Origin: a virus | Virus record (IMG/VR): IMGVR_UViG_3300025070_000007 | Span: 1-35,466 of that record | DNA: 35,466 nucleotides | Reading direction: 5' to 3' (one strand) | In this document: in pieces, positions 1-35,466 of the stretch | Position numbering within the stretch: position 1 is the stretch's first letter | Layout of the letters: every line of letters starts with the position of its first letter | Program-made: the position numbers and the translations under genes | Notes under the pieces: generated by a model | What the model saw: the letters and a program-made list of their open reading frames with translations, nothing else | Database searches by the model: none | What the model was told of the DNA's origin: nothing

Positions 1-127
1 GAGAACCGCACAGGCGTCTCTAAGGCGGCTGACGGGCTCGACCCTAGCGCATTGCAGAGCAGCACGTTAATGGCCGTACAGCAGACGATTGGGGCCGCTC
101 AGCAGCGCACCGAGATGATTGCCAGGC
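1..127. repeat. terminal direct overlap (left copy), circular contig
   Basis: Bases 1-127 are identical to 35340-35466 at the other end of the window. The reading frame of the portal gene continues through the junction without a break when the two copies are merged. A repeat of exactly 127 bases is what a short-read assembler using k=127 leaves when a circle is closed. I read it as an assembly overlap and not as a biological terminal repeat. The unique genome length is then 35,339 bp. Confidence 0.93.
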
Positions 128-792
128 TGTTCGCCGATGGCGGCATGACGCGGCTCTATAAGGGCTTGCTGCAGCTGATCATCAAGCACATGGACAAGCC
201 GCGGATGATCAGGCTGCGCAATACATTTGTGCCCATGAGCCCTGATCGCTGGAACGCCGACATGGACGTTGTCAGCAATGTGGCTTTGGGTAAGGGCGGC
301 GACGTTGAGCGCATGCAGATGCTGCAGCAAGTCGCGCAGAAGCAAGAGCAGCTATTGCAGCAACTTGGCCCAGAGAATCCACTGGTCAGCGTCGAGAACT
401 ACTACCAGACGCTGGTACAGATACTCGAAGTCTCTGGCTTCAAAGACCCGCAGCGGTTCTTCAAAGACCCAAGTCAGCAGCCGCCAACACCTCAAGAGCC
501 GCCGAAGCCGGACATCAACGAGCAGCTGATCCAGGTGCAGATGGCAGAGATCAACGCAAACATAGAGAAGAAAAAGGCGGAGTTGGATCTGGAGCGCGAA
601 AAGATGCAGCGCGAAGACGATCGCCGGCGAGACAAAGACGAGGCAGACATTGCGCTTAAGGCGGCTGAGATTGCTGCCAGGTATGGCGCGCAAGTCGATG
701 TTGCAGGCATCCGAGCCAACTCAGAACGCGACCGCGAGCTCGTAAGACAGCTGGCCGCACAACAACAGGTGCCGAATGCCCCTGTCGCATAA
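1..792 (+). CDS. portal protein, C-terminal part (continues from 34047 across the circle junction)
   Basis: This is the C-terminal 263 residues of the P22-type portal whose N-terminal 431 residues are encoded from 34047 to 35339; joined, the protein is 694 aa. Position 1 is the first base of a codon in frame with the distal part. The portal is the dodecameric ring at the phage vertex through which DNA is packaged and ejected, and it docks both terminase and tail. The N-terminal part of this fragment holds the conserved ENRTGVSK-type stretch typical of P22-like portals. The last ~110 residues are Pro/Gln-rich and then a charged coiled coil (KKKAELDLEREKMQ region), comparable to the helical barrel extension of P22 portals. 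The stop overlaps the next gene by 17 bases. An ATG at 52 lies inside the gene and is not a real start. Confidence 0.9.
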   Translation, partial: ENRTGVSKAADGLDPSALQSSTLMAVQQTIGAAQQRTEMIARLFADGGMTRLYKGLLQLIIKHMDKPRMIRLRNTFVPMSPDRWNADMDVVSNVALGKGGDVERMQMLQQVAQKQEQLLQQLGPENPLVSVENYYQTLVQILEVSGFKDPQRFFKDPSQQPPTPQEPPKPDINEQLIQVQMAEINANIEKKKAELDLEREKMQREDDRRRDKDEADIALKAAEIAARYGAQVDVAGIRANSERDRELVRQLAAQQQVPNAPVA

Positions 793-1006
793 CTCGCTAC
801 TCAACATCCAACGCTTGGCGGACGACGAAGACTTCGCCGAGCTCATCAAGATGCTAAGGCTCGATTTCTTCGAGCTGTGGTGCAAGGAACGTGACCCCGC
901 TATGCGGGAGCGCTTACATCAAAAACAGGAAGCCCTTGACGACATTGTTGTGCGCATGCGCGCCGCAGCCGACGAGATTGCTTTCGCAAAACAACGGAAT
1001 AGCTGA
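776..1006 (+). CDS. small hypothetical protein between portal and scaffold
   Basis: A 76-aa protein, mostly predicted helical and acidic, with no motif I recognise (central sequence DDEDFAELIKMLRLDFFELWCKE). It starts inside the end of the portal gene (17-base overlap) and its TGA stop shares a base with the ATG of the scaffold gene, so translational coupling in the head operon is likely. Small genes in this position are common in podoviruses and may be assembly chaperones or minor head proteins, but I cannot assign a role from sequence. Confidence 0.7.
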   Translation: MPLSHNSLLNIQRLADDEDFAELIKMLRLDFFELWCKERDPAMRERLHQKQEALDDIVVRMRAAADEIAFAKQRNS

Positions 1007-2028
1007 TGAGTGATAAAATAGATACACAAGAAACCCCATATATGGGGGGCACCTTGGGCGACGCCCAGGCTGCTATCGCTAAATTGATGGAACCCGCAGA
1101 AGGGCAAGCCGAAGATTCAAGCGACGTTGACGAGTCTCTTGAGGGGGGCGAGGCACTGGAAGGCGCTGAGTTTGAAGAATCCGAAGAGGAATTCGACTCA
1201 GAAGACGATGATGCCGACGATCTGGATGAAGAGGAATACGACGAAGACGAGGGCGAACAAGAGCAGGCCGATACATTCACCGTAAAAGTAAATGGTGAAA
1301 ACGTAGAGGTTAGTCTTGATGAGCTTCAGAACGGGTACTCACGCCAGGCCGACTACACCAAGAAGAGCCAGACATTGGCGGAAGAGCGTAAGGCTTTCCA
1401 ACAAGACCGAGACGCGGTTCTTCTTGAGCGGACACAGTATTCCCAGTTACTGGGAGCTTTGCAGCAGCAGCTACAGGCTTTTGACGAGCCAGCGCCGGAT
1501 TTTGATCGTATGTACGAGGAAGATCCAATTGAGGCGAGTCGTTTGGAGCGACAGTACCGACAGCGGACTGAGCAGCGAGCGCAAAAGATGCAGGCCATTG
1601 CGATAGAGCAGCAGCGTGTGAACGACGCTAACGCCCAAGAGCAAGAGCAGCAAATGCGCGGGCTAATCACTCAGGAAGCAGCCCGACTGCCTGAAGTCAT
1701 CCCAGAGTGGAAAGACGACAAGGTAGCCGCAAGAGAACGCGAAGAGCTAAAAACCTATTTGCTCGATAGCGGCGTTGCGGAAGAAGAGCTCGGCGCACTC
1801 GTGCGCGCTAGCCATATCGCAGTTTTGCGAAAGGCGATGCTCTTCGACAAAGGACAGAGCCGAGTGCGTAAAGCACGCAAGGCTGGTCAATCGGGCAAGA
1901 CAGTCAGGTCAGGATCTCGTCAACAGCAGGTCAAGCCAAGCGCTCGCAAAACTAAAGCCGCGTATCAACGTCTCAAAGAGCGAGGCACTGCAGAGAATGC
2001 AGCGTCTTTGATTGAATCTCTTTTATAA
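1006..2028 (+). CDS. scaffolding protein
   Basis: A 340-aa protein placed between portal and major capsid protein, the usual scaffold position. Three regions are visible: an extremely acidic, disordered stretch at about residues 33-87; a Gln/Glu/Arg-rich coiled coil at about 105-215; and a strongly basic C-terminal tail (RKARKAGQSGKT onwards). Acidic N-terminus plus helical rod plus basic coat-binding C-terminus is the normal layout of phage scaffolds such as P22 gp8. It would direct procapsid assembly and leave before or during packaging. The ATG at 1006 overlaps the preceding stop (TGATG). The assignment rests on position and composition, not on a diagnostic motif. Confidence 0.85.
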   Translation: MSDKIDTQETPYMGGTLGDAQAAIAKLMEPAEGQAEDSSDVDESLEGGEALEGAEFEESEEEFDSEDDDADDLDEEEYDEDEGEQEQADTFTVKVNGENVEVSLDELQNGYSRQADYTKKSQTLAEERKAFQQDRDAVLLERTQYSQLLGALQQQLQAFDEPAPDFDRMYEEDPIEASRLERQYRQRTEQRAQKMQAIAIEQQRVNDANAQEQEQQMRGLITQEAARLPEVIPEWKDDKVAAREREELKTYLLDSGVAEEELGALVRASHIAVLRKAMLFDKGQSRVRKARKAGQSGKTVRSGSRQQQVKPSARKTKAAYQRLKERGTAENAASLIESLL

Positions 2029-2039
2029 GGCTTAAAACA

Positions 2040-3008
2040 ATGACCATTATTGCTAACACTTTTCTAAAGTACGACGCGAAAGGCGTTCGGGAGGACTTGT
2101 CCAGTATCGTAACCATGATATCGCCAGAGACTCGGCCCTTTATGAGCAACATGACCAAGAGTCGCTCAGTCACAAACACATTTTTTGAATGGCAGACTGA
2201 TGACCTTGGCGCAGCTGCAGCTAACCATCATTTGGAAGGCGACGACCTGGCTGCGTTCACCGCAGTAACTCCAACAACTCGTTTGGGTAACTACACGCAG
2301 ATCAGCCGCAAAGACTTCATCGTGTCCGACACAATGAAAGCGTTAGATTTGGCCGGTAGGCGGGCAGAAACCGCGTATCAGATCAGTCTATCCTCAAAGC
2401 GTCTCTTGAACGATATGGAACATAACCTCTGTGGTTTGAACCATGCAGCTGTCGCTGGTAACAGCACGACCGCTCGTAAGACTGCGCCTTTGGCTGCATT
2501 CATCAAGACCAACACGTCTCGCGGCACAAACGGTGCAGATCCAACTGTATCTGGTGGTGTCGTAAATGCTGGTGCTACTGATGGCACCCAGCGAGCCATG
2601 ACCGAGCCCATGCTAAAAACAGTCCTGCAAGGCATCTTCTCCAACGGGGGCTCGCCTCAGTTCGTCATGGTTGGCCCTCACGTTAAGACAGTGATCTCTG
2701 GCTTTGCCGGCATCGCTGCTCAGCGTTACATGGCACCTTCTGACGGCCCTACCACAATTGTTGGGGCGGCTGACGTCTACCTTAGCGATTTCGGTAGCGT
2801 TCAGATCGTACCTTCTACCAAGAGCCGCGCACGCGACGCTTACGTCATCGACCCAGATATGTGTGAGGTTGCAACGCTTCGACCAATCCAGGCTGAAGAA
2901 CTGGCCAAAACCGGTGATGCAACGAAATTTCTCACCTTGGCTGAGTACGGCTTGGTCGTCACTCAAGAGGCTGGTCTGGGCGTTGTGGCTGATCTATCCA
3001 CTAGCTAG
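2040..3008 (+). CDS. major capsid protein (SU10-type HK97 fold)
   Basis: A 322-aa protein immediately after the scaffold. The pattern of an N-terminal TFLKYDAKGVREDL segment, then ISPETRPF, a FFEWQTDDL motif, a TRLGNYTQI segment with ISRKDFIVSDT, and a C-terminal YVIDPDMCEVATLRPIQ motif is characteristic of the SU10-like major capsid family (formerly DUF5309, HK97 fold). It forms the icosahedral shell. Length and position fit. The SD-like AAGG lies about 9-12 bases before the ATG. No decoration protein is obvious next to it, although the 108-aa product downstream could be one. Confidence 0.92.
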   Translation: MTIIANTFLKYDAKGVREDLSSIVTMISPETRPFMSNMTKSRSVTNTFFEWQTDDLGAAAANHHLEGDDLAAFTAVTPTTRLGNYTQISRKDFIVSDTMKALDLAGRRAETAYQISLSSKRLLNDMEHNLCGLNHAAVAGNSTTARKTAPLAAFIKTNTSRGTNGADPTVSGGVVNAGATDGTQRAMTEPMLKTVLQGIFSNGGSPQFVMVGPHVKTVISGFAGIAAQRYMAPSDGPTTIVGAADVYLSDFGSVQIVPSTKSRARDAYVIDPDMCEVATLRPIQAEELAKTGDATKFLTLAEYGLVVTQEAGLGVVADLSTS

Positions 3009-3017
3009 GACTGACCA

Positions 3018-3344
3018 ATGGAAATAAAACGCAACCTGTCTAACGATGCCACAACAGGCATCAAATCAGACTTCGTATACGAAGCTGGCGAGACGCTGAA
3101 AGACGACAAAATCACTATTGCGACATCGCAAGACGTGACGGCAATCGTTGAGGCGAACAAGCGGGCTCGTAACGAGATGGATCGACACCAGAAGCATGGT
3201 GAGTGGTCAAAGGTTGCGTCCATTCCATTGAGCGTCTTGTACGACCTGAAAGCGAGAGGCATTGCCGACGATCCTAAAAAGATGAAGGCATGGCTTAACG
3301 ACCCAGATAACCGCGCGTTCCGCACGCGAGACGCGCGTATCTGA
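3018..3344 (+). CDS. hypothetical head-region protein
   Basis: A 108-aa charged protein between the coat gene and the head-tail adaptor. It has no recognised catalytic motif. The C-terminal half (SIPLSVLYDLKARGIADDPKKMKAWLNDP) looks helical. Its stop overlaps the next start (TGATG), so it is translated with the head-tail genes. Homologues of similar size in this position occur in marine podoviruses as far as I recall. Candidate roles are a minor head or connector component, with no direct support. Confidence 0.75.
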   Translation: MEIKRNLSNDATTGIKSDFVYEAGETLKDDKITIATSQDVTAIVEANKRARNEMDRHQKHGEWSKVASIPLSVLYDLKARGIADDPKKMKAWLNDPDNRAFRTRDARI

Positions 3345-3970
3345 TGGCGATCTCGACGTACTCAGAGCTCCAGGCGAGCGTAGCCGATTGGCTAAACCGC
3401 ACGGATTTGACGAGTGCGATAGGTGACTTTGTGGCTTTGGCGGAATCGCAGTTTAACCGCAGCATCCGTCATCGCTACATGATTACTCGATCCCAGGCGA
3501 CGATCGACAGCGAATACAGCGCAACACCGGCAGATTGGATACAGACGGTGAGTCTGATTCTCGAGACCAACCCTGTGACGCAGATGGAGTTTGTCACGAA
3601 CGAAGCGCTGAACGCGCTGAAGTCTGGCAGCAGTGCTACTGGCACGCCGTCTCGATACAGCCACGTTGGCACAGAGATCCAGGTCTTTCCATCACCAGAC
3701 AACACGGCTACTGGGTACACGGCAGAGCTCGTTTACTACGCCAAGATCGAAGCGCTTTCCGACTCGAACACAAGCAACTGGCTGCTCACGCACAACCCAG
3801 ACATCTATCTATATGGCACGTTGATGCAGAGCGCACCTTACCTGCAGAACGACGAGCGCATCACGGTATGGGCGAGCCTATATCAGCGCGCGATCGATGA
3901 CCTGGAAATTTCAAACCAACGAACAGCTGGTCAGACCAGCGTGAAGATGAGAGCCGCTGCGCTCCAATAG
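3344..3970 (+). CDS. head-tail adaptor protein (SU10/P22 gp4-like)
   Basis: A 208-aa protein. The N-terminus (YSELQASVADWLNRTDL...IGDFVALAESQFNR) followed by a C-terminal NPDIYLYGTLMQSAPYLQNDERITVWASLYQRAIDDL motif is typical of phage adaptors that bind under the portal. In these families the adaptor ring joins portal to tail and stabilises the filled head. Position after capsid and before tail genes supports this. It starts by TGATG coupling to the previous gene. Confidence 0.85.
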   Translation: MAISTYSELQASVADWLNRTDLTSAIGDFVALAESQFNRSIRHRYMITRSQATIDSEYSATPADWIQTVSLILETNPVTQMEFVTNEALNALKSGSSATGTPSRYSHVGTEIQVFPSPDNTATGYTAELVYYAKIEALSDSNTSNWLLTHNPDIYLYGTLMQSAPYLQNDERITVWASLYQRAIDDLEISNQRTAGQTSVKMRAAALQ

Positions 3971-3979
3971 GAAACTAAA

Positions 3980-4363
3980 ATGGCTGGATTTTCTGACTAT
4001 CTTGAAAACAAATTGCTGGCGCATGCGTTCAGCAACACGTCTTACACGAGCCCAAGCACTGTCTACCTTGGCCTCTTCACCAGTGCGCCAACGGACGCCG
4101 GTGGTGGCACTGAACTCTCTGGCAGTGGATATGCGCGGCAAAGTTGCGCGTTTACGACAACAGGCGCTGCGTCAACGAACGCATCCGCTGTTGACTTCCC
4201 AACCGCCACAGGCAACTGGGGCACGATTGTCGCTGTGGGCATCTTCGACGCATCTTCCAGCGGAAACTTTTTGGGATGGTCTAACCTGACGTCGAGCAGA
4301 ACAATCGAAACCGGCGACGTGTTTCGATTCCCAGCTGGTGACGTGGACATCACCTTAGACTGA
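3980..4363 (+). CDS. tail/fibre-associated structural protein (mycobacteriophage Gp80-like family)
   Basis: A 127-aa protein beginning with FSDYLENKLLAHAFSNTSYTSP and VYLGLFTSAPTDAGGGTELSGSGYARQ, then FPTATGNWGTIVAVGIFD and ending DVFRFPAGDVDITLD. That pattern is shared by a widespread family of small beta-rich proteins usually annotated as tail-fibre-related. It contains no membrane or signal segment. An AGGA sits before the ATG and the stop overlaps the next ATG (CTGATG). It is probably a connector or base part of the fibre complex. The family name is from memory; the exact role is inferred. Confidence 0.75.
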   Translation: MAGFSDYLENKLLAHAFSNTSYTSPSTVYLGLFTSAPTDAGGGTELSGSGYARQSCAFTTTGAASTNASAVDFPTATGNWGTIVAVGIFDASSSGNFLGWSNLTSSRTIETGDVFRFPAGDVDITLD

Positions 4364-6270
4364 TGAGTCAAGGGTGGGGTTACGGCAGTTTTGGTGAGGG
4401 ACGATATGGCGAGTGGAGTTATGTCGATGCTTCTGCGACGGTCACAACTTCATCGGCTGTGGCAGTGGCTCCGCAGGTCGTTGCGATCTCTGGGGCAGCT
4501 GTCAATTCTTCTTCTGTGGTTTCTGCCGATGGCGTTCGCGCTCGCACGGCAAGCGCGAGCATTGCCAGCACGTCTTCGGTCTCTAGTGCAGCGACACGTT
4601 TTAGAACCGCTAGCGCGCTGGTTGCCGCATCGTCCTCATTGGCAGCAAGCGCTGAAGTCATATCCGGCTCAGCTGTCGCAATCTCTGCGTCGTCTTCGAT
4701 CGCAGCTGCGGCAGAAGTTATCTCTGGATCGTCTGTTGCGATCACCGCGACATCTTCTGTCTCAGCTGCAGCGGAAGTCATATCCCCAGCGGCTGTTGCA
4801 ATTTCTGCGTCATCAAGTATCTCGGCTGACGCAGAAGTTATCACAAAGTCGTCAGTCACTATCTCAGCTGCATCAAGCGTTTCTGCAGATGCTGAGACAA
4901 TTACGAGTGCGGCTGCAGCGATTGACGCAGTCTCTGCGGTCTCTGCGGATGCTGAGCGGACGAGGACTGCGATCTCTCAAATCGTTTGCTCATCGACTGT
5001 TGCTGCGGATTCGCAAAGGTTTAGAAATGGCCAGGCGTCCTTAGCAAGCAGCGCGACGGTCGGCGCAAGCGCCGTTACTGTCGTTTCCGCTGCCGCATCG
5101 CTAAACGCTTCTTCTGCGATCTCAGCGACCAGTGTAAGCACGAAGGCGGCACAAGCGCTTCTTGCGAGCTCGTCTACGATCACTGCTGCTGCAAAACGCT
5201 TTAGAAATTTCGATGCCCTGGTCGCCGCAACGTCGAGCATTACGTCTGCTGGCCAATCGATCACGACGGCTGCAGCAAGCATATCAGCGAGTTCGGCAGT
5301 CAGTGCTGTAGCTGGTCGCATTAGACCGGCTAGCGTCGTCATTGCAGGCGCGTCGCAAATTGTCTCTGCCGGTCAAAGGCTAAGACACGGCCAGGCCGCG
5401 ATTGCAGCGTCTTCTGCAGCCTCTGCTTCGTCTGTCACTGTCGTTGCGGCTTCTGCAGATATCGTTGCATCGAGCTCAGTAAACGCTGACGCAATTACAT
5501 TGACGAGTGCCGCTGCAGCCGTCGCTGCGAGCTCAAGTGTCTCAGCTGGTGGCGGTCGCATTCGATTTGGTTCTGCTGCGCTGTCTTCATCTGCAACGAT
5601 TTCAGCAACTGGTCAAAAATTCGAGAACGTGCAGGCGCTGATTACTGCTTCTTCGGCCATAACTTCAGCAGCAGTGACGGTGGTTGCCGGCAGCATAAAT
5701 GTCAGCGCAACGAGCACCATCAGCGCTGATTCAAATGTCTTGGTTTCTGCAGCGGCTGCAATCGACGCGACATCGAGCGTTTCTGCGAGCGCAGCATTGC
5801 TACGAAATGGCGCGGCTGCACTGCAATCGGCAGCATCTATTGCAGCTGATGCGCAAAGGCGTAGAAGCGCAGCTGTCGCGATCACTGCAGCGTCGTCAGT
5901 CAGTGCGACTGCGTTATCGATCACAACTGGCGCCGCGCAAGTCACGGCTACTAGCGCTGTGTCTGCATCGGCTTCTGTGATTCAAGTTGGCGCAGCGTCG
6001 ATTGATGCCGTCTCAACGGTTGTAGCAGGCGGCGGTCAGATCCGGTTTGGATCGGCAGCGATCTCTGCACAAAGCAGCGTTGCAGCAAACGGCGAAATCA
6101 AATGGCAAACGGAACCAGGCGCAATAACCGCTTGGTCAGACGAATCAAGCGTAAGCACGATTTACTTAGTTCAGCCCTCTGCTACGACCAGCTGGTCGGC
6201 TGAGAGCGACAGCACAACCACATACACAAAACAGCTCAGTGCCAGCACATCATGGCAACGGGCAGCTTGA
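4363..6270 (+). CDS. Ala/Ser-rich repeat fibre protein with 28 tandem 20-residue repeats
   Basis: A 635-aa, very low-complexity protein. Residues 1-21 form an aromatic/Gly N-terminal cap (GWGYGSFGEGRYGEW). Residues 22-581 divide exactly into 28 units of 20 residues with the loose consensus xAxxxIxASSxVSAxAxxIx and no insertions. Residues 582-635 are a different, Trp-containing C-terminal tail (ITAWSDES, TTSWSAES, STSWQ: three Trp motifs). Alternating small and beta-branched residues suggest a beta-solenoid or extended trimeric fibre shaft. It lies between fibre-base and S74 fibre genes, so a virion fibre or spacer is the best guess. No enzymatic motif is present. Because the DNA repeats loosely every 60 bp, long open frames also appear on the opposite strand; these are shadows. 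Confidence 0.85.
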   Translation: MSQGWGYGSFGEGRYGEWSYVDASATVTTSSAVAVAPQVVAISGAAVNSSSVVSADGVRARTASASIASTSSVSSAATRFRTASALVAASSSLAASAEVISGSAVAISASSSIAAAAEVISGSSVAITATSSVSAAAEVISPAAVAISASSSISADAEVITKSSVTISAASSVSADAETITSAAAAIDAVSAVSADAERTRTAISQIVCSSTVAADSQRFRNGQASLASSATVGASAVTVVSAAASLNASSAISATSVSTKAAQALLASSSTITAAAKRFRNFDALVAATSSITSAGQSITTAAASISASSAVSAVAGRIRPASVVIAGASQIVSAGQRLRHGQAAIAASSAASASSVTVVAASADIVASSSVNADAITLTSAAAAVAASSSVSAGGGRIRFGSAALSSSATISATGQKFENVQALITASSAITSAAVTVVAGSINVSATSTISADSNVLVSAAAAIDATSSVSASAALLRNGAAALQSAASIAADAQRRRSAAVAITAASSVSATALSITTGAAQVTATSAVSASASVIQVGAASIDAVSTVVAGGGQIRFGSAAISAQSSVAANGEIKWQTEPGAITAWSDESSVSTIYLVQPSATTSWSAESDSTTTYTKQLSASTSWQRAA

Positions 6271-6280
6271 GGAATAAATA

Positions 6281-8023
6281 ATGGCTGATACGTTTAACAA
6301 TGATTTGCGCGTCCGCGAGCAAGAGGCCGGCTCTAACAGCGGAACCTGGGGCGGCTTGCTAAACACAACGATCAGCAACCTGGCGTCAGCCTTCGGCCAA
6401 GGCAGCGAAGCGATCCCTAACGCATCAACGCACACGATAACCCTGGCAGACGGCGCTGCCGATGAAGCGCGCAGCATGTACTTGAAATGCACCGGCGGTG
6501 GCCAGGCATGCACAGTGACGCTCGCGCCAAATACCATCAGCAAGGTCTGGATTATCAGCAATGAGACGTCTTTTACGCTGACGTTTAATCAGGGCTCCGG
6601 CGCGAACGTGGCGGTTGCTGCTGGTGCCGTAAAGATGATTGTGACAGACGGTGCTGGCGCTAGTGGTGCCGTGACGGATGCGTTGAGTGGGCTTGCGGGT
6701 GTATTCAGCACACTCACTCTGGGTGCTACAGCAATCACTGCGACAGGTACTGAACTTAACCTGTTGGACGGCGTTACAGCTACCACTGCAGAACTGAACT
6801 ACGTTGACGGCGTGACTTCAGCCATTCAGACACAGATAAACACTAAGGCACCTCTGGCATCGCCTACCTTTACTGGCACAGCCACGATGGATGGGCTTAC
6901 TGTTGCTAATACAGCGGTTGTTGCGGGTGATTTTGATGGAGGCACTGCGGCTACTTACATAAGACTGCAAGATGACACAGATAACTTTTTGTTTGGCTCA
7001 AACAACTCATTAGGAAATTTTTTAATTAAAAATGAGACAGCAGATGCTTTAAGGCTGTCCGTTGCTAATACAGGCGACATCAGCTTCTACGAAGACACAG
7101 GCACTACGCCTAAGTTGTTCTGGGATGCTTCTGCGGAGTCTTTGGGTATTGGCACTACCAGCCCTATTGTTGCAGGCAGTGGCTTTACTGGGTTGGCGAT
7201 AGATGGAACTGCCTCGTCAATTACTCTGACAAACGGTGCAGACCAAACAGCTTACATTTACAACAGCGCAAGTGAAGGGCATCTGACCTTTGAGATGGTT
7301 GGAGATATGCGATTTAGACCCGGCAGTGCAGAACGCATGCGCCTGACCTCATCAGGCAGCTTGCTTTTGGGGAAATCGACTACTGGTGACTACGTCACTG
7401 GCATTGAGATGCAGCCCGCTGGAGCTATTTTGTCTTACCGCAATGGTGGTGTGGCTAGCATTTTTGGTAGAACCAATGATGGTGAGATAACACGATTTAC
7501 GCGCAATGGCTCAATTATAGGCGCTATTGGTACTCTAAGCGGTGACCTAAATATAGGCTCTGGCGACACAGGACTAGACTTTTCCGCTGGTCTTGACGCA
7601 ATCATGCCATACGACCCTTCAGCGAATAACCTCAGAGACAATACGATTGATTTGGGCCAATCAGCTGCTCGCTTTAATGACGCTTACATTACCAACGGTG
7701 TCACCACAGGCTCCGACGCAAACGACAAGCAAGACATTGAAACATTATCAGACGCAGAACAACGAGTAGCCGTAGCTTGTAAAGGACTTCTTCGTAAGTG
7801 GCGCTGGAAAGACGCAGTAGAAGCTAAAGGCGACGATGCCCGTATCCACTTTGGAATCATCGCACAAGGCCTACAAGCAGCATTTGAAGCAGAAGGCTTA
7901 GACGCTGGACGCTATGCAATGTTTATGAGTAACACATGGACTGATGAAGAAACTGGTGAAGAACGTACACGAATGGGTGTGCGCTATTCTGAACTACTCG
8001 CCTTCATCATTTCAGCAATCTAG
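6281..8023 (+). CDS. tail fibre with C-terminal peptidase S74 intramolecular chaperone
   Basis: A 580-aa fibre. The N-terminus (DTFNNDLRVREQEAGSNSGTWGGLLN) is the virion-attachment segment common in marine phage fibres. Residues about 156-180 carry the ELNLLDGVT/AELNYVDGVTS doublet typical of trimerising fibre regions. The C-terminus is a peptidase S74 domain (PF13884): the Ser-Lys dyad in GSDANDKQD falls at S478 and K483, with the downstream HFGIIAQGLQAAF motif. In this family the chaperone helps trimerisation and then cleaves itself off just before the Ser, here releasing about 103 residues. The middle region (about 200-470) is the likely receptor-binding part. A good GAGGA precedes the ATG. 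Confidence 0.9.
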   Translation: MADTFNNDLRVREQEAGSNSGTWGGLLNTTISNLASAFGQGSEAIPNASTHTITLADGAADEARSMYLKCTGGGQACTVTLAPNTISKVWIISNETSFTLTFNQGSGANVAVAAGAVKMIVTDGAGASGAVTDALSGLAGVFSTLTLGATAITATGTELNLLDGVTATTAELNYVDGVTSAIQTQINTKAPLASPTFTGTATMDGLTVANTAVVAGDFDGGTAATYIRLQDDTDNFLFGSNNSLGNFLIKNETADALRLSVANTGDISFYEDTGTTPKLFWDASAESLGIGTTSPIVAGSGFTGLAIDGTASSITLTNGADQTAYIYNSASEGHLTFEMVGDMRFRPGSAERMRLTSSGSLLLGKSTTGDYVTGIEMQPAGAILSYRNGGVASIFGRTNDGEITRFTRNGSIIGAIGTLSGDLNIGSGDTGLDFSAGLDAIMPYDPSANNLRDNTIDLGQSAARFNDAYITNGVTTGSDANDKQDIETLSDAEQRVAVACKGLLRKWRWKDAVEAKGDDARIHFGIIAQGLQAAFEAEGLDAGRYAMFMSNTWTDEETGEERTRMGVRYSELLAFIISAI

Positions 8024-8034
8024 GAGAACAACTA

Positions 8035-8376
8035 ATGGCTACTTTCAACTGGACGATTTCAACCCTTGAGCGCGACCTGATTGGCGACCTAGCGGGTGGG
8101 GTCATTGTGGCTCATTGGCGCTGCAACGCAGAGCAGACACAAGGCTCTGGTGATGACGCCGTGACCTACACCGCTACGAGCTACAGCACCAGTGGGTTTA
8201 CCCCAGACCCGTCTGCTTCCGATTACATCCCATATGCGGATTTAACTGAAGCTGATGTGCTTGGTTGGTGCTGGGCAGGTGGCGTTGATAAAGATGCGGT
8301 TCAAACGTCTTTGCAAGCCAATATTGACGGGCAGATCACGCCAGCTACAGCAACAGGCACGCCTTGGGCGGCATAA
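8035..8376 (+). CDS. small phage protein downstream of the fibre
   Basis: A 113-aa protein beginning ATFNWTISTLERD and GVIVAHWRCNAEQ, with a central YTATSYSTSGFTPDP segment and a C-terminal VLGWCWAGGVDKDAVQTSLQANIDGQ. I recognise this as a conserved small protein that accompanies fibre genes in many marine podo- and myoviruses, but no function is established that I know of. It has a good SD (AGGAGA) before the ATG. It could be a fibre-assembly factor or a minor tail component. Confidence 0.75.
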   Translation: MATFNWTISTLERDLIGDLAGGVIVAHWRCNAEQTQGSGDDAVTYTATSYSTSGFTPDPSASDYIPYADLTEADVLGWCWAGGVDKDAVQTSLQANIDGQITPATATGTPWAA

Positions 8377-8386
8377 GGAATAGAGC

Positions 8387-8605
8387 ATGGAAGACGCAGT
8401 AATTACGATTGGTGACGCCGACTTTAACTTCAGCGACCTGCAGCCAGAGGCGCAAATCATTGTGCAGCGCGTTCGCATGTTGCGGGATCAGCAACAACAG
8501 CTACAGATTCAAATGATCGAAAGCGAGCGCACCATAAACGCTTGGTCAGCCGATTTGCATGACCTAGTGCATGCGGTTGAAGAAGACGAGGAAGAGTCCG
8601 CCTAA
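8387..8605 (+). CDS. small coiled-coil protein
   Basis: A 72-aa protein. A short beta-rich start (AVITIGDADFNFSDLQPEAQ) is followed by a long helix (VQRVRMLRDQQQQLQIQMIESERTINAW) and an acidic C-terminus. The layout resembles the DUF6447 type of small phage protein; that resemblance is by eye. Its stop shares a base with the next ATG (TAATG). It sits at the head of the lysis cassette with no known role. Confidence 0.65.
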   Translation: MEDAVITIGDADFNFSDLQPEAQIIVQRVRMLRDQQQQLQIQMIESERTINAWSADLHDLVHAVEEDEEESA

Positions 8606-8811
8606 TGGCGACAACTGAGAAAGAGCTAGCGCAAAAGGCGTTGGCAGAGATCGAGGCGCATGAACGCGAGTGCCTAGTTCGCTTTCAAAACATAGAACGT
8701 CGCCTGGACAGTGGCGCAAAGAATTTTGAAAAACTTGAGAGACTGATTTTTGGTTTGTACGCAATCGTTCTTGGTTCGGTTTTGTTGCCAATTTTATTGA
8801 ACATGGGCTAA
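8605..8811 (+). CDS. small single-TM lysis-region protein, XhlA/holin-like
   Basis: A 68-aa protein with a charged helical N-terminus (residues 1-45) and one transmembrane segment at about residues 47-66 (IFGLYAIVLGSVLLPILL). Hydrophilic helix plus C-terminal TM resembles haemolysin XhlA-type lysis accessory proteins and small antiholins. It is translationally coupled to the previous gene (TAATG) and lies four genes upstream of the endolysin. It could instead be a structural membrane protein. Confidence 0.6.
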   Translation: MATTEKELAQKALAEIEAHERECLVRFQNIERRLDSGAKNFEKLERLIFGLYAIVLGSVLLPILLNMG

Positions 8812-8814
8812 GCC

Positions 8815-9264
8815 ATGATTGGCGAGATTGCGGCAATCGTCGCCGGCGTCAACGCCGCAACAAGCGCGATCAAGCAAATTGCGGAAACCACGTCAGATAT
8901 CTCAAGTATTTCAGGCTATCTATCAAGCCTGGGTGGGGCCGAGGTTGAGCTCCAGCGATCGATTAACGAGGGAAAATTGTCAGAGGCAGACGCTGTTAAG
9001 GCGGCGTTGGCCAAGAAACAGATATCACGAACCATGTCAGAGATCCGCGATCTATTTACCATCAGCGGAAACGCGGATTTGTATAAGGAGGCTATGGCTT
9101 CAATGGCCGAGGCGAGAAAAGCAAAGCAGCAAGAGCTTGCAAGACAAGCGGCAGCCAAGAAAAAGTTTTGGAGAGAGGTTAAGCAGTGGGGTTTGGTCGC
9201 AGCGGTTCTTTTGATTTTGTTGCCAATGACATTGGCGCTCTTGCTGGCATACCTGACGCGATAA
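8815..9264 (+). CDS. C-terminal-TM phage protein in the lysis region
   Basis: A 149-aa protein. The N-terminus (AAIVAGVNAATSAIKQIAETTSDISSISGYLSSLGGAE) is followed by a charged helical region and a strong C-terminal membrane segment (about residues 125-147) ending in LTR. Its layout recalls a conserved marine phage protein with an N-terminal AINAANSAI motif. Tail-anchored topology with a cytoplasmic coiled region could fit a lysis regulator or an inner-membrane spanin-like protein, but there is no outer-membrane partner or lipobox nearby. Function unassigned. Confidence 0.65.
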   Translation: MIGEIAAIVAGVNAATSAIKQIAETTSDISSISGYLSSLGGAEVELQRSINEGKLSEADAVKAALAKKQISRTMSEIRDLFTISGNADLYKEAMASMAEARKAKQQELARQAAAKKKFWREVKQWGLVAAVLLILLPMTLALLLAYLTR

Positions 9265-9282
9265 CGCACATAGGACGAACGA

Positions 9283-9768
9283 ATGAAGTTTGACGCAATC
9301 AAAGGAATCATCGGCAGCCTGGCACCTACAGTCGCGCAAGCACTCGGTGGCCCGTTGGCCGGCACTGCGGCGTCAGCGATCGCGAAGGCGCTCGATTGTG
9401 ATCCAGAGCCAAAGGCTCTGCAGCAAGCGGTGCAAAACGCTACGCCAGAACAGCTGGCAGAAATCAAACGCGCAGATAACGACTTTGCCGTCCAAATGAA
9501 AAAGCTAGAAGTGGACGTGTTTGCCTTGCAGACAGCAGACACGCAAGACGCGCGCAAGCGATTTAGCGGTGATTGGACTGCCAGGCTTATCGCGATCATG
9601 TGCGTTCTGTTTTTTGGCAGCTACATTTTCATGGTGACGATCCAGGAGCCAAACCAAAATTCAGACGCAGTAATTAACCTGGTGCTCGGATATTTAGGCG
9701 GAATCGTTAGCTCAATCATCAGTTTCTACTTCGGTGCTTCTAGTAAGGATCAAACAAGTAATGAGTGA
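9283..9768 (+). CDS. holin (GTA_holin_3TM-like)
   Basis: A 161-aa protein. An amphipathic/hydrophobic N-terminal helix (residues about 8-36, TVAQALGGPLAGTAASAIAKAL) is followed by a soluble helical region with the conserved TPEQLAEIKRADNDFAVQMKKLEVD motif and two clear transmembrane segments at about 101-120 and 129-151. This matches the three-hydrophobic-segment holins found next to GH24 endolysins in podoviruses and gene transfer agents (PF11351). It would open the inner membrane to release the endolysin. The endolysin gene starts inside its last codons (8-base overlap), supporting a holin-lysin pair. Confidence 0.8.
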   Translation: MKFDAIKGIIGSLAPTVAQALGGPLAGTAASAIAKALDCDPEPKALQQAVQNATPEQLAEIKRADNDFAVQMKKLEVDVFALQTADTQDARKRFSGDWTARLIAIMCVLFFGSYIFMVTIQEPNQNSDAVINLVLGYLGGIVSSIISFYFGASSKDQTSNE

Positions 9769-10195
9769 ACGACTTATTAAGATGCTCAAGCGCCACGAAG
9801 GCGTCAAAAGCCACGCTTATAAATGCAGCGCCGGCAAGGTAACGGTGGGCGTCGGTCGCAACATTGACGAGAGCGGCGGTATTGGTCTGAGCGACTCTGA
9901 GATCGACATGCTGCTTGCAAACGACATCAAGCGAGTCGAGCAAGAGCTCACGGATCGATTTACCTGGTACAGCAAACTCGACAGTGTGCGACGGGAGGCA
10001 ATGATCGACATTGCGTTCAACCTTGGCCTGACCAAACTGCTTGGATTCAAGAAGGCATTGGCCGCGATGGAGTCAGGCGATTACTTTTGGGCCAGCACTG
10101 AATTCAACGCAAGCCGTTGGGCAGAGCAGGTCGGGTATCGAGCGGACGAGCTCTGCGACATGATTGAAACGGGTGAATACCGTGTCTTTGCTTAA
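9761..10195 (+). CDS. endolysin, T4-type lysozyme (GH24)
   Basis: A 144-aa muramidase that cleaves the MurNAc-GlcNAc bond of peptidoglycan. Counting from the ATG at 9761 the catalytic pattern is E13 (RHEG), C22 (YKCSAG) and T28 (VTVGVGRN), that is the E-8x-(D/C)-5x-T triad of T4-like and P22-like lysozymes. The Asp20 position of T4 lysozyme is Cys here, as in many lambdoid phage lysozymes. There is no signal peptide or N-terminal TM, so release depends on the holin. The upstream ATG at 9734 would add nine residues; I prefer 9761, which gives the usual N-terminus and the 8-base overlap with the holin. Confidence 0.92.
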   Translation: MSERLIKMLKRHEGVKSHAYKCSAGKVTVGVGRNIDESGGIGLSDSEIDMLLANDIKRVEQELTDRFTWYSKLDSVRREAMIDIAFNLGLTKLLGFKKALAAMESGDYFWASTEFNASRWAEQVGYRADELCDMIETGEYRVFA

Positions 10196-11660
10196 CATCG
10201 CACCGCCGCCAGGCGTGGTTAAAAACGGCACCGATTTGCAGCAGGCCAATACCTGGTCAGACGCAAACCTGGTGCGCTGGTACGAGGGTGCGCTACAGCC
10301 GGTAGGCGGCTGGCGAGCTCGCACGACGTCGGCCATGTCTGGCGTCTGTCGCGCGTTGATCGCCTACCTCGACAACAGCCGCAACCGGCGGACGGTCGCA
10401 GGCACGCACACGAACCTTTACTTTGTTGGCCAAGACAACGCTCTGACAGACATCACGCCAGCTGGCTTTACGACCGGCAACGCCGACGCAGTGCAGAACC
10501 TGGGCTATGGCGGGCTGACATGGGGCGCGAGCACTTGGAATACGCCCAGGCCAGACAGCGGCGCATACACGCCGGCAACGACTTGGTCGCTAGACACATT
10601 CGGCGAATATGTCATCGCGTCAGCTACGAGCGACGGCAAGATTTATCAGTGGGCCAACAGCACCGCCGCAGTGGCAGCTGTGCTCAGCAATGCGCCTGTC
10701 GATAACAACGCCATTGTAGTGAGCCCAGAGCGTTTTGTTTTTGCACTAGGTGCTGGTGGCGTAGGTAATAAGGTCGCGTTCTCTGACCAAGAGCAGAGCA
10801 ACGTCTGGACGCCCGCGGCAACAAACCAAGCAGGCAGTTTCACCCTGGCGACAGACGGCAACTTGATGGCCGGCAAGCGCATGCGCGGCGAGACGCTCTT
10901 GCTGACGGACACGGACGCGCATACTGCCAGGTACCAAGGCCCGCCATTTATCTACGGCTTCCAGCAAGTCGGCACGGCGTGCGGTGTCATTAGCGCCAAC
11001 GCCTGCGCGACAGCTGGCGGCGCGGCCTATTGGATGGGAAACAACGGTTTCTTCGTCTACAACGGCAGCGTGCAGCCTCTGCGTAGCAGTGTCGGCGACT
11101 TCATCTTCGAGAACCTAAACGTCACTGAGCGCTCAAAAGTTTACGCCGTCCAAAACAGCAATTTCAGCGAGATCATTTGGTTTTACCCAAGCAGCGGATC
11201 AAGCGAAAACGACAGCTACGTCTCATATAACTACATGGAAAACCATTGGCAGATTGGCACCCTGGCACGCACGGCTGGCGTCGATGTTGGTGCGTTTGTT
11301 TTCCCTAATTACACAAGCGCTGACGGCTATGTCTATGAGCACGAAGTCGGCTACGCATACGACTCTGGCAGCACTATCTTTGCGCAAACCGGCCCGCTGC
11401 AGCTTGGCAATGGCGACCGGATGATGGTCGCGACGTCGTTGATCCCTGACGAAAAAACCCAGGGCGACGTGACTGCCACATTTAAGACACGTTTTTATCC
11501 AAATGCAGCTGAGAGCACGTTTGGCCCGTTCGACATGTCGGCGCCAACGAGCGTGCGATTCCAGGGGCGCCAGGTGCAGATGACAGTAACCGGCAACACG
11601 CCTAGCAGCTGGCGAGTAGGCAACATGCGTCTCGATGTACGCGAGGGCAGCAGACGATGA
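10182..11660 (+). CDS. tail hub/stabilisation protein, P22 gp10-like beta-propeller (putative)
   Basis: A 492-aa protein starting at GTG 10182 with GGGTGA five bases upstream; the N-terminus then reads SLLNIAPPPGVVKNGTDLQQANTWSDANLVRWYEGALQPVGGW, the usual start of this family. TTG 10164 and GTG 10173 are possible longer starts. The rest is beta-rich with repeated blades, including YLDNSRNRRTVAGTHTNLY, VSPERFVFALG, LLTDTDAHTARYQGPPF and AYWMGNNGFFVYNG, resembling tail accessory factor gp10 of P22, which plugs the portal-adaptor channel. It overlaps the endolysin end by 14 bases. Family assignment is by pattern and gene order. Confidence 0.75.
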   Translation: MSLLNIAPPPGVVKNGTDLQQANTWSDANLVRWYEGALQPVGGWRARTTSAMSGVCRALIAYLDNSRNRRTVAGTHTNLYFVGQDNALTDITPAGFTTGNADAVQNLGYGGLTWGASTWNTPRPDSGAYTPATTWSLDTFGEYVIASATSDGKIYQWANSTAAVAAVLSNAPVDNNAIVVSPERFVFALGAGGVGNKVAFSDQEQSNVWTPAATNQAGSFTLATDGNLMAGKRMRGETLLLTDTDAHTARYQGPPFIYGFQQVGTACGVISANACATAGGAAYWMGNNGFFVYNGSVQPLRSSVGDFIFENLNVTERSKVYAVQNSNFSEIIWFYPSSGSSENDSYVSYNYMENHWQIGTLARTAGVDVGAFVFPNYTSADGYVYEHEVGYAYDSGSTIFAQTGPLQLGNGDRMMVATSLIPDEKTQGDVTATFKTRFYPNAAESTFGPFDMSAPTSVRFQGRQVQMTVTGNTPSSWRVGNMRLDVREGSRR

Positions 11661-11863
11661 TCTTGCCCGAGGCGCAGCGTAATTATGATTTTGTGCAGGA
11701 AAACCAGCGCAACAACTTGATTGAGCAAGCTGACAACTTGAATCGCAAAAAGAACCAGGACGTCGAGTTACGAAGTGAGCGTCTGATTCTGCAGAGCCCT
11801 GACGGCACGCGATTCAGTATCACTGTCGCGAACGACGGCACCATTTCGGCGACGTCGTTATGA
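11657..11863 (+). CDS. small hypothetical tail-module protein
   Basis: A 68-aa protein with a charged helical first half (EAQRNYDFVQENQRNNLIEQADNLNRKK) and a beta-type second half (LILQSPDGTRFSITVANDGTISATSL). ATGA overlaps on both sides link it to the hub protein and the next gene, so it is part of the same translationally coupled tail operon. The second half looks like a small beta-hairpin motif seen in baseplate or fibre-attachment pieces. No function can be named. Confidence 0.7.
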   Translation: MILPEAQRNYDFVQENQRNNLIEQADNLNRKKNQDVELRSERLILQSPDGTRFSITVANDGTISATSL

Positions 11864-12243
11864 GCGAGGCAGTTTTACATACGGCAGAAGACGTCGTTGG
11901 GCCATACCGTGAGCTATTAGAGATGGCGCTAGCGCGAGCAGGCGGCACGCACACATACGAAGACGTGCTGCAGTCGATCAGTGTTGGCGACATGTTTTTT
12001 TGGCCGGCAAGCAAAAGCTGCATGGTCACTGAGATCGTGCAGTACCCGCGTCTAAGAGCGTTGCATGTTTTCCTAGCGGCGGGTGATTTGGTTGAGATAA
12101 AAGATATGGAAGCCAGTTTGATTTCGTTTGCCAAAAGCCTGAAGTGCTCGGCGCTCAGCATGAGCGGGCGCAAAGGCTGGACGAAGGCGTTAAAAGAAAT
12201 GAATTGGGAAGAAGCCCACACAACATTGGTCAAGCAGATATGA
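11860..12243 (+). CDS. conserved phage protein with GNAT-like pattern
   Basis: A 127-aa protein. The central part (VLQSISVGDMFFWPASKSCMVTEIVQYPRLRALHVFLAAGDLVEI) and the C-terminal part (LISFAKSLKCSALSMSGRKGWTKALKE) follow the beta-strand then helix pattern of an acetyltransferase-like (GNAT) fold; this type of protein is frequent among podovirus tail/ejection genes. I do not see a convincing acetyl-CoA P-loop, so the fold may be structural, as proposed for other phage core proteins. ATGA overlaps couple it to both neighbours. Confidence 0.7.
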   Translation: MSEAVLHTAEDVVGPYRELLEMALARAGGTHTYEDVLQSISVGDMFFWPASKSCMVTEIVQYPRLRALHVFLAAGDLVEIKDMEASLISFAKSLKCSALSMSGRKGWTKALKEMNWEEAHTTLVKQI

Positions 12244-12842
12244 GCAAAGACGGAAGCAGCGGCGGCGGTAGCAATATCGGCCTGCAAGAATTGTTACGCA
12301 TTAACCCAGGCTTGATGGGCGATTTACAGCAAGGCGGCGGGTCGTCGCTCACCGAGCAGGCAATGGCCGCGCCTCCCGCGTTGCCAGAAGATTTTTACGG
12401 GTCTGGCACTGAGATCACGCAACCTGACATGGCGTATTACGAGCAGTTTCCATTGCCTGGCAGCGAGCCGCCAGCACAGGCTCCCGTCGCCGCTCGGCAA
12501 CCGGCAGGTAACAGTCAGGCTAATGGGATACCGATTTTTGATGTTGGCATTGGCGGCGAAGGCGGGCAGTACGGTGGGCGATCAGTGCCTGCAGGTTTGG
12601 CCGAAGCAATGGAAATCGTAAATAGGCAATCAGTCAGTCAGCGAAAGCGAAAAGCAGCGCAAGAATTGATTGATAACTACCAGGCACCGAGTCAGTCGAT
12701 GCCTATTTTGGACATGGCCGGCGGCAGTTACCGGCCTGCAGTAATGCCCGCAGCAGGGCCGTTTATTTCAGAGTCTTCGCCGGTGATGGGTGACATACGG
12801 CCAGACTTCCGCAACTTTGACATTGGGATGGTAGGACTATGA
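12240..12842 (+). CDS. Pro/Gly-rich hypothetical virion protein
   Basis: A 200-aa, largely disordered protein rich in Gly, Pro and Gln, starting MSKDGSSGGGSNIGLQELL. The ATG at 12240 overlaps the previous stop (ATGA), matching its neighbours; the frame is open upstream to 12144 but that part lies inside the previous gene. It precedes the Gln/Ala-rich ejection-type proteins. There is a short basic helix near residues 130-145 (RQSVSQRKRKAAQELIDNYQ). Function unknown; perhaps an internal virion protein. Confidence 0.65.
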   Translation: MSKDGSSGGGSNIGLQELLRINPGLMGDLQQGGGSSLTEQAMAAPPALPEDFYGSGTEITQPDMAYYEQFPLPGSEPPAQAPVAARQPAGNSQANGIPIFDVGIGGEGGQYGGRSVPAGLAEAMEIVNRQSVSQRKRKAAQELIDNYQAPSQSMPILDMAGGSYRPAVMPAAGPFISESSPVMGDIRPDFRNFDIGMVGL

Positions 12843-14260
12843 GTTTAGGCAAAAACAAGCAGAGCTCTGAGCAAACATTCGATCCAGAGCTCAAAGGCAT
12901 GCTGACCGACACGTTCCGACAAGGGCAACGTGTTGCTGCAACGCCATACACGCCATATAACTACGCAACGATTGCGCCCTTGGCGCCTGCGCAGCTAGAA
13001 GGCATGAACATGGCCGCAGATACTGCGCGTGCTGGCGTAGGCCAGGGCGAGATAAACGACGCCATTGCAACGACGCGAGCAGAGACAGGCTTTCAGCCCT
13101 CGCAAGTGACCGCTGGGTCGATCACTGCGCCAGGACAAGTTGGCAATGTAGGCGCATCGAACGTGCAGAGCGGATTTGGCTTTGCTCCCATTAATAACCA
13201 GCAGGTGCAAGCGCAAGGCGTGAGTGCGCAGCAGATCGGCGGCTTAAACCCATTGCAAGCACAACAGGTGCAGGGCCAAACCGTTGCAGGGCAAAGCCTG
13301 GCGCAAACGGATCTGACGCCTTATCAAAACCAATACGACTCTGGCGTTATTGACGCGGCGCTCGGCGACTTAGATCGAGCGCGCCAGATGACGCAGAACC
13401 AAAACGCAGCGAGTGCCGTATCGGCTGGCGCGTTTGGTGGTGATCGTGACGCTTTGGTCAGGTCTGAAACGAACAGGAATTTCGCGCGACAAGCAGCAGA
13501 CACAGCAGTCAACCTGCGCCAGCAGGGCTTCCAGAACGCGCAGCAGCAAGCGCAGGCGGATCTCAATCGAGCTCAGCAAGCAGGCATGCAGACGGCGCAG
13601 TTTGGTCAGCAGGCAGCGCTCGCTAACCAGCAAGCCGGCTTAACAGCTGGCGGTCAAAACCTGCAGGCTGACCTGGCTCGCCAGCAAGCAAATCAGCGAG
13701 CCGGCTTGGCAGCAGACACCACGTCAGCCGCAAACTTTATGCGAGCGGGGCAGCTAAACGCAGCAAACAACCTGGCAGCGCAACAAGCGACGCAGCAAGG
13801 AAACATTCAGGCCGCTCAGCTAGGGCAGCGCGGACAGCTGGCAAACCAGGACGCGCAAATGCGTGCAGCATTGGCTAACCAAAACGCGGCCATACGGAAC
13901 CAGCAGCTAGGCTTCGACGCTCAGCGCTTCAACGCAGACGCTGGCCTGCAAGCGGCGCTCGCTAATCAACGTGCTGGCATGCAGGCGTCTGGCATGCGCC
14001 AGGGTGCAGCTGCTCAGCTGGCAAACCTTGGTGGCGACTTGCGCGGTACGCAGTTCGCGGACGCAGCTGCGCTACAAGGCGTTGGCGGGCTGCAGCAAGG
14101 CGCAGCGCAACAGCTGCTCGATGATCGTTATCGCAGATTTGCAGAAGCGAGAGAGTACCCATTCCGCATGTTCGACGTGCTTCGCAGTGGTGCTGGCTTG
14201 TTGCCTAATCCGCTGACGAGCGCTAGCAAAGGCAGCGGGTTTAACGCGGGGATTTCGTAA
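12839..14260 (+). CDS. internal virion/DNA ejection protein, Gln/Ala-rich
   Basis: A 473-aa protein. After an N-terminal SLGKNKQSSEQTFDPELKGML and PYTPYNYATIAPL segment, a conserved block at about residues 163-218 carries QNQYDSGVIDAALGDLDRA and VSAGAFGGDRDALVRSE. This is typical of ejection-type proteins in many podoviruses. From about 220 to 410 it is a long Gln/Ala-rich helical region with imperfect repeats (ANQQAG, LANQNA, LANQRAG), suited to extended helical packing inside the head or in a trans-envelope channel. ATGA and TAATG overlaps tie it to its neighbours. Confidence 0.75.
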   Translation: MSLGKNKQSSEQTFDPELKGMLTDTFRQGQRVAATPYTPYNYATIAPLAPAQLEGMNMAADTARAGVGQGEINDAIATTRAETGFQPSQVTAGSITAPGQVGNVGASNVQSGFGFAPINNQQVQAQGVSAQQIGGLNPLQAQQVQGQTVAGQSLAQTDLTPYQNQYDSGVIDAALGDLDRARQMTQNQNAASAVSAGAFGGDRDALVRSETNRNFARQAADTAVNLRQQGFQNAQQQAQADLNRAQQAGMQTAQFGQQAALANQQAGLTAGGQNLQADLARQQANQRAGLAADTTSAANFMRAGQLNAANNLAAQQATQQGNIQAAQLGQRGQLANQDAQMRAALANQNAAIRNQQLGFDAQRFNADAGLQAALANQRAGMQASGMRQGAAAQLANLGGDLRGTQFADAAALQGVGGLQQGAAQQLLDDRYRRFAEAREYPFRMFDVLRSGAGLLPNPLTSASKGSGFNAGIS

Positions 14261-14682
14261 TGTTTAGCAAAATGATGGCAACAATGGCTGGAAAAATTGG
14301 CGCGCCTATGGGGTTGCTGACCAATGACGATGACCAGAATAAACCCATAAAGCCTGACGAGCCTACCATGCGTGAGTTACTAGGAGATAAGGTTGAGAAC
14401 ATAACTAACGCCGTCAGCAATCCTGGCGAATACGTTATGAACACAGTGCAGCCCAGCTTGGATTCGCTGACGAGCCTGGTGCAAGACCCAGCTGCATACG
14501 CAGAGCAGCGCATCCGCATGGCGATGGATGGTTCGCTTGAAGATGAAGAAATCGCTGGCGCAAAAAGAGACCAGCGAATGCAATCGTTTATGAACCAAGG
14601 TCTTTCTGACTACGGCTCCGCAGAGCGAGCGGTTCAATTACCAACCGGCTATTTTAATACAGCGCAAAGAGGGCTGATGTAA
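14260..14682 (+). CDS. hypothetical internal virion protein
   Basis: A 140-aa protein with a hydrophobic/Met-rich start (MFSKMMATMAGKIGAPMG), then charged helical sequence and Tyr-containing C-terminal segments (DYGSAERAVQLPTGYFN). It overlaps both neighbours at TAATG junctions. The position between ejection-type genes suggests a virion or ejection role; there are no motifs for a more exact call. Confidence 0.65.
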   Translation: MFSKMMATMAGKIGAPMGLLTNDDDQNKPIKPDEPTMRELLGDKVENITNAVSNPGEYVMNTVQPSLDSLTSLVQDPAAYAEQRIRMAMDGSLEDEEIAGAKRDQRMQSFMNQGLSDYGSAERAVQLPTGYFNTAQRGLM

Positions 14683-15935
14683 TGGCAGAATCATTAAGTG
14701 AAGAGCAGCAGCGTCTATTGATGCAAGGCTTGCCAATCAACAATCCTGTCTCTGTGCCTGAAATTTCGCCAGAAATTAGGCAGATGGCGGCTCAGCAACA
14801 GCAGCCGCAAATGACAACTGCGCAGCAACTACTGCAACAATATGCAGCGCCGCGTGATTTCCAAGCGCCAGGTTCTTTTAAGGAAGGCGTTACTAACGCT
14901 TTCCAAAACGTGTTGGTCAGACCGCTGCAAGAGTCGCTTGGCATAAGAGAAAGCGCAGCCGACACGCTACGGCGATTGCAGGGCAACGTGGCGCGCTTGG
15001 ACTACGTCAATACGTTAGAGCAAAGACAGCGCGACTCCCTTGCGAGAGGAGTCGCTGGGATGACTGATTTGCAAAAATATCCACCGCAAATTCAACGGGC
15101 TTTCATAGTTGCAGAGCAAGTAGAGCCTGGAAGTGGTTTTCAAGTTTTGCGTGATTACGACCAGCGTTTTGACACAACTGCAACGCAGGAGTATTCGTTC
15201 CGTGCAGCCCTTCCTGAAGACGAACGCCCTAACTTCGATCAATACCAACAGTCAACGCGCGCGCGCACAAACATCAGCACTGTTGGGAATCAAGCGGACA
15301 AACTTTCCTTAGAAGGCGTGCGGGACAATTTTTCTACGTTGCGAGATGCCTATACAACTGGCCAATCAACATTGGTTAACACAGAGGTCATGCGAGATTT
15401 AATTTCCAGCGGGCTACGCACAGGTTTCGGCGCTGAGTTTTTTGCATACGGTCGCAGAGCCCTTGATGCGGTTGGATTCGATGTTGCTGGTACATCAGGC
15501 GAAGAGCTATTTGCAGGCGCATCCAATCAGCTGGTTTTGCCATTGGTTAAACAATTAGGCGTGAATCCTACTGATAAAGATTTGGACTTTGTTGTCACTG
15601 CATCGCCAACTTTAGCAAAGTCAGCTGACGGTAACTTGCTGATGTTAGATGTGTTGGACTTTAAGCGAGATCGCGACACTGCCCTTTACGAAGCGGCTCA
15701 ATCATTCAGAGAGCAAGATGCGCGAGGTTCTAACAACTACCGCAATAATCCGACGCTTTTTGAAATCGAGTTCAACAGGCACATGATGCAGGCGGCTAAT
15801 AGTGATGATTTCAGGCAGCGCAGAAGGATGTTGCGAGCGAAAGTAAATCGCGCGGTCAAGGGCGCCGACTATGCTGAGACAGGCGCCGGCGCAGCCGCTG
15901 CCAATGAAATACTAGGCGTCACGGAGGAAAACTGA
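14682..15935 (+). CDS. internal virion protein, hypothetical
   Basis: A 417-aa, mainly helical protein. Gln-rich N-terminus (MAAQQQQPQMTTAQQLLQQY), a long charged helical centre with LVNTEVMRDLISSGLRTGFG and a C-terminus with FEIEFNRHMMQAANSDDFRQRRR. It sits between two ejection-type proteins and is probably one of the three or so large proteins injected with or ahead of the DNA. No enzymatic signature is visible. TAATG coupling to the preceding gene; one base separates it from the next ATG. Confidence 0.65.
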   Translation: MAESLSEEQQRLLMQGLPINNPVSVPEISPEIRQMAAQQQQPQMTTAQQLLQQYAAPRDFQAPGSFKEGVTNAFQNVLVRPLQESLGIRESAADTLRRLQGNVARLDYVNTLEQRQRDSLARGVAGMTDLQKYPPQIQRAFIVAEQVEPGSGFQVLRDYDQRFDTTATQEYSFRAALPEDERPNFDQYQQSTRARTNISTVGNQADKLSLEGVRDNFSTLRDAYTTGQSTLVNTEVMRDLISSGLRTGFGAEFFAYGRRALDAVGFDVAGTSGEELFAGASNQLVLPLVKQLGVNPTDKDLDFVVTASPTLAKSADGNLLMLDVLDFKRDRDTALYEAAQSFREQDARGSNNYRNNPTLFEIEFNRHMMQAANSDDFRQRRRMLRAKVNRAVKGADYAETGAGAAAANEILGVTEEN

Positions 15936-15936
15936 G

Positions 15937-18024
15937 ATGAGTGATCTGGCAAAAGAAGTAGCCGAGCTCAAGGCGATCTTGCGCGCTAATGAAAAAAAGA
16001 TGCGCGAGCAAGGTAACGCAAAAGGTCTACAAACCCTCGAGGCGTTAGAGCGAGGTCGGTTGCCCGAAGAAGTTGCGCTTGTTCTGCAAGGCGGGTCGCT
16101 CAACTATAGCGACGAAATTGGCGCAATGTTTGGCCAAGGGGACTTTGATTACGCAGCAGAAATGCTAAGCAAGCAGCGTGCGGAAAGAGGCGAAGAGCCC
16201 GTCAGTGGCTACGACATAAATCTTTCGCAGATTCGCGAACCTATAAACCAATACCGCCAAGACAACCCATTGAAAGCGATGGGATACGAAACCGCCGGCG
16301 CTATCGGCGCGTCAGCAATAACTGGTGGGGCAGGCGCTCTTGCGAATACAACGAGAATTGGTGGCGCGTTGCGGTCTTTGCCTTCTTTATCACGAGGCCA
16401 ACAAGCCCTGGTTGCGGGAACTGTGGCTGGTTCTGGTAGCGGCGAGAATACTGAAGATCGTTTGATGAACGCAGCTTTTGGTGGCGCGACGGGTTATGGT
16501 CTACAGCGAGTCACAGACATGCTGTCAACGCCTGTTCGCAGTTTGGCTACAGCAGTAAGGTCTAAAGCAAAAACCGCGAGAGAGGGGCGTGATCAAGCCA
16601 GGCGCTTGATGCGTGACGCAATCGAAGCCGATCTAACAACGCCTGAAGAGGCAATCACATACGTTGCCAACCGCATGGGCAAAGATGTGACGTTGGCCGA
16701 CATTGGTGAAAACACGCGCGTGTTGATCGATGCGCTTGCAACGCTGCCAGGGCCAGCAAAGTCGCGAGCTTCTCGTTACTTGTCTGAGAGGCAAGCAGGG
16801 CGACCAGCGAGACTGACCGGCATACTGCAGAGCGCTTTTGGCGCACAAAGCAGGTTTTATGACGACTTTATGGCTCTAAAATCAGCGCGCGGAAAGTCAG
16901 CGGATACGCTTTACCGCTTGGCGTACAAAAAAGACGTGCCAATAAACGATGGGCTGCGCCAATTTTTTCAAACCGATGCAGCACAAAACGCCTACCAAAG
17001 AGCGATCAGGATTGCGCGAAACGAAAACCCAAAGAGCAACATGGACAGGTTTGTCATTGCTGAGTCCGGTGACATTCTGGGCCCAGACGGGCAGAAAGTT
17101 GACGCAATCAACACGCGCTTTTTGCACTTTATGAAAATGGGCATTGATGATTTGGCATTTCCAAACATCACTAACCAAACGGGTGCGGGCGCTGCTGAAG
17201 TGGCATCGGTTCGATCTGTTCGCAACGCATTCATCGATGAGATAGATGCAGCTAATCCAATGTATGCGAAAGCTCGCAACCTATACGCAGGCGATAGTCG
17301 CATGATGGACAGCCTCAAGCGTGGGCGTGAAATGCTAAACGCTGATCCTGACGAGCTTGCGGCAGATATCGCTGCGTACAGCAAGTCAGAGCGCGAAGCC
17401 TTTAGACTTGGCGCAATGCACGCGCTGCAAGATCAAATGGAGCGATCGCCAGAAACGGCGAATGTAGCGCAAAACATGCTCAAGAGCCCGCGTCGCAAGT
17501 CGCTGCTCAGGCTCACGTTCGACGAGCCAGATGCAGACGTCAGGTTTGATGAGTTTATGGGCAATTTGTCGCGCGAGGCTAACATGGCGCGCGTTGAGCA
17601 GGCTGGCATGAATTCAGCGACCGCGCAGCGTGCTGAAACGATTAGAGGTTTGCGTGAGCAGGCATCTGTCGGCGGATTGCCTTCTAGCCTGCAAGAGCTA
17701 CTGCAGACGTCGCTGCGCCAGGAAGGTCTGGATTTACAAGACCGTCAGTTAAAAGCAACAGCCGACGAGCTCGCGCGAATGCTGACTGAGACTGACCCAG
17801 ATGCAGTGCGCAAGATTGGCGCTGAGTTAGCCGGCGGTAGATCGATGAAAGAAACCTTGTCTTTATTCTTGCCACAGAACGTCGTTGCAGCCGTTTTCTC
17901 TAGAGCAACGAGCCCTATGGCTATCGGTAACATAACAGGCTCTGCGCCTGCCTACCTGGAAGGCAACAGCAGCGGCGCAGTGGATCGCGGGTTAAATGCC
18001 TCGCAGGCAGTGCTTTCCCAGTAA
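15937..18024 (+). CDS. large internal virion/ejection protein with membrane-active region
   Basis: A 695-aa protein, the largest of the ejection set. An N-terminal coiled coil (LAKEVAELKAILRANEKKMREQG) is followed by LNYSDEIGAMFGQGDFDYAAEMLSK. A Gly/Ala-rich hydrophobic stretch follows at about residues 109-160 (AMGYETAGAIGASAITGGAGAL and LVAGTVAGSGSG), consistent with membrane insertion during DNA ejection. The remainder is long and helical with many Arg/Glu residues. This is the usual final large gene of the structural module in related podoviruses, as I remember them. No lytic transglycosylase motif was seen. Confidence 0.75.
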   Translation: MSDLAKEVAELKAILRANEKKMREQGNAKGLQTLEALERGRLPEEVALVLQGGSLNYSDEIGAMFGQGDFDYAAEMLSKQRAERGEEPVSGYDINLSQIREPINQYRQDNPLKAMGYETAGAIGASAITGGAGALANTTRIGGALRSLPSLSRGQQALVAGTVAGSGSGENTEDRLMNAAFGGATGYGLQRVTDMLSTPVRSLATAVRSKAKTAREGRDQARRLMRDAIEADLTTPEEAITYVANRMGKDVTLADIGENTRVLIDALATLPGPAKSRASRYLSERQAGRPARLTGILQSAFGAQSRFYDDFMALKSARGKSADTLYRLAYKKDVPINDGLRQFFQTDAAQNAYQRAIRIARNENPKSNMDRFVIAESGDILGPDGQKVDAINTRFLHFMKMGIDDLAFPNITNQTGAGAAEVASVRSVRNAFIDEIDAANPMYAKARNLYAGDSRMMDSLKRGREMLNADPDELAADIAAYSKSEREAFRLGAMHALQDQMERSPETANVAQNMLKSPRRKSLLRLTFDEPDADVRFDEFMGNLSREANMARVEQAGMNSATAQRAETIRGLREQASVGGLPSSLQELLQTSLRQEGLDLQDRQLKATADELARMLTETDPDAVRKIGAELAGGRSMKETLSLFLPQNVVAAVFSRATSPMAIGNITGSAPAYLEGNSSGAVDRGLNASQAVLSQ

Positions 18025-18230
18025 TGGACGTCTCGATGACAAGCGCACCGGCGCCAGTTACCTGGAAGACTTCCGCCGTGCAGCGCCAGGAAGTGCTGCG
18101 AACTGGCGGCGAGGGCGAGCTCGTGCGTGAGGCTGTTGAGACGATCCAGCCCACGCTCTACACAGCTAAAGATGGGCGGGTGGAAGTGCAGCAGCTGGCG
18201 TCGTCTTCGACGCTTAGTTTGTTGGTGTAG
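18024..18230 (+). CDS. small hypothetical protein at the end of the structural operon
   Basis: A 68-aa protein (MDVSMTSAPAPVTWKTSAVQRQEVLRT...). Its ATG shares a base with the stop of the ejection protein (TAATG), and its TAG stop abuts the first arm-type repeat of attP. It has Ala/Pro and Ser/Leu-rich ends and no motif. The SD is weak. It may be a real coupled gene or a marginal frame; the tight junction favours a real one. Confidence 0.5.
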   Translation: MDVSMTSAPAPVTWKTSAVQRQEVLRTGGEGELVREAVETIQPTLYTAKDGRVEVQQLASSSTLSLLV

Positions 18231-18256
18231 CGCGGACATTTCGCGGACACTTTTAC
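18229..18256 (+). repeat. attP arm-type direct repeat, copy 1
   Basis: A 28-base sequence containing two CGCGGACA units 11 bases apart and ending CACTTTTAC. It matches 18430-18457 at 26 of 28 positions, in the same orientation. Paired direct repeats flanking a tRNA-derived core are the expected form of integrase arm-type binding sites. Confidence 0.8.
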
Positions 18257-18265
18257 GGCTAAACA

Positions 18266-18353
18266 CAGTAATTTACAGCAAGACACAGCAGGGCACCTTC
18301 GTAAGTCATTGATTTTGTTGGCCTCGCAGTAAGCTGCAGTAAGCTGCAGCAAG
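18266..18353 (+). repeat. CAG(T/C)A motifs in 10-bp phase (candidate excisionase sites)
   Basis: CAG triplets, mostly in CAGTAA or CAGCAA, start at 18266, 18276, 18286, then 18327, 18337 and 18347. The spacing is exactly 10 bases within each cluster, with 41 bases (about four turns) between clusters, so all six face the same side of the helix. Cooperative excisionases such as lambda Xis and P2 Cox bind closely spaced direct repeats of this kind. Binding here is an inference. Confidence 0.55.
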
Positions 18354-18358
18354 ACTGT

Positions 18359-18386
18359 ATGGGTTCAAGCCCCATCGTCCACCCCA
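18359..18386 (+). other. tRNA-His 3' end in attP (core of site-specific integration)
   Basis: The 28 bases fold as the last part of a tRNA: T-stem ATGGG (18359-18363), T-loop TTCAAGC (18364-18370), T-stem CCCAT (18371-18375), acceptor strand CGTCCAC (18376-18382), discriminator C (18383), CCA (18384-18386). C73 is the identity feature of bacterial tRNA-His, and the acceptor would pair with GTGGACG plus G-1. No anticodon arm is present, so this is not a functional tRNA gene. It would restore the 3' end of the host tRNA-His after integration. Confidence 0.85.
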
Positions 18387-18429
18387 TTCAACCCTTTGAT
18401 TTGATTGACTTTTCTGGTTTCAAATCAAG

Positions 18430-18457
18430 AGCGCGGACACTGCGCGGACACTTTTAC
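18430..18457 (+). repeat. attP arm-type direct repeat, copy 2
   Basis: Second copy of the 28-base arm repeat, differing from 18229-18256 at two positions. It overlaps the last codons and stop of the integrase gene, which is common for attP arms. Confidence 0.8.
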
Positions 18458-19521
18458 TCAACCGTGGCCCAGATGGCGGCCTGTTCCGCGTCCGCGTCAG
18501 CGTCGATAAAGCGCGCGTAAGTCGTCAAAAAAGTCTGCACTGAGTGCCCTAAAATCTTGGCGCAGTAGGCTGGCTTCATGCCAGCTTCAAGCATCCTGCA
18601 GGCGCATGAGTGACGCACGTTGTATGGATCGCGATATCTAATTCCAGTATTTTCCATCGCTCTCACTAGCGCGCGGCCAGTGTTGTTGCTACTCATAAAC
18701 GGCTGGCCGAACTGGTTGTTCACGATGTGGTCGCTGTGCAGCACTCTGGGTGCATCGAGCAGGGCTTTCTTCACAGCAGGGTGAACGGGCACCATGCGCT
18801 CGGTATCTGTTTTGGTGGTGCCCTCAACACCATATACGCGGTTTCTGTGGACATGAAACACACTGTCCTTGTAATCAGACCAGCGCAGCGCGATCACTTC
18901 GCCAGGGCGCAATCCGCAGTGGTAGCGGATCAGGTAAAAAATGCGCAGGTTCTCTGGCAGCGCTGCAAGCAGCTGTTTCATCTCGTCCGCAGTGAATGGA
19001 TCAATCTCGCGCTTTTCTCTCTTGATCTCTTTGCTGATCAGGCTGCATGGGTTTTCTGTGATCCAGCGACTTTTGATTGCGAGCTCAAAGACACTGCCGC
19101 CGTCGTTGAGGATCTCGCGCAGCGTTTTGGCTGACAGCTGCTTGCGGTAAATGCCGCGCATCATCTCTTGCACGTCGCCATAGCGGATCTGCGTGATCGG
19201 CCAATCAGCAAACTCAGGCATCCAATAATTGTTTAGTCTGCTTTTCACACTGCGCCTGGCACTTGGTTTGCCGCGCTCCAGTATGTCGAGTCGCGTTTGT
19301 GCCAGTTCGCCAAAGGTAGGGCTGCGACCTTCTGGCCTGCCGTCGTGCGGGTTTTCGAGGATATCTTTGATGCGTCGCGCGCGTATCTGCGCGGCTTTGG
19401 CTACGTTAGCTGGCGTATACGAGAGGCTAAGCGTCTCTGAGACTCGCTTCTTTCCGTCTTGGTATTTAATGCGGCATCGCCCTCGATCTTCGTAGACGCC
19501 GGTCGCTCTTTTATCTGCCAT
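18454..19521 (-). CDS. int: tyrosine recombinase integrase
   Basis: A 355-aa integrase that would recombine attP with a host tRNA-His attB. The N-terminal ~65 residues (GVYEDRGRCRIKYQDGKKRVSETL) form a phage-type arm-binding domain with basic beta-strands. The core-binding SAM-like domain spans about 70-160. The catalytic domain follows with R205 (CGLRPGEV), K237 (TTKTDTER), R303 in YNVRHS, H326 (LGHS) and the nucleophile Y335 (TTYARF). The first residue of the usual HxxR box is Tyr (Y300), a substitution tolerated in some family members. Full length for a P4/lambda-type integrase. It overlaps the excisionase-like gene by 121 bases and its end lies in attP arm copy 2. Confidence 0.95.
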   Translation of the reverse strand: MADKRATGVYEDRGRCRIKYQDGKKRVSETLSLSYTPANVAKAAQIRARRIKDILENPHDGRPEGRSPTFGELAQTRLDILERGKPSARRSVKSRLNNYWMPEFADWPITQIRYGDVQEMMRGIYRKQLSAKTLREILNDGGSVFELAIKSRWITENPCSLISKEIKREKREIDPFTADEMKQLLAALPENLRIFYLIRYHCGLRPGEVIALRWSDYKDSVFHVHRNRVYGVEGTTKTDTERMVPVHPAVKKALLDAPRVLHSDHIVNNQFGQPFMSSNNTGRALVRAMENTGIRYRDPYNVRHSCACRMLEAGMKPAYCAKILGHSVQTFLTTYARFIDADADAEQAAIWATVE

Positions 19522-19670
19522 GCCGTTATTGCCTCCAAGTCGTAGACAGTCGTTTTCGCAGGATCAGACCAATAATGGACGCCTTTGTCCCAGGCTTGCA
19601 ACCGACGGTGCCTGATCTGGCCATTCGTATAGCCAGTGATCTCAGTCAACTTTGCTTCAGTCACGATCAC
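19401..19670 (-). CDS. xis: excisionase-like protein (Xis)
   Basis: An 89-aa protein with the sequence TEAKLTEITGYTNGQIRHRRLQAW, KGVHYWSDPAKTTVYDLEAITAWQ, a winged-helix pattern of the phage excisionase family. It starts at GTG 19670, overlapping the upstream stop as GTGA, or at the next GTG (19664). Its basic C-terminal tail runs 121 bases into the integrase gene in another frame. It would bias recombination to excision by binding attP, where phased CAG motifs are candidate sites. Confidence 0.8.
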   Translation of the reverse strand: MIVTEAKLTEITGYTNGQIRHRRLQAWDKGVHYWSDPAKTTVYDLEAITAWQIKERPASTKIEGDAALNTKTERSESQRRLASRIRQLT

Positions 19671-19921
19671 GACTGCACCTCTTCATCTATCCACCAGTTC
19701 AAGTAGTCACGCGCCTTGCGCAAGTGCTCGACGGTGGGTTGGCGGTGGTGATTGGCACGCATGACATACTTCAAAATGTTGCCCTGACAGTAGGCTTTGA
19801 ATTGGTCACTATCGAGCGTGTCGCGTATCACTTCGATCACTTCGATGTTGCCCTGGGTGTAGTGCTCGGGCGGATTCCGCAGGGCATTCCATTCTGCTGG
19901 CGTTGCGTCGTCGATGCTCAT
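19667..19921 (-). CDS. DUF3310 protein
   Basis: An 84-aa protein with the DUF3310 (PF11753) signature: PPEHYTQGNIEVIEVIRDTLDSDQFKAYCQGNILKYVMRANHH and a C-terminal HLRKARDYLNWWIDE. The family is common in phage early regions and is sometimes fused to nucleotide kinases; its biochemical role is unsettled. Coupled by ATGA/GTGA overlaps to both neighbours in the leftward operon. Confidence 0.9.
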   Translation of the reverse strand: MSIDDATPAEWNALRNPPEHYTQGNIEVIEVIRDTLDSDQFKAYCQGNILKYVMRANHHRQPTVEHLRKARDYLNWWIDEEVQS

Positions 19922-20187
19922 TCGATTTCTCGCTTTATTTTTTTGACTTGGCCATCGGTGATTTCGTATCGGTTGATGACGTTGTAAACGGTTGATTGGT
20001 TGAGCGCCGTGGCGTCGGCGATTGCGACCTTGCGCATGCCTCCGCGCCAGAGTTTCAGCACAATGCTGATCTGCTCGTCAGTCAGCGCTCGGTGAAACTG
20101 GCGATTGCCAGACCGCTTGGTCTTTGGCGACATCAGGTGTTTGGCCTGCCGCTGCGCCTTGATCGCTCGGAAAAACAGATCGCTCAT
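19918..20187 (-). CDS. helix-turn-helix DNA-binding protein
   Basis: An 89-aa basic protein. Residues about 34-75 (LTDEQISIVLKLWRGGMRKVAIADATALNQSTVYNVINRYE) form a homeodomain-like/resolvase-type HTH. The N-terminus is Lys/Arg-rich (KAQRQAKHLMSPKTKRSGNRQFHRA). It lies in the leftward early operon between a 54-aa gene and DUF3310, with 4-base ATGA overlaps on both sides. A local regulator is likely; its target is unknown. Confidence 0.8.
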   Translation of the reverse strand: MSDLFFRAIKAQRQAKHLMSPKTKRSGNRQFHRALTDEQISIVLKLWRGGMRKVAIADATALNQSTVYNVINRYEITDGQVKKIKREIE

Positions 20188-20348
20188 TGCTTTTTTGGCT
20201 GCTCGTTGATTTGCAGGCTGTGGAAGTCGTCGCCCATGCGATCGCGCGCAACTTTCAATACCTTGTCTTTGGCCTCTTCGATGCAGGTCGCTTCTGCCTT
20301 GATGTACTTTTTGGTCGTGATCAAAATCTCAAACTCGTAGTCGTTCAT
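20184..20348 (-). CDS. small hypothetical protein
   Basis: A 54-aa protein (MNDYEFEILITTKKYIKAEATCIEEAKDKVLKVARDRMGDDFHSLQ...). The ATG at 20348 has GGAG six bases upstream, which decides the start; the frame is open further upstream but that sequence is not protein-like. A beta-strand then helix layout resembles small phage proteins in which a single domain repeats the EAxxxxxxxA pattern. Coupled by ATGA to the HTH gene. Function unknown. Confidence 0.7.
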   Translation of the reverse strand: MNDYEFEILITTKKYIKAEATCIEEAKDKVLKVARDRMGDDFHSLQINEQPKKQ

Positions 20349-20445
20349 GCGATGCTCCAAAAGAGCCCGCCTTTGGCCACACGGACGGGAACGTGCCCAG
20401 GGGAAGGCTGCACACTGAAGGAGAGGCTTGCGTGCAGGGGCCGGA
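20349..20445. other. short gap in leftward operon
   Basis: About 97 bases without a convincing gene, except the ribosome site for the 54-aa gene. An imperfect inverted repeat (CCAAAAG ... TTTGG, 20357-20376) lies just upstream of that site. It may be a processing or attenuation hairpin. Nothing else is visible. Confidence 0.35.
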
Positions 20446-20658
20446 TCAAAATGGAATCTCTTCGATGAAATCGGGGCACGCGCCTTCCTTCGGCATAAAA
20501 TCAGCTGGCGGACGCGCCATGTGCTTTCCGCAAAAGCCTGGCTCACGATCCATGTGCTCGCAGAAAAAGCAGTTTTCTGGCTTCTTCTCGCGCTCACGCT
20601 GAGCAGCCTTTGCGGCTGCGCGCATCTCGGTCAGCACCCGCACCCATTCATCGCTCAT
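20446..20658 (-). CDS. small zinc-finger-like protein
   Basis: A 70-aa protein starting MSDEWVRVLTEMRAAAKAAQ (helix), then a Cys/His module ENCFFCEHMDREPGFCGKHMARPP and a final GACPDF. The spacing C-x2-C-x(8)-C...C with two His suggests zinc binding. A similar module is embedded in the C-terminal part of the exonuclease two genes upstream. The ATG at 20658 gives a 4-base overlap with the gene before it; an upstream ATG at 20670 is less likely. Role unknown, perhaps nucleic-acid binding in the recombination operon. Confidence 0.7.
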   Translation of the reverse strand: MSDEWVRVLTEMRAAAKAAQREREKKPENCFFCEHMDREPGFCGKHMARPPADFMPKEGACPDFIEEIPF

Positions 20659-20915
20659 TTGCTGGCCCAACGAGTGCGCCAGACAACGAAACTACCGTCG
20701 CCTACTGCCAGGGTTTGACAGCCAACTTTGTTGGCGCGAAAGTACGATTTCATTGCGTCTTTTTCTTTGACGTCCGCAACGCGCACGCAGTCGCCAATCT
20801 TCATGTCTGCCTTAAAACGCGCCCATTTCGTCGCAGAACGCGCTTTTTTGCCCCTTGGCATAGGCTTTTCAATGCCGCTTACAACTTCGCCCATTGGTAT
20901 GTCAGTCAGGTTCAT
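20655..20915 (-). CDS. hypothetical protein of the recombination operon
   Basis: An 86-aa basic protein with the pattern KADMKIGDCVRVADVKEKDAMKSYFRANKVGCQTLAVGDGSFVVWRTRW. The 'GD-x-v ... K-x-x-y-f-r ... g-x-x-v-w-R' layout occurs in many small phage early proteins of unknown function. It is tied to the exonuclease gene and the zinc protein by ATGA overlaps, so its job is probably connected with DNA replication or recombination. Confidence 0.7.
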   Translation of the reverse strand: MNLTDIPMGEVVSGIEKPMPRGKKARSATKWARFKADMKIGDCVRVADVKEKDAMKSYFRANKVGCQTLAVGDGSFVVWRTRWASK

Positions 20916-21955
20916 TTCGCTTCTCCCGCCAGGCGCGCGTCGAACTCAGACTTCAGACGATCGGTCGTTGCGTCGCCAATGATCTTCGGCGACTCGACTG
21001 ACGCAATCTCAGCTGAACTGTAGTGCGCGTGGCTGTTCGTGAATTGTTTTCCGTTCGTTTTGTTTTCGTAGGTCACGCCGTCGCCGTCTGCGTCAATGGG
21101 CTCAGCCCAGTTCGCAAGCAGCGGCGGTATGAAATTGTGGTCGTCACAGCCATTACGCTGGCTGGCCTTGTCGAGATGCCGGTCGTGTTTCTCGCAGTGC
21201 CATCGCCCGTCGCCGTCCATCGTTGGCGTTGCATGCGCGCACGTTCTGCAGTTCATGGCCGGCGTTGCTGTGCCGTGGCACAAGTCATAGAAGTCGCACC
21301 ATTTACATTTGAACCAGCTGGGGTCGTCGCTCATGCGCTCGAGCGGGCGGTCACTTGTGATAATGCGATGCGCGCGTTTGAGCATGCGCTCTGCGTGCGC
21401 CTGGTCGAGCGGCACGCGCTCGAGATACAAGTCGTCGTCGTTTTTGTTGACGGCCATGTAAAGCGCCCACTGCACGTCCATCTTGTGCATGTAAATCTGC
21501 ATTTGCGTGTAGTGCATCGGCTTCGACTCATATACGCCACGCTTCACCATGTCGGCGAAACTCTTGGCGTTATGAGTCTTAAACTCCAAGACGTGCGGCG
21601 CGTCGGGTGCGTCGGGCAAGCCCTTGCCCATGCCGTCTAGCGAACCGCCAAAGTGCCCTGCGTGGTCTTCGATGCGCCATTGCTGATTCGTGTCAGGATC
21701 AACTTCCCAGACTGTCACGCCAGCGCGGCGCAGATAGTTCACGAAGCGCACTTCTTCTGTCTCGCCGCGAGCGAACAGACGTAGCAGTCGTGCTGAATGC
21801 TTCTGGCCTCGCACCCAATGGTGGCCGTACCAGAGCTTGCGGCTGCATTCCTCGCCAGCAATCGACGCACCAAAGTGAAGCCGGCCAGGTGCGTTGTCCT
21901 GGTCAGCCTCGATGCTCGTGTCGATTGCTTCGAGCGTTTTGCTGGCTGCTATCAC
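20912..21955 (-). CDS. PD-(D/E)XK exonuclease with Cas4/AddB-type Fe-S cluster
   Basis: A 347-aa nuclease counted from GTG 21955, which overlaps the upstream stop as GTGA; a TTG at 21961 is an alternative. Nuclease motifs: D107 in GGSLDGMG, E124-x-K126 in LEFKTHN, Q151 in YTQMQIYM. One Cys near the N-terminus (C37, GEECSRKLW) and three after the nuclease core (C217, C220, C226 in CKWCDFYDLCHG) match the 4Fe-4S arrangement of Cas4/AddB-like enzymes. A second Cys/His module follows (C236, C239, C254, C270). Next to Sak4 and an SSB-like protein, it is probably the 5'-3' resecting partner in recombination. Confidence 0.88.
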   Translation of the reverse strand: MIAASKTLEAIDTSIEADQDNAPGRLHFGASIAGEECSRKLWYGHHWVRGQKHSARLLRLFARGETEEVRFVNYLRRAGVTVWEVDPDTNQQWRIEDHAGHFGGSLDGMGKGLPDAPDAPHVLEFKTHNAKSFADMVKRGVYESKPMHYTQMQIYMHKMDVQWALYMAVNKNDDDLYLERVPLDQAHAERMLKRAHRIITSDRPLERMSDDPSWFKCKWCDFYDLCHGTATPAMNCRTCAHATPTMDGDGRWHCEKHDRHLDKASQRNGCDDHNFIPPLLANWAEPIDADGDGVTYENKTNGKQFTNSHAHYSSAEIASVESPKIIGDATTDRLKSEFDARLAGEAK

Positions 21956-22449
21956 TTCCAAGGCGGCGTCGTCTTCTCTTCAAGAGGCGCAGGCGCGGCT
22001 TCAGCAGCTGGTGCCACTGGCGCAGCCGGTGGCGGTGGTGCAGCGCCCGCTGGTGCTGAGTAACCCCGTATTTCGTTGCTGGCTTGATAGCCGTTTGACG
22101 CCTCTCTGATTTTCACCAGCACTTCGATTTCGTGGAAGTGCAGGTCTTGGCTGTCTGCAAAGCCATCCTTGCCCATCGCCGTGCAGACACTTGCGAGATC
22201 GCGCTTCGCAATCTCAACCGCCTTTTCGTTTGGGTTATCGACGTTGTAGTTAGCCCAAACCTTACGGCCTCGATGCTCGCCAGACGTGATCTCCCAAGTG
22301 AAATTTAGGTAGTGGCCAGTGCCGGCTTTCGTTGCCCGCATCTCGCTGTCCGTGATGACGGCTTTGTATGTGCCCTCTGGCAGTGGCTGGCGCTCTTGTG
22401 GCGCGGATGCCGGCTCGATACCGGCGGTGCTAAATTGAAACTGGGCCAT
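21952..22449 (-). CDS. DUF669 single-strand DNA-binding-like protein
   Basis: A 165-aa protein. The DUF669 core (PF05037) covers about residues 20-128: LPEGTYKAVITDSEMRATKAGTGHYLNFTWEI, GRKVWANYNVDNPNEKAVEIAKRDL and a VLVKIREASNGYQASNEIRGY end. It is followed by a Pro/Ala-rich disordered tail ending KTTPPWK, comparable to SSB tails that recruit partners. Coupled to Sak4 (TAATG) and to the exonuclease (4-base overlap). It likely coats ssDNA and loads the Sak4 recombinase. Confidence 0.85.
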   Translation of the reverse strand: MAQFQFSTAGIEPASAPQERQPLPEGTYKAVITDSEMRATKAGTGHYLNFTWEITSGEHRGRKVWANYNVDNPNEKAVEIAKRDLASVCTAMGKDGFADSQDLHFHEIEVLVKIREASNGYQASNEIRGYSAPAGAAPPPPAAPVAPAAEAAPAPLEEKTTPPWK

Positions 22450-23204
22450 TAGGCTGCTCCTTCTAGTTTTTGGTTCATTGCGGTGGTGAGGGCGTCCCAG
22501 CTGAGATCAATCTCGTCTGGCAAGCCGAAGCGGTTTTTGGCCACATACGCCGGCGTTTCGACGGTGCAGAGCACGCGCTTGCCGGTGCTGATGCCGCGGG
22601 CTCGCGTGTTGCCGAAGCCTGTGTCTTCTTTCTTGACCATGACTTTGTGCTTCGCGAACAGCACAAGGTCGCACGACTCTTGCACCAGCGCGCTGGCTTT
22701 CGCGTGGAGCTTGATCTCATAACGATCGATCTGCTCCATCTCTGGGTCTGCGTGCTTGCGGATCTGGTGGTGCGCTATCAACAGGACGTTCATGCCCTGG
22801 TTGTCTCGAACAAAGCGCAGGCCAGACAGTAGGTCGCGCCACAGGTCGAGAGCCATGACGTAGCCTTTGCCGTATGTCAGCTGCTCGATGCTTTTGACGT
22901 TGTTGTCTTCGCAGACCTTCTTCCAGATCAGGGGCTCCAAGTGGTCGAGCGAGTCAATAACGACAGTCTTGTAGTCGTGCTTGCCGCAAAGCGCTTCGAT
23001 CGCAGACATGACGTCGTCGTATGACTTAGCTATCGGGAATGCCTGCAGCGTGAGGCTGCCGGCGCCGTCTTCCGTTGGGATGAAAACAGCGTCGGGCGCG
23101 TCGGCGGCAAAGGTCGTCTTGCCGACACCAGAGGTGCCGAAGACGAGCCCAAACAGCGCGCGCGCAGATTGTGTCGGCGATACCGACTTGAGATCAAAGG
23201 CCAT
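22449..23204 (-). CDS. Sak4-type RecA-like recombinase (AAA_24)
   Basis: A 251-aa ATPase with Walker A at residues 23-30 (GTSGVGKT) and Walker B around D84 (TVVIDSLDHL), plus VLLIAHHQIRKH as the sensor-like strand. This is the compact Rad51/RecA-like Sak4 annealing ATPase (AAA_24, PF13479) found in many temperate phages, which works with a cognate SSB. A strong GGAGG precedes the ATG. It is the second gene of the leftward early operon. Confidence 0.9.
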   Translation of the reverse strand: MAFDLKSVSPTQSARALFGLVFGTSGVGKTTFAADAPDAVFIPTEDGAGSLTLQAFPIAKSYDDVMSAIEALCGKHDYKTVVIDSLDHLEPLIWKKVCEDNNVKSIEQLTYGKGYVMALDLWRDLLSGLRFVRDNQGMNVLLIAHHQIRKHADPEMEQIDRYEIKLHAKASALVQESCDLVLFAKHKVMVKKEDTGFGNTRARGISTGKRVLCTVETPAYVAKNRFGLPDEIDLSWDALTTAMNQKLEGAA

Positions 23205-23206
23205 GA

Positions 23207-23620
23207 TTACGCCTCCTTTATTGTGATGTATGGTTTCGCGGGGGAGGTCGTCACGGCGGCAGACATTTCTTTGTAGAAGTCTGGCTCGTTGTTCTGCAGG
23301 TAACGCATTTGCGTGTCGCTCAGCACTTCTTTCAGCTGAACTGGGTGCAGGTTCGTCGGGATTTTGTGCTTAATGCGCTTCCAGCCCTCTTGATCCAGCC
23401 GGCGGTTGAAGCCATTTTTTACTGTGACTTTCGTGCCGTTGGCGAGGGTGGTGGTTTTGCTGCCTTCTTGGACTTGGTCGAGAAAGGGCAGGATCTCGGC
23501 TTCGTGCTTGACTCGTTCGAGCTTTGCGTCGTCTTCAATCTTTTTGAGCTCTGCCAGCCTGGCGACTAGCGATTCGATCGTTGGCTCGTTGTTTCCGTTG
23601 CGTGTCGTTTCGTCGGTCAT
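23207..23620 (-). CDS. conserved phage protein, first gene of leftward early operon
   Basis: A 137-aa protein: coiled-coil N-terminus (ESLVARLAELKKIEDDAKLERVKHEAEI), then GSKTTTLANGTKVTVKNGFNRRLDQEGWKRIKHKIP and a C-terminal DFYKEMSAAVTTSPAKPYITIKEA. It belongs to a family that usually sits next to Sak4/DUF669 genes; its function is not known to me. AAGGAG lies eight bases before the ATG, and promoter PL with the 19-bp operator is 30-70 bases further upstream. Confidence 0.8.
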   Translation of the reverse strand: MTDETTRNGNNEPTIESLVARLAELKKIEDDAKLERVKHEAEILPFLDQVQEGSKTTTLANGTKVTVKNGFNRRLDQEGWKRIKHKIPTNLHPVQLKEVLSDTQMRYLQNNEPDFYKEMSAAVTTSPAKPYITIKEA

Positions 23621-23652
23621 CGAGTGTCTCCTTGTTCGTTGACAAAGAGAAC

Positions 23653-23692
23653 ATTATAGATGGCCTAACGAGCTGTCAACAAAAAGGAGACA
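23653..23692 (-). promoter_or_regulatory. leftward early promoter PL with repressor operator
   Basis: On the minus strand a perfect -35 TTGACA (23679-23674) and a perfect -10 TATAAT (23658-23653) are separated by 15 bases, slightly short. The 19-bp sequence TGTCAACAAAAAGGAGACA (23674-23692) matches the operator TGTCACC-N5-GGTGACA at 12 of 14 half-site positions, with the same A5 centre as the copy at 28964. One half-site is the -35 box, so bound repressor should block RNA polymerase. Confidence 0.8.
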
Positions 23693-23707
23693 GGCAGAAC
23701 AGTTTAT

Positions 23708-24181
23708 TTAAAACGACGCAACGACTACATTTTTCATCGCTTCTTCGTTTTTGCCTTTCCAATAAAGCAATTCGACGTTACGCATATCGTAGAACAGGTC
23801 GTTTTCCCTTGCGTAAGCCTTAACTGCAGGCAGATCCCAAGGATGAACGCCAACGTACATGAGCTCATCTTGGATGCGCACGCACACAAACGCGCTGTCT
23901 TTGTGCAGCACCAGCGTCTCTGCCGAGTAGCCGCTGTAGAAGCGCGCCATTTTTGCCGCAGCAACGCGAAATGCCCGATGCGTGCTGCAGTCGCCCGAGG
24001 GGCAAGGGCAGGGCTGCAACATTTCTTTTAACATATTTATAGGCTGCGTTGACCGGCTGTCGAAAGGGACAATAAAAAACTTCAGCCCGTGTCCAGAGCA
24101 AAAGTGATTTGTTGCCTCGACTAGCGCCCTGTTTGCGTAGGTGTCCCAGGTTTTGTGTCGCTCTTTACGAGTCTTTTCCAT
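23708..24181 (-). CDS. unknown protein co-transcribed with the repressor (candidate lysogenic conversion gene)
   Basis: A 157-aa protein with no motif I can name. It has a basic start (EKTRKERHKTWDTYANRAL), a short Cys cluster (QPCPCPSGDCSTHRAF), and a mixed alpha/beta C-terminus (LVLHKDSAFVCVRIQDELMYVGVHPWD ... MRNVELLYWKGK). The start overlaps the repressor gene by 17 bases, so translation is probably coupled. It ends before the PL promoter, making a repressor-plus-one operon that would be on in the prophage. Superinfection exclusion, anti-phage defence or host fitness are the options to consider. Confidence 0.75.
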   Translation of the reverse strand: MEKTRKERHKTWDTYANRALVEATNHFCSGHGLKFFIVPFDSRSTQPINMLKEMLQPCPCPSGDCSTHRAFRVAAAKMARFYSGYSAETLVLHKDSAFVCVRIQDELMYVGVHPWDLPAVKAYARENDLFYDMRNVELLYWKGKNEEAMKNVVVASF

Positions 24182-24503
24182 GTGCTGATTCCCTAGCGCT
24201 TTCTATGTCCAATAGATGGTTGATGAGCGCGTCTACTTGTTGTTGTGAGGGGATAGACAGTGCGGCAAAGGTGTCTTGCATATTCAGCCCCGTTGCGTTG
24301 TCGTCACGGCCAAACAGCAGCCAGGCGGGCTTCACGTTGAAGAGCTCGGCGAGCTTAACGACGTTCGATCGGTTTGGTGTGGCCTTTCGAGTCTCCCATT
24401 TATGGATGACGTTGTGATTGATTCCGGACAATTCAGCCAATTGACGCAGGCTAAGTTCGCGTGCATTCCGGAGATCGCGTATACGGTCGGCGATGTCCTT
24501 CAT
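24165..24503 (-). CDS. cI: XRE-family repressor (cI-like, short form)
   Basis: A 112-aa protein. Residues 4-64 are a classic HTH_3 domain (IADRIRDLRNARELSLRQLAELSGINHNVIHKWETRKATPNRSNVVKLAELFNV). The remaining ~48 residues are helical (PSQQQVDALINHLLDIESAR), probably for dimerisation. No LexA-type peptidase domain is present, so RecA-triggered self-cleavage is unlikely and induction must use another route. AAGGAG precedes the ATG. It diverges from the Cro-like gene across a 123-base operator region. Confidence 0.88.
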   Translation of the reverse strand: MKDIADRIRDLRNARELSLRQLAELSGINHNVIHKWETRKATPNRSNVVKLAELFNVKPAWLLFGRDDNATGLNMQDTFAALSIPSQQQVDALINHLLDIESARESAHGKDS

Positions 24504-24626
24504 GAGTTTGTCTCCTTAGTAATGTCGTCAGCCGAATGTATCGCAAAGGGTGACAATGAGCAACACTTTCGGTGACATCGTGTTTGTGTGTTGTGACTGT
24601 CACCTTAAAGGTGTACATTCGCAGCG
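24504..24626. promoter_or_regulatory. repressor/Cro divergent control region with three operator-like sites
   Basis: Three 19-bp sites fit TGTCACC-N5-GGTGACA: 24537-24555 (right half perfect), 24559-24577 (right half perfect, left weak) and 24598-24616 (left half perfect, GGTG on the right). The third contains the perfect palindrome CACCTTAAAGGTG. Rightward promoter: TTGTGA (24591-24596), 17 bases, TACATT (24614-24619), with the start codon at 24627, so the mRNA is probably leaderless. Leftward repressor promoter: TTGCTC (24563-24558), 17 bases, TACATT (24540-24535). The three-site layout recalls lambda OR. Confidence 0.7.
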
Positions 24627-24824
24627 ATGAGTAATACAAACATCTGGGAAGACATCCAAATCGCCGAGCTCGCGCGCCAACTAAACATTTCGCGCGGGTC
24701 AGTTTACAAGTGGAAGTGGGCAGACAAGATTCCTGCAGAGCGCGTCGTGCAAGTTGAGGCCATCACCGGCATCAAGCGCGAAGAGCTTAGGCCAGACCTT
24801 TTTAGCAACGCGGCCAATGGCTGA
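24627..24824 (+). CDS. cro: Cro-like HTH regulator
   Basis: A 65-aa protein of YdaS/Cro type: IAELARQLNISRGSVYKWKWADKIPAERVVQVEAITGIKREELRPDLF. It is the first gene of the rightward operon and diverges from the XRE repressor. No SD precedes the ATG, and the -10 box ends seven bases before it, so leaderless translation is likely. Its stop overlaps the start of the prim-pol/helicase gene by 8 bases. By position it would repress the repressor promoter and favour lytic growth. Confidence 0.88.
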   Translation: MSNTNIWEDIQIAELARQLNISRGSVYKWKWADKIPAERVVQVEAITGIKREELRPDLFSNAANG

Positions 24825-26787
24825 GCCTGTGTATACACGCGAAGGGGTAAGAGAGGCGGCGCGTGATCTCGCAGAAGAGGGCTTCACTGTCGTGCCTGCG
24901 CACCCTGTTGAGAAGCGACCAATCGTTAAGTGGCAGCCCTGGCAGACTGCAGAACCGCCAGAAGGGCAGCAGGAATACTGGCTAAACAGCGCCAACTACG
25001 CCAACAACAACTACGCCATTATCACTGGCAAGCAGATCGTCGTGGTCGATGCGGACAGCGACGACGCCGTCAAATTCGTTCGAGAGAACCTGACCTACAC
25101 ACCGCGGCGCGTCACGACGAGCAAGGGCAAACACTTCTATTACCAGGTTGATCCCAACTATCCTGTTCGCAACGGCGTGAACCCAGACCTGCGCATTGAT
25201 TTGAGAGGCCAAGGCGGCTGTGTGATTGCGCCAGGTAGCATCCACGAAAGCGGCCACGTTTATACACGCGACGACGATCCTGACGTTGACGTGTGGTGGG
25301 GCAGCCTGCCGAAGTTAAACGCCGCAGACCTGCGCAAGATCAAGTCTTTCAACGAACCGGCGCCTGGGCCGGTTGATACTGGCCTGTCTTTCAATGTGAA
25401 AGAGGCCGGCGAAGCCGAGGGCAACCGCAATCACCAAGCGGCTGCCGAAGCTGGCCGGCTGTTTCGCCAGGGGCTGAGCTCCGACGCGGTGCTCGAGCAG
25501 GTGCTGCAGTGGAACGCCTACAACAGCCCGCCGCTCGATCGCGACGAAGTAGAACGCACGGTCAACAGCATCGCGCAGACGCACGCCCGCAACAGCGCGG
25601 CTGAGCAGCGCGAAGCGCGCGAGGCGCAAGCCGAAGCCGCTGAAGCGCAGAAGGTGGCGCTCGAGCCAAAGCCTTTTGTGCTCGGCGACGCGAGCAAGAT
25701 ACCGCCGCGGGAGTGGGTTTATGGCCGGCACTTCATCAGAAAATTTCTATCTGTCACTGTAGCGCCAGGCGGCACTGGCAAAACGGCGATCACGCTTGCC
25801 GAGGCCGTGGCGATGGCTACGGGCCGCTCGATCATGGGCATCGAGACGCCAAAACGCCGAGTGTGGGTGTGGAACCTGGAAGACCCGCTGGAAGAGCTAC
25901 AGCGCCGGATCGCGGGCATCGCCCAGCACTACGGCATCACGCAAGACGACCTTGGCGACAGACTGCTGGTCAACAGCGGGCGAGACGAGCCGCTGATCAT
26001 TGCCGAGCAGGCCGGCGGGGCCAACGTGCTCACGCCAGCTGCCGACGCACTGACACACCATATAAAGGCCATGAACGTGGACGTCGTCATTGTTGACCCG
26101 TTCGTGAGCTCGCACCACCTAAGCGAGAACGATAACAAGGCCATCGACATGGTGGTCAAACGCTGGGCACAGGTCGCGAACGACGCCAATTGCAGCATCG
26201 AGCTCGTGCATCACGTCCGAAAGGGCAACGGCATGCAGGAAGCGACTGTCTCTGATGCGCGCGGCGCCAGTGCATTAGTAGACGCAGCCCGCCATGTTAG
26301 ACGCCTGCAGCGCATGACGGCAGAAGAGGCGCGCAACGCGGGCATCGATGAAGACCAATTCTGGCGATACAGCCGCGAGGGCGACAGCAAAGACAACCTG
26401 GCGCCACCTTCCGGCGACTCGACCTGGCGCCAAATGGTCAGCGTGGAGCTCCCGAACGGCGACAGCGTCGGCGTGAGTGAGCCGTGGCAGTGGCCGGACG
26501 CATTCTCTGACGTGACGCGAAACGACTTGGAGACGGTGCAGCGCGCCGTGGCGGCAGGTGAGTACCGCGAGAGCCATCGTGCCAAGGATTGGGTGGGCAA
26601 TGCCGTAGCAGACGTGCTGAACCTAGATGTAAACGACAGCTATGTGCGTACCAAGGTGCGCCACATGCTCAGCACTTGGATCGACAACGGCGCTTTGCGA
26701 GTAGTCGAGCGGCCAGATAAGACGCGAATGATGCGCAAGTTTGTGATCGTCGGACAGTGGGTCAGCGAGGGTGAGATTGATGAATAA
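24817..26787 (+). CDS. bifunctional primase-polymerase / RepA-like helicase
   Basis: A 656-aa replication protein. The N-terminal prim-pol domain (PF09250, about residues 10-185) shows D78/D80 in VVVDADSD, H106 in SKGKHFYY, and D128 in IDLRGQGGCVIAPGS. A linker of ~110 residues rich in Glu/Ala follows. The RecA-like helicase domain (AAA_25/RepA) has Walker A APGGTGKT at 316-323 and Walker B VVIVDPF with the following LVHHVRKG. A C-terminal winged-helix segment (YVRTKVRHMLSTWIDNGALRVV) may bind origin DNA. The ATG at 24817 overlaps the Cro-like stop; an in-frame codon at 24754 lies inside that gene. A candidate iteron origin follows at once. Confidence 0.92.
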   Translation: MAEPVYTREGVREAARDLAEEGFTVVPAHPVEKRPIVKWQPWQTAEPPEGQQEYWLNSANYANNNYAIITGKQIVVVDADSDDAVKFVRENLTYTPRRVTTSKGKHFYYQVDPNYPVRNGVNPDLRIDLRGQGGCVIAPGSIHESGHVYTRDDDPDVDVWWGSLPKLNAADLRKIKSFNEPAPGPVDTGLSFNVKEAGEAEGNRNHQAAAEAGRLFRQGLSSDAVLEQVLQWNAYNSPPLDRDEVERTVNSIAQTHARNSAAEQREAREAQAEAAEAQKVALEPKPFVLGDASKIPPREWVYGRHFIRKFLSVTVAPGGTGKTAITLAEAVAMATGRSIMGIETPKRRVWVWNLEDPLEELQRRIAGIAQHYGITQDDLGDRLLVNSGRDEPLIIAEQAGGANVLTPAADALTHHIKAMNVDVVIVDPFVSSHHLSENDNKAIDMVVKRWAQVANDANCSIELVHHVRKGNGMQEATVSDARGASALVDAARHVRRLQRMTAEEARNAGIDEDQFWRYSREGDSKDNLAPPSGDSTWRQMVSVELPNGDSVGVSEPWQWPDAFSDVTRNDLETVQRAVAAGEYRESHRAKDWVGNAVADVLNLDVNDSYVRTKVRHMLSTWIDNGALRVVERPDKTRMMRKFVIVGQWVSEGEIDE

Positions 26788-26940
26788 CGGTGCATCAGTA
26801 GCGTGTTTTTTACTGATGCAGAGCGATGCAGCGGCGAGCATCAAAATGTACCTGCATCGGTACAAATTTTACTTGTACCGGCAGGGTACTACTGATGCAG
26901 GTTTTGGGTGCTGCAAAAGTAGTGATGCGTGACTGATGCA
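26788..26940. repeat. iteron cluster, candidate replication origin
   Basis: About 150 non-coding bases after the replication protein. GATGC(A) or its complement occurs eight times: 26791, 26815, 26825, 26838, 26853, 26894, 26924 and 26935. Two form a perfect inverted repeat (TGCATCAGTA 26791-26800, TACTGATGCA 26811-26820). A second inverted repeat is CGGTACAA / TTGTACCG with a 7-base AT-rich loop, at about 26858-26880, and a GTACC-N6-GGTAC pair encloses one iteron. Such density of short repeats next to a helicase/primase gene is typical of phage and plasmid origins. Confidence 0.65.
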
Positions 26941-27319
26941 AAAGGCTAAAAAACCAAAGGCAAAGGCAAAGGCCAAGAAGCAGTCGGCGGGCAGCAAGGG
27001 CGAGGAGGCGCTTGCAGCGCAGCTGCAGGCGGCGGGCGTGAGCTTCGAGCGGGAGCAGCTGCTGATACCTGGCCGAAGGTTTCGGTTCGACTTTGTGATC
27101 ACCGGCAGCGACCTGGTCATTGAGGTGGAGGGCGGAACGTGGAGCGGGGGCCGGCATACCAGCGGCGTTGGCTTTCGATCGGACTGCTTTAAGTACAACA
27201 AGGCGCTCGAGCTCGGCTATCGGGTGCTGCGGTATACGACGGATATGGTGACGAAGGGTGATGCGATAGCGCAAGTCATGGACATACTAGGCGCTGAGAG
27301 CGCCGTAGAGGGGCTGTGA
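26936..27319 (+). CDS. VSR-like PD-(D/E)XK endonuclease (possible Holliday junction resolvase)
   Basis: A 127-aa nuclease. Lys/Arg-rich start (QKAKKPKAKAKAKKQ), then SKGEEALAAQL (E23/E24), RRFRFDFVI with D52, LVIEVEGGTWS with E63 and E65, GRHTSGVGFRSDCFKYNKALELGYRVLRYTTDMV. This is the VSR-like family that replaces resolvases in many phage replication operons. The start codon lies inside the last GATGCA iteron, with no good SD. It probably resolves recombination or replication intermediates before packaging. Confidence 0.85.
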   Translation: MQKAKKPKAKAKAKKQSAGSKGEEALAAQLQAAGVSFEREQLLIPGRRFRFDFVITGSDLVIEVEGGTWSGGRHTSGVGFRSDCFKYNKALELGYRVLRYTTDMVTKGDAIAQVMDILGAESAVEGL

Positions 27320-27325
27320 GGCGAT

Positions 27326-27595
27326 ATGAAGTGTAAGCAGTGCGGTAGTAGCGGCAACAGGGTGATTAGCTCTGACAAGCTGCGAGAGGGCGTTAGACGG
27401 CGTCGCGAGTGTTTGCGGTGCGGTGACAGGTGGAACACAATGGAGACTGTGCTGGTCGAGCGACCGGCAGAGCCGAAGGCGAAGCCGGAGCGCAAACCCG
27501 CGGAGCCTGCGTATCGGCGTGAAGAGCTCGAAGATCTGGCCGATGGTTGGGATAGCGAGCTCGACGACATACTCAACGAATTAGGAGCGAACTAG
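27326..27595 (+). CDS. NrdR-like zinc-ribbon protein
   Basis: An 89-aa protein. Residues 1-40 form a zinc ribbon with C3-x2-C6 and C29-x2-C32 (KCKQCGSSGN ... RRRRECLRCGDRWNTMET), like the N-terminal ribbon of NrdR but without its ATP-cone. The rest is Pro/Glu-rich and ends in an acidic helix (LEDLADGWDSELDDILNELG). It is placed between the nuclease and small terminase. A late-gene regulator or a DNA-binding packaging accessory is possible. Confidence 0.8.
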   Translation: MKCKQCGSSGNRVISSDKLREGVRRRRECLRCGDRWNTMETVLVERPAEPKAKPERKPAEPAYRREELEDLADGWDSELDDILNELGAN

Positions 27596-27596
27596 C

Positions 27597-28037
27597 ATGC
27601 CTGGCAGACCGATAATCAGAGCGCAGATCAAGAGCCTGGAAGAGCGTGGCGAGGAAGCCGTGTTCAACATGATTGCTGGCGGCATGACTGTGGTTAACAC
27701 GATGAAGGAGTGCCAGGTTGGCCGGCGTGCTTTCTACCGTTGGCTTGAAGAGGGCGAGGGAAGGCACGATCGCTACATGCAGGCGCGTAAGCTGTGGGCT
27801 GATGCGCTGGCCGAAGAGTGTCTTGAGATAGCCGATGGCACGATGGACGCGCACGATGCGACCGTTCGCAAGCTACGCATCGACACGCGCAAGTGGTTGG
27901 CCGGCAATGTGAACCCAGACCAATGGCGTGAGAAGCGCGATCCGTTGGTCAATATCACGTTGGGTGATCAGCATTTGGCTGCGCTTCGTGAGCTCACAAA
28001 CGACAGCGTGATCGAGCACGAGAGCGACGAAACCTAG
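27597..28037 (+). CDS. terS: terminase small subunit
   Basis: A 146-aa protein resembling Sf6/P22-type small terminases: a helix-turn-helix DNA-binding start (VFNMIAGGMTVVNTMKECQVGRRAFYRWLEE), then YMQARKLWADALAEECLEIADG and VRKLRIDTRKWLAGNVNPDQWREK, the conserved oligomerisation segment. It recognises the packaging site and delivers DNA to the large subunit. A GGAG precedes the ATG. Repeats just downstream are candidate pac sequences. The large subunit is 1.9 kb further on, separated by the accessory operons. Confidence 0.88.
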   Translation: MPGRPIIRAQIKSLEERGEEAVFNMIAGGMTVVNTMKECQVGRRAFYRWLEEGEGRHDRYMQARKLWADALAEECLEIADGTMDAHDATVRKLRIDTRKWLAGNVNPDQWREKRDPLVNITLGDQHLAALRELTNDSVIEHESDET

Positions 28038-28082
28038 CTCGCAGACACTGGCTCGCGCAGCCGGCTTTGCGCGCAGGAAATG

Positions 28083-28263
28083 GCCGTGGAACAATTTGCT
28101 GCGACAGCTGGGTTAAGGGGCGTTTTGCCGTGGAACACCGCAAATAATTGCACGCAAAACTGTTAGGTCAGCAAAATCAATGACTTACGTCTTTGCGCAA
28201 TTGCGCGTAATCATCATTATGTTAAATTGGGCCGCGAAAGGGCCGTGGAACGTGCCGTGGAAC
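28083..28263 (+). repeat. four GCCGTGGAAC direct repeats
   Basis: Copies start at 28083, 28127, 28242 and 28254, two on each side of the att-like element at 28165-28189. The first and last are extended to GCCGTGGAACAAT. The paired arrangement resembles the paired CGCGGACA units of attP. They could equally be terminase or replication-protein binding sites. Confidence 0.75.
28165..28189 (-). repeat. inverted second copy of the attP element
   Basis: This 25-base element agrees with 18300-18324 on the opposite strand at 23 of 25 positions, including an uninterrupted 18-base match (CAAAATCAATGACTTACG). An ACTG also matches two bases beyond it. Such a long match between two non-coding sites 10 kb apart is not expected by chance. 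Confidence 0.8.
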
Positions 28264-28339
28264 AATGGCCGACCCCCCCCTTGAACCAGCAGGGGGGTGG
28301 GGGGTGGAGGACTAGACTTCCGCGCACCAAAAAAAATTT

Positions 28340-28516
28340 TTATTTTCTTCGAGTGCCCTTCTTCGCAGTCTTCGCCGCAGCGCGAAAGGCTTTGGCAGTA
28401 GGCGCACCTTTGGTGCCAGGCTTGCGCATCTTTTCGGGCTTTTTACCCGCGGCTTTCTGCGCTTTGATCCGCCGCCGCTTGGCAGCGATGTTTGCGTAGA
28501 GTCCTTTTCCTGACAT
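28340..28516 (-). CDS. small basic protein (58 aa), third gene of leftward accessory operon
   Basis: A 58-aa, very basic protein: MSGKGLYANIAAKRRRIKAQ, then KKPEKMRKPGTKGAPTAKAFRAAAKTAKK. I recognise the KGLYANI...RKPG-x-KGAPTA pattern as a conserved small phage protein of unknown role. The ATG overlaps the stop of the 84-aa gene (TGATG), and AGGAGA is ten bases upstream. It ends at a T/A-rich tract. Being under 60 codons it is easily missed. Confidence 0.75.
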   Translation of the reverse strand: MSGKGLYANIAAKRRRIKAQKAAGKKPEKMRKPGTKGAPTAKAFRAAAKTAKKGTRRK

Positions 28517-28770
28517 CACTTTCTCCTAGATTTTGTGCCAGCGCACTTCCAGCGCTTTCGCGAAAGGCGCAGTGGGCTGTTGGGGTTCTTGGCGGCTTTT
28601 GGGTGCTTCTTCATCTGGCCGGCAGACCTGGCGCAGTAGGCGTCGCCTTTCTTGCTGGACGGCTGCACGCGCCGCGAGCCGTCTTTGGCCTTGCCCGCCT
28701 GGCCGTAGGACACTTTCTTCCCACTGGCCGTCACTTTGACGCGGGCTTTGCCCTTGCGTGGTGTGGCCAC
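28516..28770 (-). CDS. small basic Cys-containing protein (84 aa), second gene of leftward accessory operon
   Basis: An 84-aa protein starting at GTG 28770, rich in Lys/Arg and Ser/Gly. The C-terminal half GDAYCARSAGQMKKHPKAAKNPNSPLRLSRKRWKC is a conserved signature of a small protein common in marine phages as I recall it; function unknown. Two Cys residues (C46, C76) could bind metal together with His. Two bases separate it from the stop of the 43-aa gene. Confidence 0.75.
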   Translation of the reverse strand: MATPRKGKARVKVTASGKKVSYGQAGKAKDGSRRVQPSSKKGDAYCARSAGQMKKHPKAAKNPNSPLRLSRKRWKCAGTKSRRK

Positions 28771-28772
28771 GG

Positions 28773-28904
28773 CTAGCGTGGTGGGTAGGGTGGCTTAACG
28801 ACGGGCATGTTCGTGCCGGCAGCCATGCGTGCGTTGCGCGCTTCTTTGGTTGCTGATCGCTTGCCTTTCATGGCTTTCATGGTTTTTGAGTGTGATCCGT
28901 ACAT
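28773..28904 (-). CDS. small basic protein (43 aa), first gene of leftward accessory operon
   Basis: A 43-aa protein: MYGSHSKTMKAMKGKRSATK, EARNARMAAGTNMPVVKPPYPPR. GGAG lies five bases before the ATG at 28904, and the TAG stop is two bases before the next start, so the three tiny basic genes form a compact operon. Nothing in it suggests an enzyme. Nucleic-acid binding is possible on composition alone. Confidence 0.6.
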   Translation of the reverse strand: MYGSHSKTMKAMKGKRSATKEARNARMAAGTNMPVVKPPYPPR

Positions 28905-28963
28905 GGGAGCTCCATATGTGGTGATTGGTGAGCTCTAATTTTCTCATATTTATCGCATATTAT

Positions 28964-29004
28964 TGTCACCAAAAAGGTGACAGATAGAACAATATCGGTA
29001 TAAT
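28964..29004. promoter_or_regulatory. divergent promoters with the best-preserved repressor operator
   Basis: TGTCACCAAAAAGGTGACA (28964-28982) has two perfect 7-bp half-sites around A5. Rightward promoter: -35 GTGACA (28977-28982), 16 bases, -10 TATAAT (28999-29004), leading to the gene at 29031. By symmetry the other half-site gives GTGACA on the minus strand (28969-28964), with TATGAG 15 bases on, leading to the tiny basic-protein operon at 28904; this second promoter is weaker and less certain. Repressor binding should shut both. Confidence 0.8.
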
Positions 29005-29030
29005 TAGGGCCATAACAACGGAGAACGGAC

Positions 29031-29318
29031 ATGGAAAACGAAACTTTTGAAAAAGACGGCAAGATCTACTGGGCAACGCCGAGTATCGAAGTGAGAGTAA
29101 ACGGCATAAGAAAACTGAGTCCCTCCTACACCTTTGAAGTTTGTTGCGAAGAAATGGAGCTTGCAGACGTTATTGAGCAAGAAGTTTATCCGCAATACCA
29201 CGAGGGCAAAGACGGCGAAGAAGATTACGTTAGCTACACCGCGCCTTTAGTCGTTGTAGTAAAAGAAAGGCTTTCTGTCATCAAAGACACTAGATGGTTG
29301 CCACGGGGAACCGCGTAA
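29031..29318 (+). CDS. unknown protein, first gene of rightward accessory operon
   Basis: A 95-aa acidic protein: ENETFEKDGKIYWATPSIEVRVNGIRKLS, FEVCCEEMELADVIEQEVYPQYHEGKDG, and a beta-type VSYTAPLVVVVKERLSVIKDTRW. No known domain. GGAG precedes the ATG, and the promoter -10 lies 26 bases upstream. Direct control by the prophage repressor, small size and isolation between terminase genes suggest an early lytic accessory gene. Confidence 0.7.
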   Translation: MENETFEKDGKIYWATPSIEVRVNGIRKLSPSYTFEVCCEEMELADVIEQEVYPQYHEGKDGEEDYVSYTAPLVVVVKERLSVIKDTRWLPRGTA

Positions 29319-29333
29319 GCGGCGGGAGGCAGT

Positions 29334-29549
29334 ATGACGACAACACAACTACCAGCACCCTGGCACGTCAAACACGCATCAGAGCTCAACAACCGGCAGA
29401 TGGCGATGCTTCTCGAGGCCATCGCCGCCGACGCAGAGCGAGCGCCGGACATCAGTCCCAATGGCAAGAACCACAGGTACATATCAGCTGTTGGCTTAGC
29501 CGATATATTGCTCGCCGCATCCGACAGGCTCACCGAATCAGCCCGCTAA
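29334..29549 (+). CDS. unknown protein, second gene of rightward accessory operon
   Basis: A 71-aa protein: TTTQLPAPWHVKHASELNNRQMAMLLEAIAADAERAPDIS, then YISAVGLADILLAASDRLTESAR. Mostly helical, no motif. GGGAGG lies before the ATG. Its stop codon TAA sits in the loop of a GC-rich hairpin (29541-29556) identical to the stem of the terminator downstream. Another frame overlapping it is a shadow. Confidence 0.7.
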   Translation: MTTTQLPAPWHVKHASELNNRQMAMLLEAIAADAERAPDISPNGKNHRYISAVGLADILLAASDRLTESAR

Positions 29550-29556
29550 CGCGGGC
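29541..29556 (+). repeat. GC hairpin, duplicate of the terminator stem without the T-run
   Basis: GCCCGCTAACGCGGGC, identical to 29887-29902. It overlaps the stop of the 71-aa gene and is followed by GCATAG rather than T-residues, so it should not terminate efficiently. Together with the second copy it brackets the 100-aa gene. Confidence 0.8.
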
Positions 29557-29577
29557 GCATAGTGATAGGATAAAAGT

Positions 29578-29880
29578 ATGGAAATCAAAATAAACATGAC
29601 GACCCGTGAAATCGGCTATCTGTGCCACACGGCAAGCCCGAATTTTTACCATGAGCAGTCTGATCGGTTCGAGATCATGGAAGATGAAAGCGAGCCGGTA
29701 GAAGGTGGCCAGCTATTCTGGTGTGGTACTGAATTCCTGAACGCCAAGATTGTTGCGCAGTTTTATCGTGGCTCGCTCAACGCTGACACGTCGATCATGT
29801 GGGATTTAGATCTGGAAGAATGGGTTGTTTGGGTCACGGTTGAGTCAGACGCGCCGCCAACGAGCGAAGACATACATTGA
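29578..29880 (+). CDS. unknown protein bracketed by duplicated hairpins
   Basis: A 100-aa acidic protein: EIKINMTTREIGYLCHTASPNFYHEQ, FEIMEDESEPVEGGQLFWCGTEFLNAKIV, then WDLDLEEWVVWVTVESDAPPTSEDIH with several Trp. No known domain. AGGATAAA precedes the ATG. The gene lies between two identical hairpin sequences (29541 and 29887), consistent with a cassette that was inserted or duplicated with its terminator. Confidence 0.7.
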   Translation: MEIKINMTTREIGYLCHTASPNFYHEQSDRFEIMEDESEPVEGGQLFWCGTEFLNAKIVAQFYRGSLNADTSIMWDLDLEEWVVWVTVESDAPPTSEDIH

Positions 29881-29886
29881 ATACCA

Positions 29887-29910
29887 GCCCGCTAACGCGG
29901 GCTTTTTTTT
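29887..29910 (+). terminator. rho-independent terminator
   Basis: Six-bp GC stem GCCCGC / GCGGGC with TAAC loop, followed by eight T. It ends the rightward accessory operon immediately before the large terminase gene, which therefore needs read-through, antitermination or its own promoter. Confidence 0.92.
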
Positions 29911-29932
29911 GTGCGGGAAAACCCTCTGACCC

Positions 29933-29958
29933 TTTTACCGCATACAAACACGGTAAAA
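29933..29958. promoter_or_regulatory. inverted repeat upstream of terL
   Basis: TTTTACCG and CGGTAAAA form a perfect 8-bp inverted repeat with a 10-base loop. Its right arm overlaps TAAAAT (29954-29959), a possible -10 box, five bases before the terL ATG. GGTAAAAT also occurs before the 50-aa gene at 31368. No good -35 is visible, so an activator-dependent late promoter is a possibility. Confidence 0.4.
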
Positions 29959-29964
29959 TATGGC

Positions 29965-31365
29965 ATGGCAGAAAACCCATATATAGCGTTTGTTAAGCGC
30001 TTTCGCAGTGACCCCGTCGCTTTTGTTGAGCAAGTGCTCAAGCAATCGCCCGACGCCTGGCAAAAAGAATTCCTCAATGCCATAGCATCTGGCGAGCGCA
30101 AAATCAGCGTGCGCTCTGGCCACGGCACCGGCAAATCCACGGCGAGCTCGTGGGCGATGCTGCACTTTTTGCTGACTCGCTATCCCGTCAAAGTCGTTGT
30201 AACAGCGCCGACCAGCGCGCAGTTATTCGACGCGCTGTTTGCCGAGCTCAAGCGCTGGATCAATGAGTGCCCTGTGGCGATCAAAGAGCTCTTGGAAGTG
30301 AAGAGCGACCGCGTAAGCCTAAAGGCCGCGCCGAGCGAGGCTTTCATCAGCTGTAGAACGTCCAGGGCAGAAACGCCAGAAGCGCTGCAGGGCGTTCACT
30401 CAGACAACGTGATGTTGGTGTGCGACGAAGCCTCCGGTATCCCCGAGGCGGTATTTGAGGCCGCAGCTGGCTCGATGTCAGGCGAGCACGCAACGACTGT
30501 TCTGCTCGGCAACCCGACCAGGAGCTCTGGCTTCTTCTTCGATACCCACCACCGCATGGCGGGTGATTGGTGGACGCGCAAGGTCAGCTGCATCGACTCG
30601 CCCAGGGTGAGCGAAGATTATGTGAGTGAAATGGCTGCGCGCTTTGGCGAAGAGAGCAATGCCTTTCGCGTGCGCGTGCTTGGCGAGTTTCCGCAGCGCG
30701 ACGACGACACGGCAATTCCGCTCGAGCTCGTTGAAAGCGCCCAAAGGCGCGAGGTTGTTATCACGGAAGACGAGCCGATCGTGTGGGGCTTGGACGTGAG
30801 CCGCTTTGGCTCCGACCGCAGTGCCCTTTGTAAGCGCCGCGGGCGCGAGCTCATGGGCATCCAGACCTGGCAGGGCTTGGATCTTATGCAGCTATGCGGC
30901 GCCGTCGTTGCTGAGTATGAAAGCCAGCAGCCGCGAACGCAGCCGGTGCAGATCAACGTGGACTCGATTGGCCTTGGCGGTGGTGTGTGCGACCGCCTGC
31001 GTGAGCTCGGCCTGCCGGCGGTAGGTATCAACACCAGCGAGAGCCCGAGCTCCAAGGCGACGTACATCAACCTGCGCGCTGAGCTCTGGTTTAAGGTGAA
31101 AGCCTGGCTCGAGGCCCGTGACGTGTCGCTGCCCCAAGACGACGATCTGCTCGCGGAGCTCGTTAGCGCCAAGTACAAGTTCACGAGCTCCGGCAAGATG
31201 CAGCTGGAAAGCAAAGACCAGATGCGCAAGCGCGGGCTGCGCTCGCCTGACCTGGCTGACTCTTTGTGCCTGACATTTGCCAGCGACGCAATGACGCTCA
31301 GCGGCGTGATGAGCGCGGCTAGCAGCTGGCAGAAACCGCTCAGGCGAGGGCTGTCAATTACCTAG
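29965..31365 (+). CDS. terL: terminase large subunit
   Basis: A 466-aa packaging motor. ATPase: Walker A SGHGTGKST at residues 51-59, Walker B VMLVCDEA with E155, and the coupling motif region LLGNPTR at about 180-186. Nuclease: D277 (WGLDVSR), D333 (NVDSIGLGGG), and D429/D432 (SPDLADSL). The family and length fit P22/Sf6-like headful terminases. I start it at the ATG at 29965 (AENPYIAFVKRF); the frame is open back to 29911, but that stretch runs through the terminator tail. No SD is visible before the ATG. Confidence 0.93.
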   Translation: MAENPYIAFVKRFRSDPVAFVEQVLKQSPDAWQKEFLNAIASGERKISVRSGHGTGKSTASSWAMLHFLLTRYPVKVVVTAPTSAQLFDALFAELKRWINECPVAIKELLEVKSDRVSLKAAPSEAFISCRTSRAETPEALQGVHSDNVMLVCDEASGIPEAVFEAAAGSMSGEHATTVLLGNPTRSSGFFFDTHHRMAGDWWTRKVSCIDSPRVSEDYVSEMAARFGEESNAFRVRVLGEFPQRDDDTAIPLELVESAQRREVVITEDEPIVWGLDVSRFGSDRSALCKRRGRELMGIQTWQGLDLMQLCGAVVAEYESQQPRTQPVQINVDSIGLGGGVCDRLRELGLPAVGINTSESPSSKATYINLRAELWFKVKAWLEARDVSLPQDDDLLAELVSAKYKFTSSGKMQLESKDQMRKRGLRSPDLADSLCLTFASDAMTLSGVMSAASSWQKPLRRGLSIT

Positions 31366-31378
31366 CTGGTAAAATTAA

Positions 31379-31405
31379 CCCCCATGAAATCGGCATATAT
31401 GGGGG
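31379..31405. promoter_or_regulatory. hairpin over the start codon of the 50-aa gene
   Basis: CCCCCAT (31379-31385) and ATGGGGG (31399-31405) pair over 13 bases and bury the ATG at 31384 and the alternative ATG at 31399. It may limit translation of this small gene. Confidence 0.5.
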
Positions 31406-31536
31406 CTCGAGTGGCGCATACAGACCAAAAGACCTATCGACGTGGCCCAGGCGGCGTGCAAGACGCTGCAAATGACATCGCCAAGATGCTCAGCAAAAAG
31501 TCGCCTGCTAAGAAGCCAAGCAAGAAGGCCAAGTAA
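31384..31536 (+). CDS. small basic protein between terL and the polyvalent protein
   Basis: A 50-aa protein: MKSAYMGARVAHTDQKTYRR, GPGGVQDAANDIAKMLSKKSPAKKPSKKAK. The basic Lys/Pro-rich tail resembles nucleic-acid-binding tails. Its stop directly abuts the TTG start of the next gene, and the sequence AAGAAGG in its last codons could serve as SD for that gene. No SD of its own; a second in-frame ATG lies at 31399. Too short for ordinary gene finders with a 60-aa cut-off. Confidence 0.55.
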   Translation: MKSAYMGARVAHTDQKTYRRGPGGVQDAANDIAKMLSKKSPAKKPSKKAK

Positions 31537-34044
31537 TTGGCAAAGCTGGACGGCCTAACGTCGCTAGCTGGCGGTCTGATTGATGACGCAACCCTAGCGA
31601 GCTTGCGCGCAGCTGATGCTGCAGACGCGGCTGCGAACCAAGGCATCCTTGGCTACCACGGTTCTCCATATTCTTTTGACAAATTCAGCATGGACGCCAT
31701 TGGTTCTGGCGAGGGTAACCAAGCCTATGGTCGCGGGCTGTATTTTGCCGGCGATGAAAGCGTCGCTACAGAATATCGCAACGCACTTCGACACAAAAAC
31801 GTCGACAAAGAAAGATCGTTAAGAGACGCGGGGATCGAAGACAGTTTAAGCGACGAGTCGCTACGGACTTTTTCTTCTGTCATATACGACGCAGCAAATC
31901 TTTCGCCCGACTTATCTCCGACGCAAATGGCCGACATAATTCAAGGTGCCAGCATTGAGTTTAGGTCTGTCCCAAAGTCAAAAATTGCGGACGCTGTATC
32001 TCGTTATCAAAACGACATGAAAGGCAGCATGTATCAGGTTCGCATTAACGCAACTGACGACGAGTTGCTTGATCTTTTCGCGCCGCTTGATGAGCAACCA
32101 CCAGGCGTGCAAGCCAAGCTAGAAGCAACTGATTGGTTCGAGACTGTATCGGAAAACCTTAATCTGAACACTCGAGAAAACCCTTATGGCATGGAGTTGC
32201 TTCGCTATCTCGAAGACGACGGCCCTGATTTTGCGGCTGCAACTTTGAACAGCGCCGGTATTAAAGGGGTTAAATATCCAGATGGCAAAAGTCGTAAACG
32301 TAAAGACGGTGACGCAAAAAAAACCAGCAATTACGTTATTTTTGACGACCAATACATAACGGTTGCTAGGAAATACGGAATACCTTTAGCCGCTATGACC
32401 GCAGCAGCAGCGCCACAAGACGCTGAAGCCGGAATCGTCACAGCCTCATTGTCGCCGGTCTTGCGTGCCTCGATGGACAAAGTGTTGCGTGGCGAAGAAG
32501 TCAGCAAGCGCGAGCTCAATTCCGTTAACAAGTACCTGGGTCAAATAGCCGCTGATCGCACGGCATTTGGTAGGCGCGAACGTATGCGCATGACGCCTGG
32601 CGCGTCACCAGACGTAGACGTCATGTCGCGCGATATCATCACGCCTGAATCTATGCAGGGTGAAATGCTGGTGCCGATACAGGGTGACGCCAGTATTGCC
32701 GGTGGGATTTTGGACAATGTCGAAGGCGTGCCTTTAGACCAGGAAATATATCTGCAGGGTGGCCCTAACTACCCGCTGATGAATTCGTATGGCAACAACT
32801 TGTTGGGTTGGGCGTCCATGCGTGACGCAGCCCAAACAAAGCAAAACCAGATTACCAGGGCAGGCTTGTTAGGCGACGACGTGCGCGGCGTGTATGCGCG
32901 CATGGGTGACCTTGCGATGGACTTCAACACTATGGTCGCCGAGGCGATGGTGCGGCAATTGCCCGCTCTGCAGCTGCCGAAGAAAGAGCTCGCAAAATTT
33001 AACAGAGTCATCCGCAAGTCAGTACCTGGTTTCGCCGGCGTTGAGACGCCAGAGGGGTTGGCGCAACTGAAAGGCCAGATGGCCGTGAGTGCAAGTAACG
33101 GTGACGCCATGTCGTCAAACGATCTGCGCAAGCTGGTCGTCGGCGAAATGAAAAAGAAAGAGTACGGCAACAAAGGCTTTCCCAACTACGAAGACACAGT
33201 GCGCGCCTTGACGGAGCCAGAGCTACGCGGGCTCGAAAGAGGCGACAGTGGCTTCAGCACAATCAGAGGCATGCCTGGCGCTGATCTGCTGGATAACGCT
33301 TACCACGACACCTACTCGCACGGCATCCCTGGCATCTATGCCGGCGGGCTCGAGGAGAGTGTTCCGCTGCAAGTCATGTTTCCAGACCTATTTAGAGCCA
33401 CTGGCGACAAGGTAATAACGAAAGAGAGCTCAAAGCGCTTTGGCGAGCCTCTTAACGCGCAAGAGCGTGTTGGCGCTGTGTTAATGGGCGGCGACGCTCA
33501 GAAAGCCGATCAGCAGTGGCTAGACGGCGTCATGAAATATCTTGAAGACAAAAAGAAGATGGGCCGTGCTGCAGCAATCGCAGCTGCTACGTCTTCTGGC
33601 AATGCGATGGCGATACCGCCCGAAGACATAGACATACAAAACGAGATTGATGCCCGCCGTGCCGGCGGCAGAAAGTATCGCCGCGAAAACCCGCCAAGCG
33701 GACTGCTTGCAGCGGAAGCGCAAAGCCAAGTCTTACCGCGCGCTGCAGAAGCAGGCCAGGGCTTCGTATCTGGTTTGTTGAGCGGCATAGATACGTTTGT
33801 GCAAGGAATGGCCGCACCAGATCCACGGGCCGCGATCGCGTCTCCGCAGGGCTACGGCCAGCAAATGGATAGTTTTATTCAAAACCAACAACTACCGCCG
33901 ACGCAAAACCCAAATTCCATGATGAGCACGCCTGCGATGCGCGGCCTGCTAGACCAGCAGTACATGGAAGACCCAGCTGAGCGCGCTGCTTTTCGCGCGC
34001 CGTTTGAGGCATTTGGCGGCCTATTGGCACCTTACGGAATATAA
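31537..34044 (+). CDS. large polyvalent protein with N-terminal ADP-ribosyltransferase-like domain
   Basis: An 835-aa protein starting at TTG 31537. Residues ~36-275 look like a PARP-type ART domain: YHGSPYSFDKFS (H41), then GSGEGNQAYGRGLYFAG (Y69), and a closing NYVIFDDQYITVARKYGI. This matches the H-Y-E class that transfers ADP-ribose from NAD+; I cannot place the third catalytic residue securely. A small hydrophobic link (PLAAMTAAAAPQDAEAG) follows, then a long helical region with GGPNYPLMNSYGNN, VRGVYARMGDLAMDFNTM and HDTYSHGIPGIYAGG, typical of phage polyvalent proteins. Between terL and portal it is probably packaged and injected to modify host targets early. Confidence 0.75.
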   Translation: MAKLDGLTSLAGGLIDDATLASLRAADAADAAANQGILGYHGSPYSFDKFSMDAIGSGEGNQAYGRGLYFAGDESVATEYRNALRHKNVDKERSLRDAGIEDSLSDESLRTFSSVIYDAANLSPDLSPTQMADIIQGASIEFRSVPKSKIADAVSRYQNDMKGSMYQVRINATDDELLDLFAPLDEQPPGVQAKLEATDWFETVSENLNLNTRENPYGMELLRYLEDDGPDFAAATLNSAGIKGVKYPDGKSRKRKDGDAKKTSNYVIFDDQYITVARKYGIPLAAMTAAAAPQDAEAGIVTASLSPVLRASMDKVLRGEEVSKRELNSVNKYLGQIAADRTAFGRRERMRMTPGASPDVDVMSRDIITPESMQGEMLVPIQGDASIAGGILDNVEGVPLDQEIYLQGGPNYPLMNSYGNNLLGWASMRDAAQTKQNQITRAGLLGDDVRGVYARMGDLAMDFNTMVAEAMVRQLPALQLPKKELAKFNRVIRKSVPGFAGVETPEGLAQLKGQMAVSASNGDAMSSNDLRKLVVGEMKKKEYGNKGFPNYEDTVRALTEPELRGLERGDSGFSTIRGMPGADLLDNAYHDTYSHGIPGIYAGGLEESVPLQVMFPDLFRATGDKVITKESSKRFGEPLNAQERVGAVLMGGDAQKADQQWLDGVMKYLEDKKKMGRAAAIAAATSSGNAMAIPPEDIDIQNEIDARRAGGRKYRRENPPSGLLAAEAQSQVLPRAAEAGQGFVSGLLSGIDTFVQGMAAPDPRAAIASPQGYGQQMDSFIQNQQLPPTQNPNSMMSTPAMRGLLDQQYMEDPAERAAFRAPFEAFGGLLAPYGI

Positions 34045-34046
34045 CG

Positions 34047-35466
34047 ATGGCAGAACTATACGACGACGAAGAATTTATTGAAGAAGACATGAGCATGGAC
34101 GCAGAAGAGGTGCAGGCCGCTATTACGCTTGCCATCGAAGATGCCGTGGACTTCATCGACAACACCATCTCGCCAGTGCGCGCAGAGGCAGCCGAGTATT
34201 ACGCCGGCGAGCCCCTGGGCAACGAAGAAGAGGGCCGCAGCACCGCACAAACGATGGATGTACGCGATACCGTACAGGCGATGCTGCCGTCTCTTATGCG
34301 CATTTTCTGTGGCTCTGATCACGTCGTGGAATACGCACCGACCGGCCCTGAAGACGTCGAGATGGCCAAGCAGGCGACCGACTACGTCAATTACGTACTG
34401 AACCAGGATCAAGACCAGAGCTATATCGAGATCATATACGCCACGATGAAAGACGCGCTGGTGAAGGGCTCTGGCTTTATCAAGTATTGCTACGACGAGT
34501 CAGAGAAGACGCAGAGCTACGAGCTCGAGAACCTGGATGACCAGGCTCTGGCTGCGCTTAACAGCAACCCAGACGTTGAGATCGACATGCTCAAGAGCAT
34601 GACGTCGAGCGACAACCCCGAGGCGATGCACTCCGTCCGCGTCACGCACCGCAAGAAGGTTGGCAAGATCAAGGTCGAGTCGGTGCCGCCAGAAGAGATT
34701 GTGATCAACCGCAATGCTCGCAGCCTTGAAGACGCCGACCTGGTCGCGCACCGCGCTTACCTAACCATCAGCGACATGGTCGAGCTCGGTTACGACGCTG
34801 ACGAGATTGAGCAGTACGCCACCACCAGCGACACAGACTTCGAGCTCTTTAACGTCGAGGCTCGCGAGCGCTACCAGCAAAGCTCATTTGAAAACTCAGA
34901 GATGGTGCGGCGCGTTCTTTATGTCGAGGCATACGCCAAGATCGATACGGACGGCGATGGCGTTGCCGAATTGCGACGCATTTGCTGCGCTGGCCCTAAT
35001 TACGAAATTCTGCGTAACGAGCCGACCGACATGGTGCCGTTCGCGTTCTTTTGCCCTGATCCAGAGCCGCACGCGATGTTTGGCATGTCGATCGCAGATC
35101 TGACGATGGACATACAGCGCATCAAGACCGCAGTGCTGCGAGCAAGCCTAGACAGCCTGGCGATGAGCACGCACCCCAGGGTGGGCATTGTTGAAGGCCA
35201 GGCGAGCCTGGAAGACGTGATGAATAACGAAGCCGGCGGCGTGATTCGTATGCGTCAGCCTGGCGCCGTCGTGCCGTTTAACTTGCCCTTTGTCGGCAAA
35301 GAAGCATTCCCGATGCTCGACTACCTAGACCAGATGCGCGAGAACCGCACAGGCGTCTCTAAGGCGGCTGACGGGCTCGACCCTAGCGCATTGCAGAGCA
35401 GCACGTTAATGGCCGTACAGCAGACGATTGGGGCCGCTCAGCAGCGCACCGAGATGATTGCCAGGC
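34047..35466 (+). CDS. portal protein, N-terminal part (continues at position 1)
   Basis: P22-type portal (PF16510-like). This part encodes 431 unique residues to 35339; the last 127 bases repeat the window start. Motifs: acidic N-terminus (AELYDDEEFIEEDMSMDAEE), VRDTVQAMLPSLMRIFCGSDHVVEYAPTGPED, KQATDYVNYVLNQDQDQSYIEIIYATMKDALVKGSGFIKYCYDE, VPPEEIVINRNARSLEDADLVAHRAYLTISDMVELGYD, then MDIQRIKTAVLRASLDSLAMSTHPRV. It forms the dodecameric DNA gate. The start is two bases after the stop of the polyvalent protein. Full length is 694 aa, close to P22 gp1 (725 aa). Confidence 0.92.
   Translation, partial: MAELYDDEEFIEEDMSMDAEEVQAAITLAIEDAVDFIDNTISPVRAEAAEYYAGEPLGNEEEGRSTAQTMDVRDTVQAMLPSLMRIFCGSDHVVEYAPTGPEDVEMAKQATDYVNYVLNQDQDQSYIEIIYATMKDALVKGSGFIKYCYDESEKTQSYELENLDDQALAALNSNPDVEIDMLKSMTSSDNPEAMHSVRVTHRKKVGKIKVESVPPEEIVINRNARSLEDADLVAHRAYLTISDMVELGYDADEIEQYATTSDTDFELFNVEARERYQQSSFENSEMVRRVLYVEAYAKIDTDGDGVAELRRICCAGPNYEILRNEPTDMVPFAFFCPDPEPHAMFGMSIADLTMDIQRIKTAVLRASLDSLAMSTHPRVGIVEGQASLEDVMNNEAGGVIRMRQPGAVVPFNLPFVGKEAFPMLDYLDQMRENRTGVSKAADGLDPSALQSSTLMAVQQTIGAAQQRTEMIAR
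35340..35466. repeat. terminal direct overlap (right copy)
   Basis: Identical to 1-127. It should be removed once when circularising the genome. Confidence 0.93.

Follow-up and report, generated by a model that had tools for sequence, protein, structure and literature searches.

The DNA analysed here, referred to below as the window, is an entire IMG/VR record of 35,466 bp from an aquatic temperate phage, in which an insert of two unlike halves separates the two DNA-packaging genes. The small terminase gene, terS, is at 27597–28037 (plus strand; PF20901, Sf6-type small terminase, E 4e-18), and the large terminase gene, terL, is at 29965–31365 (plus strand; PHROG terminase large subunit, E 7e-45). 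The terL start is probably the ATG at 29965 rather than the GTG at 29911, and counted from this probable start the terS-terL gap is 1.9 kb. An initial sequence-only reading of the stretch had proposed that usually adjacent terminase genes are interrupted here. Since the two genes are about 270–400 bp apart in distant relatives without the insert, the interruption is genuine. The phage encodes a tyrosine integrase in the window. A prophage copy was sought in the genomes of 84,980 species, yielding only one distant terL. Related loci compared with the window are given L numbers.

Next to terS is a spacer (28038–28339) containing GCCGTGGAAC repeats, a dif-like site and a C/G-tract hairpin, with blocks that are conserved among relatives. 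Three genes on the minus strand follow: B59 (28340–28516; ATG start, 58 aa), B84 (28516–28770; 84 aa, with a C-terminal domain of the form YCARS...RKRWKC) and B43 (28773–28904; 43 aa), the first two overlapping by one base. On the other side of a divergent control region (28905–29030), three plus-strand genes, A95 (29031–29318), A71 (29334–29549) and A100 (29578–29880), are closed by an intrinsic terminator at 29886–29903 that is followed by T8. The sequence-only reading, which had six small genes of 43–100 residues diverging between terS and terL, the rightward set ending in a terminator, was thus correct in its anatomy. It was also correct in describing the leftward proteins as basic and the rightward ones as acidic or neutral: net charges are +20, +25 and +9 for B59, B84 and B43, and -8, -1 and -15 for A95, A71 and the very acidic A100. 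All six ORFs have relatives, and in comparisons with these dN is below dS in 6/6 cases, so that they are real genes rather than chance ORFs. B43 is the weakest case, with a ratio of 0.4–0.6 against distant relatives.

Several features were observed around the terminase genes. Before terL, at 29913–29965, lies a conserved inverted repeat, GCGGGAAAA/TTTTACCGC, and a -10-like TAAAAT is found about 5 bases before the terL ATG (TATAAT in L032 and L035); a separate promoter and a leaderless transcript are possible for terL. After terL, an 835-aa protein (31537–34044) shows a weak match, below the cut-off, to an ADP-ribosyltransferase domain of polyvalent proteins (E 1.3e-4). Upstream of terS, the stretch 26936–27595 encodes a small phrog_503 protein with weak Vsr/DUF559 nuclease-like matches and a second protein with an NrdR-like zinc ribbon, both of which stay with terS in relatives.

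The control region and the genes to its right

The control region is 87–100% identical in close relatives, and it is conserved though the genes downstream change. Within it, at 28964–28982, is a predicted repressor operator, the perfect 19-bp palindrome TGTCACC-AAAAA-GGTGACA. No other site in the record scores 14/14, and the best score in 40 shuffled copies was 13; the earlier claim that the best operator in the genome sits at the point of divergence is borne out. The right arm of the operator is the -35 box of a rightward sigma70-type promoter at 28977–29004 (plus strand; GTGACA-16-TATAAT, 11/12 matches), the only one of this type found near the control region. Because the scan yields 2.0 such promoters by chance, the case for this promoter rests on its conservation. 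Leftward, the scan recognised no promoter, and a conserved TATGAG-like block at 28943–28948 on that side is only a candidate for a promoter element.

The operator has counterparts at what looks like the immunity switch. A CI-like HTH_3 repressor gene (24165–24503, minus strand; PF01381, E 1.6e-13) diverges from a YdaS/Cro-like regulator gene (24627–24824, plus strand; PF15943, E 2.4e-14; P22_Cro, E 3e-7), and between the two, at 24537–24617, are operators (weaker related sites at 24537 and 24598), giving a lambda-type CI/Cro arrangement. Further weaker operator-related sites are at 23625/23674. L009, L010, L012 and L050 keep the same set of sites, each carrying the operator at its slot as well as at its immunity region. 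L016, L019 and L020, which are more divergent, have TGTACCCTAAAAGGTGACA as slot operator, and the repressor region of L016 carries TGTACCCTAAAGG; in L033 the slot site is TGTCTACGAATAGTAGACA, with the palindrome retained. This joint drift of slot and immunity operators, seen in few genomes, is consistent with the predicted control by the repressor. Given that matching operators flank the CI-like/Cro-like switch, the prediction that the rightward genes are early, repressor-controlled accessory genes is well supported.

Behind the promoter, the genes are replaced. Relatives whose terL and left genes are 88–98% identical to those of the window retain the promoter and operator, followed by different genes. 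Compared with L010, for example, DNA identity is 98% for terS, 95% for B59, 95% for B84, 98% for B43, 96% for the control region and 96% for terL; A95 and A100 are without a match and A71 is matched over 9% of its length. The pattern repeats in L012, L009 and others, and L003, which is identical here, is the only relative that shares all three slot genes. In some 22 relatives, slots of up to 2.5 kb contain about 39 ORF clusters, a count from a crude ORF call in which some slots are cut by contig ends and some ORFs are surely spurious. Different genes thus occupy one position between conserved flanks, and, as far as the sequence can tell, a slot promoter under phage control is retained when the genes change. 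The exchange may have left traces. A stem-loop, CAGCCCGCTAACGCGGGC, lies directly 5' of A100 (29539–29556, plus strand) and recurs as the terminator; in several relatives it precedes a different last gene, which suggests that genes are exchanged at short shared boundary sequences.

For A95, A71 and A100, no function was found with Pfam, PHROGs or PADLOC, in keeping with the earlier statement that none of the six proteins has an assignable domain; the statement did not hold for B59, a member of phrog_16028, itself a family without a function. Relatives of A95 are found only in L003 and L158–L160, and its dN/dS is 0.14–0.22. The last three loci belong to another phage type, where the A95 relative comes after replication-type ORFs; in L159 a different palindrome lies upstream of it, and in L158 and L160 it is followed by ORFs that resemble terS and terL by eye. 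Relatives of A71 occur in 33 loci. The A71 structure model, of moderate confidence, consists of two long helices and nothing else, and in L025 (67–579) and L245 (2956–3399) the A71 relative runs on into a domain that weakly matches the C-terminal domain of RNA polymerase alpha (E 0.004 in Pfam; about 0.02 against PDB chains). A100 has relatives, 43–46% identical, in the slots of L020 and L032. Most slot occupants of the relatives likewise fall in no family and have no known function, and PADLOC matches among them are weak; two representatives match phrog_757, a DNA methyltransferase family. Such an enzyme may serve to shield phage DNA or to regulate, instead of countering defence. The slot is a plausible source of anti-defence genes. 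That counter-defence is the main job of its genes is a real possibility, one that we would place somewhat short of probable.

The B43-B84-B59 module

The leftward genes behave differently from the rightward ones. Wherever a close relative covers the interval, B43-B84-B59 is in the same position and on the same strand, so that the variable gene content which the sequence-only reading had suggested looking for is present to the right of the control region and missing to the left. dN/dS is 0.13–0.17 for B59 and 0.02–0.05 for B84, and B43 is syntenic and conserved in close relatives. B59 matches phrog_16028, a family of unknown function, with a PHROG E of 1e-16; its relatives are found in 85 phage records, and 57 distinct ones occur in the related loci compared, mostly on B84-bearing contigs. 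IMG/VR contains at least 599 B84 relatives, near which are families for portal, major capsid, terminase, head-tail adaptor and endolysin. Taken together, the B84 and B59 families are conserved neighbours of portal, capsid and terminase genes, in phages that number in the hundreds and are mostly aquatic. In the Roseobacter phages CRP-212 and CRP-7, B84 relatives adjoin terS-terL-portal or terL-portal; in HTVC023P and DSL-LC04 they are near capsid genes, and in HTVC168P a B59 relative lies between the scaffold and capsid genes. The two families are also joined to each other. A single ORF in L101 contains both domains, and phrog_11180 is matched by relatives of both, the B59 type at 13–54 and the B84 type at about 58–141.

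Some database records of B59 relatives are peculiar. Proteins of 49 aa in GenBank (PV261923.1, 24447–24596, which is L269; MK016662.1; PV261922.1) carry the label ribonucleotide reductase alpha subunit, apparently an annotation error that has been passed on. The Limnohabitans phage DC33 (PQ492659.1, L268), which has a B59 relative, is assigned by its record to Inoviridae, which is odd given its 39-kb genome.

The C-terminal domain of B84 is homologous to phrog_10346. The direct match of the C-terminus of the window's B84 is modest (E 4.9e-4), and HTVC023P gp43, 50% identical to B84 (E 3e-11), bridges it to that family (E 3e-25). The cyanophage S-CREM2 protein ORF137, of 490 aa (108049–109521), matches the same family with E 6e-95, carries the B84-type domain at its end and is encoded between terS and terL. 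Mass spectrometry of S-CREM2 virions identified ORF137 by 4 unique peptides, along with its neighbour ORF136 (PMC10665884). The evidence is at the level of the family: the protein detected, by those 4 peptides, is a distant and longer homologue, the short proteins themselves being undetected. The presence of ORF137 in virions argues for a virion or packaging role of the left half and against early host takeover. From neighbours, fusions and this one published proteome, we infer an association with the virion or with packaging as the most likely role of the small basic proteins of the B84 and B59 families. Other identities for B84 fared poorly. DUF6321 was rejected, with one B84 relative reaching 14.2 bits (E 0.07) against a cut-off of 28.5 and no match for the window's B84. 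The B84 structure model is moderate (pLDDT 75) and found no PDB match in a structure search, only unnamed viral ones. A search of solved-structure sequences with the B84 profile returned one weak match, to a designed protein, which was also rejected.

A dif-like site in the terS-side spacer

The most surprising part of the locus, absent from the sequence-only reading, is a conserved dif-like site in a phage that encodes its own integrase. This XerC/XerD-type site, TGCGCGTAA-TCATCA-TTATGTTAAAT, is at 28202–28227 on the plus strand. Its arms agree with the canonical TGCGCATAA-TGTATA-TTATGTTAAAT of short viral contigs recovered in the same scan, and among relatives the arms are conserved and the 6-bp centre is variable, as expected of XerCD arms. 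The exact pattern was found in 37 stretches in 2.9 million contigs, eleven of which are from this phage group. With up to 3 mismatches allowed, it was found in none of 100 shuffles, and eight pooled loci, 125 kb in all, gave matches in three such spacers and nowhere else. In L004, L005, L010 and L016 the site is inverted and its flanks are not. Distant insert-free relatives, with terL 56–59% identical, retain the site, near a C-tract. Because the shuffles were empty, because the arms and not the centre are kept, and because inversion occurs within unchanged flanks, we judge it unlikely that the sequence is a chance match or merely part of a packaging site. A tyrosine integrase is found in 10/20 related records, several of the remainder being fragments. 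In literature searches we met no tailed phage that combines an integrase of its own with the use of XerCD, the described users being filamentous and non-tailed phages. Secondary attachment, multimer resolution and something else are all candidate roles. That the spacer holds a working XerCD site, in either orientation, beside the phage's own integrase is a tentative proposal that we regard as rather less than probable. If true, the dimer-resolution machinery of the host would work on phage DNA, integrating it at a second place or resolving multimers, at a point next to the packaging genes and the swap insert.

The spacer has other features. Four GCCGTGGAAC repeats, at 28083, 28127, 28242 and 28254, and a C-tract/G-tract hairpin at 28271–28303, of which the C-tract is also found in distant insert-free relatives, are candidate pac/cos packaging signals. 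A 31-bp sequence is common to 28159–28189 in the spacer and 18300–18330 beside the integrase gene, the copies being 87% identical and on opposite strands; its core, AAATCAATGACTTAC, is kept in relatives, and a tRNA-3'-end-like sequence lies at about 18350–18385, near the second copy.

Interpretation and comparison with known systems

The account that we favour, and consider reasonably probable as a whole, is that a composite insert sits between an ancestral terS-side spacer and terL. Its leftward part would be the conserved B43-B84-B59 module, with B84 and B59 families that likely act in the virion or in packaging. Its rightward part would be an early accessory slot, with a promoter whose -35 box lies inside the repressor operator and is kept in close relatives, and with genes behind the promoter that change from relative to relative, seemingly by exchange through short conserved sequences at their boundaries. 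The CI-like repressor would keep the slot silent in a lysogen, and upon infection or induction the slot genes would be made early. What their products would most likely do is act on the host in a strain-specific way, for instance in counter-defence or by redirecting host functions. The anatomy, the conservation, the replacement of slot genes and the keeping and drift of the operator come directly from the sequence comparison; repressor binding, timing and biochemical function are predictions.

The sequence-only reading had taken both cassettes for early host-takeover or anti-defence genes under one repressor. For the rightward cassette this profile fits the kept promoter and operator, the swapped genes, the methyltransferase among the occupants and the alpha-CTD-like extension of an A71 relative. 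The leftward cassette shares the divergent control region and its best operator, and has the TATGAG-like block on its side, so that repressor control of the leftward genes is possible; if they share the operator, early expression is expected, which fits a virion role poorly. Yet B43-B84-B59 is invariant among relatives, the B84 and B59 families occupy head and packaging modules of unrelated phages, the promoter scan recognised nothing leftward, and a homologue with the B84 domain is found in virions, which is, for a homologue, the kind of finding that the sequence-only reading had itself named as counting against takeover. The leftward genes are probably not takeover genes, and we consider the reading of both cassettes as takeover genes unlikely.

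Two other explanations concern only the rightward genes, and both seem to us quite improbable. One is that they are lysogenic-conversion genes (morons) expressed from the prophage, as might be supposed for variable cargo with its own promoter and terminator in a temperate phage with an integrase; the placement of the -35 box within the repressor operator predicts instead that they are silent in the lysogen. The other is that the slot holds largely neutral cargo, without a common function, at a place where insertion is tolerated. Most slot families are indeed without a function, and the stem-loops repeated at gene boundaries could make a recombination hot spot, but A95, A71 and A100 are under purifying selection (dN/dS about 0.1–0.2) and the promoter and operator are strictly kept.

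With a fixed promoter predicted to be under the repressor and with swapped cargo, the slot would let many small, presumably early genes of unknown function be collected from aquatic phages by reading the DNA between B43 and terL, and these could go straight into screens for counter-defence. Hundreds of aquatic phages carry members of the B84 and B59 families, for which no function is on record; assigning the families to the virion or to packaging would put a label on a common piece of phage dark matter. A dif site in an integrase-bearing tailed phage raises the testable question of whether host recombinases act on phage genomes.

Each part of the locus has a known counterpart from which it departs. 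Like phage accessory-gene slots and morons, the slot has variable small genes at one place, with their own promoter and terminator, between conserved flanks; here, however, the promoter is under the phage repressor and predicted to be off in the lysogen, the location is between terS and terL, and most occupants are without a function. The switch is like the lambda-type CI/Cro regulon in having divergent CI-like and YdaS/Cro-like genes, operators between them and more operators at early promoters, but an extra operator, the best one, lies some 4 kb off in the packaging region and would drive accessory genes. B59 is simply a member of phrog_16028. B84 shares the YC-RS...RRW-C domain of phrog_10346 and S-CREM2 ORF137, the latter also encoded between terS and terL; in contrast to the 490-aa ORF137, B84 is the domain alone (84 aa), and order and strand relative to terL differ. 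Finally, the dif-like site is closest to the dif sites of XerCD-using filamentous and non-tailed phages, its arms being those of the canonical sequence in short viral contigs, but here it is found, in either orientation, in the terS-terL spacer of tailed phages that have a tyrosine integrase of their own.
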